Source of the DNA: Thermodesulfobacterium sp.
GTDB lineage: Bacteria; Desulfobacterota; Thermodesulfobacteria; Thermodesulfobacteriales; Thermodesulfobacteriaceae
Assembly: GCA_017656385.1 (NCBI GenBank)
Contig: JACDNX010000005.1
Coordinates: 1-64,000 of the forward strand
Direction: 5' to 3'
DNA length: 64,000 nt
Part shown: positions 1 through 64,000 of the stretch, piece after piece
Layout: every line of letters starts with the position of its first letter
Numbering within the stretch: the first letter of the stretch is position 1
The notes under the pieces: generated by a model
Told to the model about the DNA's origin: nothing
Seen by the model: the letters and a program-made list of their open reading frames with translations, nothing else
Databases searched by the model: none
Made by a program: the position numbers and the translations under genes

Positions 1-559
1 TTTCCTCTATTGAAAATCTTTTATAATCTATTTTTATACCTAACCTTTTTAAACCGGCTTCAGCCAAGATAATACCATCAAATTGGCCCTCTTTCCATTT
101 TCTCAAACGTGTATCCACATTTCCTCTCAAAGGTAGAATCTCTAAATCTTTCCTTATTCTTTTTAATTGAGAAAGTCTTCTCAAACTACTTGTTCCTATC
201 TTAGAATTAGAAGGTAGTGCAGAAATATGTTCGTAATTTGAAATCCAAACATCAAAAGGTGATTCTCTTTCTGGAATACAGGCTATTTCTAATCCTTCAG
301 GTATTATAGAAGGGACATCTTTCATGCTATGGACAGCTAAATCTATTTCACCTTTGAGCAAAGCTTCTTCTATTTCTTTAACAAAAAGGCCTTTTCCTCC
401 TATTTTACTTAAAGGTGCATCTAAAATTTTGTCCCCTTTGGTTTTGATAATAACTTTTTCAAAGACAAGTCCTGGGAAAAGTGAGCTTAGTCGAGAAATT
501 ACCCAGTCGGTTTGAGCTAAAGCTAATTTACTTCCTCTGGTGCCTACCTTAATAATCAT
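1..559 (-). CDS. hemC: Hydroxymethylbilane synthase (porphobilinogen deaminase), C-terminus cut by the window edge
   Basis: The enzyme joins four porphobilinogen units into hydroxymethylbilane, the precursor of uroporphyrinogen III, siroheme and haem. The reverse-strand reading frame opens [20 protein letters not shown], which is the family N-terminus. It continues through [28 protein letters not shown] and [18 protein letters not shown], all recognised HemC motifs that bind substrate and cofactor. About 186 codons are present. The C-terminal third, including the cysteine that carries the dipyrromethane cofactor, lies beyond base 1. The gene starts 15 bases after the fmdB stop and has only a weak Shine-Dalgarno, so it is probably read from the fmdB promoter. 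In this organism it likely feeds the siroheme route to haem (see ahbC). Identification is secure. Confidence 0.93.
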
Positions 560-574
560 TTTTAAAAAAATTTC

Positions 575-793
575 TTAATGACAACTGCTACAGGTACCGC
601 CCTTACAGGTTGAACAGGCTGAACCTACAGAGCTGGTAAATTTATTACCTGATTTAAATGCCACCTGAGAAATTAACTTTTTAACCTTTGAACTTTTACA
701 CTTTTTACAAATAACTTTATCCTTATCATCTCCTAAAATCAGCTCTTCAAAAACTTCTCCACATTCTTCACACTGAAACTCAAAAATAGGCAT
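575..793 (-). CDS. FmdB family zinc-ribbon protein
   Basis: A 72-residue protein beginning MPIFEFQCEECGEVFEELI, the FmdB/CxxC_CxxC_SSSS family signature. A four-cysteine zinc ribbon is formed by CEEC (residues 8-11) and CKKC (29-32). The tail is rich in Cys and Ser and ends in CSSCH, giving several more possible metal ligands. The family was named for a putative regulator of formamidase in Methylophilus, but the role of most members is unknown. A strong Shine-Dalgarno (GGGAGG) sits four bases before the ATG. It is the first gene of an operon with hemC. A second paralogue lies at 16455-16691. The family is certain; the function is not. Confidence 0.85.
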   Translation of the reverse strand: MPIFEFQCEECGEVFEELILGDDKDKVICKKCKSSKVKKLISQVAFKSGNKFTSSVGSACSTCKGGTCSSCH

Positions 794-857
794 AAATACC
801 TCCCATGTAAAATTATTTGAATTTTTTTACAAAAAGAGATTTATTTAAAATAATACC

Positions 858-886
858 ATTATATCATTTCGTCAACAATATCTTAA
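858..886 (-). promoter_or_regulatory. Predicted sigma-70 promoter for fmdB-hemC
   Basis: On the minus strand TTAAGA (881-886) and a perfect TATAAT (858-863) are separated by 17 bases. Transcription would start near 851, giving a leader of about 58 bases before the fmdB ATG at 793. This is read by eye from consensus matches only. Confidence 0.5.
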
Positions 887-926
887 ACAAAAAATTAAAC
901 ACCAGTAAAGGACAAAGAAAGATTGA

Positions 927-1085
927 TTAGTTTGAAATATCTGTTGTTTCAAGAAGTATGTCCCACATAAATTTTACTTCCACATCAAGGTTGTAGGCTT
1001 TTGCTAAATCATGTATTTGGGTATAACAGTTGTGAGAAGGAGCGATAACTATTTTAGCTCCAGTTGCTTTTAGAAGCCTGCTGGT
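927..1085 (-). pseudogene. Remnant of a CCG-domain Fe-S protein (HdrD/DsrK/HmcF type), C-terminal end only
   Basis: The only gap longer than 300 bases (794-1170) contains a reverse-strand stretch of 52 codons ending in a stop at 927-929. It reads ATGAKIVIAPSHNCYTQIHD and then DLAKAYNLDVEVKFMWDILL. This aligns with the C-terminus of the intact HmcF-like protein at 31381, which has TGAKIVVTPCHNCHSGIADI. The first cysteine of the PCHNC motif is Ser here. No start codon, Shine-Dalgarno or N-terminal ferredoxin domain can be found upstream, because the frame runs into the opposite-strand hldD gene. It is best read as a decayed relic of a second HmcF/TmcB/DsrK-like gene. The rest of the gap holds only the fmdB promoter. 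Confidence 0.55.
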
Positions 1086-1170
1086 CTTTATAAAAGATAA
1101 AATAATAAAATGTATGGAGGTAGGATTTTTAGTTGATTTTTTAAAAAATGATGGTATAGGTTAAGGGATT

Positions 1171-2154
1171 ATGAAAAAGGCACAAATAGTAGTTACAGGT
1201 GGAGCTGGGTTCATAGGATCAAATTTAGTAGAAGCCCTCAATCAAAGAGGAGAAGACCAAATCATCATTGTAGATCACCTTAAAGAAGGAAACAAATGGA
1301 AAAATCTATTGGATCTTAAATTTCTGGACTATATTGAGAAAGATGAATTTTTGGAAAAAATTGAAAAAGGGTATTTTAAAGAAGTCTCAGCTATTATTCA
1401 TCTTGGTGCATGTAGCAATACTACTGTAAAAGATTTGCAATTTTTATATTTAAACAATTATAAATACTCCCAAAAACTGGCTCTTTTTTCCTTAGAAAAT
1501 AATATACAATTTATCTATGCCTCATCTGCTGCAACTTATGGAGAAGGTTCCTTAGGGTTTTCTGATGATGAAACCTTGCTTCCTAAACTCAAACCATTAA
1601 ATCCTTATGGTTTTTCAAAACATCTTTTTGATCTCTGGCTTTATTACAATGGACTTTTAAATAAAGTGGTCGGTTTGAAATACTTCAATGTTTTTGGAGA
1701 AAAAGAGTTTCATAAAGGTGAAATGAGAAGTGTTGTTCTAAAGGCTTACGAGCAAATAAAAAAAGAAGAGAAGGTAAAACTTTTTAAATCCTATAACCCG
1801 GATTATCAAGATGGAGAACAATTAAGAGACTTTATTTATGTTAAAGATGCAGTAGAAGTTACGCTTTTTTTCTTGGAAAATCCCCAAATTAAAGGTATCT
1901 TTAATGTAGGAACAGGTAAAGCGAGATCCTTTAAAGATCTTGTTTTAGCCATTTTCTCAGCACTTAATATTCCTCCCAACATTGAATACATAGAAATGCC
2001 AGAATATTTAAAAAAACAGTACCAATATTTCACCCAAGCAGATATTACAAAACTCAGAAAAGCAGGTTATAATAAACCAATGTGGGAATTAGAGGATGCT
2101 GTTAAAAACTATGTAACTTATTTAGAAAAAAACTATACCTTTTTCTATGGATAG
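1171..2154 (+). CDS. hldD: ADP-L-glycero-D-manno-heptose 6-epimerase
   Basis: An NAD(P)-dependent short-chain epimerase that converts ADP-D-glycero-D-manno-heptose to the L,D form used in the inner core of LPS. The Rossmann motif TGGAGFIGSN is at residues 9-18. The HldD-typical GACSNTT segment lies near residue 77, and the catalytic Y-x3-K is in NPYGFSKHLFD near residue 150. The length (327 residues) suits the family, which runs about 310-330. The start is the ATG at 1171, with no strong Shine-Dalgarno. It overlaps the next gene by 8 bases, so the two are probably cotranscribed. Its presence implies a Gram-negative envelope with heptose-containing LPS. Confidence 0.92.
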   Translation: MKKAQIVVTGGAGFIGSNLVEALNQRGEDQIIIVDHLKEGNKWKNLLDLKFLDYIEKDEFLEKIEKGYFKEVSAIIHLGACSNTTVKDLQFLYLNNYKYSQKLALFSLENNIQFIYASSAATYGEGSLGFSDDETLLPKLKPLNPYGFSKHLFDLWLYYNGLLNKVVGLKYFNVFGEKEFHKGEMRSVVLKAYEQIKKEEKVKLFKSYNPDYQDGEQLRDFIYVKDAVEVTLFFLENPQIKGIFNVGTGKARSFKDLVLAIFSALNIPPNIEYIEMPEYLKKQYQYFTQADITKLRKAGYNKPMWELEDAVKNYVTYLEKNYTFFYG

Positions 2155-2965
2155 TAGCTCGGTATTAGAATTTTTAAAATCATTTTTTAGAAAAAGGCCT
2201 AAACACCTTTCTGAAGTTGAAGAAGAAATAAAGGAAGTTTTAGAAGAATTTAAAGATGATAGAATCTTAAGTGAATTTGAAGAAAAGCTTGTTCTGGCAT
2301 TTTTCAACCTCAAAAGTCTGGAAGTTAGGGAAATTGTAATTCCAAGAAATATATTAACTGGTTTGGAAATTTCTTCACCCTGGCAGGAAATTAAAAAAAC
2401 TATAGTCAAAAACCCTCACTATTTTTATCCTGTTTATAAAGAAAACTTAGATAATTTTTTAGGATATATAGCCTTAAAGGACATAGTAAAAGGAATAGAA
2501 AACAATAATTTTAATTGGTCAGATTTTGTAAAACCTCCTTTAATAATTCCAGAAAATATTTCTTTGGTTTCTGCTCTGGAAAAGATGATAGAAAAAAAGG
2601 TAGAAATTGCTTTTGCTGTGGATGAACATTCAGAATTAACAGGAATTATAAGATTAAAGGATATATACAATGAATTACTTAAAACTGAATTAAAGTGCCC
2701 TATTCCTGATCAAGAAGGCTGGATAATTTTACCAGCAACTTTCAAAATCAGAGATCTTGAAAAGTGTCTAAGAGTAACACTACCTAAGGGAGAATTTGAA
2801 ACCATTTCCGGACTTATCATAAGTCACTTAAAAAGAATTCCGAAACAAGGAGAAAAATTCAGTCTGGCTTCCTTAGAAATAGAAATTGTTAAGGCTGATG
2901 AAAGGAAAATAGAAATTGTCAAAATAAGGCCATTACCTGCTGACAAAGGTGAGAAATCTTGTTAA
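2147..2965 (+). CDS. CorC/HlyC-type CBS-domain protein
   Basis: A cytoplasmic protein of 272 residues resembling E. coli CorC (YbeX), linked to Mg2+/Co2+ handling. A short acidic N-terminus is followed by two CBS repeats. The first runs roughly from EIVIPRNILTGLEIS, and the second from DFVKPPLIIPENISLVSALE to GIIRLKDI. The C-terminal CorC_HlyC (transporter-associated) domain includes FETISGLIISHLKRIPKQGE. No membrane segment is visible, so it lacks the DUF21 domain of larger HlyC/CorC proteins. It sits directly upstream of lnt, the same neighbour arrangement as ybeX-lnt in Enterobacteria, and overlaps it by 17 bases. Family is firm; the exact role is inferred. Confidence 0.85.
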   Translation: MDSSSVLEFLKSFFRKRPKHLSEVEEEIKEVLEEFKDDRILSEFEEKLVLAFFNLKSLEVREIVIPRNILTGLEISSPWQEIKKTIVKNPHYFYPVYKENLDNFLGYIALKDIVKGIENNNFNWSDFVKPPLIIPENISLVSALEKMIEKKVEIAFAVDEHSELTGIIRLKDIYNELLKTELKCPIPDQEGWIILPATFKIRDLEKCLRVTLPKGEFETISGLIISHLKRIPKQGEKFSLASLEIEIVKADERKIEIVKIRPLPADKGEKSC

Positions 2966-4544
2966 TTTAGCAGCACCTTTTTTTTCTGCTCTATTACTAA
3001 CCCTCTCTTTCCCTAAGTTTAATTTATGGATTATGGGCTTTTTTTCCCTTGTTCCTCTGCTTTTTGGTTTTTCTTCTATAAAAGAAAGCAAAAATATAGT
3101 TGTTTTTTCCTTCATTTTTGGGGTTCTTCACTTCTCAACCCTTCTCTACTGGTTAGTATATACTTTAACTAAGTATGGGAATCTATTTATACTATTTTCT
3201 CTTCTGCTGCTTCTTCTTTTATCTTTCTACTTGTCTCTTTATTATGTTATCCTTTTTTATATCAACTTTAAGCTCAAAATATTTGAAATACCCAATTTTA
3301 TAAAAGCTACTTTTTTTAGCCTGACCTTTGTAGGAATTGAATACCTTAGAGGAACTTTGTTAACAGGATTTACCTGGGGACAGCTTGGTTACATTTTGAG
3401 CAATTTTTCTCCCTTTTTGCAATCAGCTGAGATATGGGGAATATGGGGATTATCTTTTATTTTGGTTTTAGCAAATTATTATCTCTTCTTTTTACTTTAC
3501 TATTTATTTTTCTTTCATAAGCCGTGGGTAAATTTAAATTTTTTAATTAACAATTTTTGCTTTCTTGCTCTATTTACCGCACTTCTCAGCTACGGGGTAT
3601 ATAAGGAAAATTTTTGGAAAAATTTACTTGCTAAGGAAAAAAGAGCCATTAAAGTTTCCCTTCTTCAGGGGAATATACCTCAGGAAATGAAAGAAAAAAG
3701 CGAAATTGAGTATTCCCTTAAGGTGTATAAAAATTTAGCTCTTTCTTCTTTGAAGGAAAGACCAGACATTATCTTTTTCCCTGAAACTGCTTTTCCCTTC
3801 TTTTTTCTTTATGAAAAAGATCCCACGCTTAAGCTTCTTTCCTCCTTAGATAATATTGAAGCTGAAGCAAAAAAATTCAATCATTTTCCTGTTTTAATTT
3901 TTGGCACATTCAGACTTGAATATAAAAAAGGAAGACCTATGGTATACAATAGTTTAATTGTATGGCATAGGAAAAAACTTATAGATTTTTATGACAAAGA
4001 AAAACTTGTTCCTTTTGGAGAATACATTCCCTTAGAAAATTATCTCTCTTTTTTGAAAAAAATTACTGTAGGGCTTGGAATTGTAAAGCCGGGATTTTCC
4101 AAAAACATCAGTGTTCCGTTGCAAGAGAAAGCTTTTAAAATAGTCCCCCTCATCTGTTTTGAGAGTGCCTTTTCAGAAATTTTAAAAAAAAGACTTAAAG
4201 AATCTCCACAATTAATTTTTATTGCCACCAATGATGCTTGGTTTGATAGAACTTCAGCTCCTTATCAGCATTTTCAGATGGCAAGGGTAAGAGCTGTTGA
4301 AGCAAGAAGATATACTCTTCAGGTTGCTAACACAGGAATAACGGGAATTATTGATCCTCTTGGAAAAATAATAAAAGCAACTCAACTTGAAAAGAGAGAA
4401 GTTGTTTTTGGAGAAGTAAAACTTTTTTCTCAAAAAACTCTTTTTGTAAAATATGGCAACATTTTAGGAATTGCTGGTTCTATAACTCTACTATTTTCTA
4501 TTCTAATTCTACTTCTTGCCAAGTCTTTAACCCCTCGGGACTAA
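2949..4544 (+). CDS. lnt: Apolipoprotein N-acyltransferase
   Basis: An inner-membrane enzyme that adds the third acyl chain to the N-terminal cysteine of lipoproteins. The first ~220 residues are very hydrophobic and would span the membrane several times. The rest is a carbon-nitrogen hydrolase domain with a recognisable triad: Glu in FFPETAFPFF, Lys in YDKEKLVPFGEYIP and Cys in PLICFESAFSE. The length (531 residues) is usual. The start is a GTG inside the end of the corC-like gene (17-base overlap), which implies translational coupling. The 3' end overlaps the convergent ubiX gene by 47 bases. Confidence 0.93.
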   Translation: MRNLVNLAAPFFSALLLTLSFPKFNLWIMGFFSLVPLLFGFSSIKESKNIVVFSFIFGVLHFSTLLYWLVYTLTKYGNLFILFSLLLLLLLSFYLSLYYVILFYINFKLKIFEIPNFIKATFFSLTFVGIEYLRGTLLTGFTWGQLGYILSNFSPFLQSAEIWGIWGLSFILVLANYYLFFLLYYLFFFHKPWVNLNFLINNFCFLALFTALLSYGVYKENFWKNLLAKEKRAIKVSLLQGNIPQEMKEKSEIEYSLKVYKNLALSSLKERPDIIFFPETAFPFFFLYEKDPTLKLLSSLDNIEAEAKKFNHFPVLIFGTFRLEYKKGRPMVYNSLIVWHRKKLIDFYDKEKLVPFGEYIPLENYLSFLKKITVGLGIVKPGFSKNISVPLQEKAFKIVPLICFESAFSEILKKRLKESPQLIFIATNDAWFDRTSAPYQHFQMARVRAVEARRYTLQVANTGITGIIDPLGKIIKATQLEKREVVFGEVKLFSQKTLFVKYGNILGIAGSITLLFSILILLLAKSLTPRD

Positions 4545-5070
4545 GTCCCAGAAATTGAAGAATCCTCCTTACAAATTGACTAATCAATTCTTCAAGGTTT
4601 TTTGGTTTGTGATAAAAACTTGGCATAGCTGGAAATATAATAGCTCCTGCTTCACTACAGGTTTTCATGTTTCTTATGTGAATTAAATTAAAAGGTGTTT
4701 CTCTTATAACCAGTATCAAAGGTTTCCTCTCTTTTAGCATCACATCTGCAGATCTTTGTAAAAGATTTCTCGCACTGCCACATGCTATAGCAGATAAAGT
4801 TCCCATGGTGCAGGGAATAATAACCATTCCAAAATATTCATTTGAGCCACTTGCAGGTGGAGCTGAAATTTCATCCTCTCTATAAAGTTTTTCTGCAAAT
4901 TTTAAAATCTCTTCCACAGGCTTTTCTAATTCATAATTCCACACCATTTCCCCTGCTCTGGTAATAATCACTTCTGCAGGATATTTAAGCTTTTTCAACT
5001 CTTTCAAAAGGTAATAAGCGTATACCACACCACTTGCTCCAGTAATCCCTATTAAAAATTTTTTCTCCAT
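4498..5070 (-). CDS. ubiX: UbiX-type flavin prenyltransferase
   Basis: UbiX prenylates FMN to make the cofactor of UbiD-type decarboxylases. The protein has 190 residues. The N-terminal FMN-binding motif ITGASGVVYAYYLL, the PCTMGTLSAIACGSARNLLQ segment and the C-terminal PLILVIRETPFN, IRNMKTCSEAGAII and PAMPSFYHKPKNLEEL motifs are all present. A UbiD partner is not in the window. It may serve menaquinone synthesis by the futalosine route or another decarboxylation, which is inference. Its start overlaps the end of the DeoC-RNase HI gene by 19 bases, so it is the last gene of the run that begins at cheA. Its 3' end overlaps convergent lnt. Confidence 0.92.
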   Translation of the reverse strand: MEKKFLIGITGASGVVYAYYLLKELKKLKYPAEVIITRAGEMVWNYELEKPVEEILKFAEKLYREDEISAPPASGSNEYFGMVIIPCTMGTLSAIACGSARNLLQRSADVMLKERKPLILVIRETPFNLIHIRNMKTCSEAGAIIFPAMPSFYHKPKNLEELISQFVRRILQFLGLSPEGLKTWQEVELE

Positions 5071-6176
5071 TTTTTAGCACTCTCCTTAGCAATTTTATCA
5101 ACTTTTTCATTATAAAAATTACCACTATGAGCTGAGACCTTCTCCCACTTAACCTGATGAAAATTTATCAATCTTTCTAAAACTTCCCAGAGTTCTCTAT
5201 TTTTAACAGGTTTACCATCTGAAGTAATGTAGCCTCTTTTTTTCCACTTAGGTAACCACTCAGTAACACCCTTAATCACATACTCTGAATCTGTATAGAT
5301 TTTTAGTCTTTTTGGCTCTTTAAAATGTGAAAGAGCTGAAATAACTGCTTTTAATTCCATTTGATTATTGGTAGCAAGTGGGTCTCCTCCACTTAGTATT
5401 TCCTCTTTTTCTCCAGATTTTATCAAAACTGCCCAGCCTCCTGGACCAGGATTGCCAAGAGAGGAACCATCTACATAAAATTCTATTTCCTCTAAATTAG
5501 AAGTGGTCTTTCCTTGAGTCTCCAGTTCTTTAATAATTTCGTAACCACTACTTGTCCCAATAACATCTGCTCCCGCAGATAAAAACTTTAAAGTATCCCT
5601 TAAAGTTTTTATTCCTCCAGAAGCTTTGATTTTAATTCTTCCTTTAGAAAATTTTTTAATAATTTCTATATCCTCTACAGAAGCTCCTCTCTTTGCAAAA
5701 CCCGTTGAAGTTTTAATAAAATCTATTCCTGTGAAAATAAGAATTTCCACTGCATTTTTTATATCAGCTTCTTGTAAATAGGAAGTTTCTATAATACTTT
5801 TTAAAACTTTATTTTCTGCAATTTTTCTAATACTGAAAAGTTCTTTTTCAAGTCTTTTATAATCCCTGGATTTTAGCCATATGAGATTTATAACAAAATC
5901 TATTTCGTCAACTCCAAGCTCTAAGAGATATTCAATCTCTGCCAATTTAGTTTCTGTTAAAGAAAAGCCCAAAGGAAAACCTGTTACCGAGGAAATCTTA
6001 AAATTCAAATTTTTGAAATTATCTTTTATATAAGGTATTAAAGAAGGAGGAACACAGAGACTCCTAAAAGGATATTGTAAGGCTTTCAATAAAAATTCAT
6101 TAAATTTTTCATAAGTTCCTGCTGGAACTAAGTAAGTATAATCTATTTTTGAAGCTAAACTATTGGGATTAAACAT
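5052..6176 (-). CDS. Fusion of deoxyribose-phosphate aldolase and ribonuclease HI
   Basis: A single 374-residue frame carries two complete enzymes. Residues ~1-215 are a DeoC aldolase, which cleaves deoxyribose-5-phosphate to glyceraldehyde-3-phosphate and acetaldehyde. Schiff-base Lys155 lies in FIKTSTGF, Lys184 in IKIKASGGIK, and Asp93 in EIDFVIN. Residues ~230-374 are RNase HI, which removes RNA from RNA-DNA hybrids. Asp236 (YVDGSSLGNPGPGGW), Glu274 (NQMELKAV), Asp296 (YTDSEYV), His350 and Asp360 (NEKVDKIAK) form the full catalytic set, and the basic handle WLPKWKKRGY is kept. A short polar linker (GKTTSNLEE) joins them. No frame break is needed, so this is a true fusion. It lies between midA and ubiX. 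Both activities look intact. Confidence 0.9.
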   Translation of the reverse strand: MFNPNSLASKIDYTYLVPAGTYEKFNEFLLKALQYPFRSLCVPPSLIPYIKDNFKNLNFKISSVTGFPLGFSLTETKLAEIEYLLELGVDEIDFVINLIWLKSRDYKRLEKELFSIRKIAENKVLKSIIETSYLQEADIKNAVEILIFTGIDFIKTSTGFAKRGASVEDIEIIKKFSKGRIKIKASGGIKTLRDTLKFLSAGADVIGTSSGYEIIKELETQGKTTSNLEEIEFYVDGSSLGNPGPGGWAVLIKSGEKEEILSGGDPLATNNQMELKAVISALSHFKEPKRLKIYTDSEYVIKGVTEWLPKWKKRGYITSDGKPVKNRELWEVLERLINFHQVKWEKVSAHSGNFYNEKVDKIAKESAKKWRKNF

Positions 6177-6181
6177 TAAAA

Positions 6182-7282
6182 TTAGTTTGTATAAAGTAAA
6201 TAAATGCGGTTGCTTAAAGAAAAACCCTTCAATCCCTTCTCAGGTTTTTCTTTTAATTTAGCCTGGATAAGAACCCAATGAGAGCTTCCCAATCCTTCTG
6301 GGAAAATTAAAAATTTAAGAGCTTCCATATCCTTCCAGCTTCTTTCAGAAACTTCGTAAAATATTTCATTTATACCAAGGGATACCAAAAAGGAACCCTG
6401 TTGAGTAAAACCGATATTCAAAAACCCATATTTCTCTCCCAATTCCCTGAGCAAAGTAAAGTCCACATGTGAAGTGATATCCATTTCCCCTGGTTTAAAA
6501 TATGGATTGTCCATAATTCTATGTTTGTAGTAGCAAAGAAGAGTGCCTTTATTTCTTTCTGGAGAATAATAATCCTGTCTCAAATAGCCGTAATCTATAG
6601 TGATAACAAATCCTTCTTCCAACTTTTCAGAAAGAACTTTATAAAAATCCTCTATTCTTAAGCAAATTTCTGTTCTATAATGTTCTTCCCAAAAAGAGTA
6701 ATAAGGCTCTATTATCTTAAGAATTTTATCATTTTCTATTTCTTCCAAAACTTCTTTTATGCTGCCATTTTTTATCTCAATCCATACTTCATTTATTTTT
6801 CTCCCATTCTTTTGAATTAATCTTACAGGAAAGGAATCAAAAAGCTCGTTAGACAAAAAAACTCCTTTAAACTTAGGCACCTCTTCCAAGCTTTTTACCC
6901 ACTTTATCCTTGATTTAAATTTAAGTAGTGTCTTTTCCTGAATTTCTCTTATAATAGAAAAAGGCTCTATGATTAAATAATTAAAGATATATCCCTTTTT
7001 TTCAGAGTATTCCAGAATGTCATTTGCTAAAAACCCCTGCCCTGCTCCAGCTTCAACTATTAAAAAATCTTCTGGTTTTTTTAAAAGTTCGTATATCTCA
7101 ATGATCTGACACGCAAGGGTTGCTCCAAAAATTTTATGAATACAGGGTGAAGTTATATAATCCCCCTTTTTAGAAGGTAGATTTCCCCGAGCATAATATC
7201 CATGCTCGGGGTGATATAAACATAACTCCATATACCTTTCAAAAGTTAATGGAGACTCACGAGCCAGAACATCTAAAAGCAT
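6182..7282 (-). CDS. MidA/NDUFAF7-family SAM-dependent methyltransferase (DUF185)
   Basis: A 366-residue protein with the typical N-terminal segment LTFERYMELCLYHPEHGYYA. The family glycine-rich SAM motif VEAGAGQGFLANDIL follows near residue 95. Later family blocks include FKGVFLSNELFDSFPVRLI and ITIDYGYL. Mitochondrial NDUFAF7 dimethylates an arginine in a complex I subunit. The bacterial substrate is not settled, so only the family is assigned. It begins six bases after the cheX stop without a clear Shine-Dalgarno and is probably read through from the chemotaxis operon. Residues that bind SAM appear intact. Confidence 0.85.
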   Translation of the reverse strand: MLLDVLARESPLTFERYMELCLYHPEHGYYARGNLPSKKGDYITSPCIHKIFGATLACQIIEIYELLKKPEDFLIVEAGAGQGFLANDILEYSEKKGYIFNYLIIEPFSIIREIQEKTLLKFKSRIKWVKSLEEVPKFKGVFLSNELFDSFPVRLIQKNGRKINEVWIEIKNGSIKEVLEEIENDKILKIIEPYYSFWEEHYRTEICLRIEDFYKVLSEKLEEGFVITIDYGYLRQDYYSPERNKGTLLCYYKHRIMDNPYFKPGEMDITSHVDFTLLRELGEKYGFLNIGFTQQGSFLVSLGINEIFYEVSERSWKDMEALKFLIFPEGLGSSHWVLIQAKLKEKPEKGLKGFSLSNRIYLLYTN

Positions 7283-7288
7283 TACTAT

Positions 7289-7762
7289 TTACTTTTTAAC
7301 CAGCCCAAACTCTATTAGTAAATCCTTGTCACTATCTATCTGATACAAAAAAGCCATTCTCGGGATCTTGCTTGGAATTTCTATTTTATGATTTTCACCT
7401 GTAACTATAGAAGGAGTTGAGGCTTGCAGAGTTATACCGGTTTTTTCAAACTCTCTTCTGAAAACACCACATATCTGATTAGTAATTTCTCCACTTGCGT
7501 CAATAACCTCCTTAGTAATCTCGTTTCTCTCTTCACCAAGCATATTTTTCATAAATTCAAAAATTATCCTTTTATCATAACTAACAATAAAAACTCCCTT
7601 CAGTTTTTCAGAAGCAAGTCCTACAACTACTGAAATATCTTTTAGCTGTGTATTTTCTTTCCTAACTTCAGTACTTTTTAGCACTGGGTTTTTCATCAAA
7701 TACATACCTATAACTTCTTCCACAGCTTTTTTGAGGCAATCTGAAACTACAGAACCCTGCAT
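7289..7762 (-). CDS. cheX: CheX-type chemotaxis phosphatase / CheC-like protein
   Basis: CheX and CheC proteins dephosphorylate CheY-P. This one has 157 residues, matching CheX length. The helix with the catalytic Glu and Asn is DASGEITNQICGVFRREFE near residues 88-106, a single copy as expected for CheX (CheC has two). The Shine-Dalgarno GAGGAGGT lies just before the ATG. It follows mcp in a cheA-cheW-mcp-cheX operon. Its target may be the receiver domain fused to CheA, since no separate CheY is seen nearby. That partner is an inference. Confidence 0.82.
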   Translation of the reverse strand: MQGSVVSDCLKKAVEEVIGMYLMKNPVLKSTEVRKENTQLKDISVVVGLASEKLKGVFIVSYDKRIIFEFMKNMLGEERNEITKEVIDASGEITNQICGVFRREFEKTGITLQASTPSIVTGENHKIEIPSKIPRMAFLYQIDSDKDLLIEFGLVKK

Positions 7763-7808
7763 TTACACCTCCTCGTCCATCCCGCTATTTTTTATTACAA
7801 AAAACTGT

Positions 7809-9431
7809 TTAAACTTTAAATTTTTCAACTGCTTCTTTTAATTCTGTTCCCATTTTAGCAACTTCTTCAGTGGTAGAAACAATCTGTTCCACTCCTACTT
7901 TCAGATCTTTTGCAGCACTTGCTACACTTCCCACATCCTTTGCTATAGATTCTGCAGTTACACTCATCTCCTCTGTTGCAGAGGCAACGCTCTGAATCAT
8001 TTCTTGAAGTCTCTCAGAAGCCTCTGCTATCTTCTTCAATACACCTGCTGCTTCTTCAGAGAGTTTTACTCCTGTTTCAACTTTACCTGATATGTCTTCA
8101 ACTTCGCGCTTTACATCTCCTACCGCTTTCTCTATTTCTTTTATTGTGTTAGCTATTTCCTCTGTAGATTTTCCTGTTCTTTCTGCAAGTTTTCTAATTT
8201 CACCAGCAACCACTGCAAATGACCTGCCATGCTCCCCTGCACGAGCTGCTTCAATGGTTGCATTGAGAGCAAGTAAGTTGGTTTGCTCTGCTACATCTTT
8301 TATAAATTCAATTACTGCTCCTATTGCCCTTGTTCTCTCTTCAAGTGTTCCCATTACTTCTCTGAGCTTGTCTGCTACTTGTTCAATAACTTTAACTTCA
8401 TTTGCAGTTTTTAAAGTGTAGTTTTCTCCATCTTTTGCCATATTTGCTGTATTTTTACTTTCTTCAAGAATTTCTGTAGCATTTTTTGCTATATCAACAA
8501 CAGTGGAACTCATTTGTTCTGTAGCACCAGCTATTTGCGTTGTTTTCTCAACTTGAGTTTCTATGCTTGTGTTAAACTGCTTGGTTATGGCTGAAAGTTC
8601 TTCACTTGAACCTGCAAGAGTCATAGATGCCTGCTTAACTTCTTCTATTAAAATTCTCATGGAAGCCAAGGCATCTGCAAGATCTTTTGCCATAACTCCT
8701 ATCTCATCCTGAGAGGTAATATCAATATCTACTGCAAGATCCCCTTCGTGAACCCTTGCCAGTATCTTTCTAAGTTTTTCAATAGGATTTCTAACAGCTC
8801 TTGTAACCCCGGTAATTACTAAAAAGGAAACTACTACAAAAATAATTCCAAAAACTATAAGAATTATAAACTCTCTTTTTATGTATCCCAAAGATTTAAC
8901 AGCTTCTTCTTCTGCCTTTTTGATATAAAAGGTTGTCAAATCATCAAGTTCTTTTTGCATGGTCAACAATTTAGGAATTAGTTCATTCTCATGAAGATAA
9001 ATAGCTTCTTGAGTCCTTCCAGCAAGTGCAAGTTGAGCAACTTTATTGCTAATTTGTTGCAAAGCCTCTATAGCGTAAAAAGTTTCTTTTAGCTCTTTTT
9101 TACCTTCATTTGACCTTGTCGTTCCTTTTAAAAAATCCAAATGTTTTTTGTAAGCTTTTTCTGCCTTTAAAATTTTGTTATAAATTTCTCTCCTTTTCTC
9201 CATATCTTCAGTAAGAAGCATTTTTGTTATACTCAATTGAACATTGGTGAGAATTTCATTTCTTAATTCCGCAGCATTGCTAATTTTTAATGTCCTTTCT
9301 CTTAAATCTTTTGTATTAGTATTTATGACATACAAACTATATAGGGTATGCAAAGAAACCACAGCAACAATAAAAATTATTATACCGAAACCAAAAACAA
9401 GTTTTTTGGTAATGCTCCAGTTTTTAAACAT
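7809..9431 (-). CDS. Methyl-accepting chemotaxis protein
   Basis: A 540-residue transmembrane receptor. TM1 spans about residues 10-32 and TM2 about 188-208. The loop of ~155 residues between them is helical and resembles a four-helix-bundle sensor domain. A HAMP domain follows (around [11 protein letters not shown]). The long coiled-coil signalling region contains the invariant hairpin tip, including [20 protein letters not shown] and the Glu-Arg-rich stretch after it. Candidate methylation sites (Gln/Glu pairs with Ala/Ser) flank the tip, but no CheR or CheB is in the window. A strong Shine-Dalgarno (AGGAGGT) precedes the ATG. The ligand is unknown. It would couple to CheW and CheA encoded immediately upstream. 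Confidence 0.92.
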
Positions 9432-9440
9432 CTCTACCTC

Positions 9441-9920
9441 CTATTGAATTATTTTTTCTACATCAAGAATAAGTAAAAGTCTGTCAGGTAGCTGATAAAC
9501 ATTTTTAACATATTCTTTTGCGATACCTTCTAATTTGTCTGGAGTTTTTTCCAATTTTGCAGGAAAAATTTCTAAAATTTCTCCTATCTCTTCTATTACA
9601 AAAGAAACTGAAGCCTCTCCTTCATCTTTAACTATCAAATTAAGCTTGGGAGTAACTTCAAAGTTAACCTTCAATTTCTTTGCAAGATCTATAACAGTTA
9701 CAATTTGTCCTCTTAAATTCATTATTCCAAGGATATGTTCCTCTGAAAGAGGAACAGGAGTAATTTCTATCTCCTTATTAATCTCTACTACTCTTTCTGC
9801 TGGGATACCAAGTAAAAAATCTCCTATATAAAAGGTTACCATAGTAATAGCTTGAGCATAGTCAAGTGCTTTATCTTCCCTTGTTTCTAAAGCTATATCT
9901 TCTTTTTTTGCTAATTCCAT
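9441..9920 (-). CDS. cheW: Chemotaxis coupling protein CheW
   Basis: CheW links receptors to CheA. The 159-residue protein has the typical fold motifs: VTFYIGDFLLGIPAERVVEI, the EHILGIMNLRGQIVTVIDL segment and FVIEEIGEILEI. It lies 28 bases downstream of cheA and 9 bases upstream of mcp. CheA itself has two CheW-like domains, so this stand-alone CheW is a third copy of the fold in the same operon. Assignment is secure. Confidence 0.92.
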   Translation of the reverse strand: MELAKKEDIALETREDKALDYAQAITMVTFYIGDFLLGIPAERVVEINKEIEITPVPLSEEHILGIMNLRGQIVTVIDLAKKLKVNFEVTPKLNLIVKDEGEASVSFVIEEIGEILEIFPAKLEKTPDKLEGIAKEYVKNVYQLPDRLLLILDVEKIIQ

Positions 9921-9948
9921 ATTTTTCTTACCCCCTTTTGAAATTTTC

Positions 9949-12561
9949 TTATCTTAACAAAGTTTCTATTTCTTTCAATAATTTTTCTCTATTCAATTTT
10001 ATTTCATAACTATTAGCACCTACCTCTAATGCTTTCCTTCTTATATCTTCTCCTGCAAGAGAAGTAACAACTATTATAGGAATATTTTTATAATCCGGAT
10101 TTGACCTTATTTCCTTTATAAGATCAAATCCATCCATCTCTGGCATTTCTAAATCTGTAACGACTAAATCAAATTTCTCCCCACTTAAAAGCTTATTTAA
10201 AGCTTCCTTACCATTTTCAACTACTTCTACTTCATACCCTGCTCCTTTCAAATAATTTTGCATCATACCTCTGAAAAAAGGTGAATCCTCAGCAAGAAGT
10301 ATTTTTTTTGCCTTCTCTTCCACTTTTCCTTTCACAATAAACCAGTCCGGGTCATACATTTCAATTATTTTGTAAATATCAATAAAAAGAACTGTTTTGC
10401 CATCAATAATTCTATGACCCAAAATTCCGGGATTATTATAAATACCTTCTTCTACATCTAAAGTTGTTTCTAAAGTTCCTACAATGTTAGAACAAAGTAT
10501 TCCACAGGTTTTTCCTCTTTCTGTAAAGAATAGAACATTATAGTTTTCCTGATCAGAAGCACCTTGCAGGGGTAAATAGTTTTCTAATCTTATAACAGGA
10601 ATAACTTCGTCTCTATAAATAATGATTTCTTTACCTCCCGAAATTTGAATTTCGCTTGCTTTTATCTTATCAAGTCTTGAGATCAGAGCTATAGGAAGTG
10701 CAAGTCTATCTTTACCTACATCAAAAAGAAGAATAAATATGGTTTCTTCAGAGGAAGTTCTTATTTTAGCCTTTGCTGATTCGTATTTCTTTTCCACTTC
10801 TTCCATACTAATCCCAACAAATTGCGAAAGTCCTATTACATCCAAAATAAGCGCAAGTTTACCATCTCCCATAATGGTTGCACCTGAATAAATAGGAATA
10901 TTTTTAAACCACTTACCAAGAGGCTTAACAACTATTTCTTCAGAGGCAAAAATTTTATCTACTAAAAGTCCTATAAACCTTTCTCCAGTAGTTAAAATAA
11001 CTAAATTTCTCTGCTCTACCTTTTTTCCATTATCTTTTAAGATTTCCGATAGCCTTAACACAGGTATTATTTCTCCTCTGAGCCTATAAAATTCTGTATT
11101 GCCTAACTTAAGAAGATCTTTCTCTGGCTCAACATTAACAAGTTCTTTAAGATTAACTTGAGGAATAGCATAACGATAATTTCCAGAAGTAACTATTAAA
11201 GCTGGTATGATAGCAAGAGTGAGAGGAATCTTTATTTTTACTGTAGTTCCTTTACCACGAACAGTGTTTATTTCTATAGATCCACCAAGTTTTTCAATGT
11301 TTGATTTAACCACATCCATTCCTACACCGCGACCAGAAAGCTGAGTAACAGTCTCGGCTGTGGAAAATCCTGGTTTAAAAATAAGGCTTAACAATTCTTT
11401 TTCCGAAGCTTTTTCTGCTTCTTCAAGTGTCATAAATCCCTTTTCTACCGCCTTTCTTTTTATCTTTTCAACATCAATACCTCTTCCATCGTCTTCAATC
11501 TCTATAACAACCTGTCCTCCTTCTTGATATGCCCTAAGAATAAGAGTTCCTTCTGCGGATTTGCCAATCTGAACCCTTTCTTCAGGAGGCTCAATCCCAT
11601 GATCTATAGCATTTCTAACAAGATGAGTAAGAGGATCTTTAATTGCTTCAATTATTGATCTGTCAAGTTCGGTTTCTGTTCCTTCTAAATGAAGATTTAC
11701 TTTTTTACTAAGAGCCTTAGCTAAATCTCTTACAATTCTGGGAAACTTGTTAAAAACCATTCCAATTGGTTGCATTCTTGTTTTCATTATAGTTTCTTGC
11801 ATCTCGGTTGTTATCATTGAGAGTATCTGAACACTTCTTCCAAGCTCCTCATCCATTAATTTTTGTGAAAGCTGAACAACTCTGTTTCTTGCAAGAACAA
11901 GCTCCCCTGCGAGATTCATTAACTGGTCAAGAAGTTTAACATCAACTTTTATGTGTGTTTCTGTAAGTTCTATATGAGGAGTAACTACAGCTTCTTCTTT
12001 CTTTTCCTTCTTAACCGGTTCTACTGGCTTAACCTCTTCTGCTTTCTTTTTTTCCTCTTCTTTTTTTTCTTCTACCACCTCTTCTTCCAACTTTTCTTTT
12101 TCTACCTTTGGTTCTTCCGCTTTTTTTTCTTCAGGTGTTCTTTCTTTAGGCTTTTCTTGAACTTTCTTTTTAAGTTTTTCATTAAAATTAGACAGTTCTA
12201 CCAGAAAATCTAAAATTCTATCTTCTACAGGTTCTTCTTTATTTTTTTCTATGTATCCAATAATGTATTTAATATAATCCACTGCTTTTAACAATATGTC
12301 TATAACATCTTCCTCTGGTTCTATTAAACCATCTCTTAGTTTTGAAAGTATATCTTCAGAAAAATGAGCTATGCTTTCAAGAGTTTTAAAACCAAAAAAT
12401 CCAGCAGCACCTTTTAAAGAATGCATAGTTCTAAAAAGGGCTTTTAAAATTTCAACATTCTCTTTATCTTTCTCTAACTCTATAAAACCCTCTTCAAGAT
12501 TAGTTATCCCTTCTTTAGCTTCTACTAAAAAGTCTTGCAAAATATCTTCATCAAAGTTCAT
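9949..12561 (-). CDS. cheA: Hybrid CheA histidine kinase with two CheW domains and a C-terminal receiver
   Basis: An 870-residue kinase with this order. The Hpt domain (~1-110) has phospho-His48 in LFRTMHSLKGAAGFFGF. A Lys/Glu-rich low-complexity linker (~115-200) stands where a P2 CheY-binding domain is often found. The dimerisation helices (~205-270) start VDVKLLDQLMNLAGELVLAR. The ATPase has N, G1 and G2 boxes (LVRNAIDHGIE, EIEDDGRGID, GRGVGMDVVKSNIEKLGG). One CheW domain spans ~450-590 and a divergent second ~600-735. A receiver fills ~748-870 with the phospho-Asp in VVTDLEMPEMDGF. The receiver resembles FrzE-type hybrids and could be the only response regulator of this cluster. The Shine-Dalgarno (AAGGGGGTG) is strong. 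Confidence 0.92.
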   Translation of the reverse strand: MNFDEDILQDFLVEAKEGITNLEEGFIELEKDKENVEILKALFRTMHSLKGAAGFFGFKTLESIAHFSEDILSKLRDGLIEPEEDVIDILLKAVDYIKYIIGYIEKNKEEPVEDRILDFLVELSNFNEKLKKKVQEKPKERTPEEKKAEEPKVEKEKLEEEVVEEKKEEEKKKAEEVKPVEPVKKEKKEEAVVTPHIELTETHIKVDVKLLDQLMNLAGELVLARNRVVQLSQKLMDEELGRSVQILSMITTEMQETIMKTRMQPIGMVFNKFPRIVRDLAKALSKKVNLHLEGTETELDRSIIEAIKDPLTHLVRNAIDHGIEPPEERVQIGKSAEGTLILRAYQEGGQVVIEIEDDGRGIDVEKIKRKAVEKGFMTLEEAEKASEKELLSLIFKPGFSTAETVTQLSGRGVGMDVVKSNIEKLGGSIEINTVRGKGTTVKIKIPLTLAIIPALIVTSGNYRYAIPQVNLKELVNVEPEKDLLKLGNTEFYRLRGEIIPVLRLSEILKDNGKKVEQRNLVILTTGERFIGLLVDKIFASEEIVVKPLGKWFKNIPIYSGATIMGDGKLALILDVIGLSQFVGISMEEVEKKYESAKAKIRTSSEETIFILLFDVGKDRLALPIALISRLDKIKASEIQISGGKEIIIYRDEVIPVIRLENYLPLQGASDQENYNVLFFTERGKTCGILCSNIVGTLETTLDVEEGIYNNPGILGHRIIDGKTVLFIDIYKIIEMYDPDWFIVKGKVEEKAKKILLAEDSPFFRGMMQNYLKGAGYEVEVVENGKEALNKLLSGEKFDLVVTDLEMPEMDGFDLIKEIRSNPDYKNIPIIVVTSLAGEDIRRKALEVGANSYEIKLNREKLLKEIETLLR

Positions 12562-12611
12562 TTTCTCACCCCCTTTCTAATTTATCTCAATTAAATATAC
12601 TGTAATCTGTA

Positions 12612-12640
12612 ATTATAAAATAAAACCAAACATTTTTAAA
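12612..12640 (-). promoter_or_regulatory. Predicted promoter for the cheA operon
   Basis: On the minus strand TTTAAA (12635-12640) and a perfect TATAAT (12612-12617) are 17 bases apart. Transcription would start near 12605, about 44 bases before the cheA ATG. The -35 overlaps the last codons of ldcA, so cheA may also receive read-through. This is a visual consensus match only. Confidence 0.4.
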
Positions 12641-13496
12641 GTATAAAATTTTTTTGAAACAATTTTGCTTTTTTATTTTCTACAACTAAATATGTTTTTT
12701 GCCCAATTATAAAAGGAAAATTATCCTTCACATGTCCCAACGGAAAAGCATAACCTATAGGAATCTTTTTTGGTAAAAACTCTTCCACTCTCTTTAAAAA
12801 TTTTAAAGGATCAACTTTACCTAAGTTTCCCACCGCTATACCTTTTATATTTTCAGTTCCTATAGTAAAAACTGTCTGTAAAAATGCCCTTTCCAGTCTA
12901 TATTCTTTTTCATTTATATCCTCTATTACTAAAATTAAAGATCTTTCAAAAGGTAGATATGGAGTTCCACACAAGCTTGCTAAGGTAGCTAAATTACCTC
13001 CTAAAAGTATACCTTCTGCCTCTCCCTCCTGATAAGTCTTACCTTCTAAAACTATTTCTTTATTTTTAAAAATGACCTCCAAAAGATATTCAAAGGCTGA
13101 TTCACTTAAATCAGATAAATTAACAATCATAGGAGCATGTATTCCGGGTTTTTTAAATTTTTTATAAAAATAAAGATGTAAAGCAGTTATATCACTAAAT
13201 CCAATTAAAATGGAATAAATGTCTCTTTTTTTATTTTGAACAAAAATTTTTTCTAAGTAAGGAATTAATTTTATAGATCCAAAACCTCCTCTTGCTGACC
13301 AAATAAATTTATATTCTCTTGAGGTAATCAACTTATAAAGCAAACGAGCTTTAAGAGAAGGTAAAGACTCTGAAACCTCAACAAAGGACTCAAAAGAGAT
13401 TCCATTTTTTTTTAAAATTTTTATACCTTTCTGATATTTTCTTACAGAAGGTGAGCTCGCAGGAGAAAAAAGGGCAATTTTTATCTCTTTTTCCAT
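12636..13496 (-). CDS. ldcA: LD-carboxypeptidase (peptidase S66)
   Basis: An enzyme of peptidoglycan recycling that removes the terminal D-Ala from murein tetrapeptides. The 286-residue protein starts IKIALFSPASSPSVRKYQKG. It keeps the S66 triad: Ser101 in LIGFSDITALHLYF, Glu in VIEDINEKEYRLERAF near residue 201, and His in PLGHVKDNFPF near residue 254. No signal peptide is seen, consistent with a cytoplasmic recycling enzyme. It overlaps the end of coaX by 16 bases and closes the run that begins with rimP. Confidence 0.9.
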   Translation of the reverse strand: MEKEIKIALFSPASSPSVRKYQKGIKILKKNGISFESFVEVSESLPSLKARLLYKLITSREYKFIWSARGGFGSIKLIPYLEKIFVQNKKRDIYSILIGFSDITALHLYFYKKFKKPGIHAPMIVNLSDLSESAFEYLLEVIFKNKEIVLEGKTYQEGEAEGILLGGNLATLASLCGTPYLPFERSLILVIEDINEKEYRLERAFLQTVFTIGTENIKGIAVGNLGKVDPLKFLKRVEEFLPKKIPIGYAFPLGHVKDNFPFIIGQKTYLVVENKKAKLFQKNFIL

Positions 13497-14245
13497 AAGT
13501 AATAAAGCCCCTCTAAGGTTAAATAAGGTTCTATTTTTTCTATTTTTTTAGAATAAGGGGCTATAAATTTAGCCAATCCACCTGTGGCAATAATCTTCGG
13601 AGACGTTCCCATTTCTGCCGAAAGTTTTTCCACTAAATAATCTGTTAATCCTGCAAATCCATATAATAAACCACTTTTCAAAGCAGAAACAGTGTCTTTC
13701 CCTATTACCTGAGAAGGAGGTTCACTTAGGTCTATTTTTGGCAATTTAGCTGTTTTTTTAAACAAAGCCTCTGTAGAAATTAAAATTCCGGGTGAGATAG
13801 CTCCTCCTAAGTATACTCCCTTTTCTGAGATACAGTCAAAAGTTATTGCTGTTCCAAAGTCAACTATAATCAAAGAAGTTTTATATTTTTCCCATCCTGC
13901 CAAAGCGTTAACCAGTCTATCTCCCCCTACCTCACAGGGATACAAAAGATCTATAGAAATTTTAACACTTTGATGATCTGCCACGAGTACCTCTCTTGCT
14001 AATAACTTTTTACCCATTTCTACCCACCAGTGAAGAGCAGGAGGTACTACACAAGCTATACATAGTCCCTTTATATCTTTTAAAGCTATTCTGTAAATAT
14101 CAAGAAAATTTTTCAATTTTACTAATACTTCCTGAGAGGAAACTGGTATTTCTGTTTTAAAACTGAATATAGCTACCAAATTACCCCTGTCTTCAAAAAT
14201 ACCACATACTGTAGAAGTATTCCCTATATCCACAGCAAGAAGCAT
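13481..14245 (-). CDS. coaX: Type III pantothenate kinase
   Basis: CoaX phosphorylates pantothenate, the first step of coenzyme A synthesis. The protein has 254 residues with the phosphate motif AVDIGNTSTVCGIF at the N-terminus. GGDRLVNALAGWEKY, the DFGTAITFD motif and GGAISPGI are also present, followed by ATGGLAKFIAPYS. Length and motif order match CoaX. It lies eight bases after prmA and overlaps ldcA. Confidence 0.93.
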   Translation of the reverse strand: MLLAVDIGNTSTVCGIFEDRGNLVAIFSFKTEIPVSSQEVLVKLKNFLDIYRIALKDIKGLCIACVVPPALHWWVEMGKKLLAREVLVADHQSVKISIDLLYPCEVGGDRLVNALAGWEKYKTSLIIVDFGTAITFDCISEKGVYLGGAISPGILISTEALFKKTAKLPKIDLSEPPSQVIGKDTVSALKSGLLYGFAGLTDYLVEKLSAEMGTSPKIIATGGLAKFIAPYSKKIEKIEPYLTLEGLYYLWKKR

Positions 14246-14253
14246 TTTTACAC

Positions 14254-15069
14254 TTAGCCCTCCTTTTCTTTATTTTCTAAAAGCCATATTATCCAGTTAT
14301 CCTTTTCTCTTCTCCAGAGAATTTCCGTGTTAGTATTTTTTAACGCATTTAAAAGCTCTTTTTCCATAATATTTATAAAACCAGAAACTAAATAAAATCT
14401 GGATTTCCAAAAAGGAGGAAGGTTAAACAATTCCTCTAAAAGCCCTTTGTAAAGATTAGCGAGAACTAAATCTACTTTGATAGGTAAAAGTTTTTTGATA
14501 TCTCCTTCTATAACCTCTGCTGAGAGACCATTTAAATTTAAATTATGCCTGGTAACTTTTACACAAAGAGGATTAATATCTACTGCAATAACCTCTGCTC
14601 CAAGTTTAGCCCAAAAAAGGCTTAAAATACCTGTACCACAACCAATATCAAGAACCCTGCAAGGATTTCCAAAACTTTGATAAAACTCCCAGCTAAGCTC
14701 AAGCATCATAGAAGTGGTAGGATGACTCCCCTCACCAAACACCACACTCGGATCAAAAACAAGATCCCACTCCCCTTCATACCAGACTGGAGCTATTTTA
14801 TAAGGTCCTACCTCAAATGGCTTAGGGACTCTCTTTTCATTCCAGCTCTCATAAGGCATTACATCTTTTACATCAAGCTCAAGATCATACTTTTTCATTA
14901 ACTCTTCTACAAGCTTTTCCTTGGGTTTATGAAAAAAAAGAACACTTACTCCATCTTCTTCCCAAACTCCTATCAAATCTTCATCCTCAAGTTCTCTCAG
15001 TGCAGGATGAGAATTTTTGAAACTATAAATATATAAAGTTTCGTATTTCTTATACTTGCCTTTTAACAT
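14254..15069 (-). CDS. prmA: Ribosomal protein L11 methyltransferase
   Basis: A SAM-dependent methyltransferase that trimethylates lysines and the N-terminus of ribosomal protein L11. The 271-residue protein has a short N-terminal substrate-recognition domain. It then has the PrmA signature VVFGEGSHPTTSMMLEL and the SAM motif VLDIGCGTGILSLFWAKLGA. The NPPF-like catalytic motif appears as LVLANLYKGLLEE, which is the form usual for PrmA. It lies 23 bases after the M48 protease gene on the same strand. Confidence 0.9.
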   Translation of the reverse strand: MLKGKYKKYETLYIYSFKNSHPALRELEDEDLIGVWEEDGVSVLFFHKPKEKLVEELMKKYDLELDVKDVMPYESWNEKRVPKPFEVGPYKIAPVWYEGEWDLVFDPSVVFGEGSHPTTSMMLELSWEFYQSFGNPCRVLDIGCGTGILSLFWAKLGAEVIAVDINPLCVKVTRHNLNLNGLSAEVIEGDIKKLLPIKVDLVLANLYKGLLEELFNLPPFWKSRFYLVSGFINIMEKELLNALKNTNTEILWRREKDNWIIWLLENKEKEG

Positions 15070-15092
15070 ACTTTATCTAATTTTATTCTAAA

Positions 15093-16382
15093 TTAGGAAA
15101 ACAACCAAGATACCCCTTTTACTATCTCTTCAATATTAAAAACTATTAAACTTATCATTAAATTTAAAAATATCCAGAGCATTAAAATCAAGCGAATTTT
15201 AATAAATTTTTTCTTAATTTTTTTAAACTTCTCTACATCACTAAACACTTCATTTAAAACCTCAATCCTTTCAAAAATTCCATAGTGATGCCAGCTTTTT
15301 TTATACAACTGTCCTGTTATTTGACCTATTTTAAAAAGAGCTGAAATTAGAGGCTGGGGAGTTTTTAAGATAATTGCAGAATAAAAATCAGCCTCCCTTT
15401 CAAATTGTCTCAAAAAGAAAGAAAAAATATATCTTATGTAAATAAAAGATAAAAAAATCAAAGCTATTCCCCAAAATGCCTCTACTGAGAAAGGTAAACT
15501 TTCCTTGTTTTCAATGAGTTGGATTAATTCAGGATAAAAGTAATAGATAATTAAAAACACCAACACAGAAAATGTTAAAAGATATAAAGGTAGATTGATC
15601 AAAACTAATAAGAGCCATAAATTGTGTCTCTTTTTAAGATGCCCTATCTCGTGAGCCACTACTCCTAAAATTTCTTTTTTAGAAAGAATATTTAAAATGG
15701 GTTTAGAAAAAAATAAATACTTAAACGGAGGTAAAAACCCTAAAATGCCAGCTGTATACACTTTTTTACCCAAATTATTCAGCACATAAATTTGAGTTAT
15801 TTTTACTTTATTTTTTTTAAAAAAATCCAAAATACTCTTCTCAAGTTCTGAATTTTCCATAGGCTTTACAGGCCAAATTTTAACCATTAAAAAAGGAGAA
15901 ATAAAAATTACCAGAATCAAAAAAAGAAAAATATCTCCCTGAAAAGTCATTCCCAACATCTTAAAAATATCCTGAAGCACAACCAGCATAATAATCGGAA
16001 AAATAATGCCAAAAAGGATCCTTAGATAATTTAAAGAAACTCTAAGAAGCAAAAATTTAACTAAAAACATATAATGCAAGAACCACAAAATTCCTAAAAG
16101 AGAAGAAAAATAAATTCTGTCCAAATAAATTTTTAATTTAAAAAAACTTAAATCTATGAGATAAAAAATAAAAACAAAAGCTATAAAAATTTTTTCTAAA
16201 ATCGGAACAATATCAAATTTAGATTGATATACCTTCTTTCTGACTATTAAAAGAAAAAAAATAAAAAGAAATTCCTTGATTAAAAAAAGAGAAAAAAGAA
16301 AGGGAATTTCATAAGAAGTTACTGGAATAAATTCATAAACAATAAAAGCCAACCAAAGGTATATGAGATCTTCATAAATCAA
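15093..16382 (-). CDS. M48 family membrane metalloprotease (HtpX/Ste24-like)
   Basis: A 429-residue integral membrane zinc protease. Several hydrophobic segments fill the first ~170 residues. The zinc-binding HExxH motif is in VVAHEIGHLKKRHNLW near residue 245. The third ligand, Glu of the ExxxD motif, is in FEREADFYSAIIL near residue 340. More membrane segments lie between these and at the C-terminus. The long multi-span N-terminus is closer to Ste24-like than to short HtpX proteins. HtpX relatives degrade misfolded membrane proteins; that role here is inferred. It lies between fmdB2 and prmA. Confidence 0.85.
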   Translation of the reverse strand: MIYEDLIYLWLAFIVYEFIPVTSYEIPFLFSLFLIKEFLFIFFLLIVRKKVYQSKFDIVPILEKIFIAFVFIFYLIDLSFFKLKIYLDRIYFSSLLGILWFLHYMFLVKFLLLRVSLNYLRILFGIIFPIIMLVVLQDIFKMLGMTFQGDIFLFLILVIFISPFLMVKIWPVKPMENSELEKSILDFFKKNKVKITQIYVLNNLGKKVYTAGILGFLPPFKYLFFSKPILNILSKKEILGVVAHEIGHLKKRHNLWLLLVLINLPLYLLTFSVLVFLIIYYFYPELIQLIENKESLPFSVEAFWGIALIFLSFIYIRYIFSFFLRQFEREADFYSAIILKTPQPLISALFKIGQITGQLYKKSWHHYGIFERIEVLNEVFSDVEKFKKIKKKFIKIRLILMLWIFLNLMISLIVFNIEEIVKGVSWLFS

Positions 16383-16454
16383 AATTTAAATACCTTTATT
16401 AAATAAATATCTTCTAATTTTTTAGTCTGATTTTCCTCATGCAAGTCTTAACTG

Positions 16455-16691
16455 TTACTTTTCTCCTCCAGAACTGTTTTCTTTATCTTTCTTGCCTTTT
16501 TGTTCTTTTTCCTTCCTTGCATAATCAGTAACATACCAACCAGTTCCTTTTAAAATAAAACTACTTTCACTAATAAGTTTGACCAACTCTCCACCACATT
16601 CTTTGCAGGTTTTTAATGCTTCATCTGTAATCTTCTGCCATACCTCAAAATGTTTTCCACAATTCTTGCACTCGTATTCATAAATAGGCAT
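16455..16691 (-). CDS. FmdB family zinc-ribbon protein, second copy
   Basis: A 78-residue protein with the family start [20 protein letters not shown] and a second pair of cysteines in CKECGG. It ends in the conserved [16 protein letters not shown] stretch and a charged Lys/Glu tail. Unlike the paralogue at 575-793 it lacks the Cys-rich C-terminus, and it keeps the more standard family C-terminal half. A good Shine-Dalgarno (GGAGGTGGTAG) precedes the ATG. Function unknown; family certain. Confidence 0.85.
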
Positions 16692-16715
16692 CTTCTACCA
16701 CCTCCTACACAATTT

Positions 16716-17264
16716 TTAGGAATAAATTTCATCAAAATAGTAAAAAATTCTACTCATGTGAGGTAAAAATTTAAAGTCTTTTAAAATCTTTTTTGTAAGG
16801 GTGTGCACCACCTTTTCTTCTTCCCATTTATTTTTGGAATAAAAACTGCTTTCATATCTTATAAATCTAACTAAATGAACTAATTCGTGAGTTAAAATAT
16901 AAAGCAAAAGTTCCTTTAAAAAAGGGGTGTGTTTATTAAAAATTTTATTTTTGTTAAGACATATAAAATAAAAATCTTTTCTTTTTGACGGCAGATCGTG
17001 AAAAAATTCTCCTTTTAAAATAGTGGCAAACTTATTTTTTAAAAATTTATTGTTTTTGAGAATATATACATCATAAACCAGTTTGTTGATTTCTTTCTCT
17101 GAAAGTTTCAATTTTTCAATAAGATTAAGCTCACAAATATGAAAAATATTTTTCAGATCATAAAAATTTCGAGACTTTCTCAAAAATAAGTCTACCTTTG
17201 TCCCCTTGGATAAGATCCCAACCAAATTACCTGAAGACAGTAATTTTGCATCTCTTCTAAGCAT
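16716..17264 (-). CDS. Small protein with an HELVH metallopeptidase-like motif; start uncertain
   Basis: Not a family I can name. The 182-residue frame is Lys/Phe/Leu-rich. Near residue 130 it contains YILTHELVHLVRFIR, an HExxH zinc motif set in a helix like those of minimal gluzincin peptidases. A possible third ligand follows in KWEEEKVVHTL. The longest frame overlaps the end of pheA by 73 bases. A TTG at 17181-17183, just past the pheA stop, would give a 155-residue protein starting LRKSRNFYDLKN and is more plausible. It sits between pheA and fmdB2 on the same strand. Proteolytic activity is inferred only from the motif. Confidence 0.55.
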   Translation of the reverse strand: MLRRDAKLLSSGNLVGILSKGTKVDLFLRKSRNFYDLKNIFHICELNLIEKLKLSEKEINKLVYDVYILKNNKFLKNKFATILKGEFFHDLPSKRKDFYFICLNKNKIFNKHTPFLKELLLYILTHELVHLVRFIRYESSFYSKNKWEEEKVVHTLTKKILKDFKFLPHMSRIFYYFDEIYS

Positions 17265-18268
17265 GATTTTATTATCTCATCCTTAATATGTCCTTCACAA
17301 TCTAAGAAAAATACATATTTCCATGGTTCATCTTTGGAGGGTCTACTTTCTATTTTAGTAAGATTTATTTTCCTTTCAGCAAAACATTTAAGCACATCAA
17401 AAAGAGCTCCTGGTCTATCTGCTACACTAAAAAGTAAAGAAGTTTTATCATTACCAGTAGGAGGGACCTCTGTTTTCCCAATAATCCAAAATCTGGTTGA
17501 ATTTCCTTTTATGTCTTCTATATTCTTTGCCACAATCTGAAGATGATATAATTTGGCTGCCACCAAACTTGCAATTGCTCCTACACTTTCATCTACAGCT
17601 GCCCATTTTGCTGCAAGAGCAGTTGAAGAAACTGTCTCCACAGGAACAGAAGGCAATTTTTTTCTCAACCATTTTCTACACTGAGCTATAGCCTGAGGAT
17701 GAGAAATTATCTTTTTGATATCTTCTATTCTCCCAGTTTGATTCATAAGATGATGGGAAATAGATTCATATATTTCTCCACATGCTTTTAATCCATACTC
17801 ATAAATAGCATCAAGAGTAGTTGCCACAACCCCTTCAATGGAATTCTCAATAGGAACAACTCCAAAACTGACCCTTTCACTGCTAACTTCTTCAAAAATA
17901 TCAACAATGGTTTCTACAGGAACAAGCTCTGCAGAAGTTCCGAAATAATTTAAAGCTGCAATATGACTAAATGTAGCTTCAGGGCCAAGATAAGCTACTT
18001 TTATTCTTTGCTGAACACTTCTACAGGCTTTTATAATTTCAGAATAAATTACTCTAAGCGTATCCTCAGGAAATACTTTCTGATTAAGTTCTAAAATCTT
18101 GTTTAAAATCTCTTTTTCTCTTAATAAATCAAAACTCTCATAACCTATATCTTCTTTAATTTTTCCTATGGTTTTAGCAACCTCTATTCTTTCTTTTAAC
18201 AATTCTACAATCTGTTTATCTATTTTATCAATTCGCTCTCTAAGTTCTTTAAGTTTATTATTTTTCAT
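17192..18268 (-). CDS. pheA: Bifunctional chorismate mutase / prephenate dehydratase
   Basis: The enzyme turns chorismate into prephenate and then phenylpyruvate for phenylalanine synthesis. In 358 residues, the AroQ chorismate mutase domain occupies ~1-85 (LRERIDKIDKQIVELLKERI and the Arg-rich tail). The dehydratase domain runs ~93-270 (VAYLGPEATFSHIAAL, VVPIENSIEGVV, ISHPQAIAQCRKWL, NSTRFWIIG). The ACT regulatory domain at ~275-358 includes the Phe-binding ESRPSKDEPWKYVFF motif, so feedback inhibition by phenylalanine is likely. It overlaps ylxR by 4 bases (ATGA), an unusual neighbour because infB normally follows ylxR. The aro genes at 42185-45491 supply its substrate. Confidence 0.95.
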   Translation of the reverse strand: MKNNKLKELRERIDKIDKQIVELLKERIEVAKTIGKIKEDIGYESFDLLREKEILNKILELNQKVFPEDTLRVIYSEIIKACRSVQQRIKVAYLGPEATFSHIAALNYFGTSAELVPVETIVDIFEEVSSERVSFGVVPIENSIEGVVATTLDAIYEYGLKACGEIYESISHHLMNQTGRIEDIKKIISHPQAIAQCRKWLRKKLPSVPVETVSSTALAAKWAAVDESVGAIASLVAAKLYHLQIVAKNIEDIKGNSTRFWIIGKTEVPPTGNDKTSLLFSVADRPGALFDVLKCFAERKINLTKIESRPSKDEPWKYVFFLDCEGHIKDEIIKSCLEEMQNYCLQVIWLGSYPRGQR

Positions 18269-18507
18269 AGCACTATATTTACATTATTTTTTGCTCTCAA
18301 AGCACGAAACAGCTTTCTCCTGACTTTCAAATTTTTTATTTTAGGAAAACACTCCACACAAAAATATGCCCCTCTACCCCCTTCTTTTTGAAATTTATCT
18401 AAGATTATCTGATTTTCTCTTACACAAAGTCTTAACAGTTCCTTCTTGGGTAGTTTCTTTTTACAAACAATACAGGTTCTTTCAGGAATATGTCCCTTTT
18501 TAGGCAC
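18265..18507 (-). CDS. ylxR: YlxR (RnpM) family RNA-binding protein
   Basis: An 80-residue basic protein of the DUF448 family, with the motif PERTCIVCKKKLPKKELLRL and GGRGAYFCVECF. Members bind RNA, and recent work on the Bacillus protein connects it with RNase P. It starts inside the end of nusA (8-base overlap), the conserved neighbourhood of this family. It overlaps pheA by four bases at its own end. Confidence 0.9.
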   Translation of the reverse strand: MPKKGHIPERTCIVCKKKLPKKELLRLCVRENQIILDKFQKEGGRGAYFCVECFPKIKNLKVRRKLFRALRAKNNVNIVL

Positions 18508-19756
18508 CTATCTCTTTTTTAGCTTTCTCAACAATTTTTTCTACTTCTTCTAAGGGCAATTTTGTCAATTCAGCAATTTTTTCCAAAGGTGTTTCAACTA
18601 AGGTTTTTAAATCTTTAATGTCTGCTTCATAAAGATATCCTGCGGTTTCATCTGAAAGTTCTGTTACCTTAAGTAATTTTAAAAATTCTGGTTCCTGCCG
18701 TCTTAAATATTGTGTTTCACTTAAAATATCTATTCTCCATCCTATAAGCTTGGAAGCAAGTCTTACATTCTCTCCTTTTTTACCAATGGCTAAAGATAAC
18801 TGATCATCAGGAACAATTACTTCTAATGTCTTATTTTCTTCATCAACAATTACTCTGCTACACTCAGCAGGAGCCAGAGCATTATAAACAAATTTGGCAG
18901 GATCTGGATCCCATAAAACTACATCTATCTTTTCTCTTTCCTTTTTGTCTGCTTTTGCTATGTTAAGTTCTTCTAATATTACAGAAATTCTTGAACCTCT
19001 TACACCTATACAGGTTCCTACAGGATCAATATTGGGATTGGTTGAAGTTACAGCTATTTTTGTTCTTGACCCGGGCTCTCTTGCAATAGCTACAATTTTT
19101 ACTATCCCTTCCTGAATTTCAGGCACTTCTTTTTCAAAAAGCTTTTTTACAAAAGCTGGATGTGAACGAGAAACTATGATTTGAGGTTCCTGTTGTCTAT
19201 AAACTTCTATAACCAAAGCTTTTAACCTATGCCCTCTAATATACTTTTCTCCAGGCACCTGTTCTTCTTCAGGCAAAAGAGCTTCTGCTCTTCCTACGGA
19301 TAAAATCACCCCTCTTTTGTCAAATCTGTGAATATATCCACTAACTATTTCTCCAAGCTTATATTTATATTCATCGTATATAAGCTGTTTTTCGGCAAGC
19401 TTCAGCCTTTGAGAAAAAAGCTGCTTCACAATCTGAGCTGCAATACGCCCCAAGTCCTGAAGCTCAACCCTTTCTCCAATGATATCTCCAATTTTAATAT
19501 TAGGAGAAATCTTTCTTGCCTCTTCCAATGAAATCTCTGCCTCTTTATCCTTTACCTCTTCTACAACCTCCTTCAATTTGTAAATTTCCAGATCTCCCCT
19601 TTCTTCATCGTATTTTACTTCAATATGAGCTTTGTTACCAAATTTTCTTTTCGCTGCAACTTTAATTCCTTCAATAAGTGCCTCAATAACTATTTCTTTG
19701 GATAGCCCTTTTTCTTTGCTCAAACTTTCTATAACTCTTTTCAATTCTCCTTGCAT
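18500..19756 (-). CDS. nusA: Transcription termination/antitermination factor NusA
   Basis: NusA binds RNA polymerase and nascent RNA and governs pausing and termination. The 418-residue protein has the N-terminal domain, an S1 domain (GEIVSGYIHRFDKRGVILSV near 130) and two KH domains. These include EVPEIQEGIVKIVAIAREPG, the CIGVRGSRISVILEEL region and LSLAIGKKGENVRLASKL. One short helix-hairpin region (LSDETAGYLYEADIKDLKTL) forms the tail; the acidic repeats of E. coli NusA are not present as a pair. It is preceded by rimP and followed by ylxR. Confidence 0.95.
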   Translation of the reverse strand: MQGELKRVIESLSKEKGLSKEIVIEALIEGIKVAAKRKFGNKAHIEVKYDEERGDLEIYKLKEVVEEVKDKEAEISLEEARKISPNIKIGDIIGERVELQDLGRIAAQIVKQLFSQRLKLAEKQLIYDEYKYKLGEIVSGYIHRFDKRGVILSVGRAEALLPEEEQVPGEKYIRGHRLKALVIEVYRQQEPQIIVSRSHPAFVKKLFEKEVPEIQEGIVKIVAIAREPGSRTKIAVTSTNPNIDPVGTCIGVRGSRISVILEELNIAKADKKEREKIDVVLWDPDPAKFVYNALAPAECSRVIVDEENKTLEVIVPDDQLSLAIGKKGENVRLASKLIGWRIDILSETQYLRRQEPEFLKLLKVTELSDETAGYLYEADIKDLKTLVETPLEKIAELTKLPLEEVEKIVEKAKKEIGA

Positions 19757-19779
19757 AAATATTCTCCTCTACTTAAAAT

Positions 19780-20247
19780 TCATTTAAACCCAATTTCAGG
19801 CTGTAATTTCGCTTTTTTAATATTCTCCAAAGAAAATTCCCAAACTTTTCCTTCTACCTCCATCTGAACCAAATCATTTTTAATTCCTATAATAATACCA
19901 GTAAAATTTCTTCTTCCTGAAATAGGTGTTTTAAGAGTAATTTTTGCTTTTTCCCCTCTAAATCTTTCATAATCTTCCTTTTTTACTAAAGGTCTTTCTA
20001 TTCCAGGAGAAGAAACCTCCAATACATAGGAATGATGAATAATGTCTTCTTTGTCAAGTATTTCCCCCACTATCCCACTTATTTTAGCACAGTCCTCTAC
20101 AGTAACTCCCCCGGGCTTATCAATAAAAATCCTCAAAACCCAGCCATGCCTTTCTCTCCTCCATTCTAAATCCACTAATTCCATATTCTTCCTTAAAATT
20201 GGAATTTCTATAATTTCTTTAATTTTCTCTTTTATTTCTTCTTCCAT
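19780..20247 (-). CDS. rimP: Ribosome maturation factor RimP
   Basis: A 155-residue protein needed for 30S subunit maturation. The N-terminal alpha/beta domain contains GWVLRIFIDKPGGVTVEDCA and YVLEVSSPGIERPLVKKEDY, both highly typical. The C-terminal SH3-like domain follows (ITLKTPISGRRNFTGIIIGI). It is the first gene of the rimP-nusA-ylxR group and lies 71 bases from the divergent GalT-like gene. A TATAAT (20256-20261) lies just before the ATG, but I see no convincing -35. Confidence 0.92.
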   Translation of the reverse strand: MEEEIKEKIKEIIEIPILRKNMELVDLEWRRERHGWVLRIFIDKPGGVTVEDCAKISGIVGEILDKEDIIHHSYVLEVSSPGIERPLVKKEDYERFRGEKAKITLKTPISGRRNFTGIIIGIKNDLVQMEVEGKVWEFSLENIKKAKLQPEIGFK

Positions 20248-20318
20248 AGTTTAAAATTATATCACAAATATATCAAAAGTTATAGAATTTTAAAGTGCAT
20301 TTATTAAAGATTAAATAA

Positions 20319-21371
20319 ATGAATATTGCTAAAAACATCTATAACCTTCCAAAGTTTATAAAAAATTTCTCAGAAGAAGAAAAAAATCTTTTTAATCGTA
20401 TCTATACTTTTTATATAAAAACTGGAAAACTTAAAGTTCCAGATAAAATAAAACCCTGGATAGATAAAAAATTTAAAAATTGTGAGGCTCAAAAAATTAT
20501 TAGAATAACTAACAAAATAACTTTTGAAAGCACCCTTTTTAATGAACTAAGAGCCAAAAGACCGATAGATGTAAAAGTTAGTGAAGATTTAAACGAAATA
20601 ATTGAAAAGAGCAAAAAAGACCCCTTTTGCAATCCTTTTGAAGAAACTCCTTCAGATGTTTTTGGAAGAGTAGAAGGAAGACATTGTGTTACAGCAAGTA
20701 ATATAGCAAAATATGATTATCTCCACGCAGTAATAATATTTAAAGACCATAACCCTCTTACAGAAGATGCTAAAAAAATAAAAGATTATTTGGAAGTTGC
20801 CTTAAAGTGGTTTGAAAAAGCCAACAAATTTGACAAAAAAGCTACATATCCCTTTTTTATGTGGAATTGTCTATGGAGAGCGGGTGCCAGTTTGATCCAT
20901 GGACATGCCCAAATACTGATTTCAGAAGAACCTTATGGAAAGCAAAAATTCTATACTCAGATAAGAGAAACTTATAAACTCTCCTATGGATCTGAATACT
21001 TTGAAGATATTTATAAAATTCATAAAAGTTTAGGGCTTGCTTTTACATATCAAAAAACAAAAATAATGGTTCACATTACTCCTGTAAAAGAAAAAGAAAT
21101 TCTTCTATTTTCTTCTGATTTTTTAGAACTTGCCGAACCTATTAGTCTTATTTTAAAAATATATTATCAACTGGGGGTGAGAAGTTTTAATCTGGCTATT
21201 TTTATGCCTCCTCTTAATTCTGAAGATATCTTTTTTACAAGGATTGTTGATAGAGGGGATCTCTCAAATAGAACTTCAGATATTGGCGGAATGGAGCTTT
21301 ATGCTGGAACTTCTGTTGTAGCAACAGATCCTTTTGTGCTTGCAGAAGAGATAAAAAAGTTTTTAAAATAG
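20319..21371 (+). CDS. HIT-superfamily nucleotidyltransferase, GalT-like
   Basis: A 350-residue protein related to galactose-1-phosphate uridylyltransferase. The active-site histidine triad is in WRAGASLIHGHAQILIS near residue 195 (H-x-H-x-Q), where the middle His would carry the nucleotidyl group. An upstream block (FGRVEGRHCVTASNIAKYDY, then HAVIIFKDHNPL) matches the first half of the GalT fold. The zinc-binding cysteines of classical GalT are not evident, so it is a divergent branch. Its true sugar phosphate is unknown. There is no clear Shine-Dalgarno before the ATG. It ends five bases before a convergent tRNA-Gly gene. Confidence 0.65.
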   Translation: MNIAKNIYNLPKFIKNFSEEEKNLFNRIYTFYIKTGKLKVPDKIKPWIDKKFKNCEAQKIIRITNKITFESTLFNELRAKRPIDVKVSEDLNEIIEKSKKDPFCNPFEETPSDVFGRVEGRHCVTASNIAKYDYLHAVIIFKDHNPLTEDAKKIKDYLEVALKWFEKANKFDKKATYPFFMWNCLWRAGASLIHGHAQILISEEPYGKQKFYTQIRETYKLSYGSEYFEDIYKIHKSLGLAFTYQKTKIMVHITPVKEKEILLFSSDFLELAEPISLILKIYYQLGVRSFNLAIFMPPLNSEDIFFTRIVDRGDLSNRTSDIGGMELYAGTSVVATDPFVLAEEIKKFLK

Positions 21372-21376
21372 CCTGA

Positions 21377-21447
21377 GCGGGCGACGGGATTCGAACCCGC
21401 GACCTGAAGCTTGGGAAGCTTCCGCTCTACCCCTGAGCTACGCCCGC
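21377..21447 (-). tRNA. tRNA-Gly (anticodon CCC)
   Basis: The minus strand folds as a standard tRNA: acceptor GCGGGCG pairing with CGCCCGC, D arm GCTCAGGGGTAGAGC, and anticodon stem-loop GAAGC-TTCCCAA-GCTTC with anticodon CCC. The T arm is GCGGG-TTCGAAT-CCCGT. The 3' CCA is not encoded. Its GC content is far above the surroundings, as expected for tRNA in a thermophile. It is convergent with the GalT-like gene with only five bases between them. Confidence 0.95.
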
Positions 21448-21487
21448 TTTTTATAGCAAAAATTACTTTTTATGATAAAAATTATAA

Positions 21488-21521
21488 TAAATTTTTAAAT
21501 TTTAACAAGTTTAAAAATTTA
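21488..21521. repeat. AT-only inverted repeat, 12-base arms
   Basis: TAAATTTTTAAA (21488-21499) and TTTAAAAATTTA (21510-21521) are perfect inverted copies separated by ten bases. The second arm ends eight bases before the flavoprotein start codon at 21530. It could be an operator or part of a promoter region. In such AT-rich DNA it may also be chance, and a terminator is unlikely because the stem has no G or C. Confidence 0.35.
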
Positions 21522-21529
21522 AACAGACT

Positions 21530-22924
21530 ATGAGCTTAAAAGAACATTATGATGTAATTATCGTTGGCGCCGGACCTGCAGGAATATTTACAGCTTTGGA
21601 ATTAATTTCAAAAGGTGGGTTAAAAGTTGCTATAATTGAAAAAGGAAAGGATATTAAAAAAAGAACCTGTTATATAGAGAAATTAGGAAATTGTTTGAAT
21701 TGTAAAGTTTGCGATATGTTGAATGGATGGGGAGGAGCAGGAGCTTTTAGCGATGGAAAACTAAATCTTTCTCCTGAAATTGGAGGATTCCTTCTAGATT
21801 ATATTCCAAAAATTGAACTTATAAATTTAATTAATTATGTGGATAGCATATATGTAAAAATGGGTGCTCCTCAAAAAATTTATGCTCCCGATGTTTCAAA
21901 TATAGAAAAAATAGTAAAAGCATGCTCCAGATATGGGCTCATATTTATACCTTCTAAAATAAGACATATCGGAACTGAAAAATGTAAAGAAATTTTAAAA
22001 AATTTAAAAGATGTAATTTCAAAAAAAGTAGACATCCTTTTTGAAAAACCTGTAACTAAAATTTTAACTTCAGGAAAAAAAGTCAAAGGAATTCAGCTTA
22101 AAGATGGAACTAAAATTTTAGCTAATTATGTGGTTATTGCTCCGGGAAGAGCGGGAAGTAGCTGGTTAGAAGCTGAAGCAAAAAGATTAAAATTAACCAC
22201 TACAATAAATCCTGTAGATATAGGAGTTAGAGTTGAGGTTCCTGCCTCTGTAATGGAAGACTTAACCTCGCTTTGTTATGAACCAAAAATTTTATATTAT
22301 TCCAAAACTTTTGATGATCCTGTAAGAACTTTTTGCGTTAACCCTTACGGAGAAGTTATTATAGAAAATGTAGACGGAGTATGGACCGTAAATGGACACA
22401 GTTATAGCTATAAAAAAACAGAAAATACTAATTTCGCTATCCTATGTAGCACATACTTTACTGAACCCTTCAAAGAACCTATTTTATACGGAACAAATAT
22501 TGCAAAACTTGCCAATCTTTTAGGAAAAGAGGTTATTATCCAAAGATTGGGAGACATCAAAAAAGGAAGAAGATCAACTGAAGCAAGAATTTCTAAAAAT
22601 CCTGTTAAACCTTCTTTAAAAGTTGCTACTCCGGGGGATCTTAGCTTTGTTTTACCCTATAGGTATTTGGTAAATATCTTAGAAATGCTTGAAGCTCTTG
22701 ATAAAATTGTACCTGGTATAAATTCTCCTTACACTCTTCTTTATGGAGTAGAAGTTAAATTTTATAGTATTAGACTAAAATTAAATAATTCTCTTGAAAC
22801 CGAAATTAAGAACCTTTTTATAGCAGGGGACGGAGGGGGAATTACAAGAGGTTTGATCCAGGCTTCAGTTTCAGGAGTTATAATTGCAAGAGAAATCTTA
22901 AAAAGGTTGCCAAATACAAGATAA
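21530..22924 (+). CDS. FAD-dependent dehydrogenase of the COG2509 type
   Basis: A 464-residue flavoprotein. The FAD dinucleotide motif VIIVGAGPAGIFTALEL is at residues ~10-26 and a C-terminal FAD block IAGDGGGITRGLIQASVSG closes it near residue 440. In between are CLNCKVCDMLNGWGGAGAFS, with a CxxC pair, and GAPQKIYAPD, typical of this uncharacterised dehydrogenase group. Oxidoreductase activity is inferred from the fold; the substrate is unknown. It stands alone between tRNA-Gly and dnaN and has no obvious Shine-Dalgarno. Confidence 0.75.
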   Translation: MSLKEHYDVIIVGAGPAGIFTALELISKGGLKVAIIEKGKDIKKRTCYIEKLGNCLNCKVCDMLNGWGGAGAFSDGKLNLSPEIGGFLLDYIPKIELINLINYVDSIYVKMGAPQKIYAPDVSNIEKIVKACSRYGLIFIPSKIRHIGTEKCKEILKNLKDVISKKVDILFEKPVTKILTSGKKVKGIQLKDGTKILANYVVIAPGRAGSSWLEAEAKRLKLTTTINPVDIGVRVEVPASVMEDLTSLCYEPKILYYSKTFDDPVRTFCVNPYGEVIIENVDGVWTVNGHSYSYKKTENTNFAILCSTYFTEPFKEPILYGTNIAKLANLLGKEVIIQRLGDIKKGRRSTEARISKNPVKPSLKVATPGDLSFVLPYRYLVNILEMLEALDKIVPGINSPYTLLYGVEVKFYSIRLKLNNSLETEIKNLFIAGDGGGITRGLIQASVSGVIIAREILKRLPNTR

Positions 22925-22957
22925 AATAAAATTTTTAAATGCAACTTCAAATTTTTA

Positions 22958-22966
22958 TGCTATAAT
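22958..22966 (+). promoter_or_regulatory. Extended -10 promoter for dnaN
   Basis: TGC immediately followed by TATAAT forms an extended -10 element, with no good -35. Transcription would start near 22973, about 26 bases before the ATG. A strong Shine-Dalgarno AGGAGG (22986-22991) lies seven bases before the start codon at 22999. Confidence 0.5.
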
Positions 22967-22998
22967 TTTAAAAATTGGGACTAAAAGGAGGTTAATTT

Positions 22999-24120
22999 AT
23001 GAAAGCCAAAGTTGAAACTTCAAGATTGGAAAAAATATTAAAAAAAGTTGAGGGAGTTGCAGATAAAAAGGCTTCCATGGCTGTTTTATCTATGGTTCTA
23101 ATAGAATACGAACCCACAGAAAGTTATCTAAATTTTCTTTCCACAGATCTGGAAATAGGATATAAGGGAAAAATTTTTGCTGAAGTGGAGGGAGATAAAA
23201 CCTCTTTTTGTGTGCCTGCAAGGAAATTCTATGAAATAATTAAAAATTTTCCTGAAGATGAAGTCTATCTTATTAAAGATGATAACAGACTTATTGTGAA
23301 AGATGCTCAGGAAAGAATTTTGTATAATTTAGCTATTACTGATAGCGAGGAATTTCCAAGTTTACCTGAATTTATAGAAGATGGTGCTCTTGAAATTCCT
23401 GGAAAGGTGTTAGCAGAATTAATCTCAAATACTATATTTTCTACCTCTAAGGAGGAAAGTCATTTTGTTTTAGGAGGAATTTATTTTGAATCTTTAAAAG
23501 ATGAGGGCATTTTAAGAGCTGTTGCCTCAGATGGACACAGACTTGTTAAACTTGACAGAGAAGTAGTAGGAATAGAAAATGTAAATTTTAATGAAGGTTT
23601 TATTGTGGGAAGAAAAGCTGCTAAACAGATAGAAGATATTGCAGAAGAGGAACTGGTAGTAAAACTGGGATACATAAACAACTATGTGGTGGTCTGGACA
23701 TCAAATTCGGTATTCTTTGCAAGAACTATTGAAGGAACTTATCCTGATTACAGGAGTGTAATACCCTCTTCCTATGAAAATATATTGAAAGTAGATAGAA
23801 AATTATTAATAGATGCTTTAAAGCGAGTCTCCTTAGTTATAACAGAAAGATTTAAACCTGTTACTTTTGAGTTTAAACCCGATGAAATTATTCTTACCTC
23901 ACAGGAAACCGAGATGGGAAAAGCTCAAGTTAAATTAAGTGCTATTTATGAAGGAAAACCTCTTACCATAAGTTACAATGCAGAATATATTTTAGATGCC
24001 CTCACAATAATGAATTCAGAAGAAGTGGAAATTAAAATAGGAGAGGAAAGAACTCCTGCAATAATCACAGGATATAGAGATGAGGGTTTCCTCTATCTTG
24101 TAATGCCAATGGTTTTATAA
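22999..24120 (+). CDS. dnaN: DNA polymerase III beta sliding clamp
   Basis: The ring-shaped processivity clamp for the replicase. The 373-residue length is normal for three repeated clamp domains. Recognisable blocks are FLSTDLEIGYKG, the SDGHRLVKLDREV strand of domain 2, FARTIEGTYPDYRSVIP and the final YLVMPMVL. The perfect Shine-Dalgarno fixes the start. gyrB follows within 50 bases, but dnaA and recF, common neighbours of dnaN, are absent from this window. Confidence 0.95.
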   Translation: MKAKVETSRLEKILKKVEGVADKKASMAVLSMVLIEYEPTESYLNFLSTDLEIGYKGKIFAEVEGDKTSFCVPARKFYEIIKNFPEDEVYLIKDDNRLIVKDAQERILYNLAITDSEEFPSLPEFIEDGALEIPGKVLAELISNTIFSTSKEESHFVLGGIYFESLKDEGILRAVASDGHRLVKLDREVVGIENVNFNEGFIVGRKAAKQIEDIAEEELVVKLGYINNYVVVWTSNSVFFARTIEGTYPDYRSVIPSSYENILKVDRKLLIDALKRVSLVITERFKPVTFEFKPDEIILTSQETEMGKAQVKLSAIYEGKPLTISYNAEYILDALTIMNSEEVEIKIGEERTPAIITGYRDEGFLYLVMPMVL

Positions 24121-24165
24121 AAATTCATGCAAATAGCAAATCAAAAAAGGGAGTTTGAGAAGGAT

Positions 24166-26577
24166 ATGAATATTTCTGAAAATTATGAAGCAGGTAGTAT
24201 AAAAGTACTTTCTGGGTTAGAAGGAGTAAGAATCCGTCCTGCGATGTACATAGGTTCAACTGACATTTCCGGATTTCATCACCTTCTGTGGGAAGTACTT
24301 GACAATTCTGTTGATGAAGCTTTAGCAGGTTATGCCACCGAGATAAAAATAACGCTTCATAAAGACGGATCAGCAAGTTGTGAAGATAATGGCAGAGGAA
24401 TACCTATAGATATACATCCAGAAGAGGGAGTATCAGCACTTGAACTTGTTATGACAAGGCTCCATGCAGGAGCTAAATTTGACCACGGGGTATATAAAGT
24501 TTCTGGAGGGCTTCATGGTGTAGGAGTTTCTGTAGTAAATGCCTTGTCAGAATGGTTAATTGCCGAAGTTTATAGAGACGGGAAAATTTTCAGGCAGACC
24601 TATAAAAAGGGCGTTCCTGATGGATCTCTCCAGATAGTAGGTAAAACCAAAAAAAGAGGAACTTTCATAAGATTTAAACCTGATCCAGAAATTTTTGGAA
24701 ATTTGGAATTTGATTTAGATATAGTTAAAAGAAGAATAAGAGAACTTTCCTATCTTAACCCTGAAATTAAATTTTATTTAGTAGATGAAAGAATAGGTCT
24801 TTCAGAAAAATATCACCATAAAGGTGGTATTGTTGAACTAATAAAAACTCTAAATGCCAAAAAAAATCCTATTCATTCCAAAGTCGTTTATATCTCAGGA
24901 GAAAAAGACAATATTAAAGTTGAAATAGCTATTCAATATAACTCTGGTTATACAGAAACTTTATATAGTTATGTTAACAACATCCATACTAAGGAAGGAG
25001 GAACTCATGTTATCGGTTTTAGAAGCGCACTAACCAAAGCCATAAATAGATATATCTCTGATGAAAGAGTTCCTAAGCAATTTAAAATAAAAGTAGAAGG
25101 CGAGGATGTTAGAGAAGGTCTTTGTGCTGTGATATCTCTTAAAGTCCCGGATCCTCAATTTGAAGGTCAAACAAAGATGAAATTGGGAAACAGCGAGGTT
25201 AAACCAATTGTAGAATCTATTGTTTATGAAGGTTTACTAAAATTTTTAGAAGAAAATCCAGGAGAAGCAAAAAAAATAATTCAAAAAATAACTATTACAG
25301 CTAAAGCAAGAGAAGCTTCCAAAAAAGCAAGAGAATTAATAAGAAAGAAAAATGAGATAGAAGATTATCTGGTAGCCGGTAAGTTAGCAGACTGTTCTGA
25401 GAAAAATCCTGAAAAAAGAGAAATATTTATTGTAGAAGGGGATTCTGCTGGTGGATCTGCTAAACAGGCAAGAGATCGTCGGTTTCAGGCTATTCTTCCT
25501 CTAAGAGGTAAAATTCTTAATGTAGAAAAAGCCAATATTGAAAAAATGTTATCTTCTGAAGAGATAAAAAGCATAATTGCAGCTTTAGGAGCTGGTATAG
25601 GACCTGAAAAGTTTAATTTGGAAAAATGTAAATATCATAAGATTATAATTATGACAGATGCTGACATAGACGGAGCTCATATTAGAACTCTTCTTCTTAC
25701 TTTCTTTTACCGTCAAATGCCAGAATTAATAGAAAATGGATGGCTTTTTATTGCTCAACCACCGCTTTACCGAGTAGTAGAGGGGAAAAAAGAAACCTAT
25801 TTAAAAAGTGATGAAGAATTGGATAAATATATTTTAAAAAGAATTGCTGAGGAGGTTAAAGTATTTTTTGTAAAAGACTTACCCAAGAAAAAAATAGAAT
25901 TGAAAGATTTTCGCAGTTTCTTTTTAAGCTGTGCTAAACTGGATCGCCTCCTTTTAAATATTTTTAAGAAAAATTATCCCTATCAGGTAATTTTACTTCT
26001 TTTAAGTTATGGCTTCACTAATCTTTCAATGTTTGAAGATATTTCTAAAATAGAAAAACTGGCTCAGGAATACAAAAAGTTTGGTTTTAAAATTTCTAAA
26101 ATCAAACCAAGTGACTATAACCCCAAATATTATGAATTCTTTGTGTTCTCAGAAAAAGAAAGTTTTATTTCAACATGTGTAGGACCAGAAATTATTTTAG
26201 AAAAAGATTATAGAGAAGCTTGTAAAATATTTGAAAGTTTGAAAAATTTTGTCTCCTATAAACTACAAATTACTTATAAAGGTTCTGTCAAAACTTGGGA
26301 TAATTGGATTTTTTCTATCAGTGAAATTCTTCAGTATTTAAGAAATGAGGGTAGAAAAGGGCTTTTTATTCAAAGATATAAAGGTTTGGGAGAAATGAAT
26401 CCCAAACAGCTATGGGAAACCACAATGGATCCACAAAGAAGGGTTCTTAAAAAAGTGAGTATTCAGGATGCAGAAAAGGCTGATGAAATATTCTCTGTTT
26501 TAATGGGAGAAAATGTTGAACCTCGTAAAGAATTTATCTATCAACATGCATTAGAATACAGAGAGCTTGATATATAA
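24166..26577 (+). CDS. gyrB: DNA gyrase subunit B
   Basis: The ATPase subunit of gyrase. From the preferred ATG at 24166 it has 803 residues. That start gives MNISENYEAGSIKVLSGLEG, the normal family N-terminus; an upstream ATG at 24127 would add 13 residues without a Shine-Dalgarno. The ATPase motifs are LDNSVDEALAG, EDNGRGIPIDIHP and SGGLHGVGVSVVNAL. The TOPRIM domain shows VEGDSAGGSAKQARD and MTDADIDGAHIRTLL. The region between TOPRIM and the conserved RYKGLGEMNPKQLWETTMDP carries the ~160-residue insertion of the long GyrB type. The end lies two bases before hpt. Confidence 0.95.
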   Translation: MNISENYEAGSIKVLSGLEGVRIRPAMYIGSTDISGFHHLLWEVLDNSVDEALAGYATEIKITLHKDGSASCEDNGRGIPIDIHPEEGVSALELVMTRLHAGAKFDHGVYKVSGGLHGVGVSVVNALSEWLIAEVYRDGKIFRQTYKKGVPDGSLQIVGKTKKRGTFIRFKPDPEIFGNLEFDLDIVKRRIRELSYLNPEIKFYLVDERIGLSEKYHHKGGIVELIKTLNAKKNPIHSKVVYISGEKDNIKVEIAIQYNSGYTETLYSYVNNIHTKEGGTHVIGFRSALTKAINRYISDERVPKQFKIKVEGEDVREGLCAVISLKVPDPQFEGQTKMKLGNSEVKPIVESIVYEGLLKFLEENPGEAKKIIQKITITAKAREASKKARELIRKKNEIEDYLVAGKLADCSEKNPEKREIFIVEGDSAGGSAKQARDRRFQAILPLRGKILNVEKANIEKMLSSEEIKSIIAALGAGIGPEKFNLEKCKYHKIIIMTDADIDGAHIRTLLLTFFYRQMPELIENGWLFIAQPPLYRVVEGKKETYLKSDEELDKYILKRIAEEVKVFFVKDLPKKKIELKDFRSFFLSCAKLDRLLLNIFKKNYPYQVILLLLSYGFTNLSMFEDISKIEKLAQEYKKFGFKISKIKPSDYNPKYYEFFVFSEKESFISTCVGPEIILEKDYREACKIFESLKNFVSYKLQITYKGSVKTWDNWIFSISEILQYLRNEGRKGLFIQRYKGLGEMNPKQLWETTMDPQRRVLKKVSIQDAEKADEIFSVLMGENVEPRKEFIYQHALEYRELDI

Positions 26578-26579
26578 AA

Positions 26580-27122
26580 ATGAAGTCTAAAAACAAGGAA
26601 AATTTAAAATTAGTAATATCTAAGGAAGAAATTTATCAAAAAATAAAAGAATTAGCCCAAAAGATCGATGAAGACTATAAAAATACTCCTGTAATATTCA
26701 TCGGAACTCTCAAGGGAGCTTTTATTTTTTTGGCAGATCTGGTTAGAAATATCAAAAATCCAAATGTGCAAATTGATTTTGTAAGAGTAAAAAGTTATGG
26801 AATGTCTGACACCTCCTCTGAAGAGGTTGAAATTACTAAAGAATTTGAACTACCTTTAGAAGGAAAAAATGTGATTTTAGTAGAGGATATAGTAGATACA
26901 GGAATTACTTTAAAATTTTTATATGATTATATAAAAAGTTTCAATCCCAAAAGTATCAAAATATGTGCTTTAATTGATAAAAAAGAGAGAAGAAAAATAA
27001 AGGTTCCTATAGACTATGTAGGATTTGAGATAGAAAAGGGATTTTTAGTGGGTTACGGACTTGATTTTGCTGAAAAATTTAGACACCTACCTGAAATAAA
27101 TGAGGTTGTAAAAGATGAGTAA
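26580..27122 (+). CDS. hpt: Hypoxanthine phosphoribosyltransferase
   Basis: A purine-salvage enzyme that makes IMP or GMP from hypoxanthine or guanine and PRPP. The 180-residue protein has the PRPP motif VILVEDIVDTGITL near residue 100 and VIFIGTLKGAFIFLADLVR near residue 38. The flexible-loop segment DFVRVKSYG and the C-terminal VGYGLDFAEKFRHLPEI are also typical of bacterial HPRT. The ATG follows two bases after the gyrB stop. Its last eight bases overlap the start of a small membrane protein. Confidence 0.93.
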   Translation: MKSKNKENLKLVISKEEIYQKIKELAQKIDEDYKNTPVIFIGTLKGAFIFLADLVRNIKNPNVQIDFVRVKSYGMSDTSSEEVEITKEFELPLEGKNVILVEDIVDTGITLKFLYDYIKSFNPKSIKICALIDKKERRKIKVPIDYVGFEIEKGFLVGYGLDFAEKFRHLPEINEVVKDE

Positions 27123-27234
27123 AAAGAAATTTATATGGAATTATTTAAAAAGCAGTCCCTGGTATCTCTGGGTAATAAGAATTTCAGGAGCAGTTCTTAT
27201 TGCTTATATAATAATAAAAGCTCTAAAAATTTAA
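27115..27234 (+). CDS. 39-residue single-span membrane protein
   Basis: An unrecognised small protein that begins within the last codons of hpt (ATGAGTAA overlap) and ends nine bases before the convergent hmcC stop. It reads MSKKKFIWNYLKSSPWYLWV, then a hydrophobic helix (about residues 17-36), ending ALKI. A positively charged N-terminus followed by one span suggests an N-in membrane peptide. The tight overlap implies translational coupling to hpt. No function is proposed. It is too short for most gene callers. Confidence 0.55.
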   Translation: MSKKKFIWNYLKSSPWYLWVIRISGAVLIAYIIIKALKI

Positions 27235-27242
27235 ATAACTAT

Positions 27243-28457
27243 TTAATGCTCAGATTTATATTTAGGATGTTCATAAAGTACAGGCATACGGTTAAGAACA
27301 AAACGATAGGTAAGAATTAACATAGTAACCACTCCAGCACTAAGTGCTATCTCAGTCCAAGCAGGATAATATTTCTGAGAAAAAGGTACATACCATTTAT
27401 ATGCAAATAAAGAGACATTTAAACGATTAATAATTACTCCCAAAGCAGTTAAAACTGCACCCAATTTTACAAGCCAGACTAATCTATTTCTTACTGCAGA
27501 AGTAAACATAAGTGCTGGAACAAGGACAAAAGCTATCAATTCAACAAGATACCAAAATCCATAAAATCCTTTCATGTAGTGCCATTTTTCATAATGGGCA
27601 AAATCAAGAAGTTTTAAAATTAAATAAATATAAAGAGCACATGCAGCAGCTTTCCCTAATCCAATAAGTTTTCTATTAAAATCTTCTTCATCAAAATCTT
27701 TTATTTGATGTTTAAAAGCTTTATGGGTTATAGTCCCTTCAATGATCACTATAGAAATACCACCAAAAATTGCTGAAATAAGAAAGAAAGGAGGTAATAG
27801 AGCTGAATACCAAAGTGGATGCAGTTTGGAAGGAGTTACTAAATACAATCCTCCAAGAGCAGACTGGTGTCCACCAGCAATAATTACTCCAAAAATAGTA
27901 GCCCATATTGTAAGTTTAGCAAAAAAATCTCTTGCTTTTTTGATATCTAACCATTCAAACAACACCGGTGCAAATTCTATAAGGGATATATTTATATAAA
28001 GGAAGAAGTGCCAACCGATTAGAAAGAGAATAGATTCAAAACCCCAAGACCATCCTATTAGATAAAAAACACGATAGTAACGCCCAAGGTCAAACATAAG
28101 AGCAAAGACAGCAAAAACATATCCCAGAAGACTTGATAAAATCACAGGACGAGCAAAATGGTGATATTCTTTAATTCCAAATAGATGAATAGCAGTTCCA
28201 ACAGTAAGACCAGGTGCAGCAAGAGCAATACCGACTAATATATCAAATCCGATCCAAAAACCCCAAGGATAATCATCTGATAAATTAGTTGAAGGACCAA
28301 GTCCACATATAAGTCTATATATCATCGCATAAATTCCAAAAATTAAAATAATAAGAGCTATTATGTTTCCAATGGTTATATTATCTTTTATAAACTCGCC
28401 AAAAGTTCTTCCCATAAGAATTTTTTCTCTAAACCAGGAGCTATTATTTTTCACCAT
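27243..28457 (-). CDS. HmcC-like NrfD-family membrane subunit
   Basis: A polytopic quinone-interacting subunit of the NrfD/PsrC family and the last gene of the Hmc/Tmc-like operon. About ten hydrophobic spans are visible over ~404 residues. Family features include DYPWGFWIGFDILVGIALAAPG near the N-terminus and GGHQSALGGLYLVTPSKLHPLW in the middle. An ATG at 28457 is preferred because a Shine-Dalgarno (AAGGAGAG) lies just before it; an ATG 21 bases further upstream lacks one. The gene overlaps the end of hmcB by 14 bases. With HmcB it should pass electrons between a menaquinone site and the periplasmic Fe-S chain. Confidence 0.88.
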   Translation of the reverse strand: MVKNNSSWFREKILMGRTFGEFIKDNITIGNIIALIILIFGIYAMIYRLICGLGPSTNLSDDYPWGFWIGFDILVGIALAAPGLTVGTAIHLFGIKEYHHFARPVILSSLLGYVFAVFALMFDLGRYYRVFYLIGWSWGFESILFLIGWHFFLYINISLIEFAPVLFEWLDIKKARDFFAKLTIWATIFGVIIAGGHQSALGGLYLVTPSKLHPLWYSALLPPFFLISAIFGGISIVIIEGTITHKAFKHQIKDFDEEDFNRKLIGLGKAAACALYIYLILKLLDFAHYEKWHYMKGFYGFWYLVELIAFVLVPALMFTSAVRNRLVWLVKLGAVLTALGVIINRLNVSLFAYKWYVPFSQKYYPAWTEIALSAGVVTMLILTYRFVLNRMPVLYEHPKYKSEH

Positions 28458-29466
28458 GGCCCTCTCCTTTTTCCTCATTTATAGATTGATGTTTTTTACG
28501 AGATCTTGAAATTTGATAATAAGCTCCAAAAACTAAAGGCCAAGCTGCTACTACTTCAAAAAGTTTTACTGTAAATAAGAAATTTCTACTATATTCAGGT
28601 ATTGGTGTTTCTCCAAGGTCCATTCTAAAACCAATTTCTTCAAAAGGAACAGGAGAAATATAAAGCCAGCTTGTACCTCCAACTTCCTTTTCTCCATATA
28701 CATAAGGAAAATATTTTCCAGGATTATTGTGTATCCTCTCCCAAGCTAATTTAATAAGCTCACTTCTTTTCCCAAAAGTTAAAGCTCCTGCAGTACAAAT
28801 TTCAACACAAGCAGGAACTTTACCCTGAACAATTCTATCGTAACACATTGTGCACTTTGTAACCTGTGGAGTAAGAGGATCATAATATTCATAGGCAGGG
28901 ATGTCAAAAGGACAAGCTACCATACAATATCTACATCCTATACATACATGGGGATTATAAATTACTGGACCTTCAGCTGTTTTTCTAAATGCCTCTACAA
29001 AACATGCAGAATAACATGCTGGATCTATACAGTGCATACATTGTTTTTTTACATATATAGGTTTGCCTTCCTTAGTATAATAACGGTTTACTACAGTAAA
29101 CTGCCCTGCATGAGGTCTTCTTATTTTATCAAATACAGAAGGTTTTTGATGCACAGAAGCTTCAAATTCTTTCAAAGGTCTATTAGGATTTTGATTCCAT
29201 TCATTACACGCCCATTCACATCTTCTACAACCTATACATTTAGATACATCCACCAATATTCCATAAGGTTCTTCAGGAGGAGGTAAATGTTTTTCTTTTC
29301 TTTCTTCATATACTTTCCATACCCTTGCATTAGCTTTATTACCAGTTGCATATATACTTGGATCGTCTCCCTTTGTATAAGCTTCAGAAATTGAGGGAGT
29401 GGTTATAATTGCAGTTCCTGTAATTAATCCTATTCTTTTTAAAAAGTCCCTTCTACTTAATTTCAT
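28444..29466 (-). CDS. HmcB-like periplasmic four-cluster ferredoxin with Tat signal
   Basis: A 340-residue Fe-S subunit of the DmsB/HmcB family. The N-terminal SRRDFLKRIGLITGTAIITT is a twin-arginine signal, so the folded protein is exported. Four cysteine groups follow: CIGCRRCEWAC, CMHCIDPACYSAC, CIGCRYCMVACPFDIP and CTMCYDRIVQGKVPACVEIC, enough for four [4Fe-4S] clusters. A hydrophobic stretch near the C-terminus (VKLFEVVAAWPLVFGAYY) looks like a membrane anchor, as in HmcB. It links the 16-heme cytochrome to the HmcC membrane subunit. It follows the 38-residue HmcD-like gene by 15 bases. Confidence 0.9.
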   Translation of the reverse strand: MKLSRRDFLKRIGLITGTAIITTPSISEAYTKGDDPSIYATGNKANARVWKVYEERKEKHLPPPEEPYGILVDVSKCIGCRRCEWACNEWNQNPNRPLKEFEASVHQKPSVFDKIRRPHAGQFTVVNRYYTKEGKPIYVKKQCMHCIDPACYSACFVEAFRKTAEGPVIYNPHVCIGCRYCMVACPFDIPAYEYYDPLTPQVTKCTMCYDRIVQGKVPACVEICTAGALTFGKRSELIKLAWERIHNNPGKYFPYVYGEKEVGGTSWLYISPVPFEEIGFRMDLGETPIPEYSRNFLFTVKLFEVVAAWPLVFGAYYQISRSRKKHQSINEEKGEGHGEK

Positions 29467-29481
29467 AAGATCTTCCCCCTT

Positions 29482-29598
29482 TTAATATTTCCGCTCTGTG
29501 CTGAGAAGATAATAAATAAATATAAATATAAAAGCAGCAGTAACAGCAACTACATACTCAAAACCATGTGCAGTGAAAAGCTGTTCAATTATATACAT
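29482..29598 (-). CDS. HmcD-like 38-residue membrane protein
   Basis: A very short gene between hmcA and hmcB. It encodes MYIIEQLFTAHGFEYVVAVT and then a hydrophobic helix (AAFIFIFIYYLL) with a charged tail ending ERKY. A Shine-Dalgarno-like GGGGTGGAAG lies directly before the ATG. In Desulfovibrio the hmc operon encodes a similarly small one-span protein, HmcD, at the equivalent place among the membrane and Fe-S subunits. The call therefore rests on size, topology and position rather than on sequence similarity. Confidence 0.7.
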   Translation of the reverse strand: MYIIEQLFTAHGFEYVVAVTAAFIFIFIYYLLSTERKY

Positions 29599-29611
29599 CT
29601 TCCACCCCTAT

Positions 29612-31348
29612 TTACCTTTTTTTTATCCCAAGTATATCTGTAGGTACAGGTCTTTGTTTCTTCTCTTTATGGCAATCAGTACACCTATGAGTAGGTTTCT
29701 TAAGCCCCATAAAGTCATGACAACCTATACATTGCACATGATATGCAGCCTGTAATCTCATTTTATTCGGATTAACTGGGTTAAAATATTTAGGATGGCA
29801 ATTTTGACAAGATGGTGGTGTATCCTTTTTAACTTCTGCAGAAGATTTTCTCTGATGGTGACATCCTTCACAAAGTACTCTCAAATCATTGTGAAAGTAT
29901 CTTGCTAATTTACTATCATTGGAAATCTTTACCAGTTTATCTATAATTTTCCGATGTGGAAAATCTGCAGGCTCAAATTCTTTTTCTAAAACTTTTATTT
30001 TAATATCTTTCTTTACTACCTCTGGATCAAGGTTAACTGTTGTTAAAGGTTTAGGTAAAATAACTTCTTTTTTACCTGTATGACATCTATCACAAACTTC
30101 TTTTCTGGGTTCCTTGGCTTTAACATCAATTAAAGGAATAAATTTATGACAGCCTGCACAGTTCTTTTCTAATTTCTTTTTATTATGACATCCTGCACAG
30201 CTATGGTCTGAAAATGGAGCATGGTAAGCATCTACTATATTTACCCAACCTCCCTCAGCAACTCCTTCCAACTTATGACATTCTTTACATGCTCTTAATC
30301 TTTCATGGTGACACTCTCTACAAGTCTTGTGATAATACTCGTGATTTTTATGACTAAAAGCAACACCTTTCATTTTGGCATTTTTTACATTTATGAAAAC
30401 AGTCTCTTTCTGTTTTCTATCTGGACGAGGCACTTTCTCAAGATCTTTTATGCTTCTATATTTACCTGTATGACACTTTCCACATTCCAAAGGTGGGGCT
30501 TTTTCGTCTTTTCTTTTACTAATTTCCATTTCTTTATTAATCTTTATGTGACAGCTAAGACATCTCTCATGAGCTGTTTTCTGATAAGGAAGCCCTTTTT
30601 CTGTGGTAACTTTTACTATCTGAGAAAGCTCAGGTCCTCTTTTCTTTTTACTAAGATCATGACAATAATAACATGATTCTTCTGTTCCATTTTGATAAAC
30701 CAATTTTTTCTCTTTTAAATCATAAACATGGTGACACAAAGCACAATCCTTTTTCCCTGTTCTCTTTTTAAGTTTTTCTTCGTGATCATAATGACGCTTA
30801 AAATCAAATTCTACTAAAGGATATTTTATCTTAACAAACTCTTTTTCCTTTACATGACACTCCCCACAAGTAATAGGACCTGCTTTTTTCTTTTCTTTTA
30901 GTTTTTCTTTATGACATCCTATACATTCATCATGATAAGCCTTTTCTATTAATTTTTTATCACCTTTGACTTCTCTTTTAGGAAATACAAAAACTAAAAC
31001 ATCCCTTTCTTCCTCTTTTTTTCCTTTTATAATATCATTTTCTTTTTCAATTCTTGTTAATTTTTCTTTTTTCTTTCTGTGACAAACACTACATGTTTCC
31101 CATTCTTTCTTTCCTTCTTTTTTAATAGCTTCTACATGTTTTTTATGGTCAAAAATAACTTGTGGTCTTTCTAAAGCTCCAAATATTTCTGTATGAGCAA
31201 TTGCAATTTTTTCTTCTGGTTTAGTAATTACTACTTCTTTAGAAGGAGGGATAGCTGGTGCGGTATAAACCTGCTTTATTCCGTAAACTATTAAAAATAA
31301 ATAGCACAAAATCCCCAAAAGTATTAAAACTAAAGTTTTTCTTTCCAT
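29612..31348 (-). CDS. HmcA-like 16-heme c-type cytochrome
   Basis: A 578-residue periplasmic multiheme cytochrome. I count exactly 16 CxxCH motifs, beginning with CSVCH and ending with CIGCH and CTDCH, the same number of hemes as Desulfovibrio high-molecular-weight cytochrome HmcA. Many additional histidines (for example FDHKKH, FSHKNHEYYH) could be distal axial ligands, in the style of cytochrome c3 repeats. An N-terminal hydrophobic helix (TLVLILLGILCYLFLIVYGI) is a signal or anchor with no obvious cleavage site. It would receive electrons from hydrogenase or formate dehydrogenase through small c-type cytochromes and pass them to HmcB. It is unusually Lys-rich. Confidence 0.93.
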   Translation of the reverse strand: MERKTLVLILLGILCYLFLIVYGIKQVYTAPAIPPSKEVVITKPEEKIAIAHTEIFGALERPQVIFDHKKHVEAIKKEGKKEWETCSVCHRKKKEKLTRIEKENDIIKGKKEEERDVLVFVFPKREVKGDKKLIEKAYHDECIGCHKEKLKEKKKAGPITCGECHVKEKEFVKIKYPLVEFDFKRHYDHEEKLKKRTGKKDCALCHHVYDLKEKKLVYQNGTEESCYYCHDLSKKKRGPELSQIVKVTTEKGLPYQKTAHERCLSCHIKINKEMEISKRKDEKAPPLECGKCHTGKYRSIKDLEKVPRPDRKQKETVFINVKNAKMKGVAFSHKNHEYYHKTCRECHHERLRACKECHKLEGVAEGGWVNIVDAYHAPFSDHSCAGCHNKKKLEKNCAGCHKFIPLIDVKAKEPRKEVCDRCHTGKKEVILPKPLTTVNLDPEVVKKDIKIKVLEKEFEPADFPHRKIIDKLVKISNDSKLARYFHNDLRVLCEGCHHQRKSSAEVKKDTPPSCQNCHPKYFNPVNPNKMRLQAAYHVQCIGCHDFMGLKKPTHRCTDCHKEKKQRPVPTDILGIKKR

Positions 31349-31380
31349 ACTCTTTACTCCTTGTTCTTATTCACTCCTTA

Positions 31381-32712
31381 TTAATATTCTACTTTTAATT
31401 CATCTGGAATTTCTACTACTTGTAATAACAATTCAACTAAGAATACATTTTTCACACCTAACTTATAAGTTTCAATAATATCTGCAATACCACTATGGCA
31501 ATTATGACAAGGAGTAACCACAATTTTTGCTCCTGTTCTTTTAATCTGATCTGCTTTCACACTATTTCCTGCTACTCTTTTACCTCTCCATATAGGACCA
31601 CAATTTATTACACCTCCACCAGCAGCACAACAAAAATTATGTTCATTATTAGGGGTCATCTCTATAAAATTTTCACAAATTTGCTCCATTATATATCTTG
31701 CATACTTACCCAAACCTCTTCCTCTTACTACATTACAAGGATCGTGAAGAGTTACAGGTTCTTTTATTTTCTTTACTACTTTTAATCTTCCTGATTTTAA
31801 AAGTTCATAATATAACTGAATAGCATGAATTACTGGAATAGGATGTGCTTTCCATCCGAGACATCTATTACCTACATCGTAAACAGAACGAAAAGCATGT
31901 CCACATTCACACATCACTATTCTTTTTACTTTGAGCTTCATTGCTGCTTCAAAATGAGCTCTCTTAATTCTTTCACAAGTTTCAAAATCACCTACATACA
32001 TAGCCATATCTGAATTATCCCATCCATCAAAAGAGGGAAAAGTAAAATCTATTCCTGCTATATACATAAGTGTAGCCACTTCTTGAATTAGTTGAGGTTT
32101 AAATTTTGGCTCAGGTCCTATTACTGAAAACATTACATCAGCACCCTCTTTATCAAAAGGAATATAAAAATTCTTTATTTCAGCTTGTCCTTCATCCTCT
32201 TGCCAAAAGACTGTATCAATCCACTCATCCTCTTTTACCCACATTTGATTCATAGTAACTGCATGGCTATTACAAGTATCTTGAATATATAAAGGCACTA
32301 CACCAAGAAGATGGCAAAGCCTTCTAACCATATTCATCATGTAACCTATATCAATACCAAAAGGACAATACATACTACATCTTTTACACAAATTACATTC
32401 AGTAAATGCTATTTCTGCAGCTCGTCTTATAAAATCTTTATCTACTTTACCATCTCTACGAAGTATCTCCCATATAGTCTGTTTTACTTTTCCTACTGGA
32501 GAATAAATAGGATCTTTAAAAGATTGATACCAATGGCAGGCATCAGAACATAACCCACAATGAATACATGTATTTACATAAACATCGAATCTGCCTTTTT
32601 TAAGAGTAGCTACAAATTTAGATAAAACTTCATTTTTTCTTTCTTCTGTAAGTTTTTCTAATCCTTCTTCTATTCCAGGATCAACTATATTAAATTGAGT
32701 AGCTTCAGCCAT
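31381..32712 (-). CDS. HmcF/TmcB-like cytoplasmic Fe-S protein with CCG domain
   Basis: A 443-residue heterodisulfide-reductase-like subunit. Two [4Fe-4S] motifs, CIHCGLCSDACHW and CNLCKRCSMYCPFG, lie in the first ~120 residues. The second half is a cysteine-rich CCG domain with CECGHAF, NFCCAAGGG and TPCHNCHSG. In HdrB/HdrD this kind of domain holds the catalytic noncubane cluster. The ATG at 32712 has a near-perfect Shine-Dalgarno (GAGAGGAG) and replaces an upstream in-frame ATG that overlaps hmcE. It is the subunit likely to face the cytoplasm and deliver electrons to, or take them from, an unknown partner. Hmc and Tmc both have such a subunit. Confidence 0.9.
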   Translation of the reverse strand: MAEATQFNIVDPGIEEGLEKLTEERKNEVLSKFVATLKKGRFDVYVNTCIHCGLCSDACHWYQSFKDPIYSPVGKVKQTIWEILRRDGKVDKDFIRRAAEIAFTECNLCKRCSMYCPFGIDIGYMMNMVRRLCHLLGVVPLYIQDTCNSHAVTMNQMWVKEDEWIDTVFWQEDEGQAEIKNFYIPFDKEGADVMFSVIGPEPKFKPQLIQEVATLMYIAGIDFTFPSFDGWDNSDMAMYVGDFETCERIKRAHFEAAMKLKVKRIVMCECGHAFRSVYDVGNRCLGWKAHPIPVIHAIQLYYELLKSGRLKVVKKIKEPVTLHDPCNVVRGRGLGKYARYIMEQICENFIEMTPNNEHNFCCAAGGGVINCGPIWRGKRVAGNSVKADQIKRTGAKIVVTPCHNCHSGIADIIETYKLGVKNVFLVELLLQVVEIPDELKVEY

Positions 32713-32732
32713 AGTTCTTCTCCTCTCAAATT

Positions 32733-33407
32733 TTACCAATCTTTTACTTTTCTTACATATCCAAATTCACTTGCTATATAACCTCTTGTAAAGAAGAAAC
32801 TCCATATATGAAACAGTCTTGTAAAAGGAATACTTATAAGCATAATCTCACCAAACAAAATATGAAGATTTAGAAATATTTTATATGTATAAACTTGATG
32901 ATAAGCAAGAAATCCTGTTAAAAAAGTAAAAAATACAATAGCTAAAATGAAATAATCAGATAAATAAGTAACATAACTTACTTCTTTAATAAATATCCTT
33001 CTTCCTAAGAAAAAGATACAAGAAATAATCACTATTATAGTAGCTATATCAGCTAATTTATCAGGGATTGTCCACCAGCTTATTCCCCAAGATTCATATA
33101 TTAAAAGATTGTGTGCAGAAAGAAAGATAGGAACAAATATTAACGAAATGTGAAAAAGAAAAGTAAAAAGGTTCATATATGGATGAAGCCTCCAATTGCG
33201 AGTCCCAAAAGGAAGAAACCAATGAAAATAAGATTTTAAAGCATATTGAGGTTTAACATAAACAAAAACTACTTTTTCCTGCGATAATTCTTTGGTGTAA
33301 CGAATTATTTTGTAAATACTACCAACAAAAAAAAGTATAAAAGCAACCCAACACATCGGACCTCTTAAAAATTTATATAACAAATCACTTCCTAAAAGTT
33401 CAAACAT
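32733..33407 (-). CDS. HmcE/TmcC-like cytochrome b membrane subunit
   Basis: A 224-residue integral membrane protein of the NarI/HdrE-like gamma-subunit type. Five hydrophobic helices are visible. Histidines that could hold b-type heme occur in HPYMNLFTFLFHISLIF, GFLAYHQ and LNLHILFGEIMLISIPFTRLFHIWSF. It is followed at a gap of 20 bases by the HmcF-like gene. Together these two form the quinone-and-heterodisulfide-like module of the complex. Whether it is nearer to HmcE or TmcC cannot be decided by eye. Confidence 0.85.
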   Translation of the reverse strand: MFELLGSDLLYKFLRGPMCWVAFILFFVGSIYKIIRYTKELSQEKVVFVYVKPQYALKSYFHWFLPFGTRNWRLHPYMNLFTFLFHISLIFVPIFLSAHNLLIYESWGISWWTIPDKLADIATIIVIISCIFFLGRRIFIKEVSYVTYLSDYFILAIVFFTFLTGFLAYHQVYTYKIFLNLHILFGEIMLISIPFTRLFHIWSFFFTRGYIASEFGYVRKVKDW

Positions 33408-33424
33408 AATTTTACTCCTTATAA

Positions 33425-34717
33425 TTAAATTTCATCAAGAGATAAAACTTTTCTAACATATTTACCATTTAAAATTCCTCTTATTAGCAATTTTTTATTA
33501 TCTGGACTAAATTGAGGAAGCCATAAGGCTTCATAAGCCTCTTTACCTACTTTTCCGTCTAAAACTACATAATATTTTCCATCTATTTCGGCCTTTGTAA
33601 CAATGTGTTCTCCATCTGAACTAAAGAGTGGATCCCAAATCATATCAAAAGTTTGCTCCCATCTTTTTCCATCTACTGCAATAGACCATCTGTCATTATC
33701 TGGATTTTTAAAAAGGGTAATATTTTTAAACGGGTCTTTGGATTCTTTTACTACAGCAGCAATCTTTCTGCCATCTGGACTAAAAACAGGCTCAAGTACT
33801 GCATCTGAAAATTTTCTATTCCAAGGAACACCATCTACTGCTATAGTCCACTCCCCTATGGCAGTAGCTACTACAGCTGCTATTTTATTCCCATCTGGAG
33901 AGACTTTTTGATGCCATACCTGAGTAAAATAATCCCATATAGGATCACCATCCAAAGCTAAAGTCCAACCTTTAGAAGTTTTTACTGGAGCAATCACCTG
34001 ATTTCTACCAGGAAGAAATAAAGGCTCCCATACATTATCAAATATTTTATCCCAAGGTTTACCATCTACAGCTATAGTATATTCTGTTCTACTTAATCTT
34101 ACTTCAGCCGCTACATGTTTAGAATCAGAACTAAATACCGGATTCCAAACATTTACAAATTTTTTATCCCATACTTGCCCATCTACAGCAACACTCCAAA
34201 CACCTTCAAAAAATTTACTTACTTCCCCTTCCTTTAAAGGTTCTATTTGAACAGGTGCAGCTGCTTTCGTGTTATCTGGACTTAAAACTAAACCACGAGT
34301 CTGATGAAATACTTGTTCCCAAGTAACATCATTAATAGCTACAGAATACTGTTCCATAGTTTTTACATTTACAGCAATAGTTTTACCATCAGTACCTAAA
34401 ATAAAATTCCAAATAAATTCATATCTATTTTCCCACTCCTGTCCATCAACAGCTACAGTCCATTCATAATCTTTAGTCACTAAAGCCAATGGTTGATTTA
34501 AAGAATTATATCTTAACCCCCATACTCTATCATATCTTCCTTCCCATAATTTTCCATTTTCACAAACTGTAAACCCTTCATCTGTTCGAACTATAGCAGC
34601 AACTTTTTCTCCATCAGGAGATGGAGTTATCTCTCTTACTTCAATAAATTTTTCTTTCCACTCATTTATATTCGCTATTACTTTATCCTTACTCTCCCAG
34701 TCCCAACTTTCTTTCAT
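33425..34717 (-). CDS. TmcD-like repeat protein, predicted beta-propeller
   Basis: A 430-residue protein made of about nine copies of a 38-50 residue repeat. The consensus is roughly W(S/T)(I/V)AVDG..W...F..VW.P.FSPDG..IAA.V. The N-terminal piece (ITPSPDGEKVAAIV) supplies the outer strands that would close the ring with the last repeat. No signal peptide or membrane helix is present, so it should stay in the cytoplasm. In Desulfovibrio, tmcD encodes a soluble subunit of the Tmc complex beside TmcB and TmcC, and here it heads the operon. The sequence supports a propeller; the TmcD equivalence rests on context. The Shine-Dalgarno GGGAGGA is clear. Confidence 0.75.
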   Translation of the reverse strand: MKESWDWESKDKVIANINEWKEKFIEVREITPSPDGEKVAAIVRTDEGFTVCENGKLWEGRYDRVWGLRYNSLNQPLALVTKDYEWTVAVDGQEWENRYEFIWNFILGTDGKTIAVNVKTMEQYSVAINDVTWEQVFHQTRGLVLSPDNTKAAAPVQIEPLKEGEVSKFFEGVWSVAVDGQVWDKKFVNVWNPVFSSDSKHVAAEVRLSRTEYTIAVDGKPWDKIFDNVWEPLFLPGRNQVIAPVKTSKGWTLALDGDPIWDYFTQVWHQKVSPDGNKIAAVVATAIGEWTIAVDGVPWNRKFSDAVLEPVFSPDGRKIAAVVKESKDPFKNITLFKNPDNDRWSIAVDGKRWEQTFDMIWDPLFSSDGEHIVTKAEIDGKYYVVLDGKVGKEAYEALWLPQFSPDNKKLLIRGILNGKYVRKVLSLDEI

Positions 34718-34745
34718 TAGATATATCCTCCCTTAAAAAGGTTAT

Positions 34746-34767
34746 AATTCAATTTCAATTTTGAATT
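34746..34767. promoter_or_regulatory. Inverted repeat, candidate operator of the Hmc/Tmc-like operon
   Basis: AATTCAA (34746-34752) and TTGAATT (34761-34767) are perfect inverted arms separated by eight bases. The element covers the end of the predicted -10 box and the predicted start site of the promoter at 34765-34793, where a bound repressor would block transcription. It does not match the usual Rex or FNR consensus exactly. It could still be chance in AT-rich DNA. Confidence 0.35.
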
Positions 34768-34793
34768 TTGGTAAATTTTTTTAAAAAAGTCAA
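34765..34793 (-). promoter_or_regulatory. Predicted promoter of the Hmc/Tmc-like operon
   Basis: On the minus strand TTGACT (34788-34793) and CAAAAT (34765-34770) are spaced 17 bases apart. Transcription would begin near 34758, about 41 bases before the first start codon. No other credible promoter was seen between the seven genes, which are 0-35 bases apart. The rest of the 34718-34921 gap is featureless and very AT-rich. Confidence 0.5.
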
Positions 34794-34921
34794 GACCATA
34801 TAAAAGCTAAAAAAAATAGTATTTATTTGTAAAATTTTCAAAAAAATTCTTTTATCCATCTTTTTCTTATTTTTTACAGTTTTTTTTCTTTACATACCAA
34901 TTATTTATTAAAATCAAATTT

Positions 34922-37249
34922 TTATAAATCAAAAAATTCCTGATAAAATAATTTTTCGTTTTTAAAATTTTTATTCTTAAAATTTTCTATCCATTCTCGG
35001 GAAAACCCTGCAAACTTAACCTTTCCTTTTTCAATCTCTATTAGCCAATCACTTAAAAAAAAGGCTAAAAGATTAGTCTCTAAAACAATAATTGTAATGT
35101 TTTTTCTTTTTAAAAAGTTTAACCAGTTTGCCAGATGTTTAATATCTTCTAAAAATAAGCCTTGCAAAGGAAATTCTAATAGAAGATAGTTAAATTCAGT
35201 CTCTTCTAAAAACTTCCTTGCTATAAAAAGTCTATTTTTTTCACCTCCGGAGAGTTCTTGAAGTTCCTGTCCCAATTTTAAATAAGAAAGGTTGAGATCT
35301 TTTAAGAGTAAAACCTTGTCCTTTATTTTAGATATATTCCCAAATATAGGCAAAAGTTCATTTATAGTAAAATCAAAAATCTCTGAAATCTTAAACCCTT
35401 TATAAGAAAGACTTAATACCTCGGGATTTAAGCGCTTACCAAGACATTCTTCACAAAGATAGCTTAATTTAAAATTTTCTGTCTCTAAAATTTTTTTCCC
35501 TTTACCTTTACAAGCAGGACAAACTCCTTCCTTGGTATAAAAACTAAAATTTCTTTTAGTTAATCCTTTTACTCTTGCAGAAGGAAGCTTTACTAATATT
35601 TCTCTTAAATCATCCCAAATTCCTGTGTAACTTATTATAAGATCATTTTTTCTTTCTAAATACCTTGTTTCAACCTTGAGAACTTTATTTTCCTTCTTCT
35701 CTAAGACTTCATAAAGTTTATTAAAAATTTCGGTTTTTTTACTACCTGTCTTTCCATAAATTAAATTCACACCACCCTTTAAGAGCTTTATCTTTTCTAT
35801 ATCTAAAAGAATTTCTATAATATCTTCTTTTTCTTGAAAAAAATTTTCTTTTTCTCGAAAAGAAAATAGACCTCTAATTTTTCTTTTACCTTTTAAGTAT
35901 TCGGAAACTAAGCTGTCAGAGTTATCAAAAAATCTCTCTTTAAAATCTGCTTTTATTAAATATCCTCCCTTTTCTCCTCCTTCTCTCCCAAGTTCTATTA
36001 TATAATCAGCATTTTGAATAATATAAGGATCATGTTCTACTAAAACCACCGAATTTCCATTATTTATAAGTTCTTTTAAAAGAATAAGCAGTTTTTTCTT
36101 TTTTCCTATGTCTAACCCCAGTGTAGGCTCATCTAATATATAAAGCACTTTATTTAAATTGACACCAAAAATAAGAAGTATTTCCAGAAGTTTCCTTTCA
36201 CCTATGGATAAATTAAACACAGGGGTTGAAAGTTTTAAATAATCCATTTCCAAAAATAATGCCTTTTCCAGTTTAAAAAGTATAGAATCAACCCAAGATT
36301 TCAGATTTTCAGGAATTTCTAATCCCTTTAAATTGTCGTAAAATTTTTTAATAGACATGTTTAACCATTCTTCCACAGTATTTTCAAAAAGTTTGCTTTT
36401 TAATATCAATGATTCAATCTTTAGCCCTTTACACTCCTTGCAAGCCTCTTTTCCCCTGTATCCATGGCCTTTGCAAGACTTACATTTTATCCATTCTGTT
36501 AAAAGTTGAGTTCCACATTTTAAACATACAGATTTAAGATTAAAAAAATACTCCTTTCCATTTAAAAACTTTAAAATTACTCTTCCCTGATTTAACCCAA
36601 GGCTAATTCTCAGATTTTCTACAAATCTTTCAAGACTTCCCTTCTCTTTTATCATCTTGTCAAGAAGAAGATAAATTTTGTCAAATTTAGCTGGAATTCT
36701 TCTTTCTGACAGATCTATTTCTTTATCATCTACAATGTATTTTACATAACCCTGAGAAACCAAAAATTCTAAAGCCTTGGGAGAGGTTTCAGAAAGAGGA
36801 AGTAGAAAATAGAATTTTTCTCCTTCTCTTACACTTTGAAACCACTTTATAATTTTGCTTAAACTGGAAACTTTATTAAACTCTCCACACTCAGGACATT
36901 TGTATTCTCCGTATTCTTCAAAAAGTAATCCCAAAGTTTGATATAGTGAAAGAAATTCACCAACGGTTTTATAAGGATGCCAGTTTTTAACTCCCTGGGT
37001 TATTGCTATAACAGGTGGTATAGGAGAAAGAAATTTAGCTTTAGAAACTGTGCTAAAATCACTTTGCTGAGAATAGTTTAGTATCTGAAAAAGTCTATTT
37101 TTACCTTCTTCAGCGATGGTATTAATTGCCAGTGAGCTTTTTCCTGATCCAGAAGGACCTGTAATAACAACTAAAGAATTTAAAGGAACTCTTAGGTTAA
37201 AACCTTTCAAATTGTGAGTGTAGACTTCTCTTAGTTCTAAATACTGCAA
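34922..37249 (-). CDS. UvrA-like ABC ATPase with a degenerate second nucleotide-binding site
   Basis: A 775-residue relative of excinuclease subunit UvrA, shorter than the usual ~940. NBD1 has an intact Walker A (VITGPSGSGKSS, ~29-40) and Walker B (LYILDEPTLGLD), with the switch His in VLVEHDPY, but its signature reads LSIGERKLL. NBD2 has a normal signature (LSGGEKNRLFIARKF) but an altered Walker A (YGKTGSKKTE). Its Walker B is LLLEFPLQGL, lacking the Asp-Glu pair, and Thr replaces the switch His (VLETNLL). Cysteine pairs of the zinc modules remain (CPECGEF, CKSCKGHGYRG, CPACKGKGKK, CEECLGKRL). It is adjacent to polX. Canonical UvrA is expected elsewhere; this is probably a specialised paralogue. 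Confidence 0.78.
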   Translation of the reverse strand: MQYLELREVYTHNLKGFNLRVPLNSLVVITGPSGSGKSSLAINTIAEEGKNRLFQILNYSQQSDFSTVSKAKFLSPIPPVIAITQGVKNWHPYKTVGEFLSLYQTLGLLFEEYGEYKCPECGEFNKVSSLSKIIKWFQSVREGEKFYFLLPLSETSPKALEFLVSQGYVKYIVDDKEIDLSERRIPAKFDKIYLLLDKMIKEKGSLERFVENLRISLGLNQGRVILKFLNGKEYFFNLKSVCLKCGTQLLTEWIKCKSCKGHGYRGKEACKECKGLKIESLILKSKLFENTVEEWLNMSIKKFYDNLKGLEIPENLKSWVDSILFKLEKALFLEMDYLKLSTPVFNLSIGERKLLEILLIFGVNLNKVLYILDEPTLGLDIGKKKKLLILLKELINNGNSVVLVEHDPYIIQNADYIIELGREGGEKGGYLIKADFKERFFDNSDSLVSEYLKGKRKIRGLFSFREKENFFQEKEDIIEILLDIEKIKLLKGGVNLIYGKTGSKKTEIFNKLYEVLEKKENKVLKVETRYLERKNDLIISYTGIWDDLREILVKLPSARVKGLTKRNFSFYTKEGVCPACKGKGKKILETENFKLSYLCEECLGKRLNPEVLSLSYKGFKISEIFDFTINELLPIFGNISKIKDKVLLLKDLNLSYLKLGQELQELSGGEKNRLFIARKFLEETEFNYLLLEFPLQGLFLEDIKHLANWLNFLKRKNITIIVLETNLLAFFLSDWLIEIEKGKVKFAGFSREWIENFKNKNFKNEKLFYQEFFDL

Positions 37250-37259
37250 AGCTGTTTTC

Positions 37260-38984
37260 TTAGACTTGATTTCTTACTTTTTTAAGCCAGTATATAAATT
37301 CTTCGTAAGATAAGGTATTTAAAACATCTTTCTTTTCACACCATCCCCTTCTTGCCACCGCTGTGCCCAGAGATAAATATTCCATCTGATCTATAAAATG
37401 TGTATCTGTTCCTATAATTAAAGGAACCCCCTTTTCTTTAGCTGCTCTAACATTTATATCATTAAGATCAAGTCTTTTATAATAAGCATTTATTTCTAAA
37501 GCTTTACCATACTGAGAAGCCACTTCAATAATCTTTGATATATTTACTGCGTAAGGTTCTCTTTCCCCTATTACTCTACCTGTAGGATGAGCAATAGCAT
37601 GGACTAAGGGATGTTTTAAAGCTGAAATTATTCTATTGGTTATCTGTTCCTCGCTTTGCTGAAATCCTGTATGAATTGCTGCTATAACAAAATCTATCTC
37701 AGCTAACACTTCATCAGGATAATCAAGAGTTCCGTCAGAAAGAATATCAACTTCAGTTCCGAAAATCAATTTAACTTTGGAAGATCTTTTATTCAATTCT
37801 TCTATATGTCTCTTCTTTTTAAATAAATCTTCAACAGAAACACCTCCCGCTACTTTTAATCCCTGAGAATGATCACAAATTGCTACCCACGAGAGACCAA
37901 GTTTTTCAGCTTTAGCTATTATTTCCTCCAAACTTGCAGTTCCGTCACTATATTTAGAATGCACATGTGCATCTCCCTGAATCTCATCGTAACTAACCAG
38001 TTTAGGTAAATTACCGTGAAGAGCAGATTCTATTTCTCCTCTATCTTCTCTTATCTCAGGAGGAATAAAAGGTAGTCCCACTGAGGCATAAACTTCTTCT
38101 TCTGTTTTTCCTGCAATTCTTGTTTCTCCTTTGAACACTCCGTATTCATTTATTTTTAATCCTTTTTCTAAGGCAAGTTCTCTAACCCTTATGTTGTGGG
38201 CTTTAGAACCTGTGAAATAGGCAAGAGCTGCTCCCCAGGAATCTGGTTCTACTACTCTTACATCCATCTGAATACCTGTTTTAAGCCTTACACTGGTTTT
38301 TGTTTCACCAAAAGCTATCACTTCATCAACAAGAGATAGCTCTACAACTTTTTTCATTACTTTCTCGGGACTGACAGAAGTAATAAGCACATCTATATCT
38401 TTTACAGTTTCTTTTCTTCTTCTAATACTTCCTGCTACAGCAATATTTTCAACTGGACTCTCTTTTTTTAATATTTCCATAATTTCTTCAGCCAGAGGTA
38501 AAACCTCTCCCAGAGGCTTTCTTCCAGTTTTCTCTTTAAAGAGTTTAATACCTTTGAGAATGTTTTCCTCTGTTTTCCATCCGAACCCAGGTAATTTAGC
38601 TATTTTGTGCTCTTTACAGGCTTTCTCTAAGTCCTCTACACTTTTTATGCCCAATTTTTCATAAAGAACCTTTACTTTTTTAGGCCCAAGACCAGGAATT
38701 TCTAAAAAATTCAATAATACTAAGGGTATTTCTTTTTTTAATTCTTCGTAAAGAGAGAGTGTTCCAGTGTTTAGGATTTCTCTAATTTTTCCTGCTAAAT
38801 CAGGTCCAATTCCCGGCAGCCTTTCTAATTTTCCTTGTTTTGCTAATTCTTCAACATCCGTAGTAAGTGCTTCAATAGTCTGAGCTGCTCTTTGATAAGC
38901 CCTTATCCTGTAAGGATTATCCCCTTTTATGTCTAAAAGAGCTGCTACTTTGTTAAAGATATCCGCTACTTCTTTGTTCTTCAT
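37260..38984 (-). CDS. polX: PolX family DNA polymerase with PHP domain
   Basis: A 574-residue repair polymerase. The N-terminal helix-hairpin-helix part includes LERLPGIGPDLAGKIREIL and IPGLGPKKVKVLYEKLGIK. The nucleotidyltransferase site is AVAGSIRRRKETVKDIDVLI with a later Asp in GIQMDVRVVEPDSWGAALAY. The C-terminal PHP domain starts GDAHVHSKYSDGTASLEEII and ends with FGTEVDIL, AIHTGFQQ, AIAHPTGRVIGE and IIGTDTHFIDQM, which would bind metals and confer 3'-5' exonuclease or phosphatase activity. It likely acts in base excision or gap repair. It lies ten bases upstream of the UvrA-like gene on the same strand, suggesting a shared repair role. Confidence 0.92.
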   Translation of the reverse strand: MKNKEVADIFNKVAALLDIKGDNPYRIRAYQRAAQTIEALTTDVEELAKQGKLERLPGIGPDLAGKIREILNTGTLSLYEELKKEIPLVLLNFLEIPGLGPKKVKVLYEKLGIKSVEDLEKACKEHKIAKLPGFGWKTEENILKGIKLFKEKTGRKPLGEVLPLAEEIMEILKKESPVENIAVAGSIRRRKETVKDIDVLITSVSPEKVMKKVVELSLVDEVIAFGETKTSVRLKTGIQMDVRVVEPDSWGAALAYFTGSKAHNIRVRELALEKGLKINEYGVFKGETRIAGKTEEEVYASVGLPFIPPEIREDRGEIESALHGNLPKLVSYDEIQGDAHVHSKYSDGTASLEEIIAKAEKLGLSWVAICDHSQGLKVAGGVSVEDLFKKKRHIEELNKRSSKVKLIFGTEVDILSDGTLDYPDEVLAEIDFVIAAIHTGFQQSEEQITNRIISALKHPLVHAIAHPTGRVIGEREPYAVNISKIIEVASQYGKALEINAYYKRLDLNDINVRAAKEKGVPLIIGTDTHFIDQMEYLSLGTAVARRGWCEKKDVLNTLSYEEFIYWLKKVRNQV

Positions 38985-39129
38985 CTAATTTTAGATTTTA
39001 AAAACTTTCTAAAACTTTACAAGAAGTAATAAACTTAATTTATAAAATAATATAAAATAATTAAACTATATTTCTCTTAATTTTCTCAAAAATTCAAAAA
39101 TTTTTAAAATAATTCTTTTATTTGAGGAT

Positions 39130-39158
39130 TTGACTTTTATGGAAGTATGTGTTAATTT
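39130..39158 (+). promoter_or_regulatory. Predicted promoter for the D,D-carboxypeptidase gene
   Basis: TTGACT (39130-39135) and TAATTT (39153-39158) are 17 bases apart. The transcript would begin near 39165, downstream of a GTG at 39149 and upstream of the ATG at 39197, which supports the ATG as the start. The -10 match is weak. The rest of the 38985-39196 gap shows no gene. Confidence 0.4.
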
Positions 39159-39196
39159 ATCCTAAATTTTTAGTTACAATTAAACTTTTTAGAAAT

Positions 39197-40219
39197 ATGA
39201 AGAAATTTTTGTATATTTGTATTTTTATTCTTTCTCTTTTATTGTTTGCTAATTTTAATTTAAGCAACGCTTCGGTATCTGATATTCCAGAAATTAATGC
39301 TATTTGTGCTGTAGCTATTGATGGAAAGACAGGAAAGGTTCTTTTTGCCAAAAATCCTCATTTAAAAATTCCTCCTGCGAGTACTGTAAAACTGGTAACT
39401 GCTATGGTAGTGCTTGACCACCTTTCTTTGTCTGATAAAGTAAAGATTTCTAAAAAAGCTTCTCAAACACCAAGTGTTTCTCCTAAATTATATGAAAATG
39501 AAGTCTATACAGTAAAAAATCTTCTTTATCTTATGCTTATGAAGTCTTCTAACCAAGCTGCAGTAGCCCTTGCTGAAGCAGTAGCAGGATCAGAAGAAAA
39601 TTTTTCGATATTGATGAATAAAAAAGTTTACAGTCTTGGATTGAGAAATTCACACTTTGTTACTGCTTCAGGATTACCTGCTCCTAACCAATACACTACT
39701 CCCTATGAACTGGCTATTATATTTTACGAAGCTTTAAAATATCCTTTAATTAAAGAAATTATAAATACCCCGGTGAAAATAATAAATTCTGAAACAGGAA
39801 GAACCTTAGTAATAAAAAACACTAACAAACTTTTAAATGATCCGGAACTAAAAAGGAATATTATTGGAGGTAAAACAGGTTTTACAAGAGCATCTAAGCA
39901 TTGCTTAGTTAATGGGGTTTATATAAATAACAGATTGGTGATAACTTCGGTATTAGGTTCTCCTAATAGAGATTCTCTTTGGAAAGATTCTAAAAATCTA
40001 ATCTCTTTTTCTAAACTTGTTTTAATGCATTACACTACACCCGTTTATATAACAACAGTAGTAAATAATAGTGTATTAGTAAATAAAACCTTCAAAAAGA
40101 GCAGGACAAAAACTTACAAAAAATATAAAAAAAGAAAAAAATATAAAAAAATTTCTGTTAAATCAAAAAATTCCTCTATGGCAAAAAGTGCCAATACCAA
40201 GAGTAATAAAAAATCGTAA
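39197..40219 (+). CDS. D-alanyl-D-alanine carboxypeptidase (peptidase S11, PBP5-like)
   Basis: A secreted serine enzyme that trims the pentapeptide of peptidoglycan. From the ATG at 39197 (340 residues) the protein begins with a signal peptide, MKKFLYICIFILSLLLFANF. The active-site motifs are SxxK in PASTVKLVTAM, SxN in MKSSNQAAVALAEAV and KTG in GGKTGFTRAS. In place of a C-terminal amphipathic membrane helix the last ~45 residues are extremely Lys/Arg/Ser-rich (including KKYKKRKKYKK), perhaps binding acidic wall polymers or LPS. It is followed by ugd after 20 bases. Confidence 0.9.
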   Translation: MKKFLYICIFILSLLLFANFNLSNASVSDIPEINAICAVAIDGKTGKVLFAKNPHLKIPPASTVKLVTAMVVLDHLSLSDKVKISKKASQTPSVSPKLYENEVYTVKNLLYLMLMKSSNQAAVALAEAVAGSEENFSILMNKKVYSLGLRNSHFVTASGLPAPNQYTTPYELAIIFYEALKYPLIKEIINTPVKIINSETGRTLVIKNTNKLLNDPELKRNIIGGKTGFTRASKHCLVNGVYINNRLVITSVLGSPNRDSLWKDSKNLISFSKLVLMHYTTPVYITTVVNNSVLVNKTFKKSRTKTYKKYKKRKKYKKISVKSKNSSMAKSANTKSNKKS

Positions 40220-40239
40220 ATTAATCTGAGGTGAGATTT

Positions 40240-41547
40240 ATGCACATTGCAGTAATTGGTGCAGGATATGTGGGAGCAGTTTCAGGAGCATGTCTGGCAG
40301 ATTTTGGAATGAAAGTTATCTGTGTAGATAAAGATAAAGAGAAAATTGAAAAGTTAAAAAAGGGAGAAGTTCCTTTTTATGAACCAGGATTAGAGGAACT
40401 GGTTAAAAAAAATATTAAAGCAAATAGACTTTATTTTACCACCAACCTTGAAGAAGCAGTGAAAAATTCCTTAGTAATTTTTATTTGTGTAGGAACCCCT
40501 TCAAATCCTGATGGTTCTGCAGATTTAAGTCAGATTAAAGAAGTAGCTCTTTCTTTAGCTGAGGTAATAGACGAATATAAGGTAATTGTTACTAAAAGCA
40601 CAGTCCCTGTAGGAACTAATCGCTGGATTAAATCTTTGATTGATGCCAATAAAAAGAGTGATGTAGCAATAGATATTATTTCTAATCCTGAATTTTTAAG
40701 AGAGGGTGCTGCTGTAGAAGATTTTATGCATCCAGATAGAGTAATAATAGGTGGAGAAAGTGCTTATGCAATCGCTATTATTAAAGATATTTATCGTCCT
40801 CTTTATTTAGCTGAAACTCCCTTTATTATTACTAACCTTGAAACAGCAGAACTTATTAAATATGCATCAAATGCTTTTTTAGCAACCAAAATCACTTTTA
40901 TAAATGAAATAGCTAATTTCTGCGAAAAAGTAGGGGCTGATGTTACTGTAGTTGCTAAAGGAATGGGGCTTGATCCGAGAATCGGCACTAAATTCTTAAA
41001 CCCGGGACCAGGATTTGGTGGCTCCTGCTTCCCAAAAGATGTTAAAGCTCTTGTCACTCAAGGAAAATCGTTAAGCTCTTCTTTTAAAATACTTGAAGCA
41101 GTCCTTGAAGCCAATGAAAAACAAAAACTTAGAGCAATTGAAAAACTGGAAACCTTCTTGGGAGATATTTCAGGAAAAACTATTGCTATTTTTGGTCTTT
41201 CTTTTAAACCAAATACAAGTGATGTTAGAGAAAGCCCTGCTTTAATAATAGTCCCTGAATTGATAAAAAAGGGAGCAAAAGTAAAAGTCTATGATCCTGT
41301 AGCCATGGATGAGTTCAAAAAAAGCGTAGGAGATTTAGATGTAGAATATTTCAGCACACCTTTAGAATGTGCAAAAGATTCAGATGCTGTGGTAATTCTT
41401 ACAGAGTGGAATGAATTCAGATTTCTTGATCTGTCTGAGATTAAAAAAATTATGAGAACCCCTGTTCTTATAGATATGAGAAACATATACGAGCCTTTTA
41501 TAGTAAAAAAACTTGGTTTCAGTTATTCAGGTATAGGTAGAGCCTAA
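40240..41547 (+). CDS. ugd: UDP-glucose 6-dehydrogenase
   Basis: An NAD-dependent enzyme that oxidises UDP-glucose to UDP-glucuronate for surface polysaccharide. The start is the ATG at 40240, seven bases after a GAGGTGAG Shine-Dalgarno, giving MHIAVIGAGYVGAVSGACLA. Other motifs are FICVGTPSNPDGSADLSQI, the SNPEFLREGAAVEDFMHPDR block, Lys in ELIKYASNAFLATKITFINE, catalytic Cys in GFGGSCFPKDVKAL and FGLSFKPNTSDVRESPA. The length is 435 residues. Its substrate is made by GalU (51643-52524). The 3' end overlaps a convergent gene by four bases. Confidence 0.94.
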   Translation: MHIAVIGAGYVGAVSGACLADFGMKVICVDKDKEKIEKLKKGEVPFYEPGLEELVKKNIKANRLYFTTNLEEAVKNSLVIFICVGTPSNPDGSADLSQIKEVALSLAEVIDEYKVIVTKSTVPVGTNRWIKSLIDANKKSDVAIDIISNPEFLREGAAVEDFMHPDRVIIGGESAYAIAIIKDIYRPLYLAETPFIITNLETAELIKYASNAFLATKITFINEIANFCEKVGADVTVVAKGMGLDPRIGTKFLNPGPGFGGSCFPKDVKALVTQGKSLSSSFKILEAVLEANEKQKLRAIEKLETFLGDISGKTIAIFGLSFKPNTSDVRESPALIIVPELIKKGAKVKVYDPVAMDEFKKSVGDLDVEYFSTPLECAKDSDAVVILTEWNEFRFLDLSEIKKIMRTPVLIDMRNIYEPFIVKKLGFSYSGIGRA

Positions 41548-42188
41548 AATTCTTGTATAAAAGGATTGTTTTTCTTCTCCTCACCTATGGTTGAAGTTGG
41601 TCTGGGGCCATAATCATGTCCTGGATAAATTGTGGTTTCATCGGGTAATATCAGAAGTTTATTTTTAATTGATTCCATCATTTGAAAATAGTTTCCTCCG
41701 GGAAGATCTGCTCTTCCCACAGCTTCTACAAATAAAGTATCTCCTGTAAAAAGGATTTTGTGTTTTTCATTATAAAAACAACTTGAACCAGGAGAATGTC
41801 CAGGTGTATGAATTACTTTCAGGTATTCTTTTCCAAATTCAATTATATCTCCTTCTTCAAAAACCTTGTCAGCTACAGGGTTTTCAGGAAATCCCCAAGA
41901 CTTAAACATAGAGAAATTCGCAGGGTCTTTAAAAAATTCTTCATCTAATTTATGCACCAAATACGGTGCTTTCAGTTCTTTTCTCAAATAATCAACTCCA
42001 ACTACATGATCAGCATGAGCATGTGTTCCAATAATAGCCACTACTTTGATATTTAATTCTTTTGTTTTTTCTAAAATTCTCGGGTCTGAATCTCCAGGGT
42101 CAATAATCACTCCCTCCATGGTTTCAGGGCAGTAAATTATATAACAACACACTTCCAAAGGCCCAACTATCAATCTTTCTATTTTCAT
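41544..42188 (-). CDS. Metallo-beta-lactamase-fold hydrolase (glyoxalase II / persulfide dioxygenase-like)
   Basis: A 214-residue MBL-fold enzyme with metal motif THAHADHVVGVDYL (HxHxDH), His in HTPGHSPGSSCFY, Asp in ILFTGDTLFVEAVGRADLPG and His in TIYPGHDYGPRPTS. The compact form resembles YcbL-type glyoxalase II and ETHE1-like persulfide dioxygenases. In an anaerobe the oxygen-dependent persulfide reaction is less likely, so thioester hydrolysis is the safer guess. It overlaps aroK by four bases at its start and convergent ugd at its end. Confidence 0.85.
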   Translation of the reverse strand: MKIERLIVGPLEVCCYIIYCPETMEGVIIDPGDSDPRILEKTKELNIKVVAIIGTHAHADHVVGVDYLRKELKAPYLVHKLDEEFFKDPANFSMFKSWGFPENPVADKVFEEGDIIEFGKEYLKVIHTPGHSPGSSCFYNEKHKILFTGDTLFVEAVGRADLPGGNYFQMMESIKNKLLILPDETTIYPGHDYGPRPTSTIGEEKKNNPFIQEF

Positions 42189-42715
42189 CTCTTTTCTCCC
42201 TGAGGTATATTTTTTAAAATTTTTTCTACTGCTCCTTCCACATCGATGTCATCAGTATCTATTTTGAAATGAGAAAATTTTTCATACAAAGGAATCCTCT
42301 CTTTTAAAACATCTCTTATTTCTTTTTCTAATCCTGAATTTTTTAAAGAGGGTCTTTGAGAAATAGTTTTTTCATCTTTTTTCATCCTTTCCAAAATTAC
42401 TTCAGGAGAAGAATATAACCATACTATAAAACTTTTTTTAAAAAGTAATTTCATTTCATCTTCGTGAATAACACTTCCTCCTCCCAGAGCTATTACTACA
42501 TTTTTCATATCTTTAAGTTTTTTCATGCTTTCCTTTTCCACTTTTCTAAAATAGTCCCATCCTTTTTCTTCTACTAATTCTTTTATAGTTTTTTTTGTTT
42601 CTTTTTGAATTTCTATATCAAGATCCAAAAATTTCCAATTTAAAGCCTCTGCAAGTCTTTTACCTATGGTAGTTTTTCCCACACACCTAAAACCTATTAA
42701 AATAATTTTATCCAT
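42185..42715 (-). CDS. aroK: Shikimate kinase
   Basis: It phosphorylates shikimate at the 3-hydroxyl. In 176 residues the P-loop is LIGFRCVGKTTIGKRLAEAL and the shikimate-binding DLD appears in FLDLDIEI. The GWDYFRKVEKE (FRxxE) and IALGGGSV motifs follow. It starts inside the end of aroA (8-base overlap) and is the last of four contiguous shikimate genes (aroD, aroE, aroA, aroK). aroB and aroC are not in this window. Confidence 0.93.
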   Translation of the reverse strand: MDKIILIGFRCVGKTTIGKRLAEALNWKFLDLDIEIQKETKKTIKELVEEKGWDYFRKVEKESMKKLKDMKNVVIALGGGSVIHEDEMKLLFKKSFIVWLYSSPEVILERMKKDEKTISQRPSLKNSGLEKEIRDVLKERIPLYEKFSHFKIDTDDIDVEGAVEKILKNIPQGEKR

Positions 42716-43982
42716 AAAGCTTTTCTAAATATTCCCAAAAATCTGGAAAAGATTTAGCCACACATTGAGGATTTTCTATTTTCAAACTACTTATTTTTAA
42801 GCCTAAAATAGCAAAAGACATAGCAATGCGGTGATCATCGTAGGTATTAATAGTTGCTGATTTAAATGTTTGAGTTCCTTCTATTATGGCACCATCTGGC
42901 AATTCTTCTGCTTTAACACCGAGTTTTCTTAGTTCTGTAACCATAGCTTTGATACGATCTGTTTCTTTATACCGTAGATGAGGAGCTCCTCTGAGAACCA
43001 TTTTTTCCTCTGCAACAGCTCCCAAAACACACATAGTTGGAAAAAGATCTGGAGTGTTACTAAGATCAATTTCAACTCCCTTGGGGATACCCTCAAATTC
43101 TATACTTACTCCCAATGGATTTAGCATTTCTATTTTAGCTCCCATTTTTCTTATATATTCCAGAAATTTTACATCTCCTTGTTTTGAAAAGGGATTGTAA
43201 TTTTCTATAACAACCTTCCCTTTACCTAAGATAAGAGGCAGTGCTAAAAAGTAAGAGGCAGTTGAAGCATCTGCTTCAACCTCATAAATTGTAGGTCTAT
43301 AACTTGAGTTTGGAACTTCAAAAATGTTTTCATGAAATTTAACTTCCACTCCAAAAGCCTTCATCACATCAAGAGTAAGATCTATATAGGCTTTTGAGAC
43401 AAGATCCCCTTCAACAATAAGTTTCAAACCTTTTGGTAAATAAGGTCCTATAAGTAGGAGTGCAGAGATAAACTGGCTACTTATATTTCCAGGAAGAAAA
43501 ATATCTTGAGAGATAACATGTGATTCCTTTATTTTTACAGGTAAAAAACCTTCTTTTTCAAGACATTCAATATTTGCAGAAAGTTTACTTAAACTTTCAA
43601 TTAAAGGTCCCATAGGCCTTTCATGAAGTCTTGGTTTTCCATAAATTTCCACATAAGAACCTCTTCCAAGAGAAGCTAGGGCTATAAAAAATCTTGCACC
43701 AGTTCCGTTGTTTCCCAAGAATACTCTTTTTCCTGAAAGTAAAGGAGGCCATCTTCCTTCTACTTCCCAAACATTTCCCTTCTCCTCTATTTTTATCCCT
43801 ATATTTTCCAGAGCTGATTTTAACAGAAGGGTGTCTTCGCTTTTTAAAGGTTCAATAATTTTAGAAACCCCTTCAGCAAGGGCACTGCATATTAAAGCTC
43901 TCTGAGTTAAACTTTTAGAGGTGGGAAGCTTTAAACTGATTTTTTCAAATTTTTCTAAAGGCTTTATCTCTTGAACCTTCAT
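42708..43982 (-). CDS. aroA: 3-phosphoshikimate 1-carboxyvinyltransferase (EPSP synthase)
   Basis: It transfers the enolpyruvyl group of PEP to shikimate-3-phosphate. The protein has 424 residues and typical blocks: LPTSKSLTQRALICSALAEG, FLGNNGTGARFFIALASLG, RPMGPLIESLSKLSANIECL, GNISSQFISALLLIGPYL, EADASTASYFLALPL and RYKETDRIKAMVTELRKLGV, ending near TYDDHRIAMSFAILGL. It overlaps aroE by four bases and aroK by eight, so translation is probably coupled throughout. Confidence 0.95.
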   Translation of the reverse strand: MKVQEIKPLEKFEKISLKLPTSKSLTQRALICSALAEGVSKIIEPLKSEDTLLLKSALENIGIKIEEKGNVWEVEGRWPPLLSGKRVFLGNNGTGARFFIALASLGRGSYVEIYGKPRLHERPMGPLIESLSKLSANIECLEKEGFLPVKIKESHVISQDIFLPGNISSQFISALLLIGPYLPKGLKLIVEGDLVSKAYIDLTLDVMKAFGVEVKFHENIFEVPNSSYRPTIYEVEADASTASYFLALPLILGKGKVVIENYNPFSKQGDVKFLEYIRKMGAKIEMLNPLGVSIEFEGIPKGVEIDLSNTPDLFPTMCVLGAVAEEKMVLRGAPHLRYKETDRIKAMVTELRKLGVKAEELPDGAIIEGTQTFKSATINTYDDHRIAMSFAILGLKISSLKIENPQCVAKSFPDFWEYLEKLYG

Positions 43983-44803
43983 TTTAAAATCTCTTTTTCC
44001 AGATTTTTGACTTTTTCATATATAGCTTTTTCCATCAGTTTCACAGGTGGCTCAATGCCTGTCCAGAGTTTAAATTGTTCCACTCCCTGATAAAGAAGCA
44101 TCTGCAGTCCATCAATTATTTTACCATGCTTTTTAGCAAGAGATAAAAACTTTGTTTCCAAAGGCAGATAAACTATATCCATTGCCACTTTAAAACGAGA
44201 TATAACCCTTTCTTCAACTGGACTTTCCCAAGATTTCAATCCCACACTGGTTGTTTGAATTATAATATCTCCATTAGCACTATTAAGCTCTTCCCAAGGT
44301 TTGGCAATTACTCCAAATTTTTTCTCCAAAAATTTAGCTTTTTCAAAAGTCCGATTATAAACAAAGATCTTTTCTGCTCCTCCTTTTATAAGGGCATAGA
44401 CAACAGCTTTTGATGCACCTCCAGCTCCAATAATAACTACTTTTTTATCCTGAATCTCAACTCCATTCTCCTTAAAAGCCTTTAAAACACCTATCCAGTC
44501 TGTATTGTATCCTTTCAAAACCCCATTTTCATTTACAATAGTATTTACTGCTCCGATTTCATAAGCAATTTCATCTATCTCTTCCAGATATTCCATAACT
44601 TTTTCTTTATGAGGTATGGTCACAGACACACCCTTTATATTAAGAGCTCTTATTCCTTCAACAGCCTTTGCTAAATCAGAAGAACTCACCCTAAATGCTC
44701 CGTATACTGCTTTTATATTTTTTTCTCTAAATGCTACATTGTGCATAACTGGAGATAGGGAATGGTCTACAGGGTCTCCGATAATTCCGTAAACTTCATA
44801 CAC
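43979..44803 (-). CDS. aroE: Shikimate dehydrogenase
   Basis: An NADP-dependent enzyme that reduces 3-dehydroshikimate. In 274 residues the shikimate-binding motif DPVDHSLSPVMHN and the catalytic Lys in VTIPHKEKVMEYLEEID are clear, as are GAVNTIVNENGVLKGYNTDW and the cofactor motif VIIGAGGASKAVVYAL. It begins seven bases after aroD and overlaps aroA. Confidence 0.94.
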   Translation of the reverse strand: MYEVYGIIGDPVDHSLSPVMHNVAFREKNIKAVYGAFRVSSSDLAKAVEGIRALNIKGVSVTIPHKEKVMEYLEEIDEIAYEIGAVNTIVNENGVLKGYNTDWIGVLKAFKENGVEIQDKKVVIIGAGGASKAVVYALIKGGAEKIFVYNRTFEKAKFLEKKFGVIAKPWEELNSANGDIIIQTTSVGLKSWESPVEERVISRFKVAMDIVYLPLETKFLSLAKKHGKIIDGLQMLLYQGVEQFKLWTGIEPPVKLMEKAIYEKVKNLEKEILK

Positions 44804-44810
44804 GGCTTAA

Positions 44811-45491
44811 CTACTCCATTATTTCCTTAATCACATTGTAAACTCTTATGGCAGATTTTATATCTAACTGCCCTGGAGCTACAGCTTCTTTTTTAGAAAG
44901 AACCACATAAGTAAAAGGTGAACCGCAAAATAAAGAAAGAATCCTACTGATTTTACCCTTTTCTCCCATTCCAAAAGCTACCAGCTCTATTTTTCTTTCT
45001 TTCGCCAAAAAAATAAATTTAAGAAGTTTAAAAGAGTCCTCTAAATTGTTACACATACAAACTATTTTAGCTCTTTTCACTCCTTTTTCTTTCATCTCCG
45101 AAAGCAATCCAAGTAAATATCTCTCAGATGGCAGCTTTTTAAAGTTATGGTAAGAAAAAAGAATTTTATTAAAATCTAAATCCTTAAATTCATGGGGAAA
45201 TTTTTTGAAAAGTTTCCATTCTATATCAACCAAATAAAAATTTTGTTTTAAAGCCCAAAGGATCCACTCCAATCTAAATTTATCAGGAAAATTTCCAAAA
45301 CCTCCCTCTTCATGGCTTCTAAAGGTAAACAGAAATTTATAAGGCAATTTAAGAAGTGTTTCTAAATGGGAAGTTTTTAAGTCTTTAAGTTTGTCAGCTC
45401 TTATTTCAAAAAAATCTGTATATTTTACTCCTCTTTCTATTTTTTTAAAAAGCCTTTTGCAAGTGTTTTCTGCTAAGGTCAGACAAAACAT
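44811..45491 (-). CDS. aroD: 3-dehydroquinate dehydratase, type I
   Basis: It makes 3-dehydroshikimate by a Schiff-base mechanism. The 226-residue protein keeps the substrate Arg-rich FEIRADKLKDL segment, the catalytic His region FSYHNFKKLPS, the Lys candidate in AKIVCMCNNLEDS and the C-terminal VAFGMGEKGKISRILSLFCG and PGQLDIKSA. It is type I, not the small dodecameric type II. Its ATG overlaps the purH stop by one base (TAATG). Confidence 0.9.
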   Translation of the reverse strand: MFCLTLAENTCKRLFKKIERGVKYTDFFEIRADKLKDLKTSHLETLLKLPYKFLFTFRSHEEGGFGNFPDKFRLEWILWALKQNFYLVDIEWKLFKKFPHEFKDLDFNKILFSYHNFKKLPSERYLLGLLSEMKEKGVKRAKIVCMCNNLEDSFKLLKFIFLAKERKIELVAFGMGEKGKISRILSLFCGSPFTYVVLSKKEAVAPGQLDIKSAIRVYNVIKEIME

Positions 45492-46081
45492 TAAACAGTG
45501 ACAGAAGAAAGGTAATTAAAAATCATCTGATCATAGTCACTCGTTAACTTAAAAACTTTTCTGGCAAGCTCAAGTCTTGTTTTTAAAGTTGTGTTCCCAT
45601 ATTTTTTAATTTCTTCAAGAACTCTGGGATAGTCCTCTGGATAAACAACTACAGTGACATATTTAAAATTTTTAGCTCCTGCTCTTATTAAAGTTGGCCC
45701 TCCAATATCAATATTTTCTATAGCTGTATCAAGATCTACCCCTTTTTTAACTACTTTTTCAAAGGCATAAAGATTAACAACTATCAAATCTATAGATTTT
45801 ATATTATGTTCCCTTACAGTTGTAAGATGATCTTCCTTATCTCTTTTGAACAGAATCCCTCCGTGAACCTTGGGATGAAGAGTTTTTACTCTTCCTTCCA
45901 ATATCTCTGGAAATCCTGTAAGATCAGAAATCTCAATAACTTTTATTCCTCCGTCTCTCAAGACTTTTGCAGTTCCGCCAGTTGAAATAATTTCTATTCC
46001 AAGATTTTCAAGTTCTTTAGCAAAATCAACAATTCCTGTTTTATCTGTAACACTAATTAAAGCTCTTTCTATCTTATCCAT
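45491..46081 (-). CDS. Stand-alone IMP cyclohydrolase (N-terminal domain of PurH)
   Basis: A 196-residue protein equal to only the N-terminal half of bifunctional PurH. It has [57 protein letters not shown] and [28 protein letters not shown]. It ends cleanly at [14 protein letters not shown], the usual domain boundary, without any AICAR transformylase domain following. A genuine stop/start overlap with aroD follows, so it is not a recent truncation. IMP cyclohydrolase should be functional. The transformylase step must be supplied elsewhere, perhaps by a separate PurH2 or PurP. Confidence 0.85.
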
Positions 46082-46082
46082 T

Positions 46083-47246
46083 TTATTCTCCCTTTGAAAG
46101 TCCTATTTCTTCATCAGTAAGATAACAGGCTGGATCAGGAGCCCATATGTCTCCTGTCACAGCTTCAGCTCTTGCTCTAAAATTTCCTGCACAAAGATCC
46201 AAAAATTTACACTTAGCACATCTTCCCTTAACATATTTTTTCTTTTCTTTTAACTTTGCCATTAAGGGATTTGAAGTATCCATCCATATCTCACTAAAGG
46301 GCCTTTCTCTCACATTTCCAAAATTATAGGTTCGCCAGAATTGATCTGCATAAACGAACCCATCCCAAGAAACACATCCAATTCCAACTCCACTGTTATT
46401 TCCTCCATTTATCTTAAGAAGCTGATATACTTTTTCTGATTTGGGATGATTTTCTTTTTTCATTCTTAAATATAAATAGGGACCGTCTGCATGATTATCA
46501 ACTGTCAAAACCTCCACTTTTAAACCTTTTTCATGCAGATCTTTCGTTTTATCAATAATAAAATCCACCCAGTAACGGGTTTCTTCATGACTGAGATCTT
46601 GTTCTATCAGTTTTGATCCCCTTCCTGAATAAACAAGATGATAAAAACAGATTCTCGGAATTTTCAATTCTTCAACTAAGTCAAAAATTTTAGGAATTTC
46701 CTTAGCATTGAGCTTACTTATAGTAAATCTCAATCCCACTTTAAGATCTACCTTCTTGCAAGCCTCAATAGCTGAAATTACCTTTTTAAAAGCTCCTTTA
46801 ACGCCCCTAAATTTATCATGCACCTCTTCCCAGCCATCAAGACTTATTCCTACATAGGAGACTCCCAGATTTTTTAATTCTTTGGCAAGAGAATCATCAA
46901 TAAGAATTCCATTAGTAGAAATAACTGTCCTTAATCCAGAGTTTACTGCTTTGTGAATAAGGTCAAGAATATCGTTTCTTACCAAAGGTTCTCCACCAGA
47001 AAAAAGAATTACAGGACAACCAAACTCTGCAAGATCTTCAAGAAGTTTAAATCCTTCTTCAGTAGTTAGCTCATTAGGTGCCGGGGTATTGTCAGCTTTG
47101 GCATAACAGTGAATGCATCTTAAATTACAAGCTTTGGTAGTATTCCATACAACCACCGGTCTTTTGTCTATGGAAGGTGTTTCCCCGTATCTTATGTGAT
47201 CAAGAGACTCTGTAGCACCACAATAAAGTTTAGATATACTTATCAT
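46083..47246 (-). CDS. Radical SAM enzyme of the alternative haem pathway, AhbC/NirJ family
   Basis: A 387-residue radical SAM protein. The cluster-binding motif is [15 protein letters not shown] near residues 36-50. The C-terminal SPASM/Twitch-like region contains [33 protein letters not shown] and [18 protein letters not shown], a pattern shared by AhbC and NirJ. AhbC trims 12,18-didecarboxysiroheme to Fe-coproporphyrin III in sulfate reducers and archaea, which lack the protoporphyrin route. AhbC rather than NirJ is preferred because nothing here suggests nitrite reductase. The product would support the many hemes of the HmcA-like protein. AhbD cannot be excluded. Confidence 0.75.
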
Positions 47247-47249
47247 TTT

Positions 47250-47612
47250 TTACTTTACCCCTTTCAGCCATTTTTCTAATTTTTCAACTGTTTCTTTTTC
47301 TTCTAAAGGGCATGTAATTATGTCATCTACTCCACAGTCTTTGGCTTTTACTTCTTCTTCTTTATATTTACATTTGCAAACAGCTAAAATCGGAATATCC
47401 TTTGTTTTATCATCAGATTTTAAAAGAAGTGTAACTGCAAATCCATCAAGAAGTGGCAGATCCTTTTCAAGAATAATAAGCTTGGGAGGATCTTTTTTGG
47501 CTAATTCCAACAAAGTCTCTCCGTCTTCAATAAGTTTATATTTAATTTTATAACCCTCCAGAAGTTTCACTAACTTATTAAATAAACTTTCTGAAAGAGC
47601 TAGATATACCAT
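47250..47612 (-). CDS. Degenerate response-regulator receiver domain with Cys substitutions
   Basis: A 120-residue protein with a CheY-like fold but no phosphorylation site. The usual phospho-Asp is Glu49 (LIILEKDLPLLDGF), the conserved Thr is Cys79 (ILAVCKCKYK) and the conserved Lys before Pro is Cys101 (IITCPLEEK). The N-terminal acidic pair reads SE. Cysteines at 79, 81, 93 and 101 sit near where the active site would be. It could be a protein-protein adapter or a redox or metal sensor, which is inference. It lies between the ClpX-like ATPase and ahbC with gaps of seven and three bases. Confidence 0.75.
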   Translation of the reverse strand: MVYLALSESLFNKLVKLLEGYKIKYKLIEDGETLLELAKKDPPKLIILEKDLPLLDGFAVTLLLKSDDKTKDIPILAVCKCKYKEEEVKAKDCGVDDIITCPLEEKETVEKLEKWLKGVK

Positions 47613-47619
47613 TTTTCTT

Positions 47620-49242
47620 TCAAGCTAAAAGATACTCTTTTATAAATCTTTCTGGATTTTTAAATGCTAAAGAATTGATATAAATAGTCTCTTTTCCCTG
47701 CATGTCTTTTAAATAATTTAAACTGTATTCTAATTTTGACATAATTTTTTCACAATAGGTAAAAACTCCCCAATTTTTATTAATCGCAACTTCCAATATA
47801 TCATCCACAGCATCATCAGTAAAGGCTATCTTAATAAAATTTTTTCGTTCAAAAGCAGACTCATAACTCTTTATCTGTCTCCAAATAGACAAAATTTCTT
47901 CAACAGCTTGATTTAATTCTATATCTTTTTCTTTGTAAAGTTTAAATATCATCTCAAATCTTTTAGGTGTAATTTTGAATTTGTCTTCTTGAAACAATTT
48001 TTTTCTATTGGTTAAATATCTTTCTAATCTTTTTTTCTCGTCCTCTAAAGCTCTAAGGTAATTTTCTTTCCATCTGGGGTTGTAAGGAGATTCAGTCATA
48101 GCTGATAGAACTCCATAGGGATCTTCAACAATTTCTTTGGTAACCCCTAAAAAGTTAAGAGGTAAAGATGGTAAAGTTCTTTCATATGGAATGAGAATTC
48201 TTTCTAAAATGCGACCTAAAGCCCGAGCACCTGTGCTTTCTTCGTAAGCTATTTCAGCTATTCCTCTCAGTGCATCTTCTGTAAAAGCAAGATCTATGTT
48301 GTAAACTTTAAAATCTCTTTTTTTATTTATTACTATAGGATCATTCGGATTGGCAAGAATCTCATACAAATCATCTTTTCTCAAAGGTTCAAATACCGCG
48401 ATAACTGGAAATCTTCCTACAAACTCTCGTTCAAACCCATAATTTACTAAATCCTCAGGAGTAACAAACTTCAAATAATTAATTTTAGCCTCCTTTTTAC
48501 TTTCTATTTCAGAAATAAAACCTAAGCCCTGTTTTTTCATCCTTTTTTTAATAATATCTTCCAATCCTTGAAATGCTCCACTTACAATAAAAAGCACATA
48601 TTTGGTATTAAGAGTAAGCTTTTTCCTTTTATGTTTTCTTTGCATTTCTGAGAACTCAAAAAGGTTATAATTTTCGTGAGGTATTTTAATCTCTACTTCA
48701 GTTTCTTCCAAAGGTTTTAATAAAGCTCTTTGAACTCCGGTTCTTGAAATATCAGGACCGATGGTTTCTCCGGGAGAAGCAATTTTATCAATTTCATCTA
48801 AAAATACTATTCCAAACTGAGCCTTCTCTAAGTCTCCATTAGACTCCCAATACAAATCTCTTATTAAATCTTCTATATCTCCTCCTACATACCCTGTTTC
48901 ACTAAATTTTGTGGCATCACCCTTCACAAAGGGAACTCCAATTTTTTTAGCAATAAGCTTTATCATATAAGTTTTACCAACTCCTGTAGGTCCTATAATA
49001 AATATGTTATTTTTTATAAACTCTGTTTTGTCCTCCCCACCATACCTAAAAAGAAAATTTCTGATTTTATGAAAATGAGTGCAGATTTTGGTTGCTATAA
49101 TAGCTTTAGCTTCTTTCTGACCAACAATATATTCATCTAAATAAGCTTCAAGTTCTGTAGGTTTAAAATTGAACTCATAAAAGGGCTTATAACCTTTTGA
49201 AGTGCTAACCCTTTCTATTTTATACTTGGGTGTTTTTAGCAT
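47620..49242 (-). CDS. ClpX-like AAA+ ATPase without the zinc-binding domain
   Basis: A ~540-residue AAA+ protein of the ClpX/HslU class. It has LDEYIVGQKEAKAIIATKI, Walker A IIGPTGVGKTYMIKLIA, DATKFSETGYVGGDIEDLIR, Walker B GIVFLDEIDKIASPGE, RTGVQRALLKPLE and GREFVGRFP-like GFEREFVGRFPVIA. Sensor 2 is in STGARALGRILERIL. The N-terminal Cys4 zinc domain of ClpX is absent; the protein begins about 30 residues before the ATPase. The ClpP-docking loop is LGF in KQGLGFISEIESKK. A C-terminal extension of ~150 residues is charged and unrecognised. The ATG at 49242 is preferred over a TTG six bases upstream. Confidence 0.8.
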   Translation of the reverse strand: MLKTPKYKIERVSTSKGYKPFYEFNFKPTELEAYLDEYIVGQKEAKAIIATKICTHFHKIRNFLFRYGGEDKTEFIKNNIFIIGPTGVGKTYMIKLIAKKIGVPFVKGDATKFSETGYVGGDIEDLIRDLYWESNGDLEKAQFGIVFLDEIDKIASPGETIGPDISRTGVQRALLKPLEETEVEIKIPHENYNLFEFSEMQRKHKRKKLTLNTKYVLFIVSGAFQGLEDIIKKRMKKQGLGFISEIESKKEAKINYLKFVTPEDLVNYGFEREFVGRFPVIAVFEPLRKDDLYEILANPNDPIVINKKRDFKVYNIDLAFTEDALRGIAEIAYEESTGARALGRILERILIPYERTLPSLPLNFLGVTKEIVEDPYGVLSAMTESPYNPRWKENYLRALEDEKKRLERYLTNRKKLFQEDKFKITPKRFEMIFKLYKEKDIELNQAVEEILSIWRQIKSYESAFERKNFIKIAFTDDAVDDILEVAINKNWGVFTYCEKIMSKLEYSLNYLKDMQGKETIYINSLAFKNPERFIKEYLLA

Positions 49243-49284
49243 AAACAAAAATTAATATACGTCTTTTTTCGAAAAAGTAAACAT

Positions 49285-51642
49285 CTACAACAAATCTTCT
49301 GGATCAATATCAATAACAAATTTAAATCCTGATACCTTAAATTTTGTTAAAAACTTAAACAATACACTATTTATCGCCTTGTAATTTTTGGTTTTTAAAA
49401 TGATATGCCACCTGTAAAAACCCCTCAACTTTCTAAAAGGACAAGGAGCAGGTCCTAATATTTCAACACTCTTTATATTCAGTTGTGAAAAAAGTTCTTC
49501 TAAAATTTTTCTTGCTTCCACACATTTTTCTCTTACTTTATCCTCTTTTACCCCTTCAATTCTTATTACTGCAAGTCTCACAAAAGGTGGAAAAAGAAAC
49601 TTTTTTCTGAGTTCTATCTCTTCTTCATAAAATTTTTCGTAGTTTTGCTCCAAAGCACACTCTATAGCATAATGATCTCTTATAGCACTCTGAAAAATTA
49701 CTTTTCCTTTTTCTTTTTTTCTACCTGCTCTTCCTGAAGCTTGAATCAGTAATTGAAAGGTCCTTTCTCCAGCTTTATAATGAGGAAGAAATAAACCCTC
49801 TTCTGCTTTTAAAATACTTACTAAATTCACCTCAGGAAAATTGTGTCCATGAACACCCATTTGAGTTCCTACTATTATTTTAGGCTCTGATTTATAAAGT
49901 CTCTCCAGAACCTGTAAAAGTTTCTTTTCAGTATTTACAGCATCTCTATCCAGCCTTATAACCTCTATCCCCGGAAAAATTTTTTTTATCTCTTCTTCCA
50001 CTTTTTCAGTTCCTGCTCTTCTGAACTTCATTTTAAACCCTCTACATTGGGGACAGAGAGTTAAAGCACTTACTTCAAAATTGCAATAGTGACATAGAAG
50101 CAATTTTTCTTCCTTATGATAGGTAAGAGGAATTCCGCAATTTGGACAACTCCAGATATAATGACACTCTTCACATTCAACAAGAGGAGCATACCCCCTT
50201 CTGTTTAGATAAAGAAATACTGATTTGCCGCCTATCAATATCTCTTCTATTTCTCTTTTAAGCTCATCCGAAATAAGCAAAAACTTTTTGTTTTCAATAA
50301 ATTTTATTTCTGGTAGACTGACAAAAGGCCTTTCTTTCAACATAAAAAGATGATATTTACCTTTCTTAGCAAAATAAAAACTCTTAATGCTTGGAGTAGC
50401 AGAACCAAGAATTACAGGAATATCTTCCATTTTTCCTCTAATAAGTGCCAAATCCCTGGCATGATACTTACATGCTAAATTTTCTTCTTTATAAGACGGG
50501 TCATGCTCCTCATCCACAATAATAAGCCCTAAGTTACTTAGAGGAGCAAAAATTGCAGATCTTGTTCCTATTACTATATCTACCTCGTCTTTTAATATCC
50601 TCATCCATTCTCCAAGTCTCTCAGAGGGAGAAAGTCCACTGTGAAGAAGAGCAATTTTATTTTTAAAGTAATTCAAAAGTAACATCTCCATATAGGTGGT
50701 TAAAGCTATTTCAGGAACTAAAACCAAGACTTTTTTCTTATTTTTTAAGACCTCCCTGATCATTTTTATGTAAATTAAGGATTTCCCACTTCCTGTAACT
50801 CCATAAAGAAGAATAGGTTTAAATCCACCCTGATAAAACAACTTTTTAATTTTTTCAAAAATTTCTTTTTGTGACGAAGTTAACTGATATTTCTCTGGAA
50901 CTTCTAAAGAAACCATAATTTTTCTAATTTTAGGATATTCAATTCTCTCCAATACACCTTTTTCTATCAACCTTTTTATCTCTTTAGAGGAAAATCTATT
51001 TTTTAAAATCTTTTCGGGAACTTCTATTTTTTCTTCAAGATACTTAACGATTTCGCTTTCCAAAATTTTCTCATCAAGTTTCAAATCACTTTTAATCCTT
51101 ATGAAGGCTTCTGTAGGAATTTTAGCTTTAGGAAATTCTGATTTAATAACAACCCATCCTTTTTCTTTAAACTCACTGATCTGCTTCATAGTAAAACCTG
51201 TTTTTCTTAAAAAATACTTTAAGTCATATCCTTTCTTTTTTATTAAAGAAAACTCCTCAGGCAAATAACCTTCTTTAACAGCTTCTTTTCCTTTTTCAGT
51301 AAGATAAATCCTTTTTTTAGGCAAAGAAAAAACTCCTGGGGGTAAGGCAATTTTATAAACTAACCCCAGAGGAGCAATGTAATACTGAGATACCCATTCT
51401 AAAAAAGAAAAAAGATTAAAAGAAACTAATGGTGAACTGTCTAAGATTTCTTCTATCCATTTATACTCTATTTCAGGAGAAAGATCTTTTTCTGTAACTT
51501 CAAAACAGTCTTTCACTATACCGATTAGATGATAGTTTTTAAAAGGAACAAGAACTCTTATCCCGGGGATAACAAAGTCTTTACTGAGGTAAAAAAAGCT
51601 TTGATAAAGCGGGAGGGGTAAAACAACATCAACTAAATACAT
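49285..51642 (-). CDS. priA: Primosomal replication-restart helicase PriA
   Basis: A 785-residue superfamily 2 helicase that reloads the replisome at stalled forks. The N-terminal DNA-binding domain has the typical VDVVLPLPLYQSFFYL start and a winged-helix segment. Helicase motifs are LLYGVTGSGKSLIYIKMIRE, LIIVDEEHDPSYKEE, LGSATPSIKSFY and QASGRAGRKKEKGKVIFQ. Eight zinc-binding cysteines lie in CEECHYIWSCPNCG and LCHYCNFEVSALTLCPQCRG. It starts directly after galU on the same strand. Confidence 0.94.
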   Translation of the reverse strand: MYLVDVVLPLPLYQSFFYLSKDFVIPGIRVLVPFKNYHLIGIVKDCFEVTEKDLSPEIEYKWIEEILDSSPLVSFNLFSFLEWVSQYYIAPLGLVYKIALPPGVFSLPKKRIYLTEKGKEAVKEGYLPEEFSLIKKKGYDLKYFLRKTGFTMKQISEFKEKGWVVIKSEFPKAKIPTEAFIRIKSDLKLDEKILESEIVKYLEEKIEVPEKILKNRFSSKEIKRLIEKGVLERIEYPKIRKIMVSLEVPEKYQLTSSQKEIFEKIKKLFYQGGFKPILLYGVTGSGKSLIYIKMIREVLKNKKKVLVLVPEIALTTYMEMLLLNYFKNKIALLHSGLSPSERLGEWMRILKDEVDIVIGTRSAIFAPLSNLGLIIVDEEHDPSYKEENLACKYHARDLALIRGKMEDIPVILGSATPSIKSFYFAKKGKYHLFMLKERPFVSLPEIKFIENKKFLLISDELKREIEEILIGGKSVFLYLNRRGYAPLVECEECHYIWSCPNCGIPLTYHKEEKLLLCHYCNFEVSALTLCPQCRGFKMKFRRAGTEKVEEEIKKIFPGIEVIRLDRDAVNTEKKLLQVLERLYKSEPKIIVGTQMGVHGHNFPEVNLVSILKAEEGLFLPHYKAGERTFQLLIQASGRAGRKKEKGKVIFQSAIRDHYAIECALEQNYEKFYEEEIELRKKFLFPPFVRLAVIRIEGVKEDKVREKCVEARKILEELFSQLNIKSVEILGPAPCPFRKLRGFYRWHIILKTKNYKAINSVLFKFLTKFKVSGFKFVIDIDPEDLL

Positions 51643-52524
51643 TTAACAAATTTTTCTTTCATTTACAAAGCTTATTAAAACCTCTTTTAAAGCAGGATTT
51701 TTTATAGCATAGTGCAGAACTGTTTTAAAAAAACCTTCTTTATTCCCTGTATCAAATCTTGTTCCCTCAAACAGATATGCATAAACTTCATATCCATTAT
51801 TTATCATTAACTGAATAGCATCAGTTAATTGATATTCTCCCTGAACTTTGGGAATTTTTTTCAAAAATTCAAAAATAACAGGATCAAAAATATATCTTCC
51901 TATAATAGCTAAATTAGAAGGTGCCTCTTCTGGAGATGGTTTTTCCACCACCTTTTTTATTTTTATTAAATTATCTCCTACTCTCTCTCCATCAATAACT
52001 CCATACCTATGAATATCTTTTTTTGAAACCTCCTCAACAGCAATGATACTATGATTTTGAGTTTGATTTGAGAGAAGATTGTAAACATCTATCATTTGTT
52101 TTAAACAAGGGGTTTCTGCATCAACAAGATCATCTCCCAAAACAACTGCAAAAGGCTCATTTTCTACAGCTCTTTCAGCCATAAGTACAGCATGACCAAG
52201 CCCCTCAGGAACTTTCTGACGCACTTCTATTAATTGCTTTATCTTTTCTTCTACTTCTTCTACCTTTTTAAGAAGCTCTGGTTTGTTCCTTTCTTTCAAA
52301 AAACTTCTTAAGCTCAAATTTGTATCAAAGTAGTCAATAATTCCTCCCTTTCCCTGAGAAATAATGAATATAAGTGTGTTTATTTCTGAAGATATAATCT
52401 CATCAACTACATATTCAATAGTAGGTCTATCAATTATATTGAGAAGCTCCTTTGGAACTACTTTGGTAATGGGAAGCATCCTTGTCCCAAGCCCAGCAAC
52501 AGGAATTACCGCTTTTCTTATCAT
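51643..52524 (-). CDS. galU: UTP-glucose-1-phosphate uridylyltransferase
   Basis: It makes UDP-glucose, the substrate of Ugd encoded at 40240. In 293 residues the nucleotide motif AVIPVAGLGTRMLPITKVVP and KELLNIIDRPTIEYVVDEII are present. VPEGLGHAVLMAERAVENEP, the catalytic VVLGDDLVD and FEGTRFDTGNKEGFFKTVL follow. The Shine-Dalgarno GAAAGGAGGG is strong. It lies 20 bases downstream of the 152-residue orphan gene. Confidence 0.94.
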   Translation of the reverse strand: MIRKAVIPVAGLGTRMLPITKVVPKELLNIIDRPTIEYVVDEIISSEINTLIFIISQGKGGIIDYFDTNLSLRSFLKERNKPELLKKVEEVEEKIKQLIEVRQKVPEGLGHAVLMAERAVENEPFAVVLGDDLVDAETPCLKQMIDVYNLLSNQTQNHSIIAVEEVSKKDIHRYGVIDGERVGDNLIKIKKVVEKPSPEEAPSNLAIIGRYIFDPVIFEFLKKIPKVQGEYQLTDAIQLMINNGYEVYAYLFEGTRFDTGNKEGFFKTVLHYAIKNPALKEVLISFVNERKIC

Positions 52525-52544
52525 GAACCCTCCTTTCTGTGAAT

Positions 52545-53003
52545 TTAAAATTCTTCTTTTAATTTTTCATAGAACGATTTAAAATCCTTATATAAATCGA
52601 ACCAATATTGAGATGCTTTTTGATATACTCTTTCAAAATCAAAAATATGATCCTCTGAAATAACCAGATTGGCACTTAATAAAAATGTTTTTTTAGGGTC
52701 AAGTGTTTTTGTTTCAGGTAGTATGTAAATTAAAAATATTTCTCTTCTCTTCTCAACAGGAAGTTTTTCATTTAAAAAATTCCCCAGCTCTTTTATTTCT
52801 TCTAACTTTTTTGCTCCTATAATTACCATACTTACCAGGGCTATTTTACACCAATAAATAAGATCTCCCAGGTTTTTTATTTCTCTGATTTCAAAATTTT
52901 CATATAAATGTTTTTTAATTGTATCAAAGTTCGAATCCAGATTCCAATAGATCAAACAAAGAGGCTTTTCTATAAGATAATCTTGATATTCTACTATTTT
53001 CAT
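52545..53003 (-). CDS. Unrecognised 152-residue protein encoded after the PilT-like ATPases
   Basis: I do not recognise a family. The sequence alternates predicted strands and helices: VSMVIIGAKKLEEIKELGNF, REIFLIYILPETKTLDPKKT, then FLLSANLVISEDHIFDFERV. This resembles the second half of a receiver-like alpha/beta fold without phosphorylation residues. It ends in a charged amphipathic helix. It has no signal or membrane span. Its start overlaps the second PilT-like gene by four bases (ATGA), so a role with the pilus retraction ATPases is possible. That role is inferred from context only. Confidence 0.55.
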   Translation of the reverse strand: MKIVEYQDYLIEKPLCLIYWNLDSNFDTIKKHLYENFEIREIKNLGDLIYWCKIALVSMVIIGAKKLEEIKELGNFLNEKLPVEKRREIFLIYILPETKTLDPKKTFLLSANLVISEDHIFDFERVYQKASQYWFDLYKDFKSFYEKLKEEF

Positions 53004-54163
53004 TTAACTCCCTTTTCACCCAGTTCCAAAAAGGATATCGGTTCTTCTCTGCTTCTTTGCTTCTTTATCAAATCTATCTCCCTGCCCACTTTGTCCCTTC
53101 TGATAGCATGAGTAATAGCTATATCTTCTTCTATAAGTCCTTTTTTATAAAGATTTACCAGATCCTGATCAAAAGTTCTCATTCCAAAAGGACTCCCTTG
53201 AGTCATCACATCATAAAAGGTTCTTCCCTCACTTTCTCCGGTCATAATTATTTCTCTAATTCTCAAGTTATTATATAAAATATCAAAAGCAGGTATTCTC
53301 CCTCCTCCAACCTTGGGAAGCAATTTTTGTCCTACAATCCATCTTAAAGAACCTGCTAATCTATATCTTATGGTTCTTTCTTCCTCAGGCTGATAAAAAC
53401 CTATAATTCTGTTAACTGTATGCGATGCCCCTATGGTATGAAGGGTTGAAAAAACCAAATGTCCGGTCTCTGCAGCAGTTAAAGCTATATCCATAGTTTC
53501 TCTGTCGCGAATTTCACCAACCAATATAACATGAGGAGCTTCTCTTAAAGCTGATCTTAGCCCTTCTGCATAAGAACTAAAATCTGTTCCAAGTTCTCTT
53601 TGATTAATGGTTGCTTTTACTGGTTTATGAATATATTCAATCGGATCTTCTAAGGTAATTATATGAACATGTTCATTTTTATTTATTTCGTGAAGTATAG
53701 CAGCCAGTGTTGTAGTTTTCCCCTGTCCTGTAGCACCTGTTACAAGAACTATTCCATATTTTTCTTGAGCAATTTTATAAAATACCTCAGGTAATCCTAA
53801 TTCTTCTATAGATCTTACTCTGCTTTCCAGTTTTCTCATTACAATATTATAGGTTCTCTGACGAGAAAATATGTTAACCCTAAATCTCGTTTCATCATCT
53901 AAAAAATATGAAAGATCTGCATACCCATCTTTTAAAAGTTTTTTAAAAAGATGAGGTCTTTCTTTAAGAATACTAAACGCTATGATCTCAGTTTGGAAGG
54001 GAGAAAGTTTTTCCACAGGAAAATCTTCTAAATAAACCGATTTTACTCTTCCATATACCATTATCTGAAAAGGATAACCGGAAAGAATGAAAATATCAGA
54101 AATTCCCTCTTCCAGATATGCCAGCTTGTAAATCAAATCTTTTATTTCAGTTTCAGTAAGCAT
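53000..54163 (-). CDS. PilT/PilU-like twitching ATPase
   Basis: A 387-residue secretion-superfamily ATPase of the PilT group. Walker A is VTGATGQGKTTTLAAIL (a Gln replaces the usual Ser), the Asp box is IITLEDPIEYIH, Walker B VILVGEIRDRETMDIAL, and the His box LVFSTLHTIGASHTVNRII. The C-terminal tail is longer and more charged than in PilT, in the manner of PilU. It follows the other PilT gene by three bases. It should work with it in type IV pilus retraction, but pilus structural genes are not in the window. Confidence 0.85.
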   Translation of the reverse strand: MLTETEIKDLIYKLAYLEEGISDIFILSGYPFQIMVYGRVKSVYLEDFPVEKLSPFQTEIIAFSILKERPHLFKKLLKDGYADLSYFLDDETRFRVNIFSRQRTYNIVMRKLESRVRSIEELGLPEVFYKIAQEKYGIVLVTGATGQGKTTTLAAILHEINKNEHVHIITLEDPIEYIHKPVKATINQRELGTDFSSYAEGLRSALREAPHVILVGEIRDRETMDIALTAAETGHLVFSTLHTIGASHTVNRIIGFYQPEEERTIRYRLAGSLRWIVGQKLLPKVGGGRIPAFDILYNNLRIREIIMTGESEGRTFYDVMTQGSPFGMRTFDQDLVNLYKKGLIEEDIAITHAIRRDKVGREIDLIKKQRSREEPISFLELGEKGVK

Positions 54164-54166
54164 CTT

Positions 54167-55258
54167 TTATCCTGGCATCTCAGTAAAATCAACAACTTCT
54201 CTATTTTGAATAAATGGTAAAAATCTGCTTTTATCTATAGATTTAATAAAAGCTTCCTCAGGACTTATCCATCTCTTATTTAAATAGTCCATAATACAAT
54301 CATCAAGTGATATCATTCCAAACTTTTTGCCTGTCTGGATAAGAGAAGGGATTTGATGAATTTTATTTTCTCTTATAAGATTTCTTACAGCAGGGGTGGC
54401 AATCATTATTTCAGTTGCAACTATTCTTCCTGGTTTGTCAATTCTTTTAAACATAGTTTGAGAAATAACTGCCCTTAAAGCTTCAGATAAAGAAACTCTT
54501 ATTTGGTCTCTTTCCTGAGGAGGAAAAGCATCTATTATTCTACTTACTGTTTGAGCAGCGCCAATAGTATGAAGAGTGGAAAACACCAGATGTCCAGTAA
54601 GAGCTGCTTCAATGGTAAGTGCTATAGTTTCCAAATCGCGCATTTCACCTACTAAAATTATGTCTGGGTCTTCTCTTAAAGCCGCTCTTAAAGCATTGGC
54701 AAAACTCTTTGTATGAACTCCTATCTCTCTCTGATTAATTAAGCAATTTTTAGGTTCATGCACAAATTCAATGGGATCTTCAATAGTGATAATATGATCA
54801 TACCGCATTCTATTGGCATAATCTATAATAGCTGCGAGTGTAGTGGATTTACCAGATCCTGTAGGACCAGTAACCAAAACAAGTCCTCTTGGAAGCAGTG
54901 CAAGTTTATTTAAAAGTGAAGGAAGTCCTAATTCTTCTATAGTTTTAATTTTGTTAGGAATAAGTCTGAAGGCTGCTGCAATACCCCTTCTCTGCCGAAA
55001 ATAGTTTACTCTGAACCTTGCAAGTCCAGAAACCTCGTATCCAAAATCAACTTCTCCTTCTTCTTCAAATTTCTTTATAATCTCTTCTGGAGCTATCTCA
55101 TAAAGCATTTCCCTTAATTCATCTTCTTCCAATACTTTGTATTTTACTCTCTGAAGTTCTCCATGAACTCTCAAAAGTGGAGGATTACCTGCTGAAAGGT
55201 GGAGGTCAGAAGCCTGGGTATCAACCATTAATCTGAAAAAGGGATCAAGTTTAGCCAT
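54167..55258 (-). CDS. pilT: PilT twitching-motility ATPase
   Basis: A 363-residue retraction ATPase for type IV pili. The N-terminal PAS-like domain starts LDPFFRLMVDTQASDLHLSA. Walker A is VTGPTGSGKSTTLAAIIDYA, followed by IITIEDPIEFVHEPK, ALREDPDIILVGEMRDLETI (Walker B) and LVFSTLHTIGAAQTVSRIID. The AIRNLIRE-like motif appears as TPAVRNLIRENKIHQI. It is nearer to standard PilT than its neighbour. A good promoter lies so close to the ATG that the message may be leaderless. Confidence 0.9.
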   Translation of the reverse strand: MAKLDPFFRLMVDTQASDLHLSAGNPPLLRVHGELQRVKYKVLEEDELREMLYEIAPEEIIKKFEEEGEVDFGYEVSGLARFRVNYFRQRRGIAAAFRLIPNKIKTIEELGLPSLLNKLALLPRGLVLVTGPTGSGKSTTLAAIIDYANRMRYDHIITIEDPIEFVHEPKNCLINQREIGVHTKSFANALRAALREDPDIILVGEMRDLETIALTIEAALTGHLVFSTLHTIGAAQTVSRIIDAFPPQERDQIRVSLSEALRAVISQTMFKRIDKPGRIVATEIMIATPAVRNLIRENKIHQIPSLIQTGKKFGMISLDDCIMDYLNKRWISPEEAFIKSIDKSRFLPFIQNREVVDFTEMPG

Positions 55259-55267
55259 ATTTAAAAA

Positions 55268-55295
55268 TTTATAGTGAAATTCCTATAAAAGTCAA
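55268..55295 (-). promoter_or_regulatory. Predicted promoter for pilT, possibly giving a leaderless message
   Basis: On the minus strand TTGACT (55290-55295) and TATAAA (55268-55273) are 16 bases apart. The expected start site (about 55260-55262) is only two to four bases before the pilT ATG at 55258. No Shine-Dalgarno precedes that ATG. Confidence 0.5.
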
Positions 55296-55320
55296 TATTA
55301 TAAAGCCTTCTCCTAAAATT

Positions 55321-55755
55321 TTATAAAGTTTTTTCCACACCGCTTTCTACATGAACTTCCATAGCTTTTGTAATGCAAACAGCAACACAAAATTCACAAG
55401 CTGTACATTTCTGAGGATCAAAAATAATTTTAAAAGATTCTCTATCTACATAAAGCGCCTGTGTAGGACATACTGCTGTGCAATTTCCACAGTGGATACA
55501 GTTTTCTTCATTCTTAATTATTTGCTGTTCTAATGGTTTTACTTCAACACCTATTCTTTTCAAATACTCCAAACCTTTTTTAACTTCTTCTGGTGTTCCC
55601 TCTAACTCCATTACCATAATTCCTTCTTTGCCGGGAGTTATGGTTGCTTTTAGAATATTAAAAATCAACCCATACTCTTTCACTAAATTGTAAACTATGG
55701 GTTTATCTACAATTTCTGGAGGAAATTTTAAGTATAGACCTTTTTTATATATCAT
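55321..55755 (-). CDS. NIL-domain ferredoxin
   Basis: A 144-residue protein. The first ~75 residues are a NIL domain (LKFPPEIVDKPIVYNLVKEY, then TITPGKEGIMVMELEGTPEE), otherwise known from methionine ABC transporters. The rest is a two-cluster ferredoxin with CIHCGNCTAVCPTQALY and CTACEFCVAVCITKAMEV. NIL-ferredoxins of this type are required, with a DUF39 protein, for sulfide-dependent homocysteine formation in methanogens and are common in sulfate reducers. Here it follows the YcaO-TPR gene by 18 bases, suggesting that the two work in one sulfur-transfer process. The partner DUF39 gene is not in this window. Confidence 0.85.
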   Translation of the reverse strand: MIYKKGLYLKFPPEIVDKPIVYNLVKEYGLIFNILKATITPGKEGIMVMELEGTPEEVKKGLEYLKRIGVEVKPLEQQIIKNEENCIHCGNCTAVCPTQALYVDRESFKIIFDPQKCTACEFCVAVCITKAMEVHVESGVEKTL

Positions 55756-55773
55756 TTTAAAACCTCCTTGTTT

Positions 55774-57516
55774 TCAGTTTTTAACATTAAGAAGTGTTTC
55801 GCAATATTCTAATCCTCTTTTAGCCATGTTCAATTCTGGGTCAATTTCAAGAGCTTTTTTAAAGTAAATTTGAGCAACAGGTAAGTAATTGAGAGCTTTT
55901 AAACAGTATCCTATATTAGCATAATCAATAGCTGAAGCTGGATTTAAATCTATTGCTCTTGAAAATGCTTCCATAGCTTTTAAATAATCTCCAAGTTTAT
56001 AATAAACCCTTCCTATAATATTGTAAAGTTCCGGAACCTCATTTATTTCTAAAGCCATTTCCACCATATTTATTACCTTTTCATATTCTCCCTTTTTAAA
56101 GTAAGCATCTGCAAGATGGGAAAGTATCGCTATCCTGTCTTCTTTTGGTGGAGAAAATTGCAATGCCTTTTCATAGCAACCGATAGCATCATCTTCTTTG
56201 CCCATAGCTTTATAAACATTCCCCAAGTATGCCCATAGATAGTATCTGTCTCTTATCTCCTCTGTAAGCTCCTTCAAGAGAGATCTCATTTTTTCTTTTG
56301 ATAAATAAAGACTTACAGTTCGTACCATTTGATAAAGATAGGAAATACGAGTTCTTTCCCTAAAAAGAATACCGGGAATAATAGCATAAACAGCAGGAAC
56401 ATTAAGCTGAGGATGAGTAATATCCACTAAATAAATTTCATAGCCAAGTTCTTTCAATTTTTGGGACAAATTGACCAATTCTTCTGCATGTTCTTCGGAA
56501 TACATATTGGGAAGCTCCTCAAGATTGACCTCATAAGACCACTCAACTACATTTTTAGCTTCTTCCAAAGTTTGAAATTTGGGCAGTCCACTTTCTACAT
56601 ACTTTCCTTCTGTATCAAAATCTCCTGCAAGCTGAGCTACCTCAGTTAAAGCTCTTATTAATGCCCTTTCAGGAGAAGTTGCAGTTCCTGCTGCATATAC
56701 TATTTCACTTCTTTCAGGATATGTAGAAGGGTCCATAGCCATTACCGCTACTGTAGGGACTGGCATACCGAAAGTCATATCTCTTATCCATACTTTTATA
56801 TTAAGTCTTTCATAACATTTCAACAAACTCTCTGCCTCACCTTTAATAGATTCTCTTCTAATAGCGGGCATAAGGGTGTTTTTTCTTATTGATAAAGCAT
56901 TGGTATGCCTTTCTATCAGCTCACATATAGCTTGCACAGAAGCCTCTGGATAAGTGTTTCCTCCTGCAGAACCATTGTATTCGTAAAGAACCCAGAACCA
57001 ATGGAAAGGAATAAGTTTTTCTTTTCCTGTTCTTGGCTCATAGGCTCTAATAAAATAAAAAGGAAGCCTTTTTAAATACTTAATAGCTATTTTCTTTACA
57101 TCCTTAGATTCCTCATCTTCTACCGATTTTAAAAATATCTCAAAGGGAATAGCATGTTCTTTTAGCTCTTCAAAGGTGCTCATAATACCATTTTTTTTAA
57201 CTTCTTTATAGAAAGAAAATAGGGAAAATCTTTCCACTAACTCCATAAGAGCACTTGCTTGAGAAAGTAATTCAGTGCTTCCTTTACCCATCTGTTTGAA
57301 ATTTCCTGTAATTTTCTGTCCATCTACATCATAAAGGCTCAAATAAACAGGTATTCCCAACCTTCCTTTATCAATTCTTTTAAGTCCTCTGTAAATCTTC
57401 ATTCCAGCAGATTTAAGTCTTTCTTCCACTTCTTTCACCGTTTCTTCAGGAAACTTAGCTTTATCTGCTATAACCTTTCTGGAACTACTTAAAAATTTTT
57501 TAGACAACTCCCCCAT
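55774..57516 (-). CDS. YcaO-domain protein with C-terminal TPR repeats
   Basis: A 580-residue protein. The YcaO domain (~40-410) has the ATP-binding pattern: MGKGSTELLSQASALMELVE and then RFSLFSFY, AGGNTYPEASVQAICELIER and ALIRALTEVAQ. The acidic residues that bind Mg-ATP appear intact. The remaining ~160 residues form four or so TPR units (YLWAYLGNVYKAMGKEDDAI, ELYNIIGRVYYKLGDYLKAM and ALEIDPELNMAKRGLEYCE). YcaO enzymes activate amide oxygens with ATP for thioamide or azoline formation. The substrate here is unknown; no precursor peptide or TfuA partner is seen. The NIL-ferredoxin gene directly downstream suggests a sulfur-related reaction. Confidence 0.85.
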   Translation of the reverse strand: MGELSKKFLSSSRKVIADKAKFPEETVKEVEERLKSAGMKIYRGLKRIDKGRLGIPVYLSLYDVDGQKITGNFKQMGKGSTELLSQASALMELVERFSLFSFYKEVKKNGIMSTFEELKEHAIPFEIFLKSVEDEESKDVKKIAIKYLKRLPFYFIRAYEPRTGKEKLIPFHWFWVLYEYNGSAGGNTYPEASVQAICELIERHTNALSIRKNTLMPAIRRESIKGEAESLLKCYERLNIKVWIRDMTFGMPVPTVAVMAMDPSTYPERSEIVYAAGTATSPERALIRALTEVAQLAGDFDTEGKYVESGLPKFQTLEEAKNVVEWSYEVNLEELPNMYSEEHAEELVNLSQKLKELGYEIYLVDITHPQLNVPAVYAIIPGILFRERTRISYLYQMVRTVSLYLSKEKMRSLLKELTEEIRDRYYLWAYLGNVYKAMGKEDDAIGCYEKALQFSPPKEDRIAILSHLADAYFKKGEYEKVINMVEMALEINEVPELYNIIGRVYYKLGDYLKAMEAFSRAIDLNPASAIDYANIGYCLKALNYLPVAQIYFKKALEIDPELNMAKRGLEYCETLLNVKN

Positions 57517-57605
57517 ATCTCCCTCTCCAAAGGATTTAATTTTGAGAAAATGTATAGTATAATTTTAAATTAATTTTCTAAAATATTATATCTTGATTTA
57601 AAAAA

Positions 57606-58628
57606 ATGAAAATAGGTATTGCTTTAAGTGGTGGAATAGATAGTGCAGTTGCCGCTTATAAGTTAAAAGAAGAAGGTCATCAAGTTATAGGGATAACTTT
57701 TGAACTATTTCACTCTCAAAAAGAAACGATTGATCAAGCAAAATATATTGCTTCCTTATTAAACCTTCCTCATCACATTTTAAACCTTAAAAAAACTTTT
57801 GAAGAAGAAATTATCTCTTATTTTGTAAACTCATATGCTAAAGGTACTACTCCCAATCCATGTGCCTGGTGTAATAAAAAAATAAAATTTGGAAAGGTTT
57901 TGGAGTTTGTCATAAAAAATTTTAAGATAGAAAAATTTGCTACAGGACATTATGTAAAAACAGGAAAATACAAGGGAAAGGTTCTTCTCAAAAAGGCAAA
58001 GTATAAAAATAAAGATCAATCCTATTTTTTAGCTTTGATAAATTCCGAAATAATTCCTTATCTACTCTTCCCCTTGGGTGATCTCACTAAAGAGGATGTA
58101 AAAGCTTTGGGAAAAAAGTTGTTTCACTTTTTAAACTATAAAGAATCACAGAATATTTGTTTTTTAAAAAATAAATCTCTAAAGGATTTTCTCTCTGCTT
58201 ATCTTCCAGAAAATAGGGGGGTAGTTGTTTATAAAAATAAGGTAGTAGGAACCCACCCTGGGATACAATGGTTCACTGTGGGGCAAAGAAAAGGGCTTGG
58301 TATTCCACTTGGGAAACCTTTGTATATTGTTGAACTGGATTTTAAAGAAAATAAAATCATCTTAGGCGAAGAAAAAGATCTTCTTTCTGAGGGTCTTATC
58401 CTGGAAAATTTAAATTTTCACCTTCCTCTAAATCTGTGGACTAACCCATCTGCTCAAATAAGGTATAGATCTCCTATAAAGAAGGTTAAAGACATAATTA
58501 AGGTTAATAGAGAATATAAAGTTTTATTTGAAACCCCTGTAAAAGGTGTGACCCCTGGACAGATATGCGCCTTTTATGAAGGTGAATTTTTGCTGGGAGG
58601 AGGTGTAATAAAAAAGGCAATAAAATAA
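57606..58628 (+). CDS. mnmA: tRNA-specific 2-thiouridylase
   Basis: It installs sulfur at U34 of Lys, Glu and Gln tRNAs. In 340 residues, the PP-loop is IGIALSGGIDSAVAAYKLKE. The catalytic cysteines appear in TTPNPCAWCNKKIKFG and SQNICFLKNKSLKDFL. ATGHYVKTGKYKGKVLLKKA and HPGIQWFTVGQRKGLGIPLG complete the family pattern. A TATAAT at 57558-57563 upstream may serve it, though the -35 is poor. There is no clear Shine-Dalgarno. Confidence 0.93.
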   Translation: MKIGIALSGGIDSAVAAYKLKEEGHQVIGITFELFHSQKETIDQAKYIASLLNLPHHILNLKKTFEEEIISYFVNSYAKGTTPNPCAWCNKKIKFGKVLEFVIKNFKIEKFATGHYVKTGKYKGKVLLKKAKYKNKDQSYFLALINSEIIPYLLFPLGDLTKEDVKALGKKLFHFLNYKESQNICFLKNKSLKDFLSAYLPENRGVVVYKNKVVGTHPGIQWFTVGQRKGLGIPLGKPLYIVELDFKENKIILGEEKDLLSEGLILENLNFHLPLNLWTNPSAQIRYRSPIKKVKDIIKVNREYKVLFETPVKGVTPGQICAFYEGEFLLGGGVIKKAIK

Positions 58629-58648
58629 AGGCTTTATAAAAGCTAAGG

Positions 58649-58677
58649 TTGACAGAATTTGGAAAAAATTGTAAGAT
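58649..58677 (+). promoter_or_regulatory. Predicted promoter for gatB and downstream genes
   Basis: A perfect TTGACA (58649-58654) and TAAGAT (58672-58677) are separated by 17 bases. Transcription would begin near 58684, and the gatB ATG is at 58706. The TTG of the -35 box is in frame with gatB and could be mistaken for its start codon. Confidence 0.6.
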
Positions 58678-58705
58678 TTTTATTTTAAAAAAAAGAGGAG
58701 AAGCT

Positions 58706-60136
58706 ATGGAATTTGAAGCAATTATTGGATTAGAAGTTCATGCTCAACTGAGTACTCAGACTAAAATGTTTTGCTCCTGTTCCACTAAATTTGGTAATCC
58801 TCCTAATACACAGGTGTGTCCAGTTTGTATGGGACTTCCTGGGGTGCTTCCTGTAATAAATAAAAAAGCAGTAGAATATGCTCTAAAGCTTGCTTTGGCA
58901 CTAAATTGTAAAATCAATTTAAATTCTATAATGGCTCGTAAAACTTATTTTTATCCTGACCTTCCTAAAAACTATCAAATTTCCCAATATGAAATACCTA
59001 TTGCAGAGGGAGGAGCCGTTGAAATTGAAATAAACGGCAAAAAGAAAAAGATCAATTTAGTAAGAATCCATATGGAAGAGGATGCAGGAAAATTAATACA
59101 TGACGAAAAAAAACCTTACTCTTATGTGGATTTCAATAGGGCTGGAGTGCCTCTTCTTGAGATTGTAAGCACTCCAGAAATTTCTTCACCAGAAGAAGCA
59201 GTAGCTTACTTAAAAACCTTAAGACGAATTTTAAGATATCTTGGGATATGTGACGGAAATATGGAAGAAGGAAGTTTAAGATGCGATGCCAATATTTCAG
59301 TAAGACCTAAGGGGAGCACTAAATTTGGAACTAAGGTTGAACTTAAGAATATGAACTCTTTTAAACATGTGGAAAGGGCTTTAAGTTACGAAATAAAAAG
59401 ACAAACAGGGCTTCTTTTGGAAGGTAAAGAAATTATTCAAGAAACAAGACTTTACGATGAGGCTACTCAAACTACTCATCCTATGAGAGGAAAGGAGGAA
59501 GCTCACGATTATTGCTATTTTCCTGATCCAGACCTTATAGAAATTCAGGTAGAAAAGGATTTTCTTGAAAAAATTAAAAATGAATTGCCAGAATTACCCA
59601 TAGAGAAAAAAGAAAGATTTTTAAAAACTTATAAATTAACACCCTATGAAGTTGACATTCTCATTGAGGAGAAGAACTTAGCTGATTTTTTTGAAAAAAC
59701 CGTAAAAATCTATTCCAACCCCAAGGCAATATCCAATTTTATGTTAACAGAAGTTCTCAGATATTTAAATCGTGATGGAAAAGACATTAGTGAGACCAAT
59801 CTAAAACCAGAAAATCTGGCTCAACTTCTTGAATTGGTTGAAAAAGGAATGATTTCTATAACTATTGCAAAACAGATATTTCCTGAGGTGTACGAAAAAG
59901 GTTATGAGCCAAAAAGAATTGTAGAAGAAAAGGGGCTTATTCAGGAAAGCTCTGAAGATAAATTAAAATCTGTTTGTGAAGAAGTTTTAGCAGAAAATCC
60001 CAAAGAGGTAGAAAAATATAAAGCTGGTAAAAAAGGAGTTATAGGATTTTTTGTTGGCCAGGTTTTGAAAAAAACGCAGGGAAAAGCAAATCCCAAGGTA
60101 GTAAATAAAATTTTAACTGAACTTTTAGAAAAATGA
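58706..60136 (+). CDS. gatB: Aspartyl/glutamyl-tRNA amidotransferase subunit B
   Basis: The kinase/tRNA-binding subunit of GatCAB, which converts Glu-tRNA(Gln) or Asp-tRNA(Asn) to the amidated form. The ATG at 58706 follows a strong Shine-Dalgarno (GAGGAG) by five bases and gives a 476-residue protein. It starts EAIIGLEVHAQLSTQTKMFC. Then come NTQVCPVCMGLPGVLP, YFYPDLPKNYQISQYEIPIA, EDAGKLIHDEKKPYSYVDFN and RSLRCDANIS-like EGSLRCDANISVRPKG. The C-terminal YqeY-like tail is complete. gatA and gatC are not nearby. It overlaps mtnA by four bases. Confidence 0.94.
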   Translation: MEFEAIIGLEVHAQLSTQTKMFCSCSTKFGNPPNTQVCPVCMGLPGVLPVINKKAVEYALKLALALNCKINLNSIMARKTYFYPDLPKNYQISQYEIPIAEGGAVEIEINGKKKKINLVRIHMEEDAGKLIHDEKKPYSYVDFNRAGVPLLEIVSTPEISSPEEAVAYLKTLRRILRYLGICDGNMEEGSLRCDANISVRPKGSTKFGTKVELKNMNSFKHVERALSYEIKRQTGLLLEGKEIIQETRLYDEATQTTHPMRGKEEAHDYCYFPDPDLIEIQVEKDFLEKIKNELPELPIEKKERFLKTYKLTPYEVDILIEEKNLADFFEKTVKIYSNPKAISNFMLTEVLRYLNRDGKDISETNLKPENLAQLLELVEKGMISITIAKQIFPEVYEKGYEPKRIVEEKGLIQESSEDKLKSVCEEVLAENPKEVEKYKAGKKGVIGFFVGQVLKKTQGKANPKVVNKILTELLEK

Positions 60137-61266
60137 AATTCTCTTTTTTAAAAGATCAAATTATAAAAGAACCTGCCCAAGCTGACCTGATTAAAACCTG
60201 GTTCTGGACTGAAAAAGGTCTTTATTTACTTGACCAAAGAAAATTACCTTTAAAAGAAAAATATATTTTCTGTGACAGTCTTTCTAAGATAAGAAATGCT
60301 ATCAAGGAGATGGTAATAAGAGGTGCACCTGCAATAGGTATTTGTGCTGCAATAGGATTTGTTATAGAGTTTAAAAGATTTCTATCCTCTTTAAAAGGTG
60401 ATGAAATTTTAATTGACAAGGTTGAAAAGGTAGTTGGTAAGATTAGCAATCTTTTAACCACTGCTCGTCCCACAGCAATAAATCTTTCCTGGGCTGTTTC
60501 AAGAATGAGAAAAATTTCTCTTGAATTTCTCAAAAATTTTGAAGAAAAAATAAGCAAAAAGGAAATTCTGCAACTTTATGAAATACTTGAAAAAGAGGCT
60601 TTCAAAATCTGGGAAGAGGATATAGAAGCAAATTTAGCTATAGCTGAACATGGAAAAGATATCCTTTCAGAAGGAGGAATTCTTACTCACTGTAATACTG
60701 GTGCTTTAGCAACTGGTGGATACGGAACTGCCTTAGGTATCATAAGAAAAATTTACGAAAAAAACAAAAAAATTAAGATATTCGTAGATGAAACCCGTCC
60801 TTTTTTACAAGGAGCTAGACTCACTGCATGGGAACTTTACAAATTAAAAATACCTTATATTCTAATTACTGATAACACTGCAGGTTTTTTAATGAAAAGA
60901 CAAGAAATCTCTGCAATTATAGTAGGTGCAGATAGAATTGTAAAAAATGGAGACACTGCTAATAAAATCGGCACTTATTCCTTAGCAGTTTTAGCAAACT
61001 ATCACAATATACCTTTTTTTGTAGCTGCTCCTTCTTCTACTTTTGATTTGGACACAGAAAATGGTGAAAAAATTCCCATAGAGATCCGTTCTTCTGAAGA
61101 AATTTTAACATGTTATAAAAGTAAAATTGCCCCTTCCAGATCTAAAACTTGTAATTTAGCTTTTGATGTGACCCCTGGTAATTTAATTTCTGCTATTATA
61201 ACAGAAAAAGGAATTATTTACCCTCCCTATGAAATAAATATTCCCAAGATTATAAAAAATTTTTAA
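60133..61266 (+). CDS. mtnA: Methylthioribose-1-phosphate isomerase
   Basis: An eIF2B-like isomerase of methionine salvage that makes methylthioribulose-1-phosphate. In 377 residues, MVIRGAPAIGICAAIGFVIE, ARPTAINLSWAVSRM, catalytic Cys in LTHCNTGALATGGYGTALG and Asp in VGADRIVKNGDTANKIGTY are present, as is VDETRPFLQGARLTAWEL. No other salvage gene is in this window, so it may act in 5'-deoxyadenosine or related nucleoside salvage. The ATG overlaps the gatB stop. Confidence 0.92.
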   Translation: MKFSFLKDQIIKEPAQADLIKTWFWTEKGLYLLDQRKLPLKEKYIFCDSLSKIRNAIKEMVIRGAPAIGICAAIGFVIEFKRFLSSLKGDEILIDKVEKVVGKISNLLTTARPTAINLSWAVSRMRKISLEFLKNFEEKISKKEILQLYEILEKEAFKIWEEDIEANLAIAEHGKDILSEGGILTHCNTGALATGGYGTALGIIRKIYEKNKKIKIFVDETRPFLQGARLTAWELYKLKIPYILITDNTAGFLMKRQEISAIIVGADRIVKNGDTANKIGTYSLAVLANYHNIPFFVAAPSSTFDLDTENGEKIPIEIRSSEEILTCYKSKIAPSRSKTCNLAFDVTPGNLISAIITEKGIIYPPYEINIPKIIKNF

Positions 61267-61277
61267 AAAGGTAGCTG

Positions 61278-61901
61278 ATGAAAATTAAAAATACACCGGA
61301 AAATACCTTAGAACGGCTCATAATTTACCTCAAAGTCCTGGAAGCTCTTGAAAAAAAGAATGTAAATTTCATAAGCTCTGAGGATCTGGCTAAAAGTTGC
61401 GGAGTAAATTCTGCTCAATTGAGGAAAGATTTAAGTTTTGTAGGCTCCTTAGGCACTAAGGGTGTAGGCTACAGCATTAAAAGTTTGAAATACAGTCTTA
61501 AAAACTTTTTGGGAAGAGCTCAGGAGTGGAACTTAATTTTGGGAGGAATAAGTCCTTTAGGAATTTTTCTTTTACAAGACAAAACCTTGCAAAAAGAAGG
61601 ATTTTATTTTTTAGCTGCCTTTGACACAAAAGAAGAAAATATTGGCAAAATATACAATGGAATCTCTGTTTATAGCTTGGATCAACTCTCATATGTAGTT
61701 AATGCTATCAAAGTTGATATAGGTGTGATAGCTACAGAGGAGGAACCAGAAATATTTTTAAACGCCTTTGTAGAACAAGGGGTAAAAGCTATTTTAAATC
61801 TAAGCAAAGTACCTTTTTTTGTAAAAAATTCTGAAATCAAGATTGAAAATTTTTCTTTCTCTATGGCACTAACTAAACTATCTTATTTCTTAAAGGAGTA
61901 A
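61278..61901 (+). CDS. rex: Redox-sensing transcriptional repressor Rex, variant NADH-binding loop
   Basis: Rex represses fermentation, respiration and hydrogen genes when NADH is low relative to NAD. In 207 residues, the N-terminal winged helix (FISSEDLAKSCGVNSAQLRK and DLSFVGSLGTKGVGY) is standard. The Rossmann loop, usually GVGNLG, reads GISPLG (residues 90-95), with Ser replacing the central Gly. FDTKEENIGKIYNGISVYSL corresponds to the usual second strand. The change may alter nucleotide affinity. It could regulate the Hmc/Tmc-like operon, but no exact Rex box was found there. It is the fourth gene from the mnmA end. Confidence 0.85.
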   Translation: MKIKNTPENTLERLIIYLKVLEALEKKNVNFISSEDLAKSCGVNSAQLRKDLSFVGSLGTKGVGYSIKSLKYSLKNFLGRAQEWNLILGGISPLGIFLLQDKTLQKEGFYFLAAFDTKEENIGKIYNGISVYSLDQLSYVVNAIKVDIGVIATEEEPEIFLNAFVEQGVKAILNLSKVPFFVKNSEIKIENFSFSMALTKLSYFLKE

Positions 61902-61904
61902 AAT

Positions 61905-62345
61905 ATGAAAATAAAAGTTTGGAGAAAAGATCCCAGAGCCAAATTACCAAAAAAGAGCACGGATCAATCTGTAGGATATGATTTGTTTGCCCTTGAAGAA
62001 GTTTCTGTAGAACCCAACCAGTTTACCCTTGTAAGAACAGGGCTGGTTATACAAACAGAACCTCCTTATGCTCTTTTTATTTTTCCTCGATCCTCTCTTT
62101 TTAAAAATAAAAGTCTAATATTACCCAATTCCGCAGGAATTATAGATTTTGATTACTGCGGAGAGGATGACGAAATCAAAATTCCTGTAGTAAATCTGGG
62201 AAAAGAAAAAGTTGTTATAAGAGCCTACGAAAAAATTGCTCAGGCTGTATTTATTAAAATTGGCAATCCAGAAATTGAAGAAATACAAGAACCTCCTAAA
62301 TCTTCTTCTAGAGGTGGTTTTGGATCTACTGGTGGTTATCTATGA
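61905..62345 (+). CDS. dut: Deoxyuridine triphosphatase (dUTPase)
   Basis: It hydrolyses dUTP to dUMP. The 146-residue protein shows all five family motifs: SVGYDLFA, PRSSLF, NSAGIIDFDYCGED, a short KIAQAVF and the C-terminal RGGFGSTGGYL, which closes over the nucleotide. It starts three bases after rex and its stop overlaps the thyX start (ATGA). dUMP from this enzyme is the direct substrate of ThyX next door. Confidence 0.93.
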   Translation: MKIKVWRKDPRAKLPKKSTDQSVGYDLFALEEVSVEPNQFTLVRTGLVIQTEPPYALFIFPRSSLFKNKSLILPNSAGIIDFDYCGEDDEIKIPVVNLGKEKVVIRAYEKIAQAVFIKIGNPEIEEIQEPPKSSSRGGFGSTGGYL

Positions 62346-63286
62346 ATTTATCTCTATTAAGAGTTATCCAAAAAGAATTAATCTTCCTTGTATATAAAAA
62401 TTTTGAAAAATCTTTATTATCTCATTTTATCTTTTTCAGTTATTTAGGTGCAAGGATTTGCTATGCAAAAACTCATCCTTTAGCTCTTTTTTTTGAAGAA
62501 AAATTTCAAAATTTTGAAAAATTTAAAAGCTTTTTATTAAATCTTAAAAAAGCAAAGCACTATAGTGTATTTTCTCATACTCCTATCTTTTTAAATACGC
62601 AAAGCCTTTCTGAAAAAGAAAAAAGTTTACTTGCTCAAAACTTTTTCAAAACTTTCTGGGATAATGAAAATGGCTATGCTCTTTTTAATTTAAGACATTT
62701 AGCAGAAAACTTAGAAGATAAAGAATTTAAAAAACTTATTGATATTGCTCCTGATCTTTCCTCCATAAATATTAAAATTTTTAAAAATTTTCAGCTTTTT
62801 TATGAAGGATCTTTTTCTAATCTACCTATAGAAATATTTAAAGAAGATAATAGTGTCTGGGCTACACCAGAGGTAATTATTATAGAAATTAAAATCAATC
62901 ATCCCTTTAACTGGATAGGAGTAATTGCACATAATTTTTCTCGTATTTTTTCCCATCAATTTGTAAGACACACATGGTTAAACTTTAATCAAAGGTCTCA
63001 CAGATATACGAATATTGAAAAATTTGTAATTCCTTCCACATTTGATGAAAAATGTAAAGATGTTTACGAAAAAATTATTAAATTAAGTTTAGAAACTTAT
63101 AAAGATTTATCAGGAAGTATAAAAAAAGAGGACACAAGATTTATAATTCCTCAGGGAGTAGCAACTTCAATTCTTGCTACTGCTCCGCTTTTTATCTGGG
63201 AAGATTTTATCAACAAGAGAGCAATACCTCAGGCTCAAGAAGAAATAAGAAAGTTAGCTTGTTTACTTAAAGAAAATTTGTTTTAA
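62342..63286 (+). CDS. thyX: Flavin-dependent thymidylate synthase, unusual ThyX motif
   Basis: It makes dTMP from dUMP using FAD and methylenetetrahydrofolate. The signature, usually RHR-x7-S with SxRY, appears as HQFVRHTWLNFNQRSHRY (residues 205-222): Thr replaces the third-position Arg, with S219, R221 and Y222 kept. The later KKEDTRFIIPQGVATSILAT block matches the family active-site strand. At 314 residues it is longer than typical ThyX (~220-250); the first ~50 residues carry YLGARICYAKTH, which corresponds to the usual N-terminus, with an insertion after it. The gene is coupled to dut. Confidence 0.85.
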   Translation: MNLSLLRVIQKELIFLVYKNFEKSLLSHFIFFSYLGARICYAKTHPLALFFEEKFQNFEKFKSFLLNLKKAKHYSVFSHTPIFLNTQSLSEKEKSLLAQNFFKTFWDNENGYALFNLRHLAENLEDKEFKKLIDIAPDLSSINIKIFKNFQLFYEGSFSNLPIEIFKEDNSVWATPEVIIIEIKINHPFNWIGVIAHNFSRIFSHQFVRHTWLNFNQRSHRYTNIEKFVIPSTFDEKCKDVYEKIIKLSLETYKDLSGSIKKEDTRFIIPQGVATSILATAPLFIWEDFINKRAIPQAQEEIRKLACLLKENLF

Positions 63287-63314
63287 AATTTTAAATTAGG
63301 TTATTATTGAGATT

Positions 63315-63387
63315 GAGCCTGTAGCTCAGTGGAAAGAGCACCAGCCTCCGGAGCTGGGTGTCGGGGGTTCAAATCCCCCCAGGCTCA
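63315..63387 (+). tRNA. tRNA-Arg (anticodon CCG)
   Basis: The stretch folds as a tRNA: acceptor GAGCCTG with CAGGCTC, D arm GCTCAGTGGAAAGAGC, and anticodon stem-loop CCAGC-CTCCGGA-GCTGG with anticodon CCG. The T arm contains the GTTCAAATC loop closed by GGGG/CCCC pairs, and the discriminator is A. CCA is not encoded. It stands alone, 28 bases after thyX. Confidence 0.95.
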
Positions 63388-63416
63388 CAGTAGATGTAAA
63401 TTACAAAAAAATTCTC

Positions 63417-64000
63417 ATGTCAGAAAAATTTATAATAGAAGATTCTCAATTTTTAAAGTTAGCTTACTCCTCTTCTTTAAAAAAGATTCTTATTTTTTCT
63501 CCAAAAAAAATTCTAAATGCTAATCCTGCCTTTTTAGAAATCTCAGAATATGCTTCTCAAGAACTTTATCAGCTTAAACTTTCAGATATAGTTAGTAAGG
63601 AATTTAAGATAAAGGCTAAAACCCTTGAAAAAACTTTATTAAAGAATGAAAGTATTTCAATATTAGAAAAATTTAAATTTATTAAAAAAAAGCGGTATTT
63701 CTTTTTGGCTTATTTGTTGTATAGAAAATTTATTTAGAGAGAAAGAAAATTTAGGAATTCTTGTTGGTATAGATATTACTTATGAAAAAAAGTGTGAACT
63801 CTTATTTTATACTTTAAAAAAATTAAATGAACTTATACTTAATGTTACCTTTGAAGAAGAACTTTTTGAAAAGATTTGCCCTTTGCTAGTAAAAAACTTA
63901 AATTTAGAATTAGCCTGGATTGGGATCCCAGATGAAGAGAAGGGTATTATAAAACCTATTTACCACTATGGATATAAAAAGAAGTATTTAGAAAAAATTA
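63417..64000 (+). pseudogene. PAS-GAF sensor protein with a one-base frameshift, cut by the window edge
   Basis: From the ATG at 63417 a PAS-like domain is read (FSPKKILNANPAFLEISEYA, then SQELYQLKLSDIVSKEF). The frame stops at 63735-63737. The plus-one frame, entered at a run of eight A (63684-63691), continues the PAS fold with SGISFWLICCIENLF and then REKENLGILVGIDIT. It runs on without a stop into a GAF-type start (EEELFEKICPLLVKNLNLEL, AWIGIPDEEKG) to the window edge. Seven As would restore one frame. This may be a sequencing or assembly error, a true mutation, or slippage. The output domain (kinase or diguanylate cyclase) lies outside. Confidence 0.65.

Follow-up and report, generated by a model that had tools for sequence, protein, structure and literature searches.

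Do the genes of this locus belong to Tmc or to Hmc, two electron-transfer complexes known from Desulfovibrio, and do their products work as one? The window, a stretch of 64,000 nucleotides from Thermodesulfobacterium sp., carries on the minus strand of 27243-34717 seven tightly packed genes in the order tmcD-tmcC-tmcB-hmcA-hmcD-hmcB-hmcC (Table 1). The place and strand of all seven agree with what a sequence-only reading had reported, as does an order other than hmcA-B-C-D-E-F. They are called an operon on their tight spacing, with gaps of 13-33 bases or else overlaps. Judged from sequence, this is a Tmc operon in which the tetraheme TmcA is replaced by a hexadecaheme HmcA-D-B-C module.

Table 1. 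Features of the operon and of its upstream region in the window.
Feature	Coordinates	Strand	Description
tmcD	33425..34717	-	430 aa, cytoplasmic beta-propeller
tmcC	32733..33407	-	224 aa membrane subunit
tmcB	31381..32712	-	two [4Fe-4S] motifs and one CCG cluster domain
hmcA	29612..31348	-	578 aa, periplasmic hexadecaheme cytochrome c, N-terminal hydrophobic segment
hmcD-like	29482..29598	-	38 aa single-helix peptide
hmcB	28444..29466	-	340 aa periplasmic iron-sulfur protein
hmcC	27243..28457	-	NrfD-family membrane subunit
divergent tmcDCB block	31345..34620	-	46-60% protein identity to closest congeners
intergenic region upstream of operon	34718..34921	-	promoter not demonstrable by consensus

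Two starts were revised. The likelier start codons of tmcB and hmcC are ATG 32712 and ATG 28457, each preceded by a ribosome-binding-like sequence; the open reading frames open at TTG 32739 and at 28478, respectively. The single promoter proposed in the sequence-only reading was not borne out: TTGACT-17-CAAAAT at 34793 matches the promoter consensus at 9/12 positions, and shuffled sequence would yield matches of this kind just as often (37 found vs 36.2 expected).

The first three proteins score as Tmc subunits. The TmcD protein reached 500.7 bits against the NCBIfam TmcD profile (cut-off 440). It has 23 Trp and neither a signal nor a transmembrane segment was predicted in it; its AlphaFold2 model (mean pLDDT 93.5) is almost entirely beta, and its closest folds in the PDB are beta-propellers, with weak TM-scores. 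The second protein exceeded the cut-off for TmcC (279.7 bits; cut-off 240) but not that for HmcE (202.5 bits; cut-off 275). Five transmembrane helices are predicted in it, and His 86, 99, 182 and 200 are invariant across 107 TmcC/HmcE rows, a pattern as expected for two b hemes. The third protein missed the TmcB cut-off of 735 by 27 bits (707.6), a score 316 bits above that for HmcF (391.5; cut-off 750). The CCG cluster domain of this TmcB comprises C335, C370-C371 and C411-x-x-C414 (numbered from TTG 32739), and Cys279 in a C-G-H motif is invariant, the column being Cys or UGA in 100/100 rows. The predicted fold resembles EtfD, LutA and HdrB. In a DsrK-rooted tree of TmcB and HmcF, HmcF formed one clade (support 100/100) apart from all TmcB, including that of the window. 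The pair left as HmcE/TmcC and HmcF/TmcB by the sequence-only reading is hence TmcC/TmcB by scores and tree, and the tree likewise answers its question whether all subunits fall inside ordinary Hmc: they do not. An ordinary Hmc with mis-scored E and F subunits was ruled out by the family scores and the HmcF clade. The tetraheme type II cytochrome TmcA is absent from the operon, and no protein of the window genome exceeded its cut-off.

The remaining proteins are of the Hmc type. HmcA has exactly 16 CXXCH motifs, scored 496.7 bits against NCBIfam HmcA (cut-off 400) and matched the HmcA structures 1gws, 2cvc and 1h29 in the PDB (E 7e-73), in keeping with the 16 hemes assigned to it before. The best NCBIfam matches of HmcB and HmcC were their namesakes, with scores below the cut-offs (362.3 bits, cut-off 420, and 430.9 bits, cut-off 550, respectively). 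HmcB has a Tat-type signal (RRDFLK), one C-terminal transmembrane helix (296-314) and 16/16 Cys invariant over 54 rows, a number fitting four [4Fe-4S] clusters; against the QrcC profile it scored only 62 bits (cut-off 400) and is not a Qrc member by that measure. HmcC matches Pfam NrfD and has 10 predicted transmembrane helices and a putative menaquinone site. The HmcD-like peptide lies between hmcA and hmcB, whereas classic HmcD lies between hmcC and hmcE. An open reading frame of the same size and pattern occupies the hmcA-hmcB position in hybrids (loci that join tmcDCB to hmcABC) of Thermodesulfobacterium, Nitrospirota and Desulfomonile, and the Desulfomonile peptide LTKGMEYLVVIIYLFVFISFWRFLTYREKE ties the 38-aa peptide to classic HmcD (LTKGxEY...FWRFLT; TKG...FWRFLT). 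The HmcD-like label is upheld; some hybrids lack the peptide at that place. Family scores as a whole confirm that the operon mixes Tmc and Hmc subunits.

We examined how widely this arrangement occurs. We searched one set of 395 genomes of the phylum with the profiles of both TmcD and HmcA and mapped the genes of the loci; a search for TmcD in 84,980 named genomes gave 251 relatives, and the best 80 of these were retrieved. The 395 genomes and the best 80 of the 251 relatives together contained at least 36 non-duplicate loci with the order TmcD-C-B-HmcA-B-C, at least 4 further loci with HmcA after TmcB that are cut or rearranged beyond it, and at least 33 loci of the ordinary order TmcD-C-B-TmcA (4 hemes). 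Among the loci mapped, one (L094) had the modules swapped, HmcA-B-C-TmcD-C-B, and one (L027, genome G243) had both in tandem, TmcDCBA directly followed by a full HmcABC-EF set. The hybrid was found in Thermodesulfobacterium (including T. hydrogeniphilum DSM 14290), Thermodesulfovibrio and other Nitrospirota, Desulfomonile and other Desulfobacterota, and one MAG labelled Phycisphaerae; a MAG labelled Myxococcales has a cut form. Almost all hybrid loci that extend far enough have hmcB and hmcC after hmcA. The Desulfovibrio-type genomes G326 and G079 have tmc and hmc at separate loci, as had been claimed for Desulfovibrio. Since the order is conserved across distant lineages, it is not due to chance, and a local oddity or an assembly chimera was ruled out by its presence in at least 36 non-duplicate loci, including cultured strains. 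The gene-neighbourhood search suggested earlier found the six-gene order in distant lineages, and the arrangement is no rarity but common in lineages without Qrc. The single complex proposed before is likely because the six genes are kept together in distant lineages, even with the modules swapped in L094.

Is the hybrid ancestral to the two complexes or a merger of them? In the TmcB tree, ordinary Tmc formed mostly one clade with hybrids surrounding it, and the base was without resolution. A single origin of all hybrids, represented as one TmcB clade, was rejected by the AU test (p 3e-50). The midpoint-rooted trees of HmcA and HmcC likewise placed classic Hmc in one clade with hybrids around; the window HmcC falls outside the classic clade, and some hybrids have a divergent HmcC. 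These topologies fit an old hybrid, one that has HmcABC in common with Hmc and TmcDCB in common with Tmc, as the source of both separate complexes. It is also possible that the hybrid arose by merging through repeated module exchange; exchange of modules has taken place.

Such an exchange is evident in the window lineage itself. Compared with the nearest congeners (L024, L038 and L064), identity is 63-90% over the flanking genes and HmcA/B/C (80-90% for HmcA/B/C), but 52% for TmcD, 56-60% for TmcC and 46-48% for TmcB. The congeners share DNA identity of 0.8-0.9 among themselves over most of the operon. Identity changes near 34620, about 30 codons into tmcD, and near 31345, at the tmcB/hmcA junction. 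Vertical inheritance of the window tmcDCB within the genus was rejected, with an AU p of 1e-22 against grouping of its TmcB with the congeners; its nearest relative in the tree is that of L063 (86/83). In GC content the block does not stand out, so composition indicates no donor. Another locus, L061, has both kinds in tandem, tmcDCB(UGA)-tmcDCB(Cys)-hmcABC. Based on the divergence of the block, the AU test and this tandem, either recombination put another block in its place or the lineage retained a single copy of a tandem pair. The two halves behave as modules, with tmcDCB divergent and hmcABC native.

The UGA codons just mentioned recur: 15 hybrid loci have an in-frame UGA in tmcB at the Cys279 column. 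The recurrence of UGA at the same invariant Cys in the 15 loci makes selenocysteine a better reading than broken genes. The exception is L043, where the tmcB stop is TAG and lies at another position. A strong tRNA-Sec was found in 9/11 tested genomes with a UGA tmcB, in a search that also scores other tRNAs, at about 48 bits; it was strong in the window genome too, though the TmcB there has Cys. A published table lists a "Fe-S oxidoreductase-like protein" with the motif UGH (PMC13188914), so the selenoprotein family is already known; the table does not identify it as the TmcB of this complex.

A further set of eight loci (family codes f36 and f76) has a CCG-less Fe-S half of HmcF/TmcB together with MetV, MetF and HmcA, with HmcB and HmcC also present wherever the contig is long enough. 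A TmcC-like subunit stands in front in 7/8, and CdhD and a pterin-binding methyltransferase precede it in six. This gene content suggests that HmcABC is a general membrane module for input or output, there joined to methylene-tetrahydrofolate reductase.

We compared the occurrence of the hybrid with that of Qrc. In the two samples together, Qrc was found in 0/36 hybrid genomes vs 40/43 ordinary-Tmc genomes. The phylum sample (395 genomes) gave 0/16 with a QrcC over the cut-off, two of the 16 hybrids being cut by contig ends, vs 26/28 ordinary-Tmc genomes in which QrcC reached the cut-off or at least 370 bits (Fisher 4e-10), and the named sample, which was picked by operon type before the Qrc check and in which L099, L131 and L108 are cut at contig ends, gave 0/20 vs 14/15 (Fisher 6e-9); these genome-level P values overstate independence, as the genomes are related, and many comparison genomes are MAGs. 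Counted by family, the fairer figure given this relatedness is 0/3 vs 12/14 (p 0.015). Qrc is present in the genome of L094, with its swapped modules. Several genomes (e.g. G326 and G079) combine ordinary HmcABC with Qrc, and the exclusion therefore concerns the hybrid rather than HmcABC alone. The absence of Qrc from Thermodesulfobacteriales is already published (PMC10553843); the literature searched contained no link between that absence and the hybrid operon.

The window genome itself has no Qrc. It has two NrfD proteins, the HmcC of the operon and one beside DsrK that is presumably DsrP, and two DsrK-type CCG proteins, DsrK and the operon TmcB. It also encodes a hydrogenase of the Hyd-2 type that has two subunits and a Tat signal; no gene for a membrane subunit lies beside it. 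Electrons from an enzyme of this kind need a way into the membrane. A cluster at G000:C7:16417-20162 encodes a 25-heme cytochrome, a cytochrome b561-like membrane subunit and a four-heme cytochrome, and is a possible second cytochrome-quinone entry.

On balance, we lean slightly towards one transmembrane TmcDCB-HmcABCD complex that would pass cytochrome electrons to menaquinone and to a cytoplasmic acceptor, doing the work of Qrc and Tmc. HmcA would take electrons inward from a small periplasmic cytochrome c3 and a soluble periplasmic hydrogenase. HmcB would hand them to HmcC, which would reduce menaquinone at the periplasmic face and take up cytoplasmic protons for it, an electrogenic step like that of Qrc that would couple the transfer to energy conservation. 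Through TmcC, with two b hemes, and TmcB, with two [4Fe-4S] clusters and one CCG cluster, electrons would also reach a cytoplasmic acceptor, most likely the DsrC trisulfide. The TmcD propeller would be located on the cytoplasmic face. One complex would thereby cover work that is split in Desulfovibrio between Qrc and Tmc. Because the hybrid is found nearly always where Qrc is missing, the data suggest that it probably does the work of two machines. Several points stand against this reading: co-transcription is no proof of one complex, ordinary HmcABC occurs together with Qrc in several genomes, L094 has Qrc despite carrying both modules, and the 25-heme cytochrome with its cytochrome b561-like subunit is a possible other quinone link in the window genome. 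The quinone part may also not be equivalent in all hybrids, given the divergent HmcC in some.

Another reading is a Tmc complex with HmcA in the place of TmcA, working mainly from the periplasm to DsrC, while HmcB/HmcC make up a quinone module of their own or a minor side path. The exact ordinary Tmc order of tmcD-C-B, from which TmcA is the missing part, and the lack of a TmcA over the cut-off in the window genome speak for it, but hmcB and hmcC would not be expected to follow hmcA so regularly, nor would this substitution alone predict the absence of Qrc from hybrid genomes; we consider it unlikely. We give still less credence to a mainly outward flow, from menaquinol or a cytoplasmic thiol or ferredoxin to periplasmic cytochromes, or to a reversible one in syntrophy or sulfur disproportionation. 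Some authors think that Hmc acts outward (PMC5109826) and the direction of HmcC is stated as uncertain (PMC6303296), yet HmcC is similar to QrcD and HybB, which are quinone reductases (PMC6303296), the hybrid holds the genomic place of Qrc and the window genome encodes a soluble hydrogenase of the periplasm. Two independent complexes, a TmcA-less Tmc and HmcABCD, that are co-transcribed and never form one particle are improbable: the halves evolve separately, with tmcDCB divergent vs hmcABC native, and G243 has complete sets side by side (L027), but in the hybrid HmcABC has no HmcE/F and TmcDCB no cytochrome of its own, such that each half misses an end, and the six genes stay together even in the swapped L094.

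Returning to the single dual-role complex, we offer a wider proposal tentatively. In Qrc-less sulfate reducers of several phyla, one hybrid may feed both menaquinone (Qmo/APS reductase) and DsrC (sulfite reductase) through a single heme wire in the periplasm, and may be the older form that gave rise to Hmc and Tmc; HmcABC would be a general input module used with varied cytoplasmic enzymes, namely TmcB here, HmcF in Hmc and MetVF in other Desulfobacterota. Independently of this proposal, the hybrid is the intermediate form that a derivation of Tmc from Hmc by reduction would call for, and it shows that these respiratory complexes exchange entire halves as they evolve. It also offers one testable answer to how Qrc-less Thermodesulfobacterium, Thermodesulfovibrio and Desulfomonile bring electrons from H2, formate and partners into the quinone pool. 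The hybrid may also be relevant to the thermophilic Thermodesulfobacterium that live in partnership with methane- and alkane-oxidising archaea; in the papers found on these partnerships, neither Hmc nor Tmc nor Qrc is named as the point of entry.

The Qrc exclusion, the module replacement and the selenocysteine relatives go beyond the sequence-only reading. A named Tmc-Hmc hybrid was not found in our literature search, and a prior description in Pereira 2011 is possible. The "Hmc complex" THER_1440-1444 of Thermodesulfovibrio sp. N1, published with a CCG ferredoxin, a 16-heme cytochrome, an Fe-S protein and an NrfD protein (PMC5165239), is very probably the same operon type; L108 is tmcD-C-B at a contig end of this organism, and the TmcD/TmcC/TmcB identity is not noted in that description. 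The tandem tmc-hmc of Desulfococcus multivorans (PMC5109826) has the genes adjacent, but both complete sets are kept and there is no fused hybrid.

Among the known complexes, Tmc (TmcABCD) of Desulfovibrio, which is required for H2 oxidation and proposed as a DsrC feeder in G20 (PMC4215793), shares the TmcD, TmcC and TmcB families and the order tmcD-C-B with the hybrid. The hybrid differs from it in having hexadecaheme HmcA for tetraheme TmcA and in adding HmcB, HmcC (NrfD) and HmcD. Hmc (HmcABCDEF) of Desulfovibrio, whose physiological role and direction are stated as uncertain (PMC6303296), shares the HmcA, HmcB, HmcC and HmcD-like subunits, whereas the hybrid has TmcC/TmcB for HmcE/HmcF, an added TmcD and another gene order with hmcD between hmcA and hmcB. 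Qrc (QrcABCD) is partly alike, with a multiheme cytochrome, a four-cluster Fe-S protein and a 10-TM NrfD subunit on the periplasmic side. QrcCD-type modules carry out electrogenic menaquinone reduction, and HmcC, which shares residues with them, is close to QrcD and probably electrogenic (PMC6303296). Compared with Qrc, the hybrid is without a QrcB-type subunit, matches the QrcC profile at the low score given above and has an extra TmcC/TmcB branch to the cytoplasm.

An in-frame UGA codon is present in tmcB at an otherwise invariant cysteine, in the context [TCS]-E-U-G-H, at 15 comparison loci from other genomes. It is therefore predicted that the TmcB of these loci is a selenoprotein. The window TmcB has cysteine at the position where its relatives have UGA. 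The tmcDCB block of the window also diverges from its congeners, the nearest Thermodesulfobacterium relatives, and the rest of the locus is syntenic and similar. Either the block was replaced by recombination, or tandem copies were lost differentially. In Nitrospirae bacterium Kmv42, a single hmcABC is preceded by two tmcDCB sets in tandem, of which one encodes a UGA-type and the other a Cys-type TmcB.

The UvrA-like protein adjoining the hybrid operon scored 390 bits, far under the UvrA cut-off of 1147. It is shorter than normal UvrA and evolves faster than the neighbouring genes. Elsewhere in the window's genome, a 25-heme cytochrome cluster is possibly another cytochrome-quinone link.

Locations of the features discussed
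Feature	Location	Strand
Divergent tmcDCB block	window 31345-34620	
UvrA-like protein, 775 aa	window 34922-37249	-
Tandem tmcDCB sets, Kmv42	L061 6241-11321	
Adjoining genes for a c-type cytochrome with 25 hemes, a membrane cytochrome resembling b561/PhsC and a four-heme cytochrome	L176 6418-10163 (G000:C7:16417-20162)	
UGA-type tmcB	L021, L024, L038, L064, L079, L061, L065, L067, L068, L072, L074, L076, L081, L083, L088	

The Tmc and Hmc modules occur in other arrangements as well. Yet another is found in Candidatus Abyssobacteria SURF_17 (L092), where TmcD-C-B is flanked on both sides by HmcB-HmcC genes and followed by a 14-CXXCH cytochrome. In Desulfofervidaceae (L054, L080, L082), TmcD is present and the next genes are unrecognisable as TmcC/TmcB; this TmcD may have a role in a different complex. 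A conserved operon at L058, L059, L060, L177, L178, L179, L180 and L181 encodes an Fe-S half of HmcF/TmcB that has no CCG domain, together with MetV, MetF, HmcA and, as far as the contigs reach, HmcB and HmcC, in most of the loci with a TmcC-like membrane subunit and with CdhD and a pterin-binding methyltransferase in front. Its putative product is a methylene-tetrahydrofolate reductase that is bound to the membrane and linked with a hexadecaheme cytochrome and an NrfD subunit.
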